A DNA stretch of 64,000 bases, taken from the NCBI GenBank assembly GCA_010093485.1, contig MU001510.1, positions 699,709-763,708 on the forward strand, given 5' to 3'. Numbering within the stretch: the stretch's first letter is position 1; the number at the start of each line of letters is the position of its first letter. The translations under genes and the position numbers were made by a program. This document shows, piece after piece, positions 1 through 64,000 of this stretch. This DNA comes from Karstenula rhodostoma CBS 690.94. Lineage: Eukaryota > Ascomycota > Dothideomycetes > Pleosporales > Didymosphaeriaceae. Below the pieces are notes generated by a model. It saw only the letters and a program-made list of their open reading frames with translations. It was not told the origin of the DNA and did not search any database.

Positions 1-345
1 ACCATCCGAAGGTAACTGGGCATCTTCAAGGGTAACGCCTTGTGCATAGTGTGCGTATAGCAAATTGCGAGTTTTTTTCTAGCGATAGCCCCCTGCGGCT
101 CGTGACCGGGCATTGGTGGCGGAACGTCCAAGAATCAGCGAGTACTGTGTAGGCTATTCTCCATTAACGGTTTCTTATTTCTTCTGCATTCGACAGACGC
201 GGGAGGATATCCCTGTTCTGTTTGGATCATCAGTAATATAAACGGAATTCAGGAATGTGTAGCGAAATTCTGTTTTTCGCATTCGCTATTTAGCGTTTCT
301 GTCCTCAAACATTTTACAAGACGACAAGGAACAAATATTGCACTG
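1..345. other. Intergenic, upstream of first gene
   Basis: No convincing coding or RNA feature is visible. The stretch precedes the 346-1224 gene and presumably carries its promoter. No clear TATA box or repeat stands out. Confidence 0.4.
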
Positions 346-1224
346 ATGGTTAGATGTGACTGTTTACTCACGACAATGTCAACCGCTGTGCCTCTTGCGA
401 CCGTATTCCGGTTCTTTGAGCCTTTCCGCGACAACATCCTTCGGATGCTCCTCCCATCCGAGATATCAACGCTGCTTTCTGTATTGAACACCACTGTCTC
501 TGAATGGGAAAGATCTAAACACATGGATATTATGTATGAGATATTTCAAGACATCGGCGAGCTGAGTAGAATTCAGGACCTAGGCCTCACGATACGAATT
601 TTTGGCTCCGACTTACATTTGCTGGACATGAAGATTCGAGATCCAGAGAGAATCATTGGAAACCATCGAAAATTTTCCATATTTGTTCTGATCAGTGGAC
701 ATTCCGAAGATGGCTTTCCCACGCTAAATAAGGATTTTCGAAGCACTCTTGGGAACGCGGATGCAAAAGGCCTGAGTACCGACTTCTACCAACACCTGCC
801 AGGAAAGATCGCAGACGACATTACTTTACTGTCCAGGTGGATGCTCTGCACTCCGCATCCTACGGGTAGTCTGCCAGGCATGGTCCCAGGCTGGATTCCC
901 ATGTTCAACACACATGGCCACATCTCGCTCCGTACTTACATATCGGATTATAACGGGTACAAGAGCAGGATACTCCATATGGATAGAACTCTTACCAAAA
1001 GGATGTTTGGTCACCAAAATCTCCTGGCGCATGTATCTAGCCTGGAAGCAGTTTGTTATCTTCTCGAGGGCAACACGCGGCGCAAACTCCATGTCACAGG
1101 TCGTACAACACTAAACACATTGCGAGATGTATATATTCCTTCACAGGAGGTCAATTCAGGAGGATACGTCATCGTCAACTCTATTCAACCCCTCAACTCA
1201 GCCATCATACTTCATTTACCTTAG
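346..1224 (+). CDS. Hypothetical protein, F-box-like N-terminus
   Basis: An uninterrupted 292-codon reading frame from ATG to TAG; a second in-frame ATG lies at 376. Residues about 24-50 (FEPFRDNILRMLLPSEIS) resemble the degenerate F-box-like leader of many fungal orphan proteins, in which a leucine-rich LPSEI segment is followed by amphipathic helices. There is no signal peptide or membrane segment, and I see no catalytic motif. If the F-box reading is right it would recruit a substrate to an SCF ubiquitin ligase, but that rests on weak local similarity. It is the only intact gene before the decayed HET gene. Codon use looks normal, so I treat it as real, with function unassigned. Confidence 0.55.
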   Translation: MVRCDCLLTTMSTAVPLATVFRFFEPFRDNILRMLLPSEISTLLSVLNTTVSEWERSKHMDIMYEIFQDIGELSRIQDLGLTIRIFGSDLHLLDMKIRDPERIIGNHRKFSIFVLISGHSEDGFPTLNKDFRSTLGNADAKGLSTDFYQHLPGKIADDITLLSRWMLCTPHPTGSLPGMVPGWIPMFNTHGHISLRTYISDYNGYKSRILHMDRTLTKRMFGHQNLLAHVSSLEAVCYLLEGNTRRKLHVTGRTTLNTLRDVYIPSQEVNSGGYVIVNSIQPLNSAIILHLP

Positions 1225-1289
1225 ATCTTATAAGGAGGAGTGGAATGAATGGAAACAATATGAAGTCAATGTTCCATGCTAGATTTTCA

Positions 1290-1955
1290 TACTATGATAG
1301 GTCTATCGGCCTTAGATACACCAGCGCGTAGTGGTACACAACGGCTGAGGTTGCTGGCCCCTAGTGCTTCCACACAGAACATGTAGACCAGTGAATAACG
1401 AAATTGCCGAGACTCTCCTTCCCATGTGGGCATGCCCAATGTACGATCGGTCGCTGGCTCAACGTTGAACACATCTGTCAGAAGAACATAGCATCTGGCT
1501 GCCTGTCGATCGCGTGAACGTGCTGTTGATGGTGGTCCGTGGACCTGGTAATGGTGAAGTCCGGTAACTGTGGATCTACGTGATATCTCTGTGTTAGAAT
1601 GCGATCGCGATAAGCATTGGCGCAAATACCGGCGGGGGCGATGAACTCTGGTACACGTCTTGCTCAACCTCAACAAGATGTATGGCTCCTACGCTACTTC
1701 TGGAGTTGATCGCATGCTGAAGATCTGCTTTGTTGATGCAGCACGTGCCCATCCAGAAGTGTCGCAGGCCGTCTCGCTGAGCCTGTTGTGCGCAGAACCT
1801 GATCTTGTCAAAACCAGCCTTGTCGCTTCCATCGTCGAAGGTGGCCTCGGCCAGGTATGCGAGAGTATAGCGTTGGCGGGCACGTTGCCGGCGCCCATCA
1901 AATTCTCCGTGAGCGTGATCGTGCCGTCATGTTGTATCTCGAGCAGACGTATGCC
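1290..1955 (-). pseudogene. HET-domain (heterokaryon incompatibility) pseudogene
   Basis: Conceptual translation of the minus strand gives the ordered signatures of a HET domain: IRLLEI...DGTITLTENL, then AILSHTW near 1865-1885, then KAGFDKIRFCAQQAQRDGL and FWMGTCCINKADL near 1715-1810, then ARCYVLLTDV near 1480-1510. The pieces lie in different frames, with a shift right after AILSHTW, a disrupted WxDTCCI motif and stops in the tryptophan-rich tail. The expected ATG before RLLEI reads ATA; on the other strand this is CA to TA, the RIP signature. In intact proteins the HET domain triggers cell death on non-self recognition. Here it cannot be made as one chain. No NACHT or repeat domain can be recognised around it. 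Confidence 0.75.
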
Positions 1956-3391
1956 GTGGTGGACGTACTCCGGTCCTCCGTCGCATCAGGCTGGACTGTA
2001 TGGAAGCGCTAGGGCCTGTCGGATTGTTGGTCTGATCGTTTGCGCTCTCGTGTGCCGCTGTTAATAGGTGCCGGCATGTGCATGCACACATGTCGATTGC
2101 CTCGCTTTAATGAGCATCAGGGTGGGATATGGTGGCATTGATCAATGAGTTGCGCTAGGAAGATGCTCATCTGACAGAACGTGACGTGGCTAAAGAATGC
2201 TAGCATGCGTCTTGGCACATCCATAGCGCGGGTGTATAAGCGCCCCAAGCCCTCTCGTCGAAACACAAAAGACTGTCTGTATCTACCAACCGCAGGACCC
2301 AGTTCTAGCCATGCGAGGTCGATCTCGGCCATAAGACTGTAGTTGGCGCGCAATGTATGCGGATCGCCACCCCCGGTCGACACAACGGAAAGATTCGTCC
2401 ACTTCCGAGCCGATGACTACCCAGCCCAGATTTGTATGAGACGGTCCCCGATCGATCCTCCGGCCCCGATTTGCACCAAGCGCGAAGCGTAGAGCGCCCA
2501 CGCACAAGTCCTACTGCAGGCCACGACCGTCACGACGGTGCGCACAGCAACAACGGGCATAACAAGGGGTGGGCGCAGTCAAGGGTTACTTGAACAGGAC
2601 TCGAAGTCATGTGCATCTTGATTATGATGCAGCTCCTAGGATGACCATCCGCTACAACGAGAATTTCATTCGATCAACGGTATTAGATACACGAATCTAT
2701 GGGTGGTGATGATTGCCCCGTATTCATTGGCTCATTGAATGCCTCCCTCCATTGCGAAGTGTCCATACACCTAACGTACGGTTCCGAGCCAACCCACTCT
2801 TCCCGGAATCTTTCGTAATCGCTGCTGCCGTTGACGATGTTTAACAGTGCACAAGAAGTTGACGTGCTGCCCACGCATTGCCTAAAGTATGTCAACACTG
2901 GAATGTGTTTGGAATAAGCCACCTACCACTGCACGACCATGGGACCATTCGGTGCGCTGCATGGGACTTGAGAATATGCAATTTGGTCACCAGCACAATC
3001 TTTAGGTACTACGCGAGCCGATACAGGGAGATAGATGGGATCGGCGAAATTGAACATAATTTCACAAGTTGAATTGCGCGAGTTGAACAGGCTGGCAGGG
3101 TTAGCAAGCTTCTACTTTGGTGTGCTAGACTCCCTACTGGAACTCCAAGACATTTCCTGCTGTGATGTTGGTGATTGGATTGACAAGGCAAGGTAATGAT
3201 CGTTCGGAAGGAGGCCATTGTTGCGCACGTGACGCTATCGAAAAACAAAGCATAAGGGTTGTCCTCTTCATTGTCGGTATTGACTGGAACTCTCTCTGTG
3301 AAGAATCAGTATATATTCATCATTGCATGTGGAGCAAAAGTGGGAAACATAAGCTGTAGTCCAAATTCTGAGTTCCTTATCAGCAAACTGA
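1956..3391. other. Gene-poor stretch next to the HET pseudogene
   Basis: Only short overlapping reading frames on both strands, none with a recognisable domain or consistent intron structure. The part adjoining 1955 could hold eroded promoter sequence of the HET pseudogene. I see no RNA gene. Confidence 0.4.
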
Positions 3392-4006
3392 ATGTCCACA
3401 GTTGGAAGTCGAATGTCAAAATCGAGAATTGGTACCCGTGTTTGGCAGCCGCGCTACCTTATAGCTATGGGCGGCTTAGCAATGGAACCTCACAATGCGG
3501 TAATGTCGTACCCAAGCCTTCTTCCAGATAGCAACTCACAACAAGCCTACGTCACCTTCTCTGTGCCGAGTTACAAGGTTGCCCGCAAAATCATCCAGCA
3601 TTCTGAGAATAACGAGAACTTGCGATTGCAAATATCAGGAAAAATCCTGGGAAAGTTGCTGACCGAGCTCGCGATGATTTTTGAGCGATGTGATATTGAG
3701 ACTTTTCTTATTGAAAGGCATCATGAGTTACGCGTTCGGCTGTTCGCGCCAGTGAATCTGCCTTTGGGAACGTCACTGTGTAGGACTCTAAGTACGAGCA
3801 TGAGCGATCACCAAGTCCCAGAATCCAACTCCATAATACGCAGGCCATCTCCGTCTGAGCAAAGTGCTGGGCTTGGAGATACTCGATTGGGATTCAAATC
3901 CGCGCGGGAATTTTGCGGATGGACACGTGCCAGATTTGGCGTAAAATTCAAAGCAATGATTCGGAGTCATTTAGATACTGTTCACGAAGAGGTATCGGAA
4001 TCTTAA
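3392..4006 (+). CDS. Hypothetical protein
   Basis: A 204-codon frame from ATG to TAA. The N-terminal third (up to about residue 30) looks poor, while residues about 45-130 have the composition of a folded, helix-rich protein (for example KILGKLLTELAMIFERCD). The C-terminus is basic. No known domain, signal peptide or membrane segment is seen. The true start may be the ATG near residue 27 or 38, and an upstream exon cannot be excluded. The frame could be a relic; I keep it as a low-confidence gene because the frame is long for this AT-rich context. Confidence 0.35.
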   Translation: MSTVGSRMSKSRIGTRVWQPRYLIAMGGLAMEPHNAVMSYPSLLPDSNSQQAYVTFSVPSYKVARKIIQHSENNENLRLQISGKILGKLLTELAMIFERCDIETFLIERHHELRVRLFAPVNLPLGTSLCRTLSTSMSDHQVPESNSIIRRPSPSEQSAGLGDTRLGFKSAREFCGWTRARFGVKFKAMIRSHLDTVHEEVSES

Positions 4007-4133
4007 AGCACTACAGGGGTCTATGGCTTTGTATGAGCATATTGAGTGCAGAATATATGATTTTGATGATAGGGATTGATAATAAAAATGATAAGCATTT
4101 CACTAGAGCTACATAATCCGCCAAAAATCAACC

Positions 4134-4835
4134 TCACATTCCTACCATTGCCAGGGGTATTACCCAAAATAGGAGCGATAAGATGTGCGTAGACCTATGA
4201 GCGTCATTAGAGAGCTCCGGCGTGATCAGCGTCGAGGTAGGCTTCAGGCCCCCGGAAATACTCCCACTAGCAACCATCTTAGGAAGCCCTGAAGAGAGTG
4301 GCAATTTGCTACAGCTCTTGGGCTTAGGTGTTGGTGCAACGATGACAGTATCAGATGGTTGTGTGTTGTTGCTAGATCCGTAATGCTTGCCAGCTGGATT
4401 GATACTAAAGATCATACCAGAGTGACAGTGCGATATGGGGATTGTCTGTGCACAATAAAACCATTCCGGGCGGTCAGATTCGACCAAATAGTCTACTATA
4501 AATGCACCACTCTCGTTGTAGGGGTTATGCTGTTGGAAGCCCGTGTCAAATATAGAAGCATTAGAGCATGGGTGAGCGAAAGAGCTTTGGGTGAGAGTGT
4601 GATTGAGACCTAGGAAATCGAATCGAAGTGTTGTGCCGGGAGTAACAGTAAGAGAGCTTGGATTAAAAACCAAGTCTCCGGCAGCCCCTACTACGATCTC
4701 TACAATCTGAGATGAAGAGACGTTCGTGGGTGCAACTTCGCCTGAGGCTGTTGACTGCCAATTCGGACCAAAAGAAGATGAAGCTGTCGAGTTCCAGCCT
4801 CGACCAAACAAGGGAACGCTTTGGAGAGAATACAT
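4134..4835 (-). CDS. Cupredoxin-like, serine-rich cell-surface protein
   Basis: A 233-residue frame. Residues about 45-155 follow the fungal extracellular cupredoxin pattern: FNPSSLTVTPGTTLRFDF, GLNHTLTQSSF (first copper histidine), a cysteine in WFYCAQT, and SHCHSGMIFSINP carrying the cysteine/histidine/methionine ligands. A Ser/Thr/Pro-rich linker follows (about 160-215), and the chain ends in a hydrophobic stretch (ILSLLFWVIPLAMVGM) typical of a GPI-attachment signal. The protein would sit on the wall or membrane and bind copper or act in redox chemistry. Odd point: the N-terminus at this ATG is not a good signal peptide, so an upstream exon or different start is possible, although no clean splice solution was found. 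Divergent from the orphan gene at 5077. Confidence 0.8.
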   Translation of the reverse strand: MYSLQSVPLFGRGWNSTASSSFGPNWQSTASGEVAPTNVSSSQIVEIVVGAAGDLVFNPSSLTVTPGTTLRFDFLGLNHTLTQSSFAHPCSNASIFDTGFQQHNPYNESGAFIVDYLVESDRPEWFYCAQTIPISHCHSGMIFSINPAGKHYGSSNNTQPSDTVIVAPTPKPKSCSKLPLSSGLPKMVASGSISGGLKPTSTLITPELSNDAHRSTHILSLLFWVIPLAMVGM

Positions 4836-5076
4836 GCTTTACAGCGAGAGATAATTGCTCCCATCGTGTATATATACAAGGGAAAGGCTAAGCGTTGCTT
4901 TACGGTTTTTGATATTTGGAACCGATTCTTCGTTTTCCATAGCATATCACTTTCTTGAAATCGAGTTCCGGCTTATATAGCCCAGTGTTATTCATATAAA
5001 AGCCCCAAAGCAAACAAGATTGGGCTTCAGATCGATTACAACGAGCCACCAAACATTACAGCTTTCAAATAACACG

Positions 5077-7158
5077 ATGAGTCAGAACACTACCAACAAT
5101 CAGACAACAAACCTTGGGTCTGGAGCTCACAACGTGAATACTTCACCAAACATGGAAGACGCCTCTGCAGGAAGAACAGTAGACCCCCAGGCTCTGCGGC
5201 CGTTTGAAGATGAACCCACACTCAAAGCACGGGAACCTGTCTTTGAAGTGATGAGACGGGCCTGGAATACAGATGAGAAGGTGGAAGAGTTGTTGGATGA
5301 GCTTACACAACCATTACTGATCTATAACGAGCAATGCAGAGAGATGACGAGTTACAATATCCCACCAGGAGAGTCAGTGCTCATCCTGAAACTTATAAAT
5401 GGGCTTGCGGTGATGCGAAAAGATCATACAAGCATGGAACTGAGCAAAGAGGAATTCAACAAATTCTTCAAGCGTATCCTCATGCTCTATAAATATCTGA
5501 GTGGATACCGGATCGCATGGTGGCACGTGACACCACTCGACCACCATAAGCAGATCATGGAACTGCTTACACATGAATCAAACGAAGCACATCGTTCTGA
5601 AAAGTACCTCGAGCTTCTGTATGCACTATTGGCTCCAGCAGCAAATCAAACCCCTCTTGTCAACCGTTTTGTTGGAGCGGCAGAAAGTCTGATTATGCCC
5701 CGCGACACGAGTCTAGAACGCAAAGACTTAACGGAAATCTTGGATGCGATTTGGAATACCGACCAAGAGATTCGGAAGGTCAACCAAGGCCTGAACCGCC
5801 ATCCTGAAGACCATACCTTTCCCTGGCAACACCTCAGAATGTTTGCATTCCAGGGTCGTTCGGTCGAGTTATTCTACAGTCTATTTCTGTTGCAGTCCTC
5901 CCGGACTCAGGAATTGGGCGGTTCCCTGCTAAGTATGGGCTTTAATCCAAAGGTACTAGGCGAAAAATGGAAAAGCGACATGGAGCGTAATGCACTTGGT
6001 GTGAAAGACTCCGCCCAATTACAGGGAACACAACAAATCTTTCAAGCACTGAAAGAGCATTACGCGGACAATAACACACAGCTCCAATTCGTCAACCTCA
6101 ACAGCAACCCACAACAACCTCCTCGACCCGAACCTCCAGAGGAGTCCAACTCTGGGTTAGCTTCTAGGCCAATGTCTGTAGAGGTCGTAGATGTAGATTC
6201 TGGATTTGTCATTCCGCAGACTCCGCATGAAGCTGGTCCTGGAAATATCAATCCTACCGAGGATGAACCAGCACTTGTATCCTTGGAACAGAAAAGTATG
6301 TATCCGGAAGGTGTGCCCATTGTCACCGTGGCTTGGGGCCGCTTGAGGAATTCTATATTCTATATCAACAGAATAGGGTTTCCGGGGGGATACGCTTACC
6401 GCCGAGACAACGATTACATACCTGACCCAAACGACCGCAACCGCTGGTCACAGGACGGGAGTGGAGGTCTTAAAAGCAAAGATAGCATCTTTTACGACAG
6501 ATTTGGGGAAAAGAAACGGGATGATCAATCGAAAGTGTATACGAAGCGGCATATGGGAGCTATTTACGGGGTTGTGCTCGACGTAGCCAGGAACGGTGGT
6601 ACCGATCAAGCGTTATCCCGACTCGATCCGAACGTGCCAATCGACGAAAGGGGTCGTTATGATCCTACTCCAATATTGACTGGCTGGAAAATGGACAATG
6701 GTACCATTGTAAAACGGTGGGAGACGCGAGCATGCTTTCGAGAACGAATATCCCACCAAGCGGACAAGATCATATTCGATGCGGCAGTGAAGCAAGAGGA
6801 TAACTATGACAATGTAACTAGACGAAGCCGCACACCGTCCGAGGGTCTTGTTAGTGAGCAAATGCGAGCCATTCGTATGCAATCGGTTCAGCCTCGAGCT
6901 CAGCAAGCGGCAGCGGTCGCTCCTCCCAGATCTGTCATTCCTTCAATCGAAACCGTTTCCCCTGAAGCGGAAGGTTCGCATGCGCGCATAACCAACACAA
7001 TCCCACCGCCGACACAGGCTGCACCGGTACTCTCCACTCCACCAGTGTCACAGGCGTCACCGGACATAAACCAGTTGATGGCAATACTTCCTACTCTGCA
7101 CGCAGATGTCCAGAAGCAAGTCCTCAATCAAATGTTCCCATCTCTTCACCTTTCCTGA
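5077..7158 (+). CDS. Large hypothetical protein (693 aa)
   Basis: A long intronless frame; the ATG at 5077 follows a plausible leader. Residues 1-60 are Asn/Thr-rich and disordered. Residues about 65-330 look alpha-helical with many charged residues. Residues about 345-420 are Pro/Glu-rich. A second ordered block (about 425-590) contains VAWGRLRNSIFYINRIGFPG and a charged segment. The tail (about 610-690) is Pro/Ala/Val-rich and ends in a short helix (DINQLMAILPTLHADVQKQV). I recognise no domain. There is no signal peptide or membrane helix, so a cytosolic or nuclear location is likely. Its length, steady codon use and lack of stops make it a real gene. Confidence 0.75.
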   Translation: MSQNTTNNQTTNLGSGAHNVNTSPNMEDASAGRTVDPQALRPFEDEPTLKAREPVFEVMRRAWNTDEKVEELLDELTQPLLIYNEQCREMTSYNIPPGESVLILKLINGLAVMRKDHTSMELSKEEFNKFFKRILMLYKYLSGYRIAWWHVTPLDHHKQIMELLTHESNEAHRSEKYLELLYALLAPAANQTPLVNRFVGAAESLIMPRDTSLERKDLTEILDAIWNTDQEIRKVNQGLNRHPEDHTFPWQHLRMFAFQGRSVELFYSLFLLQSSRTQELGGSLLSMGFNPKVLGEKWKSDMERNALGVKDSAQLQGTQQIFQALKEHYADNNTQLQFVNLNSNPQQPPRPEPPEESNSGLASRPMSVEVVDVDSGFVIPQTPHEAGPGNINPTEDEPALVSLEQKSMYPEGVPIVTVAWGRLRNSIFYINRIGFPGGYAYRRDNDYIPDPNDRNRWSQDGSGGLKSKDSIFYDRFGEKKRDDQSKVYTKRHMGAIYGVVLDVARNGGTDQALSRLDPNVPIDERGRYDPTPILTGWKMDNGTIVKRWETRACFRERISHQADKIIFDAAVKQEDNYDNVTRRSRTPSEGLVSEQMRAIRMQSVQPRAQQAAAVAPPRSVIPSIETVSPEAEGSHARITNTIPPPTQAAPVLSTPPVSQASPDINQLMAILPTLHADVQKQVLNQMFPSLHLS

Positions 7159-7364
7159 TAACTGTGCACATCCTGGCTTTATAAGGTGTACGTTATATAG
7201 ATTCCATTTGTCAAGTAAAATTGAGAGTGTGAATGGTCAGCTAGATTTGGAGTTCCGGTCATGTAACTACTTAACACCGTAATGAAAGAATTTCAGTAAC
7301 GTCCCCCCCTACGTAGCCCTATTATCCCCTTCCTCAAGAAACGTCGTCCAATTATTCCGATTAG
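7159..7364. other. Short spacer before the retrotransposon
   Basis: The 3' flank of the orphan gene up to the predicted left edge of the LTR element. The sequence immediately left of the LTR ends ATTAG. No matching target-site duplication is visible to the right of the 3' LTR. Confidence 0.35.
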
Positions 7365-7576
7365 TGGTGCCTGGCCAGATGATCATAGGGATGACGGGCA
7401 TATATATGTGGTCTACAATGATTTCCGACTTCTAGAGGAGGAAATTGTTTCGTGAAAGTGTGTCTCGCGACATTGTGAGGGATGTTGGCGGTAGGCGCTT
7501 CTGTGGCAGCTGGAAGGTGCAGCCGACTACTAGTGCCGCCGCTATATAGGCAACCACAATCCATTACTTTTCAACA
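7365..7576 (+). repeat. 5' LTR of Copia element
   Basis: Begins TGGTG and ends TTTTCAACA. Its last roughly 95 bp (7484-7576) match the 3' LTR closely (GTTGGCGGTAGGCG and onward), while the first part is strongly diverged. Confidence 0.7.
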
Positions 7577-9856
7577 GATTACGAGCCCGGGTTGTCGCCC
7601 ACCGCTGCACCCGTAATACTTCTATTCTCTCTACACGCTCAGCTGCACCACCGCCGCCTCAGCTACCTGCTACAGTCAACGGCTGCGTCACAGCACAGCT
7701 ACCCGCTGACGCCTGAGCCGCTGCCCGCCGCCGTCCGCAGCACCACCTGTGACGCCTGCACCAACCCAGCGACACCCGCTGCGACTGCAGCCGCCACAGC
7801 AACAACACTACGGCTTCACCCACCATGAGCGATTTCTAAGTCGCAAACCCGCCATCAGGCACCTACACTCCTTCGGTATCAAGGCGTACGTACACATACC
7901 ACAAGAAGCCCGCAAGCCTGGCACGAAGCTCCTACACCGCGCCGAAGCCGGCGTATTTGTTGGGTATGAACGCGACACGAAAACCGCACACGTATACATA
8001 CCAGACCAACACGCTGTACTCAATCTTTCGCCTCATGGAAAGCTCCGCCGTACTTCAGCCACGCGGCGGGTGACACCGTCCCTAGCATGCCGTGGACCGA
8101 GCAACGAAACCACCCGCAAACGTGCCACTGGACCTCCGCCACGCCAAAGACGACCTGGCGGACGTGGAGGACACACCAGTCTCGCCGTTTGCAACGCCAC
8201 ACGCACGAAGGACGGCGTCCAATATACCGCCGCCCGAAACCAGACCGGTGGCACCATCCATACCCGCCGCTGGACCTTCGCACGGCGGCTCAAACGCAGG
8301 ACCCTCTCACCAAGCACGTCGACGCGCCGCCGCGACGCATGCGCTCTGCGACAGTTCCACACCAACTTCAGTCACGTCAGTCACGACGACACGCTTTGGA
8401 CGCTAAGTCAAGCCAATATAGAAGGCACGCGACGCGCAAAACAACGCTCACATCGCCAATATCACAGAACCGAGTGACTCGATTCTGTACCCGCCGCCCG
8501 ATCAACTGACAGCGGTAGAAATCTACGCGTACGCCGCCACCGCTATTGGCGATGAGACACCGCGCACGTATTACGAAGCAATAAACGAGACCAATGCCCC
8601 GCTATGGCGCCCGCCCATCGCACACAAAATACAAGCTCACGAGCTCAACGAAACATACGTCATCCTGGATATAGAAGATCTCCCGGCTGGTGCCACATTG
8701 GTCGGGACAAGGTGGGTATTTGATACTAAGAGGAACGAACAAGGCAAGATTGTGAAGCGAAAGGCACGCCTCCACTGCGGCGGCTTTTAACCCTTGCGTT
8801 TTCACCCCAAGGACCTTGTCCTCGGCGTTTACGTCGACGATGTCTTGATGGCTGGCACGCCCAAAGCTATAGCGGCCTTCATGAAGGCAGCCGGCGACCG
8901 TTTCCGAATAAAGGACCTTGGCAGGCCCAAATTGCTACTTGGCCCGGAATTCGACTACGACGATGACAACCGCCGCGTATATCCAGCGGACATATACAAA
9001 GGCCCTGCTACGGCGATACGGCATGCAGAACTGCAATGGCTGAAAGACGCCGCTGGACCCGAACCACTTTCCGCAGCAGTCGTCCGACGAGCCAGTCGAA
9101 CCGAATCGACCGACTCGCGTCGGATCTGTCAACTTCCTAGCCATCGTCTCACGACCCGACCTGTCCTACACGGTGAGTATGCTTAGGTCATACAACTCCA
9201 ACCCGTCCGAACAACACGCATGGCTCGCTGCACAAGTACTTCGATACATCTAAAGCACTCGCGACGCCCGTATTGAGGTCTCTAGCAATACAGGCACCTG
9301 GCAACTATGTACACTGACGCCTCGTTCGCTACTGATCCTGACAACGCCAAATCGTTCTCTGGCTATGTGTTCAAAGTCAACGGCTCGACATTGGCATGGT
9401 CATCAAAGCGTTACGGCTTCATACGCAGCCGCGTACCTCGTCTGGTCTCGACTTGCGATCACCGAGCTGGTTTCTGCTGCCACTGGGACATGTAATTGGC
9501 GGTACAAGCTACTGGTCGATAATCAACCCGCCATCGCCCTCATCTAGGACTCCAATATCAGTGCTCGCTCGAAGCATATCAATGTACACTATCACTTCGT
9601 ACGTAAGAGGCACCACAAAGGCGAGTATAAAATCAAGTACGTAGCGTCTAGCAACAACCTCGCGGACATGTGCACAAAGGCGCTCCCGTTGCCCACCTTC
9701 ACGAAGCTTATAGACGGCGTCCGAACCGCCACTAGCGATTGACGCAGCGGACCAAAACTGACGCCCTCGTTTCAAGTCACTCGATATTGATTCAGCGACC
9801 CGCCGATCAGCGGTCCATACGGCGGACATAACAATGGAGGTAGACATCAAGGACCA

Positions 9857-10079
9857 TGGTGACCCGCCACAATGGTTAGGGGCTGGCGGCTACTATTAAA
9901 GGACCTACAGATTGCATGTTTATGCTCTTGTATGATATATTCACACTGGCACCGCCAGCTGGGAGGACTGTTGGCGGTAGGCGCCTCTGTGGCAGCTGGA
10001 AGGTGCAGCCGACTAGTGCCGCCGCTATATAGGCAATCCGACGCGGGTAAACAATCCATTACTTTGTTCCTTTTCAACA
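9857..10079 (+). repeat. 3' LTR of Copia element
   Basis: Begins TGGTG and ends TTTTCAACA. It matches the 5' LTR over its 3' half, with small insertions after the CTATATAGGCAA segment and within the ATTACTTT tract. Confidence 0.7.
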
Positions 10080-10113
10080 AGGGACGTCAACCACTTGAGC
10101 AGTTTATCATTGA

Positions 10114-10842
10114 TTATGTATCTTCTGAGCCTACATACTGGTCCTCACCTCGCTCGTCTTCTTCCTTTGCGTTAGCAAGCGGGACGTCAATCTGATCCTC
10201 TCCCTGTTCTTGGAAGAGGGAATTCTCATGGTGGGGAAGCTGATCCGTGGCCTGACTAATAATATTAACTCCTTGGGCAGCATTCCCAACAGCCATACGG
10301 TTATACTCGGCTGAGCGCTGACAAAAAGCGACAGCGAGAGCATTGTACGCTGCTATCCAATTATACACATCTTTTTCAAGCCTGTGCTTGGCGACTTCGA
10401 GATGCCGACAGTAGTGTACGGCGTCTAATCGCTTCTGTTCAGTTGCATGTAGCATTTCTTTCGAAATTTTGTGAGCTTCGATTTCTGTTTTGAGAAGCAT
10501 AGCGATAGCCGATGACTGGTCGTTATGAGGCGGCAGGAGCCATGAAGTGGTCGTCCGACTGGCTACCTCGGAAGGCCAAGCAGTGCCTGGCAGCGAAGGG
10601 TTGATCTCGCTATTGGAAGTTGGCGCCACAGCAGGCGGCGAGGATGAGATGCCCAGCCCTGTGGCCGTGCAGGGTGATGACTCATCTTCGGTCTCCATGA
10701 CGCAAAACGGCGGGGCTGGCGTTAGTGGCGGGGCTTCCTTGGCAGGTCGTTTGGGCCGCAACGGGGGAAGGGAAGCATAGCGAAGGGTAGTAGAGCGTAC
10801 CATGTCTTTGTACAAGAGGATGTGCGTTGCAACTGCCAACAT
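10114..10842 (-). CDS. Hypothetical protein with helical C-terminal half
   Basis: A 242-codon frame from ATG (10842); an in-frame ATG at 10803 is an alternative. Residues about 25-110 are Pro/Ser/Ala-rich and disordered. Residues about 112-190 form a charged helical segment likely to be a coiled coil (MLLKTEIEAHKISKEMLHAT and onward). The tail is very acidic. No domain is recognised and no signal peptide is present. It ends 35 bp from the 3' LTR of the Copia element, so its 3' region may have been shaped by that insertion. It is divergent from the pseudokinase gene at 11062 and may share its promoter region. Confidence 0.55.
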   Translation of the reverse strand: MLAVATHILLYKDMVRSTTLRYASLPPLRPKRPAKEAPPLTPAPPFCVMETEDESSPCTATGLGISSSPPAVAPTSNSEINPSLPGTAWPSEVASRTTTSWLLPPHNDQSSAIAMLLKTEIEAHKISKEMLHATEQKRLDAVHYCRHLEVAKHRLEKDVYNWIAAYNALAVAFCQRSAEYNRMAVGNAAQGVNIISQATDQLPHHENSLFQEQGEDQIDVPLANAKEEDERGEDQYVGSEDT

Positions 10843-11061
10843 GCATTAAGTTATTATAGCAGCATTCATTGCGACAAGCGCTTAGGGATACCGACATGGT
10901 GTTTTTTTGTTTTCTATTTTTTCGGTTTCGCATTCGAAAAATGGGAACCCGAGTATCATCGCGAGCAGCGACGCCAGAAGGGCATCTACTTCGGTGTTGT
11001 TCATTGAAATGGATGGCGCCCAGTTCAACCTTCGCATCATTCTCATCTCAGATCTTCCATT

Positions 11062-12280
11062 ATGTCCGACAAACATCGCGCAACTTCTGCCCGTCCGCAT
11101 GGGCATACCTTCGACCGACTCCCCAGGCCCCAGAGGATTTTCGACCCGACGCTTGCCGTTCCTACAAAGGTAGCACTCGAAGTAATGGCTCGACAGAGCA
11201 ACGAATCCTTGCAACCGATGCGGCCACCTCCCAAGCCCCCTATCAATCGATCACCGAAAGTAAACGCGTCAAGTTCATCCGAACGGCGGGAGTTTCACGT
11301 TTCTGCGGATACTGCTCTGCCGGCGACTGATCTGCGCAGGCCCCTCTCGCAACCCGATGAGCCGCCCCGCAAGCTAGGGCTTGTAATTACATTGGGAACA
11401 TTCACACAAGATGGTCAAGAGTGGGATGTGCGAGCACAGCGTGGCCGTCGCGGTTTGATCATGGTCAAAAAGCGTGACCGCGCTCCCGGTTCTGTTGAAA
11501 AAGAAGCACACAGTGTTTCCAAACACGAAAACATCATCAACCTTCTTGGTGTAGTGTTGCAAGGCGAGATAATAGAACTGTCGTTCGAGTACTCTCGTTT
11601 CACGCTGGCTCAGGTGCTCCACGTTCATCTCAAGCTAGAAGAGAGACACATTCAATGTATTGCGCACGCTGTGAGTTGCATCCCCTAGACAGTATTTGTG
11701 GTCTGACGTGCTAGGTTTTCGGTGCTTTAGACCATCTGGCACAGCACAGAATGATGCATCACAACGTGCAAGCGAAGACGATCCGATTCACGACACCAGA
11801 TATACGTATCGTACTCTGTAAGCCAAGCCATTCAACACTACCAGCCGATATGAACTAAGACCGAAAGCGGATTTTGAGGCAGTTACGGCTGATAAGGGGT
11901 CACGTACCGACAGCTCGGACTTGATAGACCTAGGCTTTGTTCTGCTTGAATGCATGGAAGGCCGTATCCTCCCAGCTGAGAAACGCAGCAAAGACTTTAT
12001 TCTGGAACAACGCACCGCAAACAGGGTATTCGGACTGACTAATGCAGAGATTTGGAGTGGTTGTCAAGACTTGATTGATTTCCTTGATGAGTTGTTCAAC
12101 GAACGGAGAACAGTCTCAGCTCGATACTCCAGACACGTGAGTGCTTGCTCGTAATTTGACACTCAGCACTGACATGGAAAGCATCCTTTTGTATCCTCTC
12201 AAGTCGATTACGAGTGCATGAGACCATATATTGAACTGGTGTCCCTCGAGTGTCACACTTCGTGGGTACCGGAAGAATAA
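11062..12280 (+). pseudogene. Protein-kinase-like (pseudokinase) gene with a frameshift
   Basis: Three exons are evident: 11062-11670, from 11715, and 12182-12280, with introns 11671-11714 and 12137-12181 (GTGAGT donors, CTGAC branch points). Residues about 110-200 resemble a kinase N-lobe (LIMVKKRD for the lysine strand, KHENIINLLGVV). Exon 2 gives FGALDHLAQHRMMHHNVQAK where a kinase has its HRDLKPEN loop: the catalytic Asp and Lys are absent, and no DFG follows. The C-lobe is recognisable (DLIDLGFVLLECMEGRIL, then HPFV). The frame shifts by one base near 11855, where the downstream frame resumes as YELRPKADFEAV; no canonical intron fixes this. So it is a pseudokinase by residues and probably also a broken gene, unless the shift is a sequencing error. 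Confidence 0.7.
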
Positions 12281-12438
12281 AATCACCTGTAGTTGATTAT
12301 ATCGATTGATCGATCAGTACTCATGCACGATTGCCTGTAACTATGTATGAGGTCTTCATTCCGTCTTAAAAAAGCAGAACCCAAAATACATGAGCGCATG
12401 ATGCGACAGAGACTCTACAAACATCTATATCGATCAAC

Positions 12439-12920
12439 CTAGCCCTCAAAATCATTGACTTCTGGTGCGTCGTTCATGACCTCATCTCCGAACAAAAATC
12501 TCATGATCGAGTAGGTCCAATCCGAAGTGACCTGTTTCCACTCATCAAACTTTATCAATCGCCTATGCAAGCTATCGATCTCTCTAATCTAGCGTAAGCA
12601 CAGAACCCTGTTCTCGTGTATTGAACTTACTGTTTCTGCTCCTCTATCCTATTATGCAGCTCTTGAACGTGATTAGCGACAACGATAAGGTAATCATTGG
12701 TTTGCTTTTGCGTTTTATCGAAGCTCTGTCGCATCTCTGATATCTTGTCGTTAAGCTCACGGTTTGCCTTGTTTACCGAGACCTCGACTTGCTCGATCTG
12801 CTTGCGGGTGTCAAAGTCTGCGTCCATTTGAGGTATAGCGTCTCTGAGCTCGTCGAGATCCGATGATGTTGGCGTCCAAGGAAGCGAAATGATACCATCG
12901 TCAAGATATTCGGACGTCAT
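12439..12920 (-). CDS. Small coiled-coil hypothetical protein (2 exons)
   Basis: Exon 1 is 12920-12631 and exon 2 is 12583-12439, joined over a 47-bp GTAAGT...TTAG intron. The frame is kept and gives 144 residues. Residues about 30-97 form a charged, heptad-like helix (IEQVEVSVNKANRELNDKIS), and exon 2 continues it (EIDSLHRRLIKFDEWKQ) before a short acidic tail. There is no membrane segment or signal peptide. It is likely an oligomerising cytosolic protein of unknown role. It is convergent with the pseudokinase gene, 158 bp apart. The matching phase and continued helix across the splice support the model. Confidence 0.65.
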
Positions 12921-13491
12921 TTTTGAAGCAGGTACAGCCAAACAGTGTGCTCCGTCTAGTCGGCCGAGTCTGTGCTAAATAATATCGACTTTGTGGACAC
13001 TTTCACCTAATCTCAAAAGTTATCATCGTGAAGCCGTTTTTGAAAACCGAATTTGAAAAAGAAATCGCTATATTATATCTTATATCTTAGACTTGTAAGA
13101 CTAGCTTACGAATCCAGAACATGGAATCACCAATAAAACTAGCTCATGTGAGTTGGACAGAGAGATAGAGTTTTTCGAAACATTGGTGTGAAAGAAAAGA
13201 GCCTTAGAGTTCGTAAAGGCGTGTGAAGAACCAATTGTTAACTACAGCCGAGGCGTACTTCATGTGGCACACAAACAGATGCCAGGATATAGTAAACATG
13301 TTGCAAGAAAGGATCAGATCATTTGTTTGTACGATTTTATCTCCCTCCAAACGCCATGAGTCACACGATGAAAACGATGGTTGATGGGATGGTACGCACT
13401 ATCGGCCCCCAGCACGATACTCAACCAATGCGATACTACCCAATCACGATCACCACCTTCTAATCCCCTTCCTCCTCGCGAGCGCGTCTCT
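12921..13491. other. Intergenic, includes dispersed repeat
   Basis: AT-rich sequence without coding signal. Its right end (from about 13410) is one arm of a dispersed repeat whose second copy lies inverted at 24022-24137. Confidence 0.45.
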
Positions 13492-13530
13492 CTACTCCCA
13501 ATGAGAAGTACCGGAACTCATCGTCATTTG
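13410..13530 (+). repeat. Dispersed repeat, copy A
   Basis: About 120 bp (GCACGATACTCAACCAATGCG through GTACCGGAACTCATC) recur in reverse orientation at 24022-24137 with roughly 85-90% identity by eye. It has no coding content of its own and could be a solo LTR fragment or a MITE. Confidence 0.65.
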
Positions 13531-13985
13531 TTTGTACCAAAAGGTATTAAAATGATTCGTGCCAACAGTCTGCACCAAGTCCCTCAGTTGTTTCGCTTCC
13601 CAGAGCTGGTTTCCATGCTCATAGATCAAAATCTGAATAGTAATGATCTCGTGAAGCTGTTTGATTACATCAGTCGCCAAGTCGAAGAGATGCACCTTCT
13701 TCCATGGGTTTGGTTTCAGACTGGTGTCCACCGCTATTTCGTAGATGTTGTTTCGCGACAACGGCTGTAGTTGACATCCAGATCTCGTCACGCCTTGTTC
13801 GTGCAAATCAGGATTGACCTGGAGAAGTTCATCCCATAAGCCTGCTATGGCGATGGCCTGTGAATGCCGGTTTCTCTGTTCGCTGCCCGACTTTTTGCTG
13901 CGCGTATCAGGACCAGGAGGCTGTTGGGCTGGGGAACCCGGGGGGGTGACGGGATGCCCGGGATCAGACGATTTTACACTGCAAC
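13492..13985 (-). CDS. Hypothetical protein or gene fragment
   Basis: An open minus-strand frame runs from about 13985 to a stop at 13492, about 160 codons, without a certain ATG. An acceptor-like GTTGCAG near 13985 suggests an upstream exon. The N-terminal part is Pro-rich (TPPGSPAQQPPGPDTRSK) and the rest looks like a folded helical protein (LFDLATDVIKQLHEIITIQI, QLWEAKQLRDLVQT). The 3' end overlaps dispersed repeat A, so the tail may be repeat-derived. No domain recognised. It may be an old fragment of a larger gene. Confidence 0.35.
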
Positions 13986-14629
13986 GGTAAGCCCATGCTT
14001 GATCGGGGTGCGATGTTGAGATTACTCAAGAGGATTCAAGAGGTCATAGATCGTTAACGGCTGGGTTGATGTGGTTTGGGGAGACGACATCCTGACCAGA
14101 AGTTTGGTAGTTGAAAAGATCTTGTGAATGAGACCAAGATGGGAGGCTTCTTCGATCGATGCTTTATTTACCCACCGAAGTACTGAATATCATGAGGTCC
14201 ATAGCCTTTACGCAGCATTGCTGTGTAGCATACACTGCATGGATCGGGTGGTGATTTCTCCCTTGCTGTGTGAATGATGTATACTTGCGTACAGGAATAG
14301 CCAATAGCGTCCTTGGCTGGCGACCATCACAGCGCGCGGCGTGCATCCGTGCACAACAGCGCGCGGCGTGCATCACAGCGCGCGGCGTGCATCACAGCGC
14401 GCGGCGTGCATCACAGCGCGCGGCGTGCACCACAACACCTTCCTTGCACAACACTTTCCAACCCGCAACACTTTCGAGCTCACAACGCAGCGACTAGACA
14501 CGCCGTTCCATACAGTACCAAACACTGCTTCCTCTACAGTATCGCACGTCATCCTGCTCATTGTACCACCGCACTCTGTTGTCCACAGCGCCTAGCATTT
14601 TTTTTACGACAACTCGACTCTAAGCTACG
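13986..14629. other. Intergenic with GC-rich tandem repeat
   Basis: No gene recognised. It includes the 19-bp tandem array at 14325-14427 and forms the upstream region of the 14630 gene. Confidence 0.45.
14325..14427 (+). repeat. 19-bp tandem repeat, five copies
   Basis: The unit CATCACAGCGCGCGGCGTG is present at 14325, 14371, 14390 and 14409, with a variant longer copy at 14344-14370. Each unit contains the GCGCGC core. It lies about 200 bp upstream of the 14630 start codon. Confidence 0.9.
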
Positions 14630-15952
14630 ATGGAAAACTATTGCAGCGTGATCGTAGACTTGACTGTGGAAGTCATTTCTATGATGCGGGAGCAGTCAAA
14701 CGAAACTGTGATGCGGGAGCAGTTGTTAAACGAAACCATGAAACTGAAAATGAAAGCCTTGTCAAATTTCTGGGATGCTCAAGCAGCATACATTACTGTG
14801 CGGTATACAAAATACAGCACTGAGTCGCTTATCAAACTTTTTCAGTCTTCAGGAAAGAGGTTGTATGGTAACGACGTAATTGCAACAAGATGGGCAGATT
14901 GGTTGAAAACACGGGAAGAGCTCTCTGAAGAACTCAAAGGTCAGGCGGATACAATCCGGAAGATGAAGCAACACAGAAAGAGCAGTAGGCAGCATATGGA
15001 ATCATCAACGGACAAGCGACAAGCCGGGCACCATAACGAGGCTAGCACAAGAACTCACAATTTGCTAAGAGCGGAAATGTACGCTACCGATGTTATTACG
15101 GTTGAAGCTGCATTTGGTACCAAAGCTGCTCTAGTCTTGGTCGATGCAGACATTCTAGGCGTATATCACTTGGCAAGGGCCTCAGGGCACATATTCGCTA
15201 GTCTAGTTCAATATCTAGACTTATGCAAGAAAGAGGAAATGCAGGCCAACAGTCTTGTTCCGCATGAAGGCATAGAGGGATGCTTCCTCCAGTTCGCCAG
15301 TGGTACGGTGTCAGCAAGTGGTACGGTGTCAGCAAGCGGTACGGTGTCAGCAAGCGGTACGGTGTCAGCAAGCGGTACGGTGTCAGCAAGTGGTACGGTG
15401 TCAGCAAGCGGTACGGTGTTAGCAACAGGACAAACAGCAGGCGCATCACAGAATGCCAATTGTGATACTTCGCAAGCTTCTGGAAGCCACGGCGCATCAC
15501 AGAATGCAGATACACAACGATCAGAGGGTTATATATCTGAACAAAACCCTTGGTATCCACTAGAACCAACTGGACACGGTACAGGTCAGGGAATATCTTT
15601 AAGTTGTATTCCGGGGGTTTGGCATTCAACAATTGTACAACGGTGCCATCTGTACCATGCCGTACATTTCCTCACTGCCATACACATGCAGTCACCCACA
15701 AGAAGGAATGCGTTTTGGGACACGTATTCCATTCGCTGTACGGACCTCACAAAATCAGAAAAGGAACTGTTGGTGGAGAGTATGTTGAGAGAGGGCATAC
15801 CGCGCAATGATCAACTCTTTCCGGGTCGTGTTGAGATATTCCGCATAAGTATCGAGATACCAAGGCAGCAAGGAGGACAAGTAAAGATAGATGATGAAAG
15901 GAATGTGCCGGATGCAGTTTCCGTAATCACCTATGGCGGTACTTCGTTATAA
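14630..15952 (+). CDS. Hypothetical protein with SASGTV hexapeptide repeats
   Basis: An intronless 440-codon frame. The N-terminal region (about 1-110) is helical and charged. Residues about 140-200 look folded. Residues about 224-265 consist of seven copies of a six-residue unit S-A-S-G-T-V encoded by a perfect-phase 18-bp minisatellite. A second folded segment (about 320-430) follows. No signal peptide is evident and no domain is recognised. Repeat number is a multiple of three bases per unit, so length change would keep the frame, as in fungal surface or regulatory proteins with variable repeats. The 3' end overlaps the convergent gene at 15931-16491 by 22 bp. Confidence 0.65.
   Translation: MENYCSVIVDLTVEVISMMREQSNETVMREQLLNETMKLKMKALSNFWDAQAAYITVRYTKYSTESLIKLFQSSGKRLYGNDVIATRWADWLKTREELSEELKGQADTIRKMKQHRKSSRQHMESSTDKRQAGHHNEASTRTHNLLRAEMYATDVITVEAAFGTKAALVLVDADILGVYHLARASGHIFASLVQYLDLCKKEEMQANSLVPHEGIEGCFLQFASGTVSASGTVSASGTVSASGTVSASGTVSASGTVSASGTVLATGQTAGASQNANCDTSQASGSHGASQNADTQRSEGYISEQNPWYPLEPTGHGTGQGISLSCIPGVWHSTIVQRCHLYHAVHFLTAIHMQSPTRRNAFWDTYSIRCTDLTKSEKELLVESMLREGIPRNDQLFPGRVEIFRISIEIPRQQGGQVKIDDERNVPDAVSVITYGGTSL
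15299..15424 (+). repeat. 18-bp coding minisatellite, seven copies
   Basis: The unit AGTGGTACGGTGTCAGCA alternates with a T-to-C variant (AGCGG). The last copy has GTTAGCA. All copies are in frame with the 14630-15952 gene. Confidence 0.95.
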
Positions 15953-16491
15953 CTGCATGGCGCAGACCAGAAAAGTGTTTCCCCAGCTAGTATTTTTGTA
16001 GGTTTGACAACTCTCGTTACTTGTCTGTCGTTGGTCCTCACGTACACCGCGCCTGTAACAACTGTTACCAGCACCTCCGTAGTCTTTGTCTCTTCACCCA
16101 ATTTGGAATGCTCTATCAACATGTTTTGAGATGTCTCGACCATTCGATTATCTGCCGCCGCTAGATGCCCGATCGTTAGCCACGAAAGCAATCAATAGCG
16201 GAGCTTACGCTGGATGATGCTTAGTTGGGCAAATCGCTTGGAGGATTTGATTATTCGTGGCAGGTGGAGAAAAAGTCGGGTCGCAGCCGTCTGGAGGATC
16301 AGCCACGGCAATAGCTGCCTATTTATAGTGCGTGGACACTGTATATTGTCCTGAGTTCGTGGCACTATCGTACTCGTGCAGTAAAATTCGTTGGTAACAG
16401 CGCAGGCAATCATATCGGTATTTTCGGAAAGACCGTCCTGACCCATATTTCCTTGTTCTGCGTAGATTTTAGTATTCCAAGCGTACACCAT
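15931..16491 (-). CDS. Hypothetical protein (2 exons)
   Basis: ATG at 16491. A 48-bp intron (16161-16208, GTAAGC donor, GCTAAC branch point, TCTAG acceptor) joins two frames into a 170-residue product. The junction is phase-consistent, which argues for a real gene. The N-terminal half holds three cysteines and a hydrophobic stretch (LLPWLILQTAA, about 58-70). The C-terminal half is beta-rich (TEVLVTVVTGAVYVRT). No known domain. It converges on and overlaps the 3' end of the 14630 gene. Confidence 0.45.
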
Positions 16492-17210
16492 ATACCTCTA
16501 CGCAAGTTAGCGTGGAAAGGAAGAACACCAAAACTCTTATTAAGGAAAAGAATGAAACAAAAGTTAGTTAGTTTATTAGTTTATAGAACTTATGTAGTAG
16601 CATATAAAAGTATAAAATTGTAAGTTTACAAGATTGGAAGAAATTCTGTAGGCAAATAAGAAAGTTAGCTTTTTGCTATCTCGGTGGGTCGGGACGATCT
16701 TTCCGAAACGATCCCATTGGTGCGGCGGATTTCGCTGCTCCATCTGCTTTGCGCTCGTTGTCTGGCTGTGTATCCGAGCTTGCGCCGCTTCGTGCGCGTC
16801 CCATGATTCCACTCAGCGGCCCAACAACTGCTGCCTGCCTGCCACGCAGCTGCCCAACAACTGCTGCCTGCCTGGAGCACGCTCAAGACAATCCGGAAGA
16901 AGGAGCTGGTGACCCCGATTCATGTCTGCATAAACTCGTGCTTTCTGTCCATTTCCTACTTTTTTCTCTCGATACTCTGGATCTGAATTCACAACAACGA
17001 AAACCCAGCGTCGTTCTTCATCTATTTCAGAACCTGTTTTTCACATCTACATAAAGAATGGAATGTGGACCTCGAATACAAGTACGCGTTCCCTTTCTCG
17101 AATCCAGAATCCTAGGCTGATGTGCGCCACAAGCGCTACGATTCGTCTTCTGTCACCCACCATGGGCACATCTCGCCTTCTTTCGTCCATCACTTACTAC
17201 TCGCAACTTC
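16492..17210. other. Intergenic; possible decayed exon near 17060-17180
   Basis: The stretch 16510-16660 is AT-rich and unremarkable. At 16822-16880 a roughly 40-bp segment (CCCAACAACTGCTGCCTGCC) is tandemly duplicated. Around 17060-17205 a frame reading WNVDLEYKYAFPFSNPES, TAG, then ADVRHKRYDSS looks like coding sequence interrupted by a stop (CAG to TAG would explain it). It may be a degraded upstream exon of the 17211 gene. Confidence 0.35.
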
Positions 17211-17760
17211 ATGGTAGTTCTCCAGAATCTCGACATGCACCTGTACTCAAGACCTATCTCTTATAACGAGCGCAAGGTCAGTAAGATGACTCAGGACAGA
17301 CATTGTTCTGAATTTGTTATGCTAACGTGCACCTAGGGGTATGAGAGGCTTTGGAACGTGGACTGCAGTCATGGCGACGGTAATGTGCAAGACATCGCAT
17401 GTCAGGCACCAGATGCTGTCCATAATTCCTCATATGCTGATTGATCCAGACTGTCACTACTTTCAAAAGGGCGCAAATCTCTTCCCTGCCTTGCACAATC
17501 GGATCGATAGACTTGCTTTGGTAATGAATGATTTGGTCAACAATCCAAAGGTGGTCACCGACAGCAGGCTGAAAGGAGAACTTCACGACATAGTGGAAGA
17601 GATAGGGTCCTGTAAAGCGATGTTGAATTTTATAGCTATAGCCGAGGAAATGACAAAACGGTTGGAGGACGTTCGAGTTGCACTCGGGTCGGATGACACT
17701 GCCCCAGGAAGGGCTCGAGCGGAAGAGGTCAGGGTGTATTTGCATCATAAGGCTATATGA
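17211..17760 (+). CDS. Hypothetical protein (3 exons)
   Basis: Exons 17211-17276, 17337-17400 and 17450-17760 are joined by introns with GTCAGT/GTCAGG donors and GCTAAC/GCTGAT branch points. The phases agree and give 146 residues. The C-terminal 100 residues are a regular helical protein (HNRIDRLALVMNDLVNN, LKGELHDIVEEIGSC). No domain recognised. The start is uncertain because coding-like sequence continues upstream past a stop codon, so the present gene may be a truncated version of a longer one. Confidence 0.45.
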
Positions 17761-17855
17761 TGCAATTGCACGATGTATGTCTCTTAGAAAAAGGTAAATG
17801 CACAATAGGCAATATTAATTCAACGTGCTCCTACGATTTGGCCGCCAGTAGAGTA

Positions 17856-18104
17856 GACCACTATCTGGCGAGCGCCGCTGGCTGCCGAGCGCCACCAAAA
17901 AGGGCCAAAAGTTACCCATTTCAACGCATCAAAACGCACCACAACAGGGCAAAATTTATATTGAAAAGAATGCGCAAAGGTGTAAAAAGTTGTAAAGGAT
18001 TAAATCTCCTCTTTTTTGAAAATCGTTGGCTTACGTAGAATTTCGGCCATTTTGGGTGCAATTTGGTGCGCTCGGCAGCCAGCGGCGCTCGCCAGATAGT
18101 GATC
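17856..18104. mobile_element. MITE with about 42-bp terminal inverted repeats
   Basis: The left end (GACCACTATCTGGCGAGCGC and onward, 17856-17897) is the near-perfect reverse complement of the right end (18064-18104), with two differences. Both ends are flanked by TA, consistent with a TA target-site duplication as made by Tc1/mariner-type transposases. The 165-bp interior is AT-rich and non-coding. At 249 bp it is non-autonomous and would need a transposase from elsewhere. Confidence 0.85.
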
Positions 18105-18349
18105 TACTCTCCCGTGTTTCGGCATACGTCGCATACGTACGGGTACCGGGTTCCAGACGGATTATTCTGGCAGCGCTAAATACCTGGACCCGACTGTCAG
18201 AATAAAACTCAGTGTTGGAAAATGGAAAATGGATACCTTTGTGTGGCTTAGAACCCAGTGATGCGCAGTTTCAGGTGAGACAATCCAGGGTGCTCAGTGG
18301 TCTCTCTTATGCCCAGTGTTGGGATGGTTGAGGCGAGGATGATCCCAGA

Positions 18350-18500
18350 GCCACGGTCACACGTGACTCCCCCAACCGATCACCCCAGCCGATCACCCCA
18401 ACCGATCACCCGAACACTCCCTCCTCCTCGCGGGCGCTTACGGGCACCCACGGGCGCCTCCCTATTGTCTTTCACGACGCCGGGATCCCCACATGTCTCT
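18350..18500 (+). repeat. Dispersed repeat (related copy at 56350-56460)
   Basis: CACACGTGACTCCCCCAACC, then three to four short CCGATCACCCC units, then CGCGGGCGC...CCTCCCTATTG and CACGACGCCGGGAT. The same order of blocks recurs near 56350-56460. No coding content. Confidence 0.65.
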
Positions 18501-19173
18501 TATGCCGCTTGGACCCCTGATGCAGCTCACTGGGATGCCCAGTGGATCCTCGGCTAACACAGTACCACTTCCACGCTGCCAACTTATTACCAAAGCAGCA
18601 TCGCTATCTCTACTACGATGATGTTGAGGCAATTTATCAAAGGTGACCAGGTCATGCGGTGAGCTACCAAAATTCTCCAACGCTTGCGGGGGTCGATCTT
18701 ACGCCGGAGACAACAACAACAAGAAGGGGAAATGCGGCGTCCTGATGACAGGGATAGGCTCTGTGTTGCGATTCGGCACCCGTTGATTGACAAGGACCAA
18801 TCAGAATAGGTATAGTGAAAGTGGCGTGAATCGATAGATCTTAATTACGCAGGCTTTGTTTCGCTGCACGGGAAGGAATCTTCGACCAAACCTTGAGGTC
18901 GATCCAGTATCGAACTTACGTTGGGTTCAAGCTGCACGTCAGCCTTCCATTGGTCCTTCTCGGTTTCTTTATTTTGATATACGCGCCGTGTGCCGTGCGT
19001 CGTGCGCTGCCAGCCAAGGCTGACTCCTAAGACCAAGCCCAAGATCAGCTGGAGTATATCGGTCGCACGAATGTGCTGATGATGGTGGTGCGTAGACCAT
19101 GTGTATATCGATCAGTATCTTTGCCTGAACACTAAATCAACTCCCAGACTCTATTTTGTGTTACAAATTTACA

Positions 19174-20115
19174 ATGTATGCGCAGACGTCTCCGCCTTGC
19201 CGCAATGCAAACACCTTGTTGTCTGGACATACTCGATCACGGTCTCTTCCCTCGGAGTGGCGAATCGGCCATCCTGCATCAGAAGCTTTCCAACCAACGC
19301 TTCCAAACCTTCCATACGAGCTTCGATTCAAGATTTATGGATACATCTTCCATAACACTTTGATACATATTCGTCGTCGACGTAATTCAGTAACAACATC
19401 CGACTTTGCTTGGGCGCCATGTATTCAGCCATCTCTACATGGGTCTATATGCCTTGGTGCAGGTTCCGCCCACTCTGAGTACGAGTCGAGTTTGAACTAC
19501 GTTCACAACAAAGGGCTTTGTGGGCAAGCTGTTGAACACAAGGGACAGGCTATCAGCATCACAGCTCTCATCTGGACCTGTAGAGCCATAGCTTCTGAGG
19601 CTCTCGAGATATTCTGCAGGGTGGCGACTATTTCCCTGAACATCAATGACAGCCCTGGGTGTTTCCGATATATCAGCGCGATCCATGGCTTACAGATCCA
19701 GAGAATCACGTTATCGGGCACCTTGAACGTGACGACCCCACCTCCTCTAGACTCTGGATTTCGCGTTACCCTCCGAGCTGAGACCTTCGACCCAGCTCCT
19801 TTGTTAGGATTCTTTCCCAATCTGGTATGTATCAACCTACAGATAAGGAGCCATTTTGAGGACTTTCGAGCATGGGATATGTGGCAAAAGGCAGCCGCGT
19901 ACATACATGTACAACAGATCGAGGTGTCCATGTACACAGAAGTTTGGGATCCATATATACTTTTGTTGCGTCATTGGCAGCGGATGAGGCATGTGCAAGA
20001 ACTCTGGATGCAAGATAGCATGCGTATTGTATTACACCGAACGTTCCAAGCGCTACCGGAACTGGAGGAAAATGCTGCCGATGCCATGGGCATCGATCCC
20101 GGGGCATATGAGTGA
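19174..20115 (+). CDS. Fungal DUF7730/F-box-like protein
   Basis: ATG at 19174 gives 313 residues. Residues about 44-65 (LPNLPYELRFKIYGYIFHNT) match the LPxELRxKIYxY leader of a large family of fungal F-box-like (DUF7730) proteins. About 85 residues later comes the matching ITALIWTCRAIASEALEIFC segment (lTCr.i..EA...iy), in the same order as the family. The remainder has alternating helices and strands. Function in the family is unknown. There is no signal peptide. It is convergent with the small membrane protein at 20116 (adjacent stop codons). Confidence 0.7.
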   Translation: MYAQTSPPCRNANTLLSGHTRSRSLPSEWRIGHPASEAFQPTLPNLPYELRFKIYGYIFHNTLIHIRRRRNSVTTSDFAWAPCIQPSLHGSICLGAGSAHSEYESSLNYVHNKGLCGQAVEHKGQAISITALIWTCRAIASEALEIFCRVATISLNINDSPGCFRYISAIHGLQIQRITLSGTLNVTTPPPLDSGFRVTLRAETFDPAPLLGFFPNLVCINLQIRSHFEDFRAWDMWQKAAAYIHVQQIEVSMYTEVWDPYILLLRHWQRMRHVQELWMQDSMRIVLHRTFQALPELEENAADAMGIDPGAYE

Positions 20116-20418
20116 CTACGGTCGCCTCAAGGCATTGTAGACCTGATCCCCGGGCAGTGTTCCATTGTTCTCCTTCCTCTTTCTTTGTTTCCTTCTCAGC
20201 AATATGAGTAACCCCAATACGATCAGCAATATCACAATTGCTACAGTAACACCTATAATCACCGCCTTGTTATCACCCGAGCCCATATTCGAACCTTTTT
20301 TTTTACTGGTAGACTGCAAGCTGGTGAAGTGTGGCAAATTCGTCATGGCGCTGTGACTCGCTTCGATCGGTTGGAACGGTTCAGTGATAGCGGTAAAGCT
20401 CCCTCCCAGGCTAGCCAT
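20116..20418 (-). CDS. Small single-pass membrane protein
   Basis: A 100-residue protein. A Ser/Thr-rich N-terminal 45 residues precede one strong hydrophobic segment (about 52-72: AVIIGVTVAIVILLIVLGLL), immediately followed by a polybasic stretch (RRKQRKRKE). The positive-inside rule places the short C-terminal tail in the cytosol and the Ser/Thr region outside or in the lumen. It resembles the membrane-proximal part of fungal mid2/SKG6-like wall sensors, but it is much shorter and lacks a recognisable ectodomain, so that is only a resemblance. Confidence 0.6.
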   Translation of the reverse strand: MASLGGSFTAITEPFQPIEASHSAMTNLPHFTSLQSTSKKKGSNMGSGDNKAVIIGVTVAIVILLIVLGLLILLRRKQRKRKENNGTLPGDQVYNALRRP

Positions 20419-20796
20419 CTCGAAGATAAGGATGTTTTATTTTCTGACTTGATGTGTCAAATTTGATGCTTCGCGAGCTCGGGCAAGCCGCGGCAAAACA
20501 CAATAAAGGAACTCGGTGGGGTGCCAAATGACTTGATGTGTATACGTTGAATTAAAGCCGATAGAAAGAGTAATTCGTTGGTGTACGCCTTATAAAGTTG
20601 TCGCGTTGTACACCAATCGCGTTTATGGCTTTACAAAATTGATTTCTAGAACCGACTTCTAGGCGAATTGAAAGGCTAAAAAATGTAAACCGTTTTTGAT
20701 TATCTTAAGAAAAGAGAAAAGATAAAGTCTCAGCAATCCGACACATGTTTAAGTTTATAGCATTCGATAATACATCTTGTCAACGTACTACCAAAC
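20419..20796. other. Promoter region between divergent genes
   Basis: AT-rich sequence separating the small membrane protein gene (minus) and the LPMO-like gene (plus). No repeat or RNA recognised. Confidence 0.4.
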
Positions 20797-21557
20797 ATGT
20801 CCTCAATAATTTTCTTCGCGATTCACGTGGCTATCGTTCATTGTCATAGCTGGGTGGAAAGAGCTTACGTGTTCAAGGAAGGGAAACTTGTTGGCGAGCC
20901 TGGTTTCCCACGCGGCAATGGTATCACTCTATCCACTAATTTTTCCGCTGAAATCTCACTTAATTAGTCATGCGTACTCCCACCTTCATTGATGACGATA
21001 TGACGTATATTCTTCCACCTAACGGACGGACAAACAACGAGATTCTTCCCAGTGACTTTGTTTGCAAGGACACTCAGAGGCACAAGAATTATACTGAGAA
21101 CAGCCCCATGCTTATAGTACAACCAAACGACCACATAAAACTACTCTATCAAGAGAATGGACATGTCACCCGAAGTGGAGAAGATCAAGCTCACAACAAA
21201 ACATCTGGGACAGTGATTGTGGTAGGTGTCAAAGATGCGACAAGTACTGACACGTTTCAGGATACGCTACAACACGCCATGTCTTTTGGTACCACACAGA
21301 GCTCTAGCTTTGACGACGGCATTTGCTACCAAGCTAATGGGACGCCAGAGGCTTCAAGACGTCAGGCTCTTCGTCATCGACCGCGTCTAGATGTAGAGGG
21401 ACCAGATCTATGGTGTTCACAAGACTTTGTGATACCTAGCTCCTTGCATCATGATGAAATCTTCACTTTGTATTGGATATGGAACTTTGACGGCATGGGA
21501 TTCACTCAGAGATATACCACATGTCTTGATGTGCTAGTATACGAAGGGGACCAGTAG
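20797..21557 (+). CDS. Secreted histidine-brace (LPMO-like, DUF7492-type) protein
   Basis: Exon 1 (20797-20920) and exon 2 (20968-21557) are joined over a 47-bp GTATCA...TTAG intron, giving 237 residues. The first 17 residues are a hydrophobic leader; cleavage before HSWVE would leave an N-terminal histidine, the hallmark of copper histidine-brace proteins. A second histidine sits in YQENGHVT. Family blocks follow in order: GEPGFPRGN, YILPPNGR, FDDGICYQANG, DLWCSQDFVIPSS, YTTCLDVLV. Cysteines in these blocks probably form disulfides. The role is likely oxidative attack on, or binding of, a wall or plant polysaccharide, but activity is untested for this family as far as I know. The glycine/GDGRG segment usual before FDDG appears degenerate. 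Confidence 0.8.
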
Positions 21558-21698
21558 AGTATAATCAACAGTGACTTTCCTCGCCCAACACAATATAACA
21601 CTGAATGCCCTGCTCTCTCCAAATGTTTTCTCAATAACGGCAATGTTCTTCTGGCATCTCATCGAGGATCGTCTTGTTCTCGATGGCTTCATCAACTG

Positions 21699-23048
21699 CT
21701 AGTCATAGTAAGTTGGATGGAAGGGTGAACATAGGAAGCTCATACCATTTAGCATAGGTGTCAGATCTACGTGCTGTCGGATTGATTCGTAAGAACCCCA
21801 ATCCATCGCCTTGAGAACGGCGTGTAGTAAAGCTCTTTCTTTACTTGACGGGCGAACGTATGTATCCGAATTAAGCCTCTTCTCACGTTGCAACCTCAGA
21901 ATGGATAGATTCAGTATGAAGATGGTGTCAATGCTGACAAGCTGCCCGTTCTCATGTGCCGAAAACCCGTCGTGAAGCATGGTGGCGTTGATACGAGAAT
22001 GCTATGGGCGACCCTATCACATTTATAGCTCGACTATGAACGCACGAGCCATTCAGCGTTATCAAGAACAATCGCATCTAGTGTCACGGCATTCCGGATG
22101 GGATAGCTCAGAAGCAGAGGTAAATTTGTATTATGAATTCAAAAATCGGAAAAACGCCGACCAGGCTACCTGCTACCTAACCACGTCCCCATCTGCGAAC
22201 CCAAGCTGTAAGACACCCTGGGGGCAATTTGAGCAATTGTACCATTTCATGATATGGAATCATCCCATGATTCCTAGCCCACAGGAAAGCCGCTCTCATC
22301 TGAATGTGAGGTGCGAAATGTGTCTCATGGACGACTGTTGGACCGGCATTATCCATGTAACTTAACTGTCTCCAGTACCCCTCGCTCGCGAGCCGAACAT
22401 CTCTTATGGTTCTTATAGGGTTTCTCTCTGCGACAGTCAGGAATGGGTGGAGGTAATCGCCGATCCGCCTAGCGAGTTCATGCTGTTGCTCAGGGGGAAC
22501 TATTGCCAGTGAAGTGACAGCCACAGGCTGAAGGGCAGCAGAGTGTTGGACAGCGGGCGGATTGGTAGGCCGATGACCGGGAACAAAGGTCGGGGCCGCA
22601 GGCCTGAGGAACACATGACCTGAAGCCTGATCCCTAGTCGCAGGATTGACCCTCGTGCTCGATGCAACACCAAGTCTTGAACCCACTATCTCTATATCGT
22701 CGTTGGGCGGGAGTACTTCCGTTGGCTTCTTGCCGTTGTTTTGGTCGGACGAAGTTTCCGGTTTCGGCCATTCTTGTGAAGAAGACGCATTCTCATCTCG
22801 ATGGGAAGGTCGTCCTTCGGTCAGCCATGGAGAAGGTGGGGCGGACAACGGTGCGGACGATAATGAAGATGATCGATTAACAGCTTCTTGATGTGCCGAT
22901 TAGAAAGGACATGCAGGGTGGGGATCATCGTACCTTCTGTATCGGGGTTTGTTTGGTTGTCCTTTGAGTGCGATGAACGTTCGCGTAGGTCAATCTTCTC
23001 TTCCTTTCGATTCTTTGCATTGACTGCTCGGCGCTTGGGACGGGGCAT
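21699..23048 (-). CDS. Hypothetical basic/disordered protein, 3' end uncertain
   Basis: Exon 1 (23048-22934, starting MPRPKRRAVNAKNRK) is basic and looks like a nuclear signal. A 47-bp intron (22887-22933, TCTAAT branch) leads in phase to exon 2 (22886 to at least 22177), which is disordered up to about residue 150 and then helical (QHELARRIGDYLHPFLTVAE, MVQLLKLPP). The exon 2 frame ends at 22177. A further frame at 21699-21995 (SIDTIFILNLSILRLQREKR) preceded by CCCATAG could be a last exon, but no good donor was found. No domain recognised. Convergent with the LPMO-like gene. Confidence 0.5.
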
Positions 23049-23598
23049 GTTCGCTTGAGACAAACTTGGAGTAGAACGCTTCAGGCAGCCAGAGGAGAAG
23101 GATGTGAAGCTGGATATCGTACATGGAGGCTACGAGCCAATAAATATGTAGAAGGAGCCTTTACCAACAGATCGATAGCGCCTGTGTCTCTGAATTCGTA
23201 TCTATGAGGCACGGTCAGGTGGGGTTGCCAAGCGGGGCACTTTACGATAAACTGATTTTGAAACGTGAGGTTGCTGGTGCGTAGCATCGTTGGGAGTCCA
23301 GAAACCATCTGAGTGCCAACCACCGGTGCAGGTGCGCGGCGTAAACGAGTGCAGGGGAAGATTCCTCACACGGCACGGGCGCAGTCTACGGTCAAGTGGG
23401 CGGTGCGGGGTTGCATCCCGCACGGGCTTAGGGTGCAGGGCCACCTGGGATGCGCGGGCACGGACGTTAGGGCGGAAATCGCCGCGTGCTCGTGACGACC
23501 GTATAAACATCTTGCCCGCACGGGCGACTGACTTCGCATGGGACATGGAGGAACTGGATCGTCTATTGGCCATGTTCTTCATTGTTGCCCTTGCATCG

Positions 23599-23865
23599 GT
23601 AGCCAGTGACCAAGGCAGACTCTGCAGTTGATTTACAGATATCCGATTTCTAAAAACCAAACTTTTATACTTTAGAGATAGAACTGGTTTCGCTACCGTA
23701 CCACCTTTCCCGCTTATGGAAGCACTATTTACAGGGCATCAGTGACTAGTGACAAAGGCAGACTCTGCATTTGATTTACAGATATCTAAGTTCTAAAATT
23801 GAACCTAGGACTGTTGTATCTCAAAATCAGAACTGGCTTCGCTAGCGTACCGCCTTTCCGGACGA
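23599..23865 (+). repeat. Diverged direct duplication of about 120 bp
   Basis: The blocks GGCAGACTCTGCA, TTGATTTACAGATATC, TTCTAAAA, AGAACTGG(T/C)TTCGCTA and CCTTTCC occur in the same order at 23610-23715 and 23755-23865. Non-coding. Confidence 0.75.
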
Positions 23866-24021
23866 GAGGAATTGTTGAGGTTGGTACGCGCGGAAAGACT
23901 GGACAACAGGCACTACACAGAATCGCCTTCGCACCTGCTTACCCTTTTAATAGCATATCACCGCTCTGATAGGTTGTACCAGCTTTGGGGATTTAGTCAC
24001 TTATTACGGTGATGAGTTCCG

Positions 24022-24137
24022 GTACTGCTCATCGGGAGTAGGAAGACACGCTCGCGAGGAGGATGGGAATTAGAAGTCGTGATTGGGCAGTATCGCGTTG
24101 GTTGAGTAATGTGTTGAGTATCGTGTTGGGGGCGTCA
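24022..24137 (-). repeat. Dispersed repeat, copy B (inverted relative to 13410-13530)
   Basis: The reverse complement matches copy A from GCACGATACTCAAC through CCTCCTCGCGAGCG to GTACCGGAACTCATC. Confidence 0.65.
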
Positions 24138-24300
24138 CTTATTACGAGACTCTGGTAACATACATCATGGTTACGGTGAACTATTTCAATGTTGACATGA
24201 CTATGTACCAAGCTGTAAAATACACAACTAGTCAAACACCTTTTGTAACGAGGATTATATTCACAAGTCCACGGGATAGTATCCGCTATACTATTTTTCT

Positions 24301-26069
24301 TCACCCAATCTTATTACTGTGAGACGCCTGCGTCTCGTTATCAAATCCGGACTTCCAACAATATCTGTCTCGCGAAAGTCTTCCGGTCTCGGTCTCCTCC
24401 GGCCGAAAGCCATGCATGAAGAGGTGAACGTCGTAGTTACTAGAGCGAACTGCCTTCCGGATAGCACTTTCAAAATGCGGGTTACCACACACTGGTCGCG
24501 TTAATTTGGGGGTTATCTTCCATATGCGCTCGCTTACCTGATACTGCGATGTTGCCACCATCGGCACTGCCCTCGCCCTCAATTTCCTTGCTCATATCAA
24601 GTCTATCATGGATCTCATAAAGACGTTTCCCGTTGTCTTTATCCATAGTTCTTGACCTTTGCGGGCTTGGTAGATACCTTTTATAGATGAAGATTCGATA
24701 GCCATCTTTGTTCGAGCTATCTTTATCTTGTAGGCTCTCCAAATATGGTTTGGCCCATCGTTCCTGATCTGAAACAGGTGAGAACCTACTGTCAGGGTGA
24801 AATTGAGACTTGACTGACCTGATGTTTCCAGGAACCACACGAGGGTTATTCTCCTAACTCTTGCCGATTTCGTGTTATGAGCTTCTAATAGATGCCGTAT
24901 ATGAAGTAGGTGTGCGGCAACGCCTATTCCGCTTGCCATGAACAGCACCTTGTCGTAATGGTCCAGTGACTGAATGTGTCCATAGGGCCCATCTATCAAA
25001 AATGATGAGGTGCGTTTGAGCGCAAAGATTGCATCGCTGAACCCTTTGTTCCGTTCAACAAGGATTGTGATCTCTGACCAATGGCCACCTTGCGACTCTC
25101 CATGCTTTTCATTTGGCTCTGTGCTTTCGATCCATGCAATTACATAGGGGTGCGATTGGAGAAATCCGAGAGAGTGGCGATGAAGGCCTGGAGCGGTCAA
25201 ATACACATACTGTCCTGGACCCAAGTCGCTACTCTTGTTGCTCTCGAATCTAAACACAACTTTCATCGCCCCGGGGGACGTGGTATGCGGGCCGCTAAGC
25301 CTCTCCAAGGTAATGATGGTAGTTGATCGCGAGGATTTTTGATGGATCAACCTTGCGAGCCACGTTAAATGCTGCAAGAGCCAGATGCTTGAAGCAATGC
25401 CCAAGCATACCGTAGCCCTAGTGGAGAACAGATGCTTATGAAGCCATAATGTAACGACCAAAGCGATTGCGCAGAGGAGGTGAACCTTCAAGAATACCTC
25501 GTACACATACCTTCGAATATGTAACAGAGATAGACAGCCAAGGGCAGCCAGTAGTGAAAGGAGCTGAACTTGTCAGGAGTGCGTTCATTTGTGGAAGATA
25601 TACGTACTGTGATCTCCGCAACCGACAACGATGACATTGTTCCACTCAGAACGCCGTGGAGCAACCCTTGCATTACGCAAACTCGTCCCAACCATCGATG
25701 AAGGAGCGAATATTCATTCAATTGCAAACGGAAGACTTTATCTATTAAGAAGTTTGTTCGACCTCCTAGATATAGAGGTATAACGTTAACAATGAATAGT
25801 GTTCCACATCGTTTACCTAACTCAGCGGGATTCTGAATCCAAAGGGTACAGGCTGTGATATTGGCAGCGCCAAAGACCAGGAGGTTTATACCAGCTAGTA
25901 CGTTGATGTCTGATGAAGTTCGAAGACGTCGACAAAGTAATGTATAAAGAAACTGTCTGCGGAGGAACGACCAGATTGTGGGGTTGTCAAGCAACCGCCA
26001 GCTCCTCCAGATACACGAAGCAGCGATCGTAGATGCCAAACAGAGGATGTAAATGGTTAGTAATTGCAT
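24301..26069 (-). CDS. Ferric reductase-like transmembrane oxidoreductase (FRE)
   Basis: Four exons (26069-25608, 25563-24819, 24768-24538, 24491-24301) with phase-consistent introns of 44-50 bp give 542 residues. The N-terminal third has several membrane helices with two histidine pairs for bis-heme binding (LLHRWLGR...LLHG and YEVFLKVHLL...LWLH). The cytosolic half has the FAD motif HPYVIA, the GPYG turn, the NADPH-binding LFMASGIGVAAHL and a C-terminal VCGNP. It would move electrons from NADPH across the membrane to reduce Fe(III) or Cu(II) outside. The chain is shorter than most fungal Fre proteins because the N-terminal extracellular part is reduced. FRE genes are one of the accessory families repeatedly carried by Starship elements, and a DUF3723, a patatin and a DUF3435 gene follow to its right. 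Confidence 0.88.
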
Positions 26070-26515
26070 GTTTGTTAGTGAGTTGAGGCAAAGACCACAT
26101 CTATCCCTTAACATAGACGCGTAGGTGTATGGGGACTGAACACTGCGCTCGTACAAGATTTCGAGTGTAATCCAAAATCGAAAAATCAATTATCTATGAA
26201 ACGAAACCCAGTATACAATTATGGGAAATCGTGTTTGTAAGCAAAGTTTAAAAAACAAGATGCTGTGACACCGTGCCGCCTCAGCCCGTGACGCCACCAG
26301 AGTGAGATATTTTTGGCGCACCGTGCCTCTCCGCCAAGCAAATCTCATCGCACGTCCCAACTCTATGGGTGATTATATGATGGAAATGCTAGGGCGGTGA
26401 AAATCAGAACTCGTCTTCGAGTTCCTATAAAACAAGAATACCGGAGCACGTCGCAAAGCTGTCCACAGCTCACCACCATACGGATCACTGCGTCCAGTAC
26501 ACTTCCTAGCACACA
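26070..26515. other. Divergent promoter region
   Basis: Separates the FRE gene (minus) from the MADS-like gene (plus). No repeat or RNA is recognised. Confidence 0.4.
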
Positions 26516-27542
26516 ATGTCATCCCTCACCAGAAACTCTGCAATGTTCAGGGACAAATTTTTCTGTAGGCGTCGCAAAGGACTGGATATCAAAGCCAAGG
26601 CCTTGGTCCTCCAGGACCAAGACGTGAAGGTTGCCATCTTCTACAGCCATGGCAATGAACTGTCTGTATTTCGCTCCCATCCACATCTTCCAGACTGGCC
26701 ATTCGCAGGCAGCTCACTCGTAAGAAACCCAGATCCTGCTATATGTAGTTCGACAACTAACCCGTAGTCAGGTCGACGCTCCGATTCACGAGACCTGCAT
26801 GGATAGTTATCCGACTGACTCAAAACAAATGGAGTGGTTGACGGAATGGTTTAGACGTGAAGGTCTTACGAATCCATGGCCCCAGACACAAATGGCTCAG
26901 CCTACAGCCCACTCACCGAGTGTATTCTTTGGCGGGGAAACAGGGGCACAGAATGGAAACGATGTCAGGATGCAGATGCTGCCGAGGCAACAACCAGGGA
27001 TCCTTGTTGATCTAAACCAAGCGGGCACTGCTCTAGAAGAAGAGCCAGGCTACTCCAGCATTCCAGACTTGATGCCTCCTGAGTGGTTTGGGCCATTACA
27101 GGACGCTCGATCTCCCATTCGGCCTCAGTCCGTATCTCAACCTACACCGGCAGCTATGCAGCCAGCCCAGAAGGATCCGGCGAACTCTGAGGAAGAGCTC
27201 ACTGACGAGGACTTCGTCAATCTCGGCTCAGAGAATAGGTACAGGGGTGGAGAGTCGGAAACAGATGTCAACTCGCCCCATAAACGCGGGCGAGGTAACA
27301 ATGGACAGTATTTGCACCAGCTCGACCATGCTGTAGCAGATCAACACCCCCGCTCCACCGCCACCAACTCGCCAGCACGGACCAGACATACCCATCTACA
27401 CCGCGCACGTACACACTATATGCTACCATCTGAAGGTCGTGAGCATCTACGCACTGAATATCGTGTGCCAATCTTCGAGGGTAGGTCTGGGGTACATGGC
27501 AATCCGCCTCTGACTAGGGCAAGAGCAGCACAATACCATTAG
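26516..27542 (+). CDS. MADS-box-like DNA-binding protein
   Basis: Exon 1 (26516-26719) and exon 2 (26772-27542) flank a 52-bp intron (GTAAGA, AACTAAC branch, GTCAG) and give 324 residues. Residues about 10-55 read as a divergent MADS/SRF box: FFCRRRKGLDIKAKAL (the basic helix that contacts DNA) then VKVAIFYSHGNELSVF (beta strands). Known MADS proteins dimerise and bind CArG-like sites. The remainder is low-complexity: Gln/Pro-rich around 85-150, acidic at 150-175 (SEEELTDEDF), then basic with an RG/His-rich end. This suggests a transcription factor with an activation region. Homology over the box is clear in pattern but low in identity, so the DNA target cannot be given. It is divergent from FRE with a 450-bp shared promoter. 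Confidence 0.65.
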
Positions 27543-27708
27543 CAATGGGGTCGTTACACACGAGTGCGACAAGCTGCGGGAGATTTGTACCTTTCTGCTA
27601 TGTCTGTTTTTGTGTCTCAAAAAAAAAAAAAAAAAAATCGAAGAAACGAAAAACAACGAAAAATCAGTAGAGCATGAGTTACTTATATATTTCCGAAAAT
27701 GCAATGCT
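27543..27708. other. Short intergenic with long A tract
   Basis: An uninterrupted tract of about 18 A (27619-27637) sits between the convergent MADS-like and DUF3723 genes. Confidence 0.6.
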
Positions 27709-30698
27709 TCATCGCTTAGTTCTTTGTAATGGCTCGATGCCTCCATGCCCAAGTCTACGTTTTCCTTGAGCGTATCGTCTCCACTCTTCTAAAACAGCTT
27801 TTTCGGCCAGATAGCACGTCCCGTGACTCTTACACACATCTTCCATCTCTATCTTATCCCTCTCCTCTGTGATAATTTTGAAGGTATAGGATCCCTCTCC
27901 GGGTTGGGTGACACAGAATACGAAATCCGGGGGAATCGCGTCTCGAAAGACTTTATAGACCGGGATAGGGACTCGATAACGCACAGATCGAAACCCGTCC
28001 ATAATGAATATGTGGACGATATTGATGTTTTCTGTGTCTTGTGTCTTCATCTCATAGATGGATCTAGCGGTTTGACGTCGTTCCCAATCTGTTATAGGGC
28101 CAAACGTCAGTTTCTCCCAGCTGTCCATACTATTCCAGCGTGAAAGAAAGTCCCCCTCCACCAACACTTCTTTATAAAGCCTACTGGCGCGATAAGAGAG
28201 GTAAGCATTCTTCGCTTCGCCCAGTTCGCTCTCTAGGCTTGCGATCTTCACATCCTTTTCCTCGATCTCACATTGAAGGTTTGCCAGATCTAAATCATAA
28301 CGCTCTTGCCTAACCTCTCGTACAGTGAACTCTTCAGCTTGAGCTTGTACTTGAGCTTCAAGAGATTTGATAAGGCGATCCTTTTCTTTAACCTCATGTC
28401 GAATTCCTGTCAGATCCCTTTCTTGAAGTTCTTGCCTAGCTTTTGAAATCGCGAGCTCCTCAGTTTGGACCCTTATTTGAGCTTCCAGTTGCTTGATGAA
28501 GCCATCTCTTTCGTCTATAATGGATTTCAAGCGTCTATCCTGATTTAATTGTTCGGACTGCGAAGTTTCAAAAATGCTCAACTGTTGTTTTAAAGAACTC
28601 ATTTCCTCGTCTGTTCGAGCCACCTGATTTTCGAAGTTGCTTTGAACACTCTTCAGATGCTCTATTTGGTAGTTCGCGGCTTGTAACTCCTGTCCTAACG
28701 TTTCTGCCGACGTAGTTTGTGTTTCGAGGTTATCTTTCTCTATAACGAGCTGATGGATTCGGTTTTTTGCCTCTTCAAGCTCATCGACCAGCTTAGCCAT
28801 AGCTCCTTCTGACGCAGGCAGCGAGGGAGTGAAAGTTTCAGCAACCAAGTCCTCGTAGGGTGACCCTGATAGATCAATGGGCTCAGAGAGATGCTTGGAC
28901 ACTGGTTAGCCGGCTATTATGATGCTAGAATGGAACCTACCTGGCCAAAAAACGTTTGAACGAAGTCTTGTTTCACGAACAATGAAGTGACATCTGCTTT
29001 TTCCCGCTCTTGGGTTAATTCATGCCACATAAGTGGAAGAAATAGGTGACCTTTGTCTCTTTCATGGTCATCATAGTGTGGCCTACCACATCTTTTGTTG
29101 AGAGGGTAGCGACATAATCCAGTCAGATCTCCCGTTCCCATAGTTACCGTGTCTTGCTCTATAGTCCGAAGGACACTCGCAATGCTATCAACGCAGGAAT
29201 CGAAGGTCGCTGTATCCTCATAGCATGGACGCACCGACTTTAGGAATTCTTGCGCCTGTGCTCGCTCTGGTTGTTCGTTCTTCAGTCTCCTGATTTCCTC
29301 GGTGTCAAAGCCGAGCCTCCAAGCCAACGTCGCAAGGCGATGCCACAGGGCTTTGTTCTGTTTTCTTTGAATCTTCTGTCCACGGGAGTCCAATTTAGGC
29401 TTCAAGTCAGTCATCTCTGGGAAATTGCGAAGACAGAAGAACCACAGTTGTACGTATCCTATCTTTCGCCCCCAAGAGACACGTAGTGGTGGAGGAAGCG
29501 TCGTAAATGTCTTCGCTAGACTCTTCTCTGAGCACTGTGTAACAACGTAGTCGCGCGGGAAGTACCTGGCTCGAAAGCTGACCTCCAGTGATCGCTTCTC
29601 AGAGTTATCTAGCAGCCGTTTCAAGATTTGACTGCACGGCTCTAGATACTTCATATTCTCGAAAAAGGTTCTCAGGGAAGGTATTATGAATCTCAAATCC
29701 TTGACTATCTCGAGTACTTGGGATCGCTGAGTTGCACTTGCCATTGAGAAAATTTTTCCTTCACTCATCAAGATGGTAATGTCTTGCAAGTCGACTCGAG
29801 ATACACCTGGCGCACGCAGCTCAAGACTTTTGACTGTGACGTCGTCAACGGATTGCGCAATAGTACCGATGGTCAGGCGTCTCCAGATATTTGTCATATG
29901 ATTGAGGTAGTGAATAAGCTCCTACACGTAGTCAGCGAGGAAATATACGAATTAATGCAGCTTGCCTCGGGGCATCGGAGACCATGGAGACGATGAAGTG
30001 TACCCAGTTGAATGGGCTCCCATAGTCCGCTAAATTCTAATAGATTGTCAAAACTATCTGCAAGGGCCTCGTTCTTCAACAATTGGCGCAGGTCTTTTTG
30101 CTTCGTTAGTGTTAAACGGGCCCACCACTTCTTTTCCAGAGAATATAGTTTGCTAAGGTGTGCTAAACGGATGTTCCTGAAGATCTGTCCATCAGTATAT
30201 TTTTGTTCGTGGGCAAACGAGGTTATCATGTGGTGGGCTAAGTCATGTCGCTGATCAAAGTCTAAGTTGAGAAGTAAGTACCAGTCTTGAGTACGGAACG
30301 TCGGACCCACCTTCTTTTATGAGGAGTCTGACGGTCCACCAGCGATCATTAGGGTCCAGATGCTTCCTAGCAGCGGCGATTCTATGCATCCCGTTCAAAC
30401 ACTCTAAGGGTTGTTGCAGGCGTAAGGATTGAACATCCTGCGCTTTTTGGAACAATGATATATCATTTGGAAAGATCGCGTCTCGGAAGACATTCGTGCC
30501 AATAAGTGCATCAACGAAGTTCTCCACCTTGTCACGTTCACAACCTTCAAGTTCGAACACCCGAAGAAGCCGGGCTGTTGCTTTACTAGATTCCTCGCGA
30601 TGTTGTTTGCGTACCGACTCAAAGCTCAGATGATCTAGGCTAACGCGCGCAAATCCCAGGAAAGATTTCGATAATAGTTGAATCAGCTCGTGATCCAT
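27709..30698 (-). CDS. DUF3723-family protein with C-terminal coiled coil
   Basis: Exons 30698-30311, 30261-29966, 29921-about 28941 and about 28902-27709. Exon 1 carries the DUF3723 core: NVFRDAIFPNDISLF, LECLNGMHRIAAARKHL, DRWWTVRLL. Exon 2 has IQLGTLHRLHGLRCPE and exon 3 IWRRLTIGTIAQSVDDVTVK, in family order. Intron 2 uses a GC donor (GCAAGC...GTGTAG); splicing there restores RCPE|ELIHYLNHM. The last 400 residues are mostly coiled coil (about 30-240 of that exon) followed by a folded tail. The last junction is uncertain: with the GTAGGT donor and the CTAACCAG acceptor the phase is off by one, so the coiled-coil exon may be a separate gene or an indel may be present. DUF3723 has no known biochemical role. 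The family is one of the recurrent accessory genes of Starship elements. Confidence 0.72.
29922..29965 (-). other. GC-AG intron in the DUF3723 gene
   Basis: A 44-bp intron with a GCAAGC donor, CTGAC branch point and GTAG acceptor. No GT donor gives the right phase, whereas this one joins two conserved DUF3723 segments exactly. Confidence 0.7.
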
Positions 30699-31044
30699 CT
30701 TCGTGAGGTTGAACTGCACGCAGCTGTTGGTTAGGTGCAATAGGATCAGAAGGCTGTTGGGCGGGGAACCCGGGGGGCTGGCTCGTAGAGGAGCGGCGCG
30801 TCGCTAGGAGTTTGGGTTAGGTGCAATAGCCTATGATGCGCTAGATTCTAGCAATGCATCCTAGTGCATTCGGTCTTGTATTTTCCACACGAGATCCGAG
30901 ATTCCGAACATCAGATGTGGGTTCTGCAAACAGTCCGTTTCTCGAATTTGGAAAACAAGAATGATAGGAAATCGAGCACATCTATTACACGAGCTAGCAT
31001 AATAATCATGTCAATCCTTGACGAAAACCTCAATTCATGAGGCC
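30699..31044. other. Divergent promoter region with short dispersed motif
   Basis: Lies between the DUF3723 and patatin genes. At 30751-30778 the segment GGCTGTTGGGCGGGGAACCC plus a G run recurs near 13918-13946. Confidence 0.5.
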
Positions 31045-34000
31045 ATGGCGACCTATCCTTGGATTAGCCTATCTCGAGAAAACGACACCTTCAAGCTCTG
31101 GTCTCACAAAGTTTCATTCTGCGATTTAAGCCCAGGTCAATCAAATGGGGCACTCAACGTACCGCTCATTACTCTAGTCGGAACTAGAAGAAAGTCAATT
31201 GTCTTGTCTCATATACTTGGTCATTCGAAAATTCTACGCCCACATAATCAGGTGCACCTGGCGTCTCCCAGACTCACCAACAGCTTTAGTCCAGAAGTTT
31301 ACATTGATTGTGAGCTAAGTGTAGGTATTCCGGCTACTCGACCTACGTCACCAGCTTGTACCTCGCAAACGATACTAGAGCCAACCTCTACGCTAAGCAT
31401 GGGTTACAGCCTGATCTCAAACGTCTTTGCACCCTTATCTGACGTTATCTGTTACTTTGCTGCTGATCTCCGCGGTATCCCTGGAGTTTGCAGTATACTA
31501 GCATTCCAAGCAGTCCAGCCCAGATTACACAATCTACCTACCCGAGCTTTACCGCAAATCCTAGTCGTAGTAGACACGCAGGCATCACACTTTAATCCAA
31601 AAGCTGTGAGAAGCAAACTGTACAACATGGTACTAGAAGAGATGAACCGACTCAAGAACTATTCTAACAAAGACATGGCTGAGGAGGATTTCAAGTCTAG
31701 ATTTGGGGAGATGTTTATCTTCGGGGCTCGGAGAACCAGATCAACAACACAGTCTTCGAAAAAGCTCCAACAACAGATTATGAGTCTCAGTCAGGAGGTG
31801 CAGAAAGGCCGTACTTTCGCACGCTATCTATTCAGCTTGAAGCATATAGAGGCACTGGTTCCGCAACTATTACGATGCTTCTGTACGCGACAAGCTGGGT
31901 TCGATTTCCTTAGATCAACAAGACCGAGCGGATTTGATTGTCGAGACATGTGTTGGCACCTCACAGCCTTATTCAATTTGATACCGGATGAAGCATGGAT
32001 ATGGGCTGTTATTGTGCCACTTTTTGCTTCGTCAGTGTTTCTGCCAAATTATCCCCCAGGCTCCCATGGTAAGTGCGATATCTGGAATAAGTAATATTTT
32101 CTAACTAAGGCAGCTTTCTTGCCGGAAGACATATACGCCGAGTTTTACGCTGGTCAATGTAGCAAAGCTATCTCCACTGCTATAAAAGACCCACTCCTAC
32201 AATCGCGATTCAAGGAACGTGTCCAGGAGAAGCTGAGTGAGATCTTTCTACGTTTTGAATCTGATCCTCTTGAGCAAAGCTCTACTCGTCAACATTCAGA
32301 TGTGTTGAAATCATTATGGCCACATCTCTCAGAGCTCAAGACTTTCCAATCCTGTCTTAGTTGCCTAGTATCAAGGCCCGAGAAAGTATTCGATTGTGGT
32401 CACGCTATATGCAATGTCTGTGTTAGAAGGTTTGGCCAGCGTTTATCTGGGCGTCACTCCTTCTATCTACCACACTGCGTTCTCTGTGGCAGGTTTCAAT
32501 CGGCCGAAAAAGCCAATTTCGATCTTGTTCCACCGACAGCGGGTATACGAATACTATCCATTGATGGTGGAGGTATTCGAGGTGTGATTCCTCTCGTGTA
32601 TCTTGAGCACATGAACAAGGAGATGGAAATATTTGGCAGTCCTGTTCGCAACCATTTCGATTACGTCTGTGGAACATCCGCGGGTAAGCTGCCGTACGAA
32701 AGCTTTTGATTCAGTATCTAATATAGTATAGGTGGCCTGATCGCTATTGGCGTCTTTCTGATGCGATGGACGCCCCAAGAATGTCTCAGTCGCTTTGAAG
32801 AGATAGCTACAAGGACTTTTAAAGCCGAGCATGAAAAGATCTTCTCAATATCTCGCCGAGTGCACAACATGTTCCGGACGTTCTTAAGGGATCATAGATA
32901 TAACCTTTCCCCGATTGAGAGGGCTTTTGGGAATGGTTTCGAAACAGCAATCAAGATGTTTAATCCACTCCAGGCTGATACTAAAGTGGCAGTTACGGCC
33001 ACAACAGTCCGAGGTAACGTTTCGTGTTTACACACGAACTACAACGGAGACCGGTCTGAGGAACATAGTAAGTGGACCTAAACGTACATATCACATTACT
33101 AATGCAGTAGACTACCAGCATATTCGTGCAGCTACGTTTGGCCATGACATATCTATTTCTGATGCGTAAGCTAAAGATCTACTATTTCCTTATCCATACT
33201 AACCGTATCTATAGTGCGGCTTCCACCTCTGCCGCGCCATATTACTTCAAGTCAAAGCACGTAAGTAAGCTTGACACCTATCAGGATGGTGGACTTTTAT
33301 ACAACAACCCTGCGTTTGTATCTACTTGGGAGTGTGCCCGAATCTGGCCAGACAAGGGCCAGATATTTGAGCCTAACAGAAACCAAGTTGACCACTATAT
33401 CTCCCTTGGAACAGGAACATCACAATCGAATCGATATACAGTTGGACCCCATTCTCCTAAGACAGATCATTTTGTTCATCGACTTGCAAGCTGGGCATCA
33501 GGCTCCCTAGACTCTGAGATTCTCTGGAACCGGTTCATTAGTTGCGTACCCCAATCAATGCGTGAACGCTGTCTCCGCCTCAATCTACACTTTCCAGGCC
33601 CAGAACCAGGACTAAGTGATGTTGCATCTATCGGCCGGCTCAAGCAGCAAACCCGAGATGCGATTTGGTCAGATCGTAGGACTGCTGATGCACGCAACTA
33701 TATGATCGCAGGAATGTTCTACTTCGAGCTTGACCAGTATTCTCGAGTTGAGGGAGGTGCTTATCAATGCTCTGGAAATGTTCTCTCCAGGGTACCATTG
33801 GACATTGAAGGTCAGAAAAAGTTCTACGCCACTTTGCGAGATGCTTCTACCACGTTCTGTATGCAAGGCCGAACAATCGGTCGCGTACTAGGCTCACCAC
33901 GTATCATTCCTATCTTTCGATTGTCTCTTGATTTTGTTTTGCCAAGTATGGAGGGTAAATTGGAAATATGTGTCAAGGGAATCACGACACAGCCCATGTT

Positions 34001-34142
34001 AATCAGTGGTATGCCTGTAACCTTGGGTACCCTGATCCAATCTCAAGGCCTCGATGCGCCCTTTGGCACTCTTGATGGCCATACAGAAAGGCCACTCCCC
34101 ACTGTTCCATCGAAGCGGAAGCTGGGCGATGCGTTCCTGTAG
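31045..34142 (+). CDS. Patatin-like phospholipase with RING-like finger (PLP)
   Basis: Five exons (31045-32068, 32114-32683, 32732-33067, 33108-33165, 33215-34142), all phase-consistent, give 971 residues. Residues 1-340 form an uncharacterised N-terminal region. Residues about 430-470 hold a zinc-finger of RING type (CLSCLVSRPEKVFDCGHAIC, C-x2-C, then CVLCG). The patatin domain starts near 485: ILSIDGGGIRGVIPL (oxyanion glycine loop), GTSAGGLIA (nucleophile serine, GxSxG) and, later, DGGLLYNNP (catalytic aspartate). So both residues of the Ser-Asp dyad are present. Patatins hydrolyse acyl chains of membrane lipids. In fungi they also occur as effector domains of NLR-like immune receptors, but no NACHT or repeat domain is present here. 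A RING-patatin fusion could couple ubiquitination or sensing to lipid cleavage. Patatin genes are a recurrent Starship accessory family. Confidence 0.88.
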
Positions 34143-35099
34143 ATTAATTTATAACTCTTGTTAAGAGACGCTGAGGTGTACCTTATTAGAGTGAATGCTA
34201 TATTCTTCTCGAATCGTATCGTATCAGGATGTAAGTGTCTCCGCGCAGCAAGGATACCTAAGCGAGCCGCAATTTGTATCAACGCGCTTACGTAACCGCT
34301 TTTTCTTTTCAGCACTAAGCTTATCGCACTAATTATGGCGAATGCCAGCCACTCGCGCCGAGAAGATGCCAGCTCTGCTAGCTTCCCAGGTATCATCTTC
34401 ACCATCACACCCACCAAACTCAGCAATGTAAGTTACTCTGGCCCCGTTACAAGGTAGAGTATATATTGACTGGTTGCAGAAGTCCAACCGACGACGACAA
34501 CGAAGATAACGACGATAACGACGACGGCGGCGGCGGCGGTCGTAGATCAGCCGCTCGCACATTGACGCCCTTCACAACCGCCGCGGAACGCGCCAACATC
34601 CCAACGCGCGCCGTGGCAAAAGCTAGCGATTGCTTGGAATCCACAGGCCCAGCCAGCCATACGCCAGAGTCGCTGTACAGCCAGCCTACACATAAGACCA
34701 ACTCGACGCTATGGGCAATACCGAACCGAAACGAGTTGTCCTCCGCTTCAAGGTCAAATACGGGCTTGAAGAACACACAATCAACCAGAGTTTCTTCACG
34801 CGATTTGGCTACGAGCTTCAAAATGATTACTATTCCCATTTAATGGCGGCTAATGATTCCTCTTATATGCACATCGTACTTGATGTCCATTGTCACACGA
34901 ACCCGACCTTCGACAACCATGCAGTGCCATACGAAGTCTACTTAGTCGCAAAAAAGGACGGTGAATTGTATGTGAACCTAGAACTGAATATGAGCTGACT
35001 AACTAAACAATTGCGTAGTGAATTTAGACAGCTCAACAGCAATGCACGCAACCTTGCTCGCGAGCGCTGTAACAGAGTTGGCTGGGGCACGTACTGATT
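34143..35099. other. Mostly non-coding, includes GC-rich trinucleotide tract
   Basis: At about 34487-34548 an imperfect CGA/ACG/GCG trinucleotide tract occurs (CGACGACGACAACGAAGATA and onward). A weak frame at 34711-34998 is listed separately. A putative ATG exon at 34335-34427 with a good GTAAGT donor could belong to it, but no consistent splice was found. Confidence 0.4.
34711..34998 (+). CDS. Possible small hypothetical protein or exon
   Basis: A 95-codon frame whose composition looks protein-like (VVLRFKVKYGLEEHTINQSF, MHIVLDVHCHTNPTFD). The start is not certain, and an upstream exon at 34335-34427 may precede it. No domain known. It could be a remnant. Confidence 0.3.
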   Translation: MGNTEPKRVVLRFKVKYGLEEHTINQSFFTRFGYELQNDYYSHLMAANDSSYMHIVLDVHCHTNPTFDNHAVPYEVYLVAKKDGELYVNLELNMS

Positions 35100-35333
35100 T
35101 CAATCTGACGAGTTGGATGGCGACCTTGCGTCGCACGTAGGGCATCTCCCATCTACATCTGTATCCTGAACGTCAAGGGACAAAGGCAGGTCCCTTAATT
35201 GTCCAGACGGAGGTAGACACACTTGTTGACCTGTACGGGCTAGTGCTGTAGCACATCGAAGAAAATTACCTCTTAGTTGATGTTGAGGATTTCGGCGACA
35301 GTTGCGATATGTTGTGACTTGGACAGAGCACAT
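35100..35333 (-). CDS. Small cysteine-containing fungal protein
   Basis: A 77-residue frame from ATG (35333). The pattern MCSVQVTTYRNCRR at the start, LRCATAL in the middle, QVCLPPSG, then GRCPTCDA at the end resembles a widespread family of short fungal proteins with a Y-x-x-C motif and a terminal C-P-x-C pair, possibly metal-binding. There is no signal peptide, so I do not call it a secreted effector. The function is unknown. Confidence 0.5.
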   Translation of the reverse strand: MCSVQVTTYRNCRRNPQHQLRGNFLRCATALARTGQQVCLPPSGQLRDLPLSLDVQDTDVDGRCPTCDARSPSNSSD

Positions 35334-36816
35334 TTTAGATAGCAATATGATAAGATTGATGGATTGTGTTATGATATCTGGAACGGTAGCTTAAATACTG
35401 GCAGTAGGAAGATTCGTCAGCGTTCTCGACAAGTGCGGGGCATCGTCAGGCTGCACGTGAAAGAGGCTGCAAACTGGACCTTGAACGCGCATGAGGCTGC
35501 GTGGTTGGTAGTGCAAATGCAAGCTGCACGTCGGCGCTGATTAAATAATATCCGACGTGCTTTTGTCGTAAGCAAGAGCATCATCTTGTAACCAGACAAA
35601 AGCACTGTTGTTGGTGCTGGTTCTTAGGTTTCCCGAAGTTTCCATTAAACGTGATCACTTCTATTCTTAGGTCGACGACCGATTGAGGAAAAGGCTCAGA
35701 GCTATCTTTATCTCTGGCCACTTAAACCGAAAGCTATAATCAATCTTTGTCTACATATATGGGATCTTAGACAACCCGTTCAGATGCAGCACATCCTTCT
35801 ATCTTCAGAGCTACACGCCATCGGCCTCTGGAAGATCAGCCGTCTAAACCACTAGGCAAAACTGGCTAAAAGAGTTCGAGAAATGCGATCCCGAACTACG
35901 TTTGCACTCGTACGACATCAGATCCTTTCGTACCAGACGTCAGTGCGATCTGTGAGCCACGATCGATTGGTCGGCTACTGTCTGTCCTGAGTCACAGCCT
36001 ATGAGAAGACAACGCGCATAAGCGGTTGCATGACCGTCTTGTGTCCATGCATGTGCGTCTGCGGCAGCGCTTCACACTGTATGGATGCCTTACCGGTCGT
36101 TTCATTTCAGCGGCCGCATCGTTGTAGAGGTTTGAGTCCTCTGACAGACTTAGAGCGGCCGAAACGAAACCCTGCGCCGTGAAGAAGAAAATCTTATGAA
36201 CTATACAAAAATACTCTTTCATTACGGCCTTTGTCAAACCGGACACTGTGCACGTTTCGTGCTGAGTGCGAAGTTACAGCCTGCTGGCATGCCCATGTCA
36301 GTTCAACGCGGGGATGATCGTTGGGTTTGTTTGCGCCAATCCGCCGACGAAGCTAGCAAGGGTCAAATAACAATCCTGACAGAATTAATCGACGTGCACG
36401 ATAGTGCCGTAGGATACTGAGTCACCTAGGGAAGCTGTGGTGTTTATGCCGAGGAGCCCGGGCCCGGATCGGGAGAGGTCCAGTGGTAGGGACTGCGCTC
36501 TCAATACGAGTCACGTTTTCACCCATGTCCGTCCTGACCTACAAATCATTGAGGCTTGGGAACGATCAATTATGTCACCAGTAGAGACCCGACAAGTCCG
36601 ACCAGAGATGTTCTGTACGCCAAGCTATCTGTCACTAAGGAACAAGAATGGTGCATGACTCCATAGTCCCTACGTGGAAGCATCCAAACCCTCGGTCCAC
36701 TCTTTTGTCATCTCCGGTCTTGGGCTCGTTGGCACCTCTTTTTCGTACACGAGTTATGTGCGGGCCAAGAGCTAGATTGTAAGCTTACGATTTAGTCAAT
36801 TGGTTAGGAGATGTAA
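35334..36816. other. Long gene-free stretch left of the recombinase gene
   Basis: Only short frames on both strands. A tRNA-like D-arm string (GTCCAGTGGTAGGGACTGCG, about 36478-36497) has no matching T-arm. No gene supported. Confidence 0.45.
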
Positions 36817-39276
36817 CTAACCTTCGCTGTTTGAATCGACTGTTGAAGGCCCAGAGGTGGTGTTGAACAGATTCTCAATGATTCCATGGTCATCGTAGAG
36901 GTGATGTAGAAGACTGTCGAAGTCATACGTTACGCCCGCAGAGCACACTGGGTGTGGACATGTGTGTTGATGCTGTGACCCAAGGACATGAAGTCCTCTG
37001 AGGTGTGTTTCCAGATGCCGAAGGAACTCTTTACTCGTGGTGAATGACGTTACCACTTGTTCGAACTGGCCCCAATTTTGAAGAACGCTGTCGCCCATGC
37101 AAAATGGACATCTTCCAGCGGAGACGACAATGTTTCGTAGTGTCAAGATACCGCAGTACTTATCTTTTTCTTCAAAATGGTGTTTACAGTGCTCTCTGAA
37201 AGTTTCCAACTCACTGAACCATATACTACATCGATGGCAGTATTGTGGTGTCCACGCTCTCTCCGCTGACAAGGTCTTGTGTTTGGCTGCGCATCTGCGC
37301 ATATGGATCTGTTGGTGTTTGAATGCCTTGCTGAATAAAGCGTTAACCTATATACTGTGGTTGCAAAGAACTAGGGGATACTAACCTTCCTATCATCAAT
37401 CCACAGGAAGGGCATTGCAGCCCGCCACACGGGCTTTCTCTTGGTTCCTCCCCGACATACCATACAGCGGGATGCTTGTAGTCACGAGTAGCCAAACTGA
37501 TCATGCTGTCAAGAACGGTACAATTACCTATTGACACAGAAGTGATCGTCGCTGCTTCACTCAAGACCTTACGATGCTTGTCAAACCGCAACATGATCCG
37601 AGATCTAGTCATATGGTCGTCAAGATCACCTAGCCTCTCGATAGAATGGGGAATTTTGGATCCCTCTTGTGCAGCTGGTACAGTAACGGTTTGATGGTGG
37701 TAGTCCCAAGATGCACGTAGTTTGCTCCACGCCGCTTTCCGCAGGCGCTTCCCTGCATGATCCCGTGTCTCTTTTCCGTCAACACAAGCCTCATTCCATG
37801 CATTCAAGAACTCTTGATTGGCTCGAGACGGAAGTTGCGCCGGAAGTCGTTGCAGCCTGCGATTACGGCGAAGGGCGATAGCGGTGAACCCTTCGTCGCT
37901 TTTACCCCGGAGGACGATGCCTTTGATATCCACCATCGAAACATTCGACTGGTAGTGTCGCTGATATACCTGTCCGCTTTTGTGTCCCAGAATTTGATTT
38001 ATTGCATTCGATGATACTCCAGAAGCCTCTACGAGATAGTTAGATCAGACCGGCATATTGGCATCGGCAAAACATACCGTGTAGCTTGTTTGCTGTACCC
38101 CTCCGTATGTCGTATGGCCTGATGTACTCTCGGTATCCAGCTCGAATGCTCAGTTCTTTCAGATTATACCACCAACGATGATAATGAAGGGGTGACCCGT
38201 CGCGGTTGATGATGAAAGGCTGATCCTTGAATTCATGCTTGAACGGAAACAGTCTCAAGTCTTCAGAGGGGTCGAGTGTGTACTTCAGAAGATCCGCCCG
38301 ACAACTTAGTGATTCGAAGGCCTTATCCGCGAATGCCATGGACGAGAAAGAACGGACTATGCAGTCCAAAGGATTCTCTTCTTCGTACCAAAGGAGGCGC
38401 AAACTGCAAATTGATTAGCGCCGACTAGTAGGGCTCGAAAGGACGACGTACTTTTCGTTGACCTTCTCTTTATCCCCCTTCATCCAATTCTGTACAAGGC
38501 TTATAGCATACCGCTCTACTCCGGCATCATTCTTTCCGAGCAAGAAGTCGACATCGCCGTAAGTCAAGTTGATATCAGGGTAGTAATTGGTAGGAACGAA
38601 GGCCCCAGGTCTACCGGCACTGAACACATGCAGTTGTTTGAGAAACAACGTCTGGATACGGTCTCTTTCCCACGAGAACTCGTCTGCGTCCTGACAGCAT
38701 AATTGTATCTTGAGTTTTTGGTATACCACAACATCACAGTGACCTTTCTCTCTCCTTAGAAGGGACAAGTTGAGTTCCCTTTGAAGGACTTCGCGTATCC
38801 ACTACCCCGATCAGCAAACTGTTTTGTAAAACACAAACGTGTACTCACTGCGAGTATATCTTCGTTAGTCTTCCGAGAGACCTGGGTGCCAGTAATCCGA
38901 AAGATCACTGCCTGGAACCGTGCCCAGGTTACTTCGGCCGAAGTCACTGACACCGTGTCTTCAATCCGGCCGCTGGAGCTTTCGGCCCACCAGGTTATGA
39001 AGTTCTTGATGAGGGAGGTTTCTGGTACGGCTGCACCCTCCTTCAGAGTTGACGGCGTACCAGACCAGTCGCAGTACCTGGGCACATTAGCACCTAAGGG
39101 GATTACGTGGAGCTAGAACCGTGGACGTACTCCTCCCAAAGGTTCTCCGCATCTTTATAGTTGCGTGTAGTCGATCCAGAAAGTTTCTTTTTCCCGGTAG
39201 CGTGTTTTTTCGATTGTAAAGAAGCTGGAGTGACGCCTTTGCGCTGCAGTTTCTCTGCTCGTGTTGCCTTCCCCAT
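36817..39276 (-). CDS. DUF3435 tyrosine recombinase with C2H2 fingers (candidate Starship captain)
   Basis: Six exons (39276-39131, 39077-38849, 38801-38452, 38403-38078, 38028-37386, 37330-36817), all junctions in phase, give 735 residues. The N-terminal part (NYKDAENLWEEY, then SLIKNFITWWAE) is the core-binding region of tyrosine recombinases. The catalytic C-terminal half has IRPYDIRRGTANKL (the arginine box), SSNAINQILGHKSG (histidine) and VYQRHYQS (nucleophile tyrosine). After this come a basic linker and zinc-finger pairs: CPSCGLMIG...H...C and YCHRCSIWF...HCKHH, plus CPFC and CPHPVC. DUF3435 recombinases are the captains that mobilise Starships; related ones move Cryptons. It is intact and reads leftwards, towards PLP, DUF3723 and FRE, the orientation a captain at a right-hand edge would have. 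It may also belong to a non-captain FluG-domain clade. Confidence 0.85.
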
Positions 39277-40399
39277 GATGTTAGCTGGAGGAGTCAAAAG
39301 TCTTCCTCACAGGTGACCATATCAAGCTCGCCTGGCCCTCAGTCATATTTGATAGGCGGTAACATAGCGCTTGGGGTAACAAGCACGTACGACCCTAATA
39401 ATGCACGCCGAGAAGCAGGCCTGGGGCATCCTAACGCTTTGGGTGTAATCGGGTCTGCTTGCAGATCACGAGATACAGTAACTTTACACAGTACTTGGGG
39501 ATAACTAAGCCTCCAGTCTCACAGTCGCCCGAGAACCACATCTGGGCAGCGCCAGCTAGCGCAACAGCTAGCGATGCAACCAATGGTTTTCTAAAATGGA
39601 TTTGCTGATAATGGGATTTTTAAGTGAAGGCAGGGAATGCAGCAGCAACATGTTATCCTTTTATCGCATTCTAGTGTCTACTGAGTTGTGGAAAACGAGC
39701 TTGCGCGCCGTGCCTAGAGATACAATTACTGTTCTCGACTTTTGAAATGGGGAAAGCGTCGCAACCAACACCATTCACGTTTTGACGCATGCGAATTCAA
39801 TACCCGATTCAGCTCTGCAGTACATTTCAAAATCTGCTAATACCTCTTAATAACACGGGTATCGCGTAGCGGCAGACAGTGGTCTAGAAACTGAACCTCA
39901 AAATTGACGAAGAAACGAAAAGTGCGGAACTGGCGTCCCAGCGTCATCGGGGGCTGGTCGCATTACGCGCTCTTGGCGGCACCACTGCGTCGCGATGGGC
40001 CAACGCCAAAACGATTATTGACCGGAACCCTCACCCTCTGCACAGACGAGCGGAGTCGGTGGTGGCTCAGGACGATCCGCAGGTGTTACAGACTCCTAAT
40101 GTAGATTACGAGGGCGGTGCGGCGTGCGAAGGATTTGACACGCATCAGGTCAACAATTGGCTAGAGATTTGACACCGAGGCGTGGCCGAGTATTACCAAG
40201 TGCCGCCTCCGTGTCAGATTGAAGCGAATCACCCTCGAACGCGTAGCAGCGTACACTTACGATACAAATATTTCAGTAAGTTTTCAGTGACGGGAACAGC
40301 CGTTGTAAGATACAGATCAGGGTGGCAGCAGACGCAGGGATGCTTGATTCTTCCTCAAGCGCTTGGCAACGCCGAAGCAGCTCAGTGAAAAAGGTCGCG
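39277..40399. other. Gene-free; expected 5' edge of a Starship-like element
   Basis: No gene is seen. Three similar short motifs (TTGGGGTAAC at 39371, TTTGGGTGTAAT at 39438, CTTGGGGATAAC at 39494) lie within 230 bp upstream of the recombinase start. The insertion edge, if present, should be in this stretch, between the captain start and the U2 snRNA gene. Confidence 0.4.
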
Positions 40400-40634
40400 T
40401 CAATCAGCAGAAGTGCAGCGCTGATGACACTGTGGCCTCGACTGTGAGCAAGCCCAGTGAGAAGAGGCCCAGGTGCAAAAATAGGAATAATCATAATCGT
40501 CTTCGTAAAGACATTTTAGTGATTAAACTAAAAAGAACAGACTATCGTTAAGTCAGCGAGAGGGCGACACTAGGCTAGAAGCGGGAGAAAACTCACTACT
40601 ACACTTGATCTAAGCCAAAAGGCAAAGAGAGCTA
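40400..40634 (-). ncRNA. U2: U2 spliceosomal snRNA, interrupted by an intron
   Basis: The minus strand reads CTCTCTTTGCCTTTTGGC then TTAGATCAAGTGTAGTA, almost identical to yeast U2 5' sequence, including the GUAGUA branch-site recognition element and the region that pairs with U6. After a 55-bp interruption (40542-40596) it continues TCTGTTCTTTTTAGTTTAA, whose stem IIa pairs TTTTTAG with CACTAAAA. Stem IIb (GTCTT-TACG-AAGAC), the Sm site ATTTTTG, a GGCCTC/GAGGCC stem (III) and a final ATCAGC/GCTGAT stem-loop with a TGCACTT loop (IV, the U2B'' binding loop type) follow. Exonic length would be about 180 nt, normal for U2. The RNA base-pairs with intron branch sites in the spliceosome. 5' and 3' ends are estimates. 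Confidence 0.9.
40542..40596 (-). other. Putative spliceosomal intron inside U2 snRNA
   Basis: 55 bp: GTGAGT donor, GCTGACTTAAC branch-point region about 10 nt before the end, and GATAG acceptor. Removal joins GTGTAGTA to TCTGTTC exactly as in uninterrupted U2. Length and signals equal those of the protein-coding introns in this window. Confidence 0.85.
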
Positions 40635-40665
40635 AAGAACAGAAGAAGGGGAGGGAGCGCGCGCG

Positions 40666-40673
40666 TTTATATA
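40666..40673 (-). promoter_or_regulatory. TATA box of the U2 snRNA gene
   Basis: TATATAAA on the minus strand, about 32 bp upstream of the estimated U2 5' end, the spacing of a Pol II promoter. A pyrimidine-rich stretch lies between the box and the start. Confidence 0.75.
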
Positions 40674-41221
40674 CGTTGTGGGCGCGCTAGTGCTAGCGTG
40701 CCGAGGCGCTAAACGGGGCAAGGACTGTCCGTGCGCCTGGTGGCAGGCACTGTCCGTGCGTCTGCGGCGACAGAAGCTAGCAGGTGAAGAGGCGGGAGGG
40801 TGGCTGGGTGAGGCACCACTCAGGTGAACACCGGCGATATAGTACTAGCCTGAGGTACTCTAGGATCCACTATTCTATACGTCGTTCGGTGTTGTTCTTC
40901 CTGTGTGCGAAGGCTACTTACAATGCTTCATCTCGTGTCACTATTAGGCGGCAGCCACAGCCTGGATTTTTCTCTATCACTTTATAAGATACCACTTCCT
41001 GGTTCGTGTCAATAATTAGAAAATCATCACATCCCGTCTTTATGTTCCCATGAGAGAGCAGCCAGCAGGTAAAGGCGGGAGGATGGCTAGGTAAGGCACC
41101 ATTCTCACGGAAGGTGAACACCGGCAATACAGTACTAGGTCCAGATCATAAACCTGTATAGTAAGCTGAGTTATCCTAGTATTAAATTTTCTATATCTAA
41201 CTAGCAAAGGCCTTAGCTTGC
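40674..41221. other. Intergenic with internal duplications
   Basis: Contains the direct repeat pair 40776-40850 and 41060-41140 and a short duplicated CACTGTCCGTGCG motif (40725-40765). No gene recognised. Confidence 0.45.
40776..41140 (+). repeat. Direct repeat of about 75 bp, second copy with G-to-A changes
   Basis: Copy 1 (40776-40850: AGCAGGTGAAGAGGCGGGAG, then GGTGGCTGGGTGAGGCACCA) and copy 2 (41060-41140: GATGGCTAGGTAAGGCACCA, then GGTGAACACCGGCAATACAG) are aligned along their length. Several differences are G in copy 1 versus A in copy 2, plus C-to-T, as RIP would produce, though they fall short of the usual RIP length threshold. Confidence 0.7.
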
Positions 41222-42169
41222 CTAATCTTCCAACATAACAGCAATATCCTCGAAACCACATATCCGTGCCAACTCTACACTATTTACTTGCTGGCCCTCG
41301 GTCCTCCATGCTGACCACCCTCTCAGATCAATGCGTGCGCCTCTTTCTAGTAGAAGCTGCACTAAATCCGCTTGATTACCTGCAATCGCAAAATGGAGTG
41401 CGGTCATGGTTCCAAACAAAACACCATCGCCAGTCTGCTTATCGTTCATAGTCGCAGAGTAATGTGCATCGATCAGTGCGCCTTGGTCAAGGAGGTAATG
41501 TATTGTTTCCCGACGATCCTCGAAGTGCGGCGTTTGGCTGCCAGACGTCGCCTTGGCTTGGGCGTGGGCACATGCGGCATGCGCCAAGACGTTTGTACCC
41601 TTTATAGTACCTCCGTGTGCGACGAGTAGCTTCGTTATCTCGAGAGGCGCGTATGCGACTGCTCGTTGCATGACTGTATGACCGGAAGGGCTGCTTGCAT
41701 TTGGAGATGCGCCGCGGGCGAGACAGTGTTCGACGAGATCAACGTGTTCCAACAGAAGGCTGCAAGAGTCAACTGACAAGTTCAGTTCACACCAGAAGAA
41801 GAGGTTATACCTAATGGCAGGCGGGCAGTATTCGTTCACGGGTCTGTTGATGTCCCACCCGCTGTCGAACAACATGTCCAATATCTCCGTACGGCGCGTT
41901 TTTCGTGTTTGACGTAAGCATGCAGACATGACCGAATCACTGATCTCAAATCCAAGAGGTAGCATCATCTGCACCAAGTCGTTTCGATTATTCTCGACCA
42001 CGTCGCGTAGCGCAGGGCCTTCGTTGAATGCCTTTGACGCATCGGGGCGAAGGCGCGACGGAACTTGAGGGTCTTTCCAGTGTGCGAAAAAAACCTCGAA
42101 TTCCGAAATCGGCTTGTTCTCGTACCCAAGTCTCGCCAGACGGGTTGCTGCCTCTTCGATCGACTCCAT
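41222..42169 (-). CDS. Ankyrin-repeat protein
   Basis: ATG at 42169; one 51-bp intron (41760-41810, GTATAA...TTGCAG) restores PPAISLLLEHVDLVEHCLAR and gives 298 residues. At least four ankyrin repeats can be read: ALRDVVENNRNDLVQMML, LLLEHVDLVEHCLARGASPN, VMQRAVAYAPLEITKLLVAH, and TALHFAIAGNQADLVQLLLE. A further partial one is at the end (VELARICGFEDIAVML). There are no other domains, no signal peptide and no membrane segment. It is a protein-protein interaction scaffold with unknown partner. It lies between the U2 gene and the metabolite cluster and is probably not part of the latter. Confidence 0.85.
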   Translation of the reverse strand: MESIEEAATRLARLGYENKPISEFEVFFAHWKDPQVPSRLRPDASKAFNEGPALRDVVENNRNDLVQMMLPLGFEISDSVMSACLRQTRKTRRTEILDMLFDSGWDINRPVNEYCPPAIRYNLFFWCELNLSVDSCSLLLEHVDLVEHCLARGASPNASSPSGHTVMQRAVAYAPLEITKLLVAHGGTIKGTNVLAHAACAHAQAKATSGSQTPHFEDRRETIHYLLDQGALIDAHYSATMNDKQTGDGVLFGTMTALHFAIAGNQADLVQLLLERGARIDLRGWSAWRTEGQQVNSVELARICGFEDIAVMLED

Positions 42170-42625
42170 GGAAGCAGACACGACAGTAATTGGACTTGCG
42201 GCAAGAATACGGTCGAGTTGTCGCCAATGTACTTATTCTGGTATGCTCGCAGAGGTTCTCTAATTAGATGGACACACTTGAAAAGAGGAAGAAGAAGAGG
42301 GTTTGCTCCCTGAAGCGGTGCGTGGAGTCGGCAGTTGCACGGGGGCGACATGAACGATGCACTGTGTCCAGGCACATGACGTTGTTCAACGCTCCGAATG
42401 CTGTGAACGTGTCTATTCCGTTTGGGGATTGCCACCCGCAGCCGCAGCCCGTGCCCTCGCCCGCACTTGACCTAAGCAGCACCTGGGCACCTGTAATGGT
42501 TCCTACGCCACCTAAGCTCACAAGCTACTGTACATCTCCCGCTTCCCCTCCGCCGCTGTGCTTTTATCCTTCGATCCTCCTCAAATACGTTGCGTGGGGT
42601 TCCACACAGTAGCTAGCCTGCCGCC

Positions 42626-43642
42626 ATGGCTGCTCCTCTCCGCAAAGTCGCTCTCGTTGGGGTAAGCACTGAATTTTATTCCACGGTTCCTCGCTCACCA
42701 AGGCAGGGCTCTGGTCATCTTGGACCGTACATTCTCAAGGCCTTGCAGGCAGATAGCGCCTTTGACGTGACTGTCGTCTCGCGTCAGTCTTCGACGGCCA
42801 ATTTCCCACCAAACACCAACGTTGTCAAAGTCAGCGACGTATACACTAAAGACAAGATTCTTGATGTTTTCAAGGGTCACAATGCCGTCGTGCTATCGCT
42901 CAACTTCGCCGCCGAGTTCCAGCATCACAACATGCTGGTGGATGCTTCAGTCGAGGCAGGCGTCAAGCGGCTCATTCCCTTCATTTGGGGTGGTCGTATT
43001 GATCTCCTAGAGGCACAAAAGTTTTTCCCTATTGCAGCGTCAAAGGCTAGCTTGCTCGACTACGTCAGGTCCAAGGTTGGGAGCGCCCCAGGTTGGGCCA
43101 ATGGTCTCTTCCATGATCTGTAAGCCGAGGCAACCATGCGAACGACTCGACTTTCCATTGCTGACTTCTGAAAAGATGTGTCCAGACAATTTTCTACGGC
43201 TTGGATCCCAAGTCACACTCTACCACCATCTAAGACGAGGGCGACAATAAGTTCTCCGTCACCACTATGGACACGATTGGTCTGGCCGTAACCAAGATCC
43301 TTCGCAAACCTGAGGAGACGGCCGGACAGGACTGTCTACATCTCATCGTTTGAGACGTCCATGAATGAAATACTGGCTGCTTACAAGTCCGCCACTGGCG
43401 TTTCCGGTTGGAAAGTCGCTCACGACAGTGTGGACCAGGGTATTAAGATTACCCAAGAGACAAACAAGACATCCCAAGAATTCATGGATAAGATGCGAGC
43501 CATCGGCCTCTTGGGTCTGCTTGTCGGCGTTAAGAAGGGTCTTGGCGGCGACTTCGCTGCCGAAGGCCTATCAGACATTGAGCTGCTCGAGTTGCCACGC
43601 AGCGATGTGACGGAGACGATAACTCAATTGCTCAAGGGCTGA
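42626..43642 (+). pseudogene. NmrA-like/isoflavone-reductase-type oxidoreductase pseudogene
   Basis: The N-terminal part is intact: VALVG, then a 45-bp intron (42664-42708), then GSGHLGPYILKAL (the NAD(P)-binding GxxGxxG), and the family blocks VVSRQSS and VKRLIPFIWGG. After about 43110 the frame fails: a stop follows WANGLFHDL, the FFD/W region is scrambled, then DNKFSVTTMDTIGLAV appears in another frame, and a one-base shift near 43335 (RTVYISSFETSMNEIL) resumes the C-terminus up to 43642. At least two lesions therefore separate the dinucleotide domain from the substrate domain. Intact relatives reduce or dehydrogenate phenolic or polyketide substrates. Its position at the edge of the PKS cluster suggests a lost tailoring step. 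Confidence 0.78.
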
Positions 43643-44573
43643 CTTTCTTTGGGTGGTCACGTCAGAAGTAGGCTGTGAGCAGTGACGAGATGTAACTTGG
43701 TCAGCCATGATCCGGTCCAGCATGAAAGCATTCGTGGCAAGATGCATCTTTGTACCAGTGTATACATGTTGCATGTCAAGGTGCGACCGATCGGATCCGG
43801 CTAGAGGGATGTGAGCATAGACGCCTCGTTTCTACAGAGCGGCGTAGGTGGTCAACAACAGCTAGATGTAACATGCGAAGCTCGTACATTCTTCAGGATG
43901 AGGTTGCCTGATAAAATCTTGATTGTTGGGCAATTGGAGTTGTACAGAATTCACTAGGAATCATCAAGGTACCTTCTTCTTTCATCCAGGACAGTGTTAC
44001 TTGCCTTGTATTTGCGGCGTGAGTTCAGACCACGCAGCGTACGGGATAACCACGCCAGCTGATGTGTTTGTTTGCCTGGAAAAAGGAAGGAGGGTAAGTA
44101 TCGGTTCGGGAAGCCGCGTATGTGCCACCCTCGGGCAATGGATATTCCCGAACCACACTGTCAGCTCCAGATCTGGAAGATTGCTTGCCAGCAAAACCAA
44201 CAACATTGTGCCGCATGTGATAAGAAGAAACTCGAGTTCCTCGGTGGACCACCCAAAAATTGACCCCTACAATAATGGAATTGCGGCGCAACAACAAGGC
44301 CAAGAAGGCGACTCTGCCTTCGCAGCTGCAGAAGTGGAACTGGCGAATCATCATCACACCTTCCCAACCATCTGAAACACCACGCATGTCTCTCCTTGAC
44401 CCTGTTCTGTATCACGACTGCAGCAATTAATGCAGTTTAGGCAATTACAGCAAGACTGATCATCACCGGTCTAACTGTTGAGCTCCATCGTCAAAAAACG
44501 CATGATTGTCCCTCTCGTGTTCGCCCTCTGCGCTTGGCCAATTTCCAGTCTTATTTTCTTCCTCTCATTCACG
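43643..44573. other. Intergenic, no gene recognised
   Basis: Several overlapping 60-150-codon frames on both strands at 43920-44415 have no domain and no agreeing introns. I treat them as chance or relic sequence. Confidence 0.45.
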
Positions 44574-46116
44574 ATGGCTTCCAGCAACAAGACGACTCCG
44601 AGAATAGTCGAGCTAGCCGCTCAGATTAGCAGTTCCTTCAACAAGCTGCAAAAGAAGCTATCGGCCCAAGGCACGGCAACCCCGTCCTTTGCAGAGAATG
44701 GCCCCAAACTTCTTCCCGATGACGTTTCCAGCCTCAAAGATGCCGTGCTCGATGCAACTGCTGAGCTACACGAGATTCTCCTGGGCCCTCTGCTTTTGCT
44801 CTTCAAGTTCGCCTCTGTAGGTCTTACTAGGACATTCCTACGCTATCTGATGAGCTAATAATTACAGATAGAGAGTCTAGTAACCATCGACGGAGTATGC
44901 CACTACGGAATTCCAGATATGATACCTGCTGAAGGCAAGATTACCTTTGACGCGATCTCTGAAAAAAACAGGCCTAGCAAAATATGCCGTCAGACGCCTT
45001 GTTCGACACACGATCACCATGCGAATCTTTTATGAACCAGAACATGAGGTGATTACACACATCAAAATCTCCAAGTTTTTGACAATTCCGCACGTCAATG
45101 GCTAGGTCGGTTTTGAAGCCAGGGATACCTGGCCCGCTAACACCAGAGTAAGTGTGCAAGTTTCCAGAATAACCTTAGAAAATAGAGGAATGATCTAACA
45201 CATATGGCTTGCCGAAGATCATAGACGCGCTCCAAAAATGGCCCAATTCCCAACTACCGAGCGAAACTGTGAGTTGAGCCGCTTTCTTAGAGTCGACGAT
45301 ACACTCTGTCGCCCATAGCATCTCGAATCTGGATGGAAAAAGTAGAACTCTTGCTGGTTTGTACAGGGTGTTGTTCTTGCGAACGATGGTAAAATAGTGC
45401 TGGAGGTTGTCGCTTCGAACCCCGAGGTGGCGGCGCGTTTTGGAACTAGAATGCAAGCCACCGACCACGTTCCTGGATACGCCATCGAGAATGTTACCAC
45501 GGTCTATGATTGGGCATCCCTAGGTAACGCGACAATTGTAAATGGTATGGGATCTCGGGGCCAAGCTGCCTTCGAGTTGGCGAGGAACTTTAAGAACCTA
45601 AGGTTTATAGTCCAAGACTCCAAGAACACACTCGTAGGCGTGAACTCAACTATCCCATCGGACTTGGCAGGTCAAGTTACGTTTCAAGAACACGAGCTCT
45701 TTGCGCCGCAGGACGCTAAGGCGGATGTCTACTTCTTCCGCATGGTCTTCCGCGGTTTGGGTGACGCTTTGCGACACAGGTTTTGAAGGCGTAAATCCCA
45801 GCTCTTCAACCTGGAGTAAAGATCCTCATTCAAGATGTGGTAACGCCAGATCCAGAAGCCATCCCATTGTGGAAGGATCGAGTTGCAAGGTATGTCGCCG
45901 CGCCTCAAAGCGAATCATGAAACGTGAAAGCGACTACTAACTAAGCCTCATAGGTCAGTGGATTTGGCTCTACAGTGCTTCTCCAACGGTCGTGAACGAT
46001 ACTTGGACGAATGGAAAGCTCTACTTGCTGCGGCTGATGAACGCTTTGTTCTTCATCAGGTATTCGTGCCCAATGACTCCTTGCTGGGTATTATAGAGGT
46101 ACACTGGAAGGCCTGA
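44574..46116 (+). pseudogene. Class I SAM-dependent O-methyltransferase pseudogene
   Basis: Blocks of a fungal polyketide O-methyltransferase occur in order: an N-terminal helical dimerisation region (44574-44820), GLAKYAVRRLVRHTITMRIF near 44970-45030, a C-terminal catalytic domain from about 45397 with VYDWASLGNATIVNG (SAM-binding glycine motif, here NGMGSRG), FIVQDSKN, DVYFFRMVF, and ILIQDVVTPDP...SVDLALQCFSNGRER, ending LLGIIEVHWKA. Breaks: a frameshift at the A7 run near 44960, TGG to TAG in NGWVGF near 45103, a frameshift near 45775, and a stop in KA*IPAL near 45791. Both stops fit C-to-T at CpA (RIP). The middle (45150-45390) is poorly conserved. The methylation step of the cluster would be lost. 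Confidence 0.85.
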
Positions 46117-46921
46117 AAGAATTCTCAAATATCAGACAAAAAACCATGAACTCCGGATGCGTCGGTCATATTCACAATAGAGTTATTACAGACGTGATGG
46201 ACCATGTGGTTGTAGAACTCTTTTTGACTATTTCTTTTTAAGTTCATAATTTCGATCATTGGAGGGTCGCTGCGGGCGCGGCGACAAACGTAGTGAATTA
46301 CCCCCGGCTTTTACAGATATCTCTCTTAAGCCGTCTCCTTCTTGAGTCCTCCGCAGTGTCTCACACGGCAGGTTTCCGCGCCTTAGTAAGAAATTGCGTC
46401 AATTTTGCCCGGGCCCTTAGTTGACGGAGTTTTGTCTAAATCCCTAAGATTCACTCGATTCGCAGGATTGCCTCAAACCCGGTTATTCCTTGTAGATGAT
46501 AAGCCACCTTATATAACCGGGCAACCTACACTGTCCGTTCTCCATTGAGGCAAAATACACATTAGTAGGCATTTCTGGTATTGCAGTTAGTGTTCCCGAT
46601 TAATAGACGCGATGATCCGCCTTGCTCGCTTCTATTTCCGGTCTGTCTCCTATCATGTTGCTCTTGCTAATCACTATCAGGGCTAAAGTACCTTGTATCA
46701 TTATCAAACTCACATAATCCGAAAATCCTAGCCATTCATTTATTGGTTCGCGTAAAAACCACTGCTTTTTACTATGTTCCCCACGCGTCTGTGCATGGGC
46801 GCAGCGTGAAAGTCGCACTAGTCCTTTTTAGCACTGGCGTGATTGCCGTATGTATAAGCTGCGGAGTTAGGGATGTTAGATACTTGGAATCCATTTGCCT
46901 CAAAAACCCAGAGTAAATTCA
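46117..46921. other. Intergenic, no gene recognised
   Basis: The upstream region of the quinone oxidoreductase gene. It has only short frames and no clear repeat or RNA. Confidence 0.45.
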
Positions 46922-48117
46922 ATGCGACGTCTGGGTATCTTCGTCACCACGTTCCACTTTGCAACACGTGTACCTCCACCTCGATTCTACACCACCATCT
47001 CAACAATGGCGTCATCTTCTGTTCCTGCACTCATGAAAGGCGTGCAAATGCAACACACTGGCGGTCCTGAAGTCCTGCAGTACAGGACCGACTTGCCTGT
47101 TCCTTTCCCAGGCGACGGAGAACTCCTTGTCAAGAACGAGTACATTGGCATCAACTACGTAGATGTGTTCGTTTCACTCTCTCGTCAAACCGCTGTTCAT
47201 CTCCCTGACTTCTCAACAGATATTGGCGCATTGGAATGATGGGGACGGCGCCGGAGGGCATCATCGGCCGCGAAGCCGAAGGCAAGATCGTTTCCACCGG
47301 TGCCGGCGATATTGGCGGGTTCAAGGTCGGAGACCGCGTCGTATGGCTCAGCATAGGCAGTTATGCGGAATACACTGCGGTTCCGTCTTCACTGGCTTTC
47401 CCTATTCCTCCCGGTATAGAGCCTGGAATGGCTGCCGCGGCACTCTTACAGGGGCTCTTCGCACTTACTTTGGTTGAAAAGATTGTGCACGTGAAGCAGG
47501 GCGATTGGGCACTTGTTCATGCGGCAGCTGGTGGCGTGGGTCTGTGGCTGTGTCAGCTGCTCAGAGCGCACGGAGCAAAGACCATCGCTACAGCGAGTAC
47601 CACGGAAAAGCTCGCACTTGCAAAGGCCAACGGCGCTGACTACACAATCAACTACAGAGAGGAGCACGATCTGGTCGCCAGGGTTGATGAGATCACTCAG
47701 GGACACGGTGTGGACATCGTGTACGATGGTATTGGAAAAGACCAAACTGAAAACAACGTGCAAGTTGTGGCACAGCATGGCACGATCGTGACGTATGGCG
47801 CTACCGTAAGTATTATCGCTTGTCTTGTCCCGCATCGTGTATGAAGTACTGATACGAGGCAGTCCGGGTTCCCGGGGCAGGTCCCACATGGTCAACTGGT
47901 TGCTAAGAAGGCTCGTTTCGTTGGCCCTGGTCAAAGTTCGCTAATGGGAAACATCGGCGGTGAATTCCAGCAATGGTGCGCGAAGCTCTTCGACACCATG
48001 GCTAAACACAACATTACGATCCGCATCCACCGTAAGTACTCGCTATCCGAGATGCGAAAGGCTCACGAGGATCTTGAAGCAAGAAGAACCACTGGGAAGG
48101 TTCTGGTGACACCTTAG
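46922..48117 (+). CDS. Zeta-crystallin-type NADPH:quinone oxidoreductase (MDR family)
   Basis: Exons 46922-47166, 47220-47805 and 47863-48117 (introns 53 and 57 bp, phases agree) give 361 residues; an internal ATG at 47006 (MASSS) is the alternative start. The extra N-terminus (MRRLGIFVTTFHFATR) is basic and Ser/Thr-rich and could target mitochondria. Motifs: GINYVDVYWR, GIIGREAEGKIVSTG, HAAAGGVGLWLCQL (nucleotide-binding GGVG), and a C-terminal LEARRTTGKVLVTP typical of QOR. It has no zinc ligands, as expected for this subfamily. It transfers hydride from NADPH to quinones or enones. In a PKS cluster the same fold serves as trans-acting enoyl reductase, but the closer match is housekeeping QOR, so membership is uncertain. 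Confidence 0.85.
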
Positions 48118-48412
48118 GTGAGGATCAGATCTTGAGGGACGTACGACAATCCGGCAAGATTTGGTTCAGTGGGTCTTTTCGAACTCTCCATTATGAGCAT
48201 GCAGTGCCACACGATGTCAAGGATTCACATCACAAATTGCATCTCACCGTCAATGGAGGCATTGTCAAGACTTTAAGGATATTTGTTTATGTGGTCGTAT
48301 TTTTAAACTGATCCGCGAATGCACCACATCATGAACCGCACCCATACATGTTGAATGATTGACAGATAGCAGTGGAGAGATCTCAACCCAGATACTGTGG
48401 CGTATCAGCCCG
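48118..48412. other. Intergenic between convergent genes
   Basis: 3' flanks of the quinone oxidoreductase and P450 genes. No terminator or repeat is recognised. Confidence 0.4.
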
Positions 48413-50257
48413 CTAACGCCTGCGCCGGAACATGATCTCTCCCTGCGGGTTCGGAAACTGATTCGTCTGAAACAGCACAGTCTTGGGGCGACCCTCTCCC
48501 TCCTTGAGCTTGAAATCATATGTCTTGAGTAGATGCGCGAGGATGAGCTTGACCTGGTGACTGGCGATCGCGCGGCCGGGACACGCGTGTCGACCAAGGC
48601 CGAACTGCATCTGCTCTGGGGTGATGCTGGTGAGTTGGAACTTCTTCTCGTTGTCAGGCGATGCGTGACGCAGGTTGTAAAAGCGTAGAGGTTCGAAACG
48701 ATCGGGTTCTGGGTACAGCGAATCGTCGAAGTTGGCGGCGACAGTGGGAAAGAAGACAGTAGAGCCTGCGGGGATCTGCGTGCCGTCTTTGAGTGTAAGC
48801 GTCGTCTTTGCTTCGCGCTGGAAGGTGACTGTTTCGTATGAACGTTAGAAAAGCTTCGTGAGTAGATGGAGGGCGACTTACGTGTGAGATGCCCTGCATG
48901 CCGTAGCGTTTCCTTGATGAAGCTGTCAGTCTTCTCTAGCCTGGCCATACTGTCCATAGTCCAGCCGTCGCCCGCTTCTTTCAGGACGGCTTCGGTCTCC
49001 TCACGCAGCACGGTGGTGTATTCAGGATACGTGGCTAGGTTGTAAATGCAATTCGTGATGAGTTGGCTTGTTGTGTTGACGCTTAGGGCGCCGAGGATAA
49101 GCTGCAGGATCGCATGGAGATGCGGGTCATTCTTGTCCTTTGGATCGCTTGCATCGTCACGTATCCATTCGATCGAGTCCACGGGCTTCTTGTAATTCTC
49201 AGTTTTCTCTTTCTCGACTTTTTCCGCGAGTATAGGTGCGAGGAGCTCTTGTGCACGACGGTTGCAGCGCCAGACGTCGCGAAGCTCGGGGATGAACCAT
49301 TGCACCACAGGGCGAAGGGCTGGGTGGAACACGCGCAACTTTGCGGACGACAGGAAAATGTTTCTTGTGTACTGTTGTGACCACGTTAAAGGGTATAGAA
49401 ATTTGCAATAGATAAAAGGTGGCTGCTTACACTGGCACTTATATCGATCCAATCCTTGTTTTTCTCCAGGCCATTGCCAACCAATAGCTTGGTATTTATC
49501 TGGCTTACGAGTCTCAGCACCGTCGGATGCACTTTTATTGGAGTCCAATCTGGATACGTAAGGATCCGTGCTGCAGCATCAATCAATGGTTAAGTACCTT
49601 CACATTTGGGGAACTCGGCGGGAGTCAGAGTATCAGCGCCCTCCTTGGCATCCGCAAACATGGATGCTGTAAATTGCGATTAGCGGCATAGATAAATAAT
49701 AGCAACACTCATTGACTTACGCAAATGCTTGTTAAGGTCTTTATGAAGACCTTTGTGGACGTAGTCCAGCTTCCACTTCTCAACAGGCCACAGATACGGT
49801 CCGATGAAGAACTAAGTTGGAATCAGTGTTCTGCCAAGTCAAAGTGCAAAACGCGTACATTCTGCAAAGCAGAGGGAAACTTGGTGTCAGGCTGCATCTT
49901 CAGCTCATCCAGATAGCGCGCTGGGAGAGCAAGATGGTAACCTTGGCTTGTCCATATCCTGAAAAGCGAGTTTCGATTCTATCGCACTTGTCAGTAACTT
50001 TGTAGCACTCACAGACAGTCCGGGCTTGGGGGACTCACACGACTATATGCCTCTTGTAGAGCATGAGGATTGTCGTGCGACCATCTTTTCTTGTAGTCCC
50101 CTTGGGGCGTATATGTTGGGATGTTATCTTCTTGTCGTTTGGTGAACAGGGAATAGGTCAAGACAAATATGAATGAAATGAGTAATGAGGCAACGGCGAT
50201 GAGCTGCACAAGAGAGCTAGAAGTCACTAACTTGTGTAAAAAGGCCGAAAGAGACAT
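48413..50257 (-). CDS. Cytochrome P450 monooxygenase, cluster P450-1
   Basis: Seven exons can be joined without conflict. Splicing restores successive family blocks: N-terminal membrane anchor (LIAVASLLISFIFVLTYSLF), NSLFRIWTSQGYHLALP, YLDELKMQP, FFIGPYLWPVEKWKLDYVHK, DWTPIKVHPTVLRLVSQ, YTRNIFLSSAKLRVFHP, the I-helix region ILGALSVNTTSQLI (lacking the usual A/G-G-x-D/E-T acid), the K-helix ETLRHAG, and the heme loop FGLGRHACPGRA. Start at ATG 50257. Overall pattern is that of the ent-kaurene-oxidase-like P450 clan used in fungal terpenoid and polyketide pathways. It is ER-bound and would hydroxylate or oxidise the cluster intermediate. Divergent from the MFS gene. Confidence 0.9.
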
Positions 50258-51260
50258 CTTTGAACGTTGTGTGAGGTATCACTGCAGACAACTGCTTTGA
50301 TTTTTGATACCTTCCAAAATCACCACATTTATGGTATGATAGGATTAGCTACAGAATCGATTTGAGAAGGGCAGTGCCGATTGACCCTGTGAACCTCTTC
50401 CATGCCTAGGTGCCTCTCAGGTGATATGAACGGTCAGTATGCAGATGGATTCAGCCATGTCCGTGGGAAGTGCGTCGAAAGAAGGATTGTCCCGGGAGGC
50501 GCGCATGGATTCTAAGCCCAGCATGCAGGGGTTTGAATGCTTTACGCGTCTGCTATGCGAGCGGAGCGATATCAGAATGATAAGATGGATTGCGTGTGGG
50601 AGGGTGAGGTTGACCGCCGTTGTCCGATTGCCTGGAATAGGAATATCGAGCGCAATGACGACGTGGGGTGGAGTTCCCTCGACTGAAACAAGCCGCTCGA
50701 AATGCAATGAGTGCATGGATACATTACGGAATCTAAAATATTGTGGAGGATTGCGCATGCATGTATACCTGGATTTGTCAACAAAACGGGGTTTGTTTGC
50801 GAGATATGCGGAAGTCTAAATGTGCGAGATAGCGAAAGAGCGAGACGGGTTTGGGGTCTCCCATCTACCAAATCCGGTCGCACCGCGTTTGGCGGGTAAT
50901 ATGGCAATGCGGGTTTGGGGTCTCTCATTCCCAAACCCGGTCGCACCGCATTGGGCGGGTGATATAGCAAGGCGGGTTTGGGGTCTCTCACCCCCCAAAC
51001 CCGGTCGCGCCGCATTTGGCAGCCACACATACCCAAACCGATGGGACGCGACCGACATTGCGAACAAAGCATTCGAAAAGATCGACATAGCACGGCAAAA
51101 CGGATTTCGCGCCCTTTACTCCAGCGCTGTCAACACAATATGCTGGTGGTTCAATGCAAATTAAACGGCGAGCCCACTGGATAACACGCTGCGACCTGCA
51201 ACTTGACACTCCCCCGTAACACCACGATTTCCCACAAACCCACGCGTTTCCAACGAAGCT
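50258..51260. other. Divergent promoter region with tandem repeats
   Basis: Lies between P450-1 (minus) and the MFS exporter (plus). It carries the 64-bp repeat array at 50848-51045, which could influence both genes. No gene recognised. Confidence 0.5.
50848..51045 (+). repeat. Three tandem copies of a 62-64-bp unit with internal palindrome
   Basis: Each unit begins GCGGGTTTGGGGTCTC and contains CCCAAACCCGGTCGC, CCGC(A/G)TT(T/G)GGCGGGT and a TATAGCAA-like end. GGGTTTGGGG and CCCAAACCC within a unit can pair as a hairpin. The third copy diverges after GCATTTGGC. It sits 200-400 bp before the MFS start. Confidence 0.85.
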
Positions 51261-53235
51261 ATGGTATCGCAAGAGTTCTCTCGGGCACAGTCGTCCAGTG
51301 CGACTAACCTGGAGAAAAGCGACATGTCTACTGCGTCTCCCGAAGCGGACACTGGAAACAGTTCACCAGGAGAGAACCCCGCGGGAGCTACGCCTACGCC
51401 TCCAGGTGCACCTCAAGCCAAAGAACCTGAATACGCCCATGGATTCATGCTCTTCAACATCTTGGCCGCTCTTACCTTGGTCACTTTTCTCATGCTCCTC
51501 GACGGTACTATTGTTGTTGCCGCCGCTCCGCGCATCACCGATGACTTCAACTCGCTCAACGACATTGGATGGTATGGTGCTGCGTATCAGCTCGGCAGCG
51601 CTGTCTTCCAACCGCTCTCGGGAAAGATTTACATGAATTTTAGGCCACAGGTAAGTCAGTTTGCGTGAGCGCATATTCTAAGTATCAATCACTCACATGT
51701 ATGTGACCCAGTGGACCTTCCTAGCATTCTTCTTCGTTTTTGAGGTCGGCTCTCTGATCTGCGGACTTGCGAATTCCTCCGCAATGTTGATCGTCGGACG
51801 CGTCATTGCAGGTTTGGGAACTTCAGGTATCCTGAACGGTGCGCTCTTGATCATCTCTGAGTGCGCGCCAATGCACAAACGGCCGAGTATGCAACAACGA
51901 TCCCTATTCATTGACTGCGCAGTCTGTTAACCGTCACAGCTCTTATCGGAATTGTCATGGGTATCGGACAACTTGGCCTGGCCAGCGGTCCCTTATTCGG
52001 AGGTCTACTGACTCAATATGCAACTTGGAGATGGTGTAAGTGACCCATTTTGCCACTTCTGTACCAATCATACAGATGCTGAGTGTCACAGGCTTCTATC
52101 TCAATCTTCCCATCGGTGGACTTGTTGCCGCTCAGATGTTCTTTGTGCGCATTCCGATGCAACATCCCCGCCCGCCGCCACTCTCGGTCCTTCGCACGCT
52201 CCACACTAGCCTCGATCTTTTAGGTTTTGCCTTATTTGCTCCGGCTCTGGTGATGCTACTCCTGGCTTTGCAATGGGGCGGTACAGCCTATGCTTGGAAC
52301 AGCTCCCAGATCATTGGTCTCTTCATCGGAGCTGGTGTCACCTTTCTCGTTTTCTTGGGATGGGACTACCACAAGGGATCCGGCGCCCTGCTGCCATTCT
52401 CGATTGCTCGAATAAGGACTGTATGGACAAGCTGCATTGTATACGGGCTATTTATGGGCAACCTGTACACAGCTTCGTATTGGGTTCCTGTGTACTTTCA
52501 AGGTGTGAAAGGAGACTCGCCTACCATGGCGGGTGTTTACATTCTGCCTATGATCATAGCTCATGTCATCGCGGCTCTGAGCTCGGGTCCAATCTGTAAG
52601 TGCGGCGTCAGCTGTGAGATTATGGCGTGCTGATTGAATTAGTAAACGTTGTCGGCTACTACATACCCGTAGCTCTGTTTGCTTCCGTCTTGTTGTCGGT
52701 CGGTAGTGGTCTAATGTCGACTTTCGCACCCGACACTTCCACTGGAAAATGGATCGGCTACCAGATTCTTTACGGCGTTGGTCGCGGTCTTGGTTTACAG
52801 ATGGTAGTTTGCCATATTTCGAGGCGAAGCGATTTCGGGTTGCTGACATCCCTGTAACAGCCAATTCTCGCCGTTCAAAACACAGTGCCACCGCAGCAGA
52901 TGCCTCTTGCTATGGCACTAACTATATTCAGTCAATCGTTTGGCGCAGCCGTTTTCCTCAGTATCGGAGAGCTTATTTTCAGCAACAGCTTCCGTACATT
53001 GCTTTCCAAGGATGCACCCTCCGTGGATGGCCAGAGGGTTGTAGAAGCTGGAGCCACTGCATTCCGTAAATTTGTGTCCGACTCAGAACTTGCGGGCGTT
53101 TTGACTGCCTATGCAAGCAGCATTGACCGGGTTTTCTACATGGCGGCAGCTATGGCAGCTGGTTGCTTCGTGTTCGCCTTTGGTATGGGTTGGAAGAGTC
53201 TCAAGAAGAAGCCGGCCGCACCTTCGAAAGCTTAG
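51261..53235 (+). CDS. MFS exporter, DHA 14-transmembrane family
   Basis: Six exons join in phase to a protein of about 560 residues. A hydrophilic N-terminus (about 65 residues, Ser/Pro-rich) precedes TM1 with the family motif [18 protein letters not shown] (motif D1), then [48 protein letters not shown] (antiporter motif C), and [10 protein letters not shown], and the second half with [10 protein letters not shown] and [10 protein letters not shown]. This is the pattern of fungal secondary-metabolite and toxin exporters that use the proton gradient. A location in the plasma membrane is expected. Its place between the two P450 genes makes it the cluster's efflux pump. Introns have CTAAC/TTAAC branch points. 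No lesion seen. Confidence 0.92.
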
Positions 53236-53918
53236 GTGGCGGAACAGCATACCTATAGGAGTAAGTGATGCGGAATTGGAGACGATATCATAATGCGGGG
53301 CAATCGTTAAAAATATAGCTGCACGATTTTTTAATACAGGCGGGCTTCTTTGATAAAGTTACATCTTTTCGTACACGGAGACTTGGAGTTGACTGTGCCA
53401 CGTGACCAAGCCTTGGCACCCATCAGATAGCTCCACCGGCGACTATCATTATCCATCATCAATCATACACTTTGCATATCATCATCCTAGTGTACCACTG
53501 ACGATTTAAAACGGATGAGGTTACGTGATGACTAATATCTATATATTGTAGAGATTCACTATGAGGTAGGGTGACTCAATGAAGTAGGGGGGACAAAAAG
53601 GCGCGTTGTGCTTTGCCAATGCACGAACAAAGGGGGACCAAAAAAGCGGCTAAGGCGCACTGATATCTAAGTCATTGTCATACTATACCTTCACTTCATC
53701 GCAATTGTGTAAACAGCCACGCTTCTAAGCACAGTGCACTCACAGCGTTGATCTCAAGCATCGCTGTGTATGAGATATGAGCATAGGTTATCAACTTCGG
53801 AATCTGTATCGATTGGCGGGTACCGCTGACCGTGGTCGCTATTCCCCTCATGCTCTAGTCTATTCGTAGCCTAGTTGTAAGGTCGTAGGGACCTTGAGGT
53901 TCAATGACAACGAGGTCT
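53236..53918. other. Intergenic between convergent genes
   Basis: 3' flanks of the MFS and P450-2 genes. No gene, RNA or repeat is recognised. Confidence 0.45.
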
Positions 53919-55688
53919 TCACATTTTCCTTCGCCGAAGCTCAACCTCTGCATCTCGAGGCACGACGACCACAAGCTCCCGCATCTTCCTCAAAGTTTCC
54001 GAATTTGTTGTTACCGGATCTTTCACTCTGATATCCCACTTTCGGAGAAGCTCCACCAATAGCACTTTAAGCTCGTAATCAGCGAAGAACCGACCAGGAC
54101 AGGCATGGTCTCCATAGCCCCAGGTCAAAGACTCAGTAGAAGCCGTTGCGAAGCGGTGGAGCTTCTCTTTTCCAGCCATCTGCCGAAGCCTGTAAAACCG
54201 GAATCCGTCGAATTCAGTAGGCGGCTTATTCTCGGGTGGATTGTATTCCGGAGAGAAGGTCTGGGTGCGGGGCGAGGTGTGTATTGAACGTGTGTCGAAG
54301 GCGATGCGAGTCCCTTTAGGAAGTCTATGACCAGTAGAAAGTGTAATAGGCTGTTGTACCAAACGCAAATTCGTAACTGTTGGCTCGTGTTAGCGTACTC
54401 TATCTATTGTTTTTCAGGGTTCGGGATACCTACTGCCGTTCTTGGATAGTCTAGAGCTCTCCTTCATGAAGCTATCCAGCTTCCAGAGCTTATTCAAGGA
54501 GCCTTGTTTTAATCTCAGGACCCCGTCCTGGTCTTCCTGAACGTTGTCCTCTCGGATCACTTGCTCGATTTCTTCACGCAAGGGTTGAGTGTACTCTGGC
54601 CTTGCTGCAAGGTCAATTACCATAAAACAGAGGGCGTTCGTAGTGGTGTTGATCGAAGCGAACGAGACTGAAGCATTGGTCAGCTTGCGGATCGTTTTAG
54701 CGTCTCCATGCGCTTACGACTCAACTGAACCCTAGCTATTATTTCAGGGTCTGTAGTGTTCAACCTACTAAGTACCCAGGACATAAAGGTCCCTTCCGGC
54801 TCTCCGCCTCCATGTTCCAGATCGATCTTTTTTTCATCATAGATGGTTTGTCTTATTGAGGGAGCTCCTTCCAAGACACTGTTTTCAATGACTGGCTTGA
54901 GCATCTGGGCCATCTTTGTCAACTGCTTATTGACATTTCTGATTTCTTTTAGAAAGGGACCGACAACGGGCTGAAACCAAGTAGGCCATTTCTTGATAGC
55001 GTCCCTTGCATACACAAGGTCGGTGGCGAGTCCTAGCGAGAGCCTTGTCCACTCGTCGTCACGCGCGAAGCGTGCACCAACGAAAACGCCAGCAACCAAG
55101 CGTGCCACAATACGGACCGTAACCTCGTGTACACGGAATGCCTTCCAATCTCGAGGGTCCCCCAGTTCTTTCTCGAAAACCCAATCGATCTTTTCTTCTA
55201 CTTGGTCTACCGTCCCAGCCAAGTTACGATGCAGATGAAGCCTCAATGCTTGGTTCAACTCGACGTTGTGCTGAAAGAGGCCAGTAAAGTCTCCACACAT
55301 TTCCTGCTTCTGGACACCCCACAATGTGGCCTTGGCTTGGGGAATGCGACCGAGTTCTTCGAAAGTACATGCTGGGACAATAACAAAAGGTCGCTGTGTT
55401 TCGACAACGAAGGGACTCGTTGGGAACTACAACATGCTCTTAGCGGCCCGTGTAAAAGATACCAGACTATTTCTGTAACTTCAATCGATTACGACGTACC
55501 TTGAGGGTGCCATCGACCATAGCCTGCTCATGATCCTCGCCATACCCTGTCATCACGGGAATGTCAACAAGCTTCTCTTGTCGTTGAGAAAATGCATAGG
55601 CTGCCAGAGCAGCAAGAATGCTGCAAACAGCTAGCACCAATTTCGCATCGACTTCCATGCTTTCATACACAAAGTCGCGGGGTGACAT
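53919..55688 (-). CDS. Cytochrome P450 monooxygenase, cluster P450-2
   Basis: Four exons. Exon 1 (from ATG 55688) has an N-terminal membrane anchor (KLVLAVCSILAALAAYAF). A 74-bp intron ending GTTGTAG leads to FPTSPFVVETQRPFVIVP. Further blocks: DWKAFRVHEVTVRIVARLVAG, FASINTTTNALCFMVIDLAA (I-helix; the usual acid-threonine pair is SINTTT), the K-helix KESSRLS (ExxR), PPTEFDGFRFYRLR, and a heme loop WGYGDHACPGRFFA, in which Trp replaces the usual first Phe. The third intron has a GTAGGT donor and GCTAAC branch. It belongs to the same broad clan as P450-1 but is only distantly similar. It would perform a second oxidation. Divergent from the alpha/beta hydrolase gene, with a repeat in between. 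Confidence 0.9.
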
Positions 55689-56860
55689 GATTCCAATATT
55701 CTGGTGTTGAAGTTTACTACATAGGTAGCTTGAAGTGACTAAAAATGGTGGAAGTGGTATTATCTGCTGATAAAGCTCAAAGACCATGTCAAGAAGTCAA
55801 CGGCAATACCATGACGTGGGTGGGAAACCGCGTTCGCTGTCGAAAGACACCTTTCATTGGCCAGAAGCAACCCTCGGATTTCGGAGGCAACGCTATGTGA
55901 ATCCCGTATCATACGATTACTCCACGAACTCAATTAGGCGGTGTGATCTCATCAAGTGTTTCTCCAAAAGCAGTAATTATACGAATCTGACATATTGTTT
56001 CGTATTCACCAGGCATATTCTGCAACATGAGGCTCTGCATGAAGTCCGATTCGTGTACGGCCGAATGAGTGGCCAGAGTTTTAGCCTGTGCGACGATCGC
56101 TATGGATTTTTTTCAATCATATGCAAAGCTTGTATCAACAAGGAGCGGCAAGAACGGGTGGCGCATCAGTGACTGTCGTCGGTGACTTAAGTCTAGGCAC
56201 TTCTAGGTAGAAATCCTTCGAGCACTGAGAAACAGTAAAGCCGTAACACTATTGCTGCCGCGTCAGGCATACGAAAAGCTACGCGGCTGACGGTGGCGTT
56301 GCGCGACGGTCCGTGGAACCGCATCGCCAGGGTATACATGCTGACACTTGCGGGTTCACACGTGACTCACCCCATCGATCACCCCCACCCTACCCCCTCT
56401 TCGCGGGCGCCTCCCTATTGCTTTCCACGACCCCGGACTTCCCGCATGATACTTGCGAGCATAGTGGATCAAGAGTAGTTTGTAGTCAACACACGATATC
56501 GCACGGCCCGTGTAAGGGGGATCGTGTGGACCCTTGATCAGGCAGCCGGATGAAACCCCGGTCTCCTGGCGTCAGCCACTTCGTTCAACTTCGTTTCGGT
56601 TGCGTGATGTATACGGATCTGTGAACCAAACCTGGGCAATGTGGATCCTTATCTGCTCTGGAAAAGGGATCCTCCGTGTTTTTCAGGCCTGCCTGAAATC
56701 GCATGGTACGGTATTTTTTGGTTGCAAAACAAAGGTGGTTTTGCAAGATGATCTAGAAGTGCGGTTTAACCCACGTAAGCTGTGGTCGACAGCTCCTCTG
56801 CCACCAATGTAGCTGTCGAAGTTAGACCACTGGTCTTTCACTCACTAATTCTCCTCCACA
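55689..56860. other. Divergent promoter region with a dispersed repeat
   Basis: Between P450-2 and the alpha/beta hydrolase. It includes the copy of the 18350-18500 repeat. A 128-codon frame at 55786-56172 has no domain and is not counted as a gene. Confidence 0.45.
56350..56460 (+). repeat. Dispersed repeat, second copy
   Basis: TTCACACGTGACTCACCCCA, then CGATCACCCCC, then CGCGGGCGCCTCCCTATTG, then CCACGACCCCGG, matching the block order at 18350-18500. Confidence 0.65.
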
Positions 56861-58019
56861 ATGGCAAAAAGCAAGCTTTCACCGTTCAACAAGATTGATT
56901 TTGTTTACAAGACCGTTCACAAAACACCTATCAAGACTAGTATTCTGGTACCTAAGCATTTGGGATCCAAGGGAAGGGAAGGGTGTCCCACCATTGTCAA
57001 TTGGCATGGCGGAGGTTTCATTGTAGGCAGTCGTCTATATGAAGGATGGCTACCGGAATGGTGCGCAGAGATTTGACTCACTGTTGACACGATGTAGTGG
57101 TAGCTAACTCTGTATCATGAATAGGCTCCTTGATATCTGTATCACAAACTCTGCGATATTCATAGCACCCGACTATCGCCTGCTCCCTGAAGCAACGGCC
57201 GCCGAAATCATCTCGGACGTTGGAGATTTCTGGCACTGGCTTCAAAACGAGATTCCATCGCTGACAAGAGACTGGGATGCTCACCCTGATCTCACCCGGA
57301 TAGCGTGCACTGGTCAGTCTGCTGGCGGCTACCTGGCTGTTCAATCTGCACTTTTGTTCGGCGAGTTATCAAAGATCAAAGTTGTGGCATCGATGGGCGG
57401 ATCGATCAATACGAACATTCCCCAATGCCGCATCCCTGGACCGAGATTGATCCTGGGAAAGAGGCCTCCGCCACCTGGAAAGGCGGAAAGTATCATCCGC
57501 GGGTATCTGAAAGGCATCCAACAAGATGCGGTCAGAACAGATGGTGATGTTATCGAAATGTGGAACCTCGTGACCTGTGTCTTGCAACAAGCTTATCTGG
57601 CTCGGTGGTTGAATCCAGATGGGAAAGACGAACTTGATGTTATGAAGGTGATGGATGAGACAAAGTCAATGCCTCCCAGTAAGTGTATATCATGGCCATC
57701 CCCTTCATATCTGGTCGTTTTTAGTAGACCACAGGAAAGCCATCGTGCTGACTCCATCAGTTTGGCTTGTTCATGGCCAACAGGACTCGGTTGTACGTTA
57801 TCGCTAGATGATTCTATTAGTTCCCACTGTAAGCTGACAAAGATTAAGGTTCCCCAACAGTGCTCTATTGGCTTTTTTGAAAAACTACGAAAGACGCTTC
57901 CCGGGGTTCCTTCGCTACTGAGTATTAGACCTGGAGATCACGGATTTGAGGTGCAGTGCGATAAGGGCAATGCGTGGATCCGAGACGGGGTGGATTTCAT
58001 CACTCAACACTGGCTTTGA
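56861..58019 (+). CDS. Alpha/beta hydrolase (HSL/arylacetamide deacetylase type)
   Basis: Four exons with introns at about 57063-57124, 57680-57725 and 57799-57848, all phase-consistent (about 330 residues). Oxyanion motif NWHGGGFIVGS, then APDYRLLPE, the nucleophile elbow GQSAGGYLA (GxSxG), then WLVHGQQDSV (aspartate) and PGDHGFEV (histidine) form a full catalytic triad. There is no signal peptide, so it is cytosolic. In polyketide clusters such enzymes hydrolyse esters or thioesters, release the chain from the PKS, or form lactones. Its place next to the MBL-fold gene and PKS suggests product release or trimming, but the substrate is unknown. Confidence 0.88.
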
Positions 58020-58430
58020 GCCTTTCACGTTGGAACCCAGTGCTAGATTGTAATAGTAGATTGAATAGGTAGTAAGCTAGTAGAATATCAATTACAAGCT
58101 GCACATTATCCCGAATTGCCTGGCTACGCTTTTACACCCAAGGTGAGGAGTTCATACAACGACAGGATTGATTGCGGTTATCACAAGGTTAAGTGACTAT
58201 CATTCTATGCCGAGGGGCACCCACGAGCGACTCACAATTGTATTCTACGGCTCCGAGATCTCCACACGTGCCTAGAACACCACAAGTGTCTCGCTGTTCG
58301 TCACGAGTGATGCAACCCTAACTTTTCATCACATATGTAACGCAGAAGTAGAAAGACACTTCGCAATATGTACACTGCAGAAACAATGATGGTGTGATCG
58401 ATTTGAATCCTATGAAGGAAAGGGCTTCAC
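58020..58430. other. Intergenic between convergent genes
   Basis: 3' flanks of the alpha/beta hydrolase and MBL genes. No feature is recognised. Confidence 0.45.
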
Positions 58431-59531
58431 CTAGGACTCGAGCTCCGGCATATTCTTCACTGCCTTCACAAAATCCTTCAAGAACAACCACTTGCCCTTC
58501 TTGCTCCATCCTTTTGCCAAGAAATCATCCGCATATTTGGGAAAAAAGTCTACTACATCAAGGAGGCTGGTGTCATGTGCTATAACAACCAGCACTTCAT
58601 CCAACCCATCCATGGCTTGCAGCTTGGTGATAGATTGGTTTGCAGCGTCTAGATCAGCCGCCACTTGTATTCCGTTCTTGGGGCCTGCAACACAGTAGAA
58701 TGGCTTCCTGATGTCGTTGTCGGGCAGCAGATGCTCAAAGAGCGCGCCAGGACACGGCGCTGCGCTGTCGCGGTTGAATGGATGCGGAGTAATTATCTCA
58801 GGCAATGGATGCTTTGTGGATGGTCTGAACTGACCGACGTGATGACAGATGTCACCGCCCATCAGGATGAATGAATCAGGTTCTGCTGTGACCCGAGCGA
58901 GACCACACATATGTCCTATCGCGTGCCCCGGGCTGTTGAGAAGGTAGAAAGATCCATCTCCAAAGTAATCAAAGGCATCGAACTCCCCCATCTTCAGGTT
59001 ATGGTCGAAAGATATCTCTCTCAGTTCTCTCCCATCAAGGTCGCTTTGGAGTATACGCCCTTTCTTATCGATTGGGTAACCAGGCGTGAAATTGGATATA
59101 AATCCGGGCCCTACAATCAGGGCTGTACTCTTCTCAAAGGTGCTCGGGTCTCCGGTGTGGTCCCAGTGCCAGTGAGACCACACGATACCCTCAATATCCT
59201 TCACGTTGACGCCGTGTTCTTCCAGCTGTTCTCGTACGCCTTTCTGCACGTGCAATTTACATTGCATCAGCTCGATCCGACGGGTGGTTATGGGTGGTAA
59301 GTTTTCCCAGTCTTTCCGTATGCCGAGGTCGAATAAGAGAGAGCGCGATGACGGATGTTCGATCAGAAAGGAGAAGCTGGGACCTGAAAGTTTGCTGAGC
59401 CCCGAAAATTCCGGCGACAGAAACGCTGCAGCGGGAAGATCATGGATATAAGACGTGGTGTCGATGATGCGGACACGCACAGTGCTGTGCAGGGAAGAAG
59501 AGGAAGTCTTGGGGTCTTTTTCGTCCGACAT
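58431..59531 (-). CDS. Metallo-beta-lactamase-fold hydrolase
   Basis: A single exon of 366 residues. The metal ligands are complete: SHWHWDHTGD (HxHxDH), a histidine in SPGHAIGHMCGL, an aspartate in ILMGGDICHH, and a C-terminal histidine in VVIAHDTSLL. The arrangement is that of N-acyl-homoserine-lactonase-like and fungal polyketide-associated MBL hydrolases. In some fungal PKS clusters a stand-alone MBL-fold thioesterase releases the chain from a PKS without its own TE domain; those partners are usually non-reducing PKS, so its role with this highly reducing PKS is open. It may alternatively open a lactone, as self-protection or product processing. It is divergent from the PKS with a 1.6-kb intergenic region between. 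Confidence 0.88.
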   Translation of the reverse strand: MSDEKDPKTSSSSLHSTVRVRIIDTTSYIHDLPAAAFLSPEFSGLSKLSGPSFSFLIEHPSSRSLLFDLGIRKDWENLPPITTRRIELMQCKLHVQKGVREQLEEHGVNVKDIEGIVWSHWHWDHTGDPSTFEKSTALIVGPGFISNFTPGYPIDKKGRILQSDLDGRELREISFDHNLKMGEFDAFDYFGDGSFYLLNSPGHAIGHMCGLARVTAEPDSFILMGGDICHHVGQFRPSTKHPLPEIITPHPFNRDSAAPCPGALFEHLLPDNDIRKPFYCVAGPKNGIQVAADLDAANQSITKLQAMDGLDEVLVVIAHDTSLLDVVDFFPKYADDFLAKGWSKKGKWLFLKDFVKAVKNMPELES

Positions 59532-61159
59532 GGCAGTCCTTTCAAGAAAGTATTGTCAGAAGCACGGAACGAGCGATATCGAACACTACTCAAGACTGTG
59601 CGATACTGCTGAAGGTAACCAAACGTTCTCTTCGTTGTTGAGAACAGCTCGATGTTCATGGAGTTAGGCGGCAATGCAAAAACACACTGCCGTGTTTCAA
59701 TACCGTATAATCTTCTGCGCAAAGAAACCTACTATCATTCCTATCAGTCAACTCGTACGAGGCACGGCATAGATATCGCAGGGTATACGGAAAAAGTAAA
59801 ATGAGGATCGATAAACTAGAAACGAGAAATGCGAAACGCCCTTAGGCTGGGGCGAGGGTACGAAGCAGCTATTCGCGGTCGTTTCGGAGTTCACGACGAG
59901 TCAGAACACGCTCTCTGCATGTCGCCATATCTTGGCAATTTATGCCAGCTTCTGCTTACCAGGATGTACATCCGGTAGGATCACTTGTCTATGGCGATTT
60001 AAGGCCAACGTGCGTATGTCTTGATCCTATTGGTCGCGTCCGCTTACTCCTGCAGTTCCGCGTGGCAAGACCACGTTTTGTGTGGCTCATCCCACCGTCT
60101 GGGCTTATTTCTTGGGGCTCGGAGGTTAGGTACGATAAGCAATACCTAGACGCGTCGGGCCGTACTTAGGTCAGCCATGGTTTAGAGCATCCTTGTTCTA
60201 ACGGCCTTGGCTTTCCGTCAGCCAGCATGGATGTCGTTGTTGCCTACTCAATTATTGGCTCGACGCGCGCTTTTGCAAGCCGCGGCAACGCTTTTGCTTA
60301 CTACTTCGCCGTGGTGTCCGCTTCATGGACTCATACTGTCATGGGTCAACAGCGTTCGCTAACAGTAGGAATGCGCATAACCTCGCATGCGGATAAGCAT
60401 GAACGTTGCTTTATTGGTGGACTGCTACCCACCATTGATTATCGATACGACGGATTCCATAAAGCTTGCGTTATGAAACCGATGGTAACGCGTTAGATGA
60501 ATGATCCTCCCCCCACGTGTTTAGGATTCACCTCCCCGTCTCTGAGGCTCCAAAACTTGTAGGACCGTGCTCGACCGTGTCCAGACCAGTACAAGAATGT
60601 CACGAAAAGCAAGGAGTACAATGCCTGTTCTCACTTTGCATGTACGGAGTGACGACAACAACAGAAGTCATCATAACGAGTGTCATATCATTGCGGCATT
60701 AGATATGGTCGAGTTGCGTCAGATATGCAGCAAGAGGCTTTGCGCTAAGCTCATGTGACAAGATACGCAGGAAGGCGTTCCACTGACCACATGGAACGGC
60801 CTCATGTTACTACCCGTTTCCAGCGGACCTGCTTGATACGGCTTCAGATGGCGAACCGTGAAATCGGACATGATGAATCTGCGCCATCTGGACTGTCACT
60901 GGGTGGTTGATGGGCCAGGTTTACCAGCGGATCGTATAGACTGAGAGCTCTATGCTGTAGTCTTGAGATCCACTATATATGTAGGTATGGAAGACATACA
61001 TTGAAAAGTATATATCTATCGAGATTTTCTGCTCGGTCTCACGGCCCAATAGTAGTCGCTTTCATCCAAGATCATCTTTGTAAATCGAAATTTTCAACAA
61101 CACTATTCTTTGCCCTTCTACTCTACCCTTGATAGTGAATCAGAACGATCGGTCCAAAG
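59532..61159. other. PKS/MBL divergent promoter region
   Basis: 1.6 kb without a supported gene. A TATA-like CTATATATGTAG occurs at about 60973, roughly 190 bp before the PKS start. A long shared regulatory region is plausible. Short frames at 59942-60760 have no domain. Confidence 0.5.
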
Positions 61160-64000
61160 ATGACGAATCCCACCTATGACACTACAGATGTCCAAACCAA
61201 TGGCCACAGCGACGGCCATACCAACGGCTCATCCAACGGCCATACCAATGGCTTGTCCAACGGTCATACCAATGGCTCGTCCAACGTGGTAAACGGCCAA
61301 ACCAACGGTTTCGAGGGTGTTAGGAACGGCCAAACAGATGGTGGCCTCCACAATATCAGCGGAACACCCGTAGCCATCTGTGGAATGGCAATGCGACTCC
61401 CCGGTGGAATCACTAACGATCGTGAGCTGTACGACTTCCTTTACCACAAGGGCGACGCCCGCTCTGTGGTCCCAGAAGACCGATACAATACCGAGGGCTA
61501 CTACAGTCCAGACGGGCGCCACGGCACCATCAACACAAAGCAAGGTTACTTCTTGCGGGACATCGACTACTCCAATCTCGACCTCTCGATGTTCACTCTC
61601 AGCGCTGCTGAAGCAGAGCAGCTGGACCCAAACCACCGGCTCGTTCTCGAGGTGGTGCGAGAAGCGTTCGAGAACGCAGGCGAGCGTGGATGGCGGGGCA
61701 AGAATATCGGTACTTACAGTGGTCTGTTCACCGAGGACTGGCAGGAAATGGCCCATCGGGATAACCAGGACTACAACGCACATAGAGTCCTGGGTGGTAC
61801 GGACTTTGCGCTACCCAACCGCGTGGCGTACGAGTACGACCTCAAGGGCCCCAGGTAAGTAGTGACTCGTGGTCAAGTAACATCCATAGAAGTATCGCTA
61901 ATTGTAGACCAGTATGGTGATAAAGACAGCTTGCTCATCTGCAGGTATAGCGTTGCACGAGGCCCTGGAGGCGATTCGTGAAGACAAGATTACTGCTGCA
62001 GTGATCACAGGATCCAATTTGATCATGGGTAAGTGACTCCTTCCCGAGGAATGAAATTTGGCTGAAATCTTCGTGCACAGCTCCGGGTTTGAACATCAGC
62101 CTTACCTTGCTGGGTTCACTCTCACCCGAAGGTTCTTCCAAGTCCTTTGACGCTTCCGCAGACGGGTATGCGCGAGGCGAGGCGGTGTCGGCTCTCTATA
62201 TCAAACGTCTCGATGAGGCCATCAAGGACGGTAACCCAATTCGGGCTGTCATTAGAGCATCGGCCACTAATGCGTAAGTTGGTGTTATCCTCCAGACTCT
62301 GCTCCTATCTCTCAAGCCACCGCAAGACTCCATATGCTGACTGCACGCCACCCAGCGACGGCAAGTCTAACGGCATCACCATGCCCGAGGGAGAGGCGCA
62401 CGAGCGATTGATCCGCCAGGCCTACAGCTCCATAGGCCTAGACATGTCAGGTACTGCCATGATCGAGGCGCATGGTAAGATTTCCCTGTATCACCAGTTC
62501 CATCTAGCATTCTAATACCTCCTTTCTAGGCACCGGCACGAAGGTTGGCGATCCAATCGAAGTGGGCGCAATCGGGAAATGCTGGGGAGAAGATGGCATT
62601 TACATCGGAGCCGTAAGTGAAGTGCCCGTGCAGTCTTCAGAAGCTGTAATGACAAGTGTGGTGACAGAGCAAACCGAATCTCGGCCACAGCGAGGGCGCC
62701 GCGGCTCTGACGGGCGTGATAAAAGCCGTGGTGTCGCTAGAGCATCGCACTATCCTTCCAAACATCAAGTTCGATAACCCCAACCCAAGAAGTACGTCGC
62801 AAAAAGAGTGCATGTATGTGGAGGGTGAATAACATCGCTCCAGTTCCCTGGAAAGACCTCAAACTGACGGTCCCGATCTGGCCAACGCCTTGGCCCGAGA
62901 ACAAAGCCGAGCGAATGAGTGTGAACTCCTACGGTATCGGCGGCTCGAATGTGCATATCGTCATCGACTCTGCAGCTTCCTTCGGCATCGCCGCACCGCC
63001 CGCGCCGAAAATATCTTCCACCGAATCCCCGCGCAAATCCCTCCTCCTCTTTTCTGCGAATCACGAAGAGTCCTTGAAACGCGTGTCTAGCAATGTCAAG
63101 TCCTATCTCGATCTGCACCCAGACCGCGTTGATGACGCGGCGTACACTCTCGCTTCGAGAAGAGAACACATGAAGCTCAGGAGCTTCGCGGTGTGGAAAG
63201 GTGCTTCGGAGGGATGGGAAGTGGCGCCGAAGGTGAAGTACCAGGGCCCTTCAAAAGCGGCCTTTGTTTTCACAGGACAGGGTGCCCAATGGTGAGTGCA
63301 ACACGCATACATAGCGTACTAGGGAACGTGCGACTGATGGCGCTGTAGGGTGCACATGGGTCGCGAGCTGATGTCCGACTACCCAAGCTTTCTGGCCAAC
63401 ATTCGTTCAATGGACAAGGTCCTACAAGGCTTACGTCACGCCCCATCCTGGACCATAGAAGGTTCGTAGCCGTAGCTACACGTCATCGCGGTCCGCAGTG
63501 CACTGATTTCACAACAGATGTTCTTACCAATGTAGCCGACAAGAACGTTCTCCTCGAACCGGAATTCTCGCAGCCTCTCTGCACAGCATTGCAAGTCGCT
63601 CTCGTGGATCTGCTGGCCACCTGGAACATCAAGCCCTCAGCGGTGATCGGGCACTCGTCAGGTGAGCTTGCCGCGGCCTATGCTGCGGGTGCTCTCAGTG
63701 CGAAAGAAGCTGTCATTGCAGCCTTCTACCGTGGCCAGGTGTGCAAGACGCCTAAGAAAGTCGGTGGAATGGCGGCTGTAGGTCTTGGGCGAGACGACGT
63801 GTATCCTTATCTTGCCGCTGGTGTTCGAATCGCTTGCGAGAACAGTGGTTCCAGTGTTACCATCTCAGGCGATCTTGAAGCCCTTGAAGTGGTCATGGCG
63901 AAGATCAAGGAAGACCTGCCTGATGTCCTGTGCAGAAAGCTGCAGGTCAAAGCCGCGTACCATTCGCGTAGGTCACAGAAGTAACTCCGTGTCGTTCCAT
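61160..64000 (+). CDS. Highly reducing type I polyketide synthase, 5' part (KS-AT)
   Basis: Starts at ATG 61160 and runs off the window. Residues 1-65 are a low-complexity N/G/H/T-rich leader. The KS domain follows: [14 protein letters not shown], the active-site cysteine in [11 protein letters not shown] (assembled over an intron ending GTAGACCAG), the first histidine in [13 protein letters not shown] and the second in KPNLGHSEG. Linker and AT domain: [10 protein letters not shown], the nucleophile [12 protein letters not shown], then KAAYHS, where a GTAGGT donor begins the intron in which the window ends. At least seven introns (about 45-60 bp) are seen and none breaks the frame. KS features place it with fungal highly reducing PKSs; DH, methyltransferase, ER, KR and ACP would lie beyond 64000. 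It would build the reduced carbon chain of the cluster product, which cannot be named from here. Confidence 0.92.
61195..61290 (+). repeat. 24-bp coding minisatellite in PKS leader
   Basis: Imperfect units like AACGGCCATACCAATGGC with TCGTCC spacers encode repeated NGHTNG(S/L)S in the disordered N-terminus, about four copies. Confidence 0.8.

Follow-up and report, generated by a model that had tools for sequence, protein, structure and literature searches.

A U2 snRNA gene of Karstenula rhodostoma split by an apparent spliceosomal intron, in a family of intron-bearing and intronless copies

Here, we report a U2 snRNA gene of the ascomycete Karstenula rhodostoma CBS 690.94 that reads as a complete U2 once a 55-nt GT-AG insert is taken out of it, directly behind the element that pairs with intron branch sites. 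The gene lies on contig MU001510.1 within a 64,000-nt stretch (positions 699,709 to 763,708, forward strand; hereafter the window, from whose first letter the coordinates below are counted). It is one of eight U2-related loci in the genome. On our best reading, the insert is a genuine spliceosomal intron, and the paralogue that carries it is not alone in supplying U2; we consider the fuller account highly probable, i.e., a spliced Pol II-type U2 gene in a family with gained and reshuffled introns. In this account the gene, equipped with a TATA box and a 3′ element, would be transcribed as a precursor; the major spliceosome, supplied with U2 by two intronless genes, would remove the 55-nt intron; and splicing would join GUAGUA to UCUGUUC to give a normal U2. 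Within the small dispersed family, three unrelated introns (i1, i2, and i3) would have been gained in some copies and then reshuffled between copies, most simply by gene conversion.

Anatomy of the gene and signals of its apparent intron

Only one hit in a cmscan of the window reached gathering score. It is U2 (RF00004), spans 40635-40389 on the minus strand, and has 92.2 bits (family cut-off 46 bits), an E value of 4.5e-17, and coverage of model positions 1-192 of 192. This is the covariance-model scan of the unspliced locus that the earlier note had proposed, and the note's observation of a U2 gene split by an apparent spliceosomal intron holds; the location it gave, 40400..40634, was right up to the exact ends, the gene starting at 40635 and finishing at 40389. 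The 55-nt insert falls in skipped or poorly aligned positions of the cmscan alignment, and the gene (copy d, L004) was recovered again by the genome-wide search with the U2 model.

Exon 1 (39 nt; 40597..40635, minus strand) comprises the 5′ end, stem I, the U2/U6 region, and, as its last element, the branch-recognition sequence GUAGUA; it ends in GATCAAGTGTAGTA and is identical over its 39 nt to copies e and a. Intron 1 (55 nt; 40542..40596, minus strand) begins with GTGAGT, ends with TAG, and has a homologous intron in copy e. Exon 2 (153 nt; 40389..40541, minus strand) provides stems IIa, IIb, III, and IV, the 41 scored pairs of the whole gene forming without the insert, and it contains AUUUUUG (40476..40482, minus strand; seen in the sequence and in the cmscan alignment), the Sm-site motif. 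The junctions read GTGTAGTA / GTGAGT...GATAG / TCTGTTC, exactly as had been noted from the sequence for a 55-bp insert immediately after GUAGUA, and a one-base slide of either junction no longer gives U2. Because neither junction slides, the GT-AG intron is the very cut that restores U2; without the insert, the branch-recognition element, stems I, IIa, IIb, III, and IV, and the Sm site are all present.

The signals of intron 1 are of the spliceosomal type. Fungal introns are described in section 3.2 of PMC5832005 as having a GTRWGT donor, an RCTRAY branch site 6-36 nt before the end, and a YAG acceptor. Intron 1 has a GTGAGT donor, a TAG acceptor, and a predicted branch site GCTGAC (40552..40557, minus strand) that fits RCTRAY and places the branch A at 40553, 11 nt from the intron end; the branch region had been given as CTGAC/CTTAAC, of which the CTTAAC part does not fit the rule. 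With one donor mismatch tolerated for window and inserts alike, these rules are satisfied by only 6 of the 127,890 possible 55-nt stretches of the window, counted over both strands, intron 1 being among the 6; across the lengths scored, 2 to 6 of about 127,900 stretches per length pass. Intron 1 is thus more than a chance stretch. All five insert instances in U2 copies, together with the insert in a U6 gene (see below), pass the same rules with at most one donor mismatch and a branch distance of 9-18 nt.

In length and signals, intron 1 resembles the mRNA introns of its own genome. Six well-supported introns of actin-family genes are 50-77 nt long, and five of them have RCTRAY 10-19 nt from the end, the exception being that of L058; please note that the script imposed YAG and a near-consensus donor on these introns, so only length and branch site are independent points of comparison. 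This set draws on 6 of 12 loci, and 4 of 10 intron calls were left out for low gain (25-51).

Elsewhere in the window, we observed a retrotransposon polymerase remnant with an SH3_retrovirus domain (7749-8474), part of a cytochrome P450 (48268-49548), and a ketoacyl-synthase domain (61160-61855). One window protein has its nearest named relative in Lojkania enalia (84% identity), followed by Kalmusia and Periconia, among the best 120 of 2035 matches. Lojkania belongs to the Pleosporales, where Kalmusia and Periconia are placed too.

The U2 family and the structure of its copies with the introns removed

The U2 model was searched at E values up to 10 against the whole genome (44.3 Mb, 29 contigs) and 14 control genomes. 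In the own genome, eight matches were obtained, six of them above the cut-off, and none of the 14 control genomes gave a match over the cut-off. One weak match (L008, 19.7 bits, E 1.77) was set aside as chance, and a DNA search with copy e as query added a 3′-half copy on contig 17. The resulting eight loci consist of two intronless copies, one with i1, one with i1 and i2, one with i2, one with i3, and two decayed ones. Of the intronless copies, a is L001 on contig 14 (142.9 bits) and b is L002 on contig 5 (137.3 bits), both of them complete genes. Copy c (L003) lies on contig 19, 16 kb to the left of the window and about 56 kb from copy d on the one contig; it has intron 2 only (52 nt) and is 5′-truncated, its first 16 nt not being U2-like. 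Copy e (L005, contig 11) has both intron 1 (62 nt) and intron 2 (52 nt), and its Sm site reads AUUUUUA. Copy f (L006, contig 15) has a third intron of 49 nt, GTAAGC...ACTAAT...TAG; it is divergent, with GAAGUA in place of GUAGUA and stems still well paired, and may be a U2 variant or a gene in decay. The last two copies, g (L007, 34.2 bits) and h (L017), have a decayed appearance. The three intron sites are thus placed after GUAGUA (i1), before stem IIb (i2), and in stem-loop IV (i3).

A search with the 5′ core pattern GATCAAGTGTAGTA at up to one mismatch returned the five known copies as exact matches plus seven one-mismatch sites, the reversed control pattern returning seven as well, so it reveals no further U2 copy above control. 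The pattern ATCAAGTGTAGTAGTRNGT matched once in viral_contigs and once in genome_contigs, with no U2 around either match.

The two intronless genes change what the split gene would mean for the cell. The earlier note had argued that the RNA that recognizes branch sites must itself be spliced. Intron 1 does adjoin the branch-recognition element, but the implied dilemma is softened, because, with copies a and b, the supply of U2 does not hinge on the splicing of a single gene; copy d is, in principle, dispensable. The note had also counted an intact intronless U2 elsewhere, together with silence of this locus, against its own reading, and the former is what copies a and b provide.

Selection on the spliced form was evaluated with an alignment (A1) of six spliced copies, leaving out g and h of the eight. 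Among the 41 pairs, 14 change on both sides, and 95.1% of the cells are paired. For four of the five measures, none of 500 shuffles came up to the observed value; the remaining one, which counts further pair types, was reached by 145 of 500 and shows nothing. Pairing falls to 35-42% when the partners are slid, a comparison that favors the unslid version in that the structure was laid out on copy a. Relative to intronless copy a, copy d has 29 pairs unchanged, 11 with double changes, one with a single change, and none broken; copy e has 40 unchanged and one double change, again with none broken. Cells changed to unpaired relative to copy a number two in copy b, three in copy c (stem I), and eight in copy f, five of the latter reflecting a one-column alignment shift in stem IIa (where the arms TTGTCG and CGACAA do pair) and three not.

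Copies d and e also allow the intron to be compared with the exons beside it. The exons flanking intron 1 differ at 0 of 67 sites, whereas intron 1 has 55 aligned sites, of which 7 are mismatched, and a further 7 gap columns (Fisher p 0.003 versus exons); just three of the differing sites fall in its first 45 nt, and its end has diverged with a change of length. This contrast favors an intron that would be removed from a useful product. The stem constraint may be partly older than the intron, and the flanking exons could have been kept alike by conversion.

The introns and exons of the family form a mosaic. All four combinations of i1 and i2 are present, i.e., neither (copies a and b), i1 only (d), i2 only (c), and both (e). 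Single gains on one tree cannot give four combinations, so recombination or precise loss is needed; the introns have been shuffled by gene conversion or lost precisely. Nine exon sites are informative among copies a, c, d, and e: six group c with d, two group d with e, and one groups c with e. The six are located at 113-169, and some of them are stem partners. Copy b has the c/d state at five of the six, so this state may be ancestral. The mosaic is most simply read as gene conversion, and the copying back of spliced RNA is a possible second route. No target-site duplication that convinced us by eye was found at the 5′-truncated copies L003 and L010 (the latter a U6 locus).

Flanking elements and alternative explanations

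Copy d has a TATA box, TATATAAA, at -38 (40666..40673, minus strand), in the same place as in copies a, b, and h; the flank scan found TATA in copies e, f, and g too. Its 3′ flank (40349..40388, minus strand) has a conserved element ending in GAGGAAGA that is presumed to direct 3′-end formation. The scan found this element behind copies a, b, c, d, e, f (where it occurs twice), and h, behind both U1 loci, U3, and the U4 locus L026, and a similar stretch was seen by eye only at the U4 locus L025. A third element, TCACNTGAC at -82 to -88, is exact in copies a, b, and e and in U1, occurs with one mismatch in copies g and h, U3, and U4 (L025), and is absent from copy d in the flank scan; copy d may therefore be weakly expressed. 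Copy e has a fuller promoter than copy d, including TCACNTGAC, and copy c showed no promoter element in that scan. A common snRNA layout is seen in the flanks of L001, L002, L005, L011, and L035, with TCACNTGAC near -84, TATA at about -38 to -42, and a 3′ element, roughly 40 nt long, whose end is GAGGAAGA or a similar sequence. Window positions 40769-40848 and 41054-41138, which lie upstream of the U2 gene, are 78% alike.

The absence of TCACNTGAC gives room to the best surviving alternative, that copy d is a decaying, poorly expressed paralogue whose intron is real and perhaps spliced, with U2 supplied by the intronless genes. Two intact intronless genes and the decayed relatives c, g, and h in the same genome speak for it as well. 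Weighing against it are the 11 double changes and 0 of 41 broken pairs relative to copy a, a complete 5′ end, and the presence of the Sm motif, the TATA box, and the 3′ element. We regard this decay as possible but less likely than not.

It is also conceivable that the intron is kept as a feedback switch, so that copy d yields U2 only at high splicing capacity because the unspliced RNA has a broken branch-pairing region. The regions split by i1 and i2 are ones that pair with the branch site or fold beside it, and the first 45 nt of i1 are well kept between d and e, as described above; the diverged end and changed length of i1 argue the other way, as do three sites in different copies that look like chance gains. 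On this evidence a switch is very unlikely. A chance GT...AG insert in a pseudogene that is never spliced is very improbable: random DNA does hold such stretches, though rarely, yet two independent U2 inserts are each common to a pair of copies, a third U2 insert and a U6 insert exist, the junctions are exact with intron signals, and the stems carry compensatory changes. Short GT-AG inserts at several sites of one gene family might further suggest a mobile introner-like element spread through the genome, which we find scarcely credible, as DNA searches of the own genome, which could overlook very diverged copies, gave matches at U2 or U6 loci only, far from the many copies expected of such an element, and no significant likeness was found between i1 and i2 (p 0.27 to 0.96).

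Origin of the introns and relation to known systems

Both of these last points come from comparisons of the introns with the genome and with one another. DNA searches of the own genome with i1, i2, i3, and the U6 intron gave matches only at U2 or U6 loci, and intron 1, outside its homologue in copy e, had no genome match at E up to 10; as such a search scores none but the best candidates and passes over common words, strongly diverged copies may have escaped it. Homology of i1 and i2 was tried on account of 31 matching columns in one alignment and rejected, the above p values coming from shuffles that keep the signals (four pairs, two shuffle kinds). Other unlike pairs were not significant either, the lowest value, p 0.08, being that of i3 and the U6 intron in one of the two shuffles. 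Given that the introns are not alike, four separate gains would be the simplest count.

Of the two U6 loci, one is intron-bearing. They form an inverted pair on contig 3, about 330 bp apart: L009 (L009:1501-1700) has a 54-nt intron, and its neighbor L010 (L010:1501-1599) lacks that intron exactly and is 5′-truncated, matching L009 at 100% of 47 nt and 96% of 48 nt. L010 may be an example of the copying back of spliced RNA mentioned above, but it could also be older than the U6 intron. The intron of L009 contains a B-box-like sequence, GTTCGAGTCC; Schizosaccharomyces U6 introns likewise hold a B-box-like sequence. No intron-sized insert was found in the best loci of U1, U3 (one locus found), U4, and U5, with the reservation that the U1 loci score below the family cut-off (45.5 and 41 bits).

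Several of these loci are unusual in other respects. The second U1-like gene (L012:1467-1800, contig 15; 41 bits) has in its 5′ part UAACUCACG where U1 has AUACUUACC, a sequence that would be able to pair with GUGAGU donors, the kind present in U2 introns 1 and 2; to judge by TCACATGAC at -119 and a CATAAAAG box, its transcript may begin about 30 nt further out, with an extended 5′ end as a possible result. Of U5, a single locus was found (L024, contig 10), which has TATA at -31; the scan showed neither TCACNTGAC nor the 3′ element there, and a B-box-like GGTTCGATTC and T-runs lie behind it. This locus may be transcribed by Pol III or may adjoin a tRNA remnant. A second U4 locus (L026, contig 6; 82 bits) has a 5′ end that is not U4-like, comparable to copy c and L010.

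Six RNAs were looked at, and three unrelated intron sites were found in U2 and one in U6. U2 and U6 stay with the excised lariat. Introns in these two alone fit a gain by reverse splicing into the core RNAs of the spliceosome, the sample being small, after which conversion or reverse transcription would spread or erase them; we consider this origin unlikely. If it did hold, conversion and reverse transcription would make the U2 family a live record of intron gain. The U2 intron of Rhodotorula hasegawae is reportedly 60 bp long and located immediately downstream of the branch-recognition domain, and, under reverse splicing, intron 1 would have come to lie at, or close to, a site used independently in a basidiomycete, a proposal that we find doubtful.

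Takahashi et al. (1993, Mol Cell Biol 13:5613, as cited in PMC2586383) reported the intron in the U2 gene of R. hasegawae, which is likewise an mRNA-type intron in U2. R. hasegawae is a basidiomycete yeast, whereas the host of copy d is an ascomycete, and the present genome has introns at three U2 sites, with one copy carrying two of them and others none. Introns of fungal U6 snRNA are the subject, to judge by its title, of Canzler et al. 2016; those of U6, as in fission yeast, also interrupt a core spliceosomal RNA, and the present genome adds its own U6 copy with a 54-nt intron, but U6 is a different RNA and a Pol III gene. For fungal U3 snoRNA, PMC5832005 describes eight genomes with both intron-bearing and intronless copies and a few genes with two unrelated introns, i.e., a small structured RNA with splice and branch signals as in U2 here. 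There, the U3 paralogues are without diverged families and the introns cluster in one stem, whereas the U2 copies here have diverged and have three intron sites, the single U3 locus found in this genome showing no intron. Among the open-licence matches listed, no report of a U2 intron in an ascomycete was found, which is weak evidence of absence. The within-genome U2 intron mosaic appears to be new for an ascomycete.

A genome that holds copies with and without introns of a short and highly constrained gene side by side offers an uncommon opportunity to observe how introns are gained, lost, and transferred. With four intron sites in two core spliceosomal RNAs, and intronless U2 paralogues as internal controls, the family offers a natural test of intron gain and movement, and the long-standing proposal that introns arise by reverse splicing could be examined directly with relatives and RNA. 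Retention of an intronless back-up also suggests how a central intron can be tolerated in an essential RNA.
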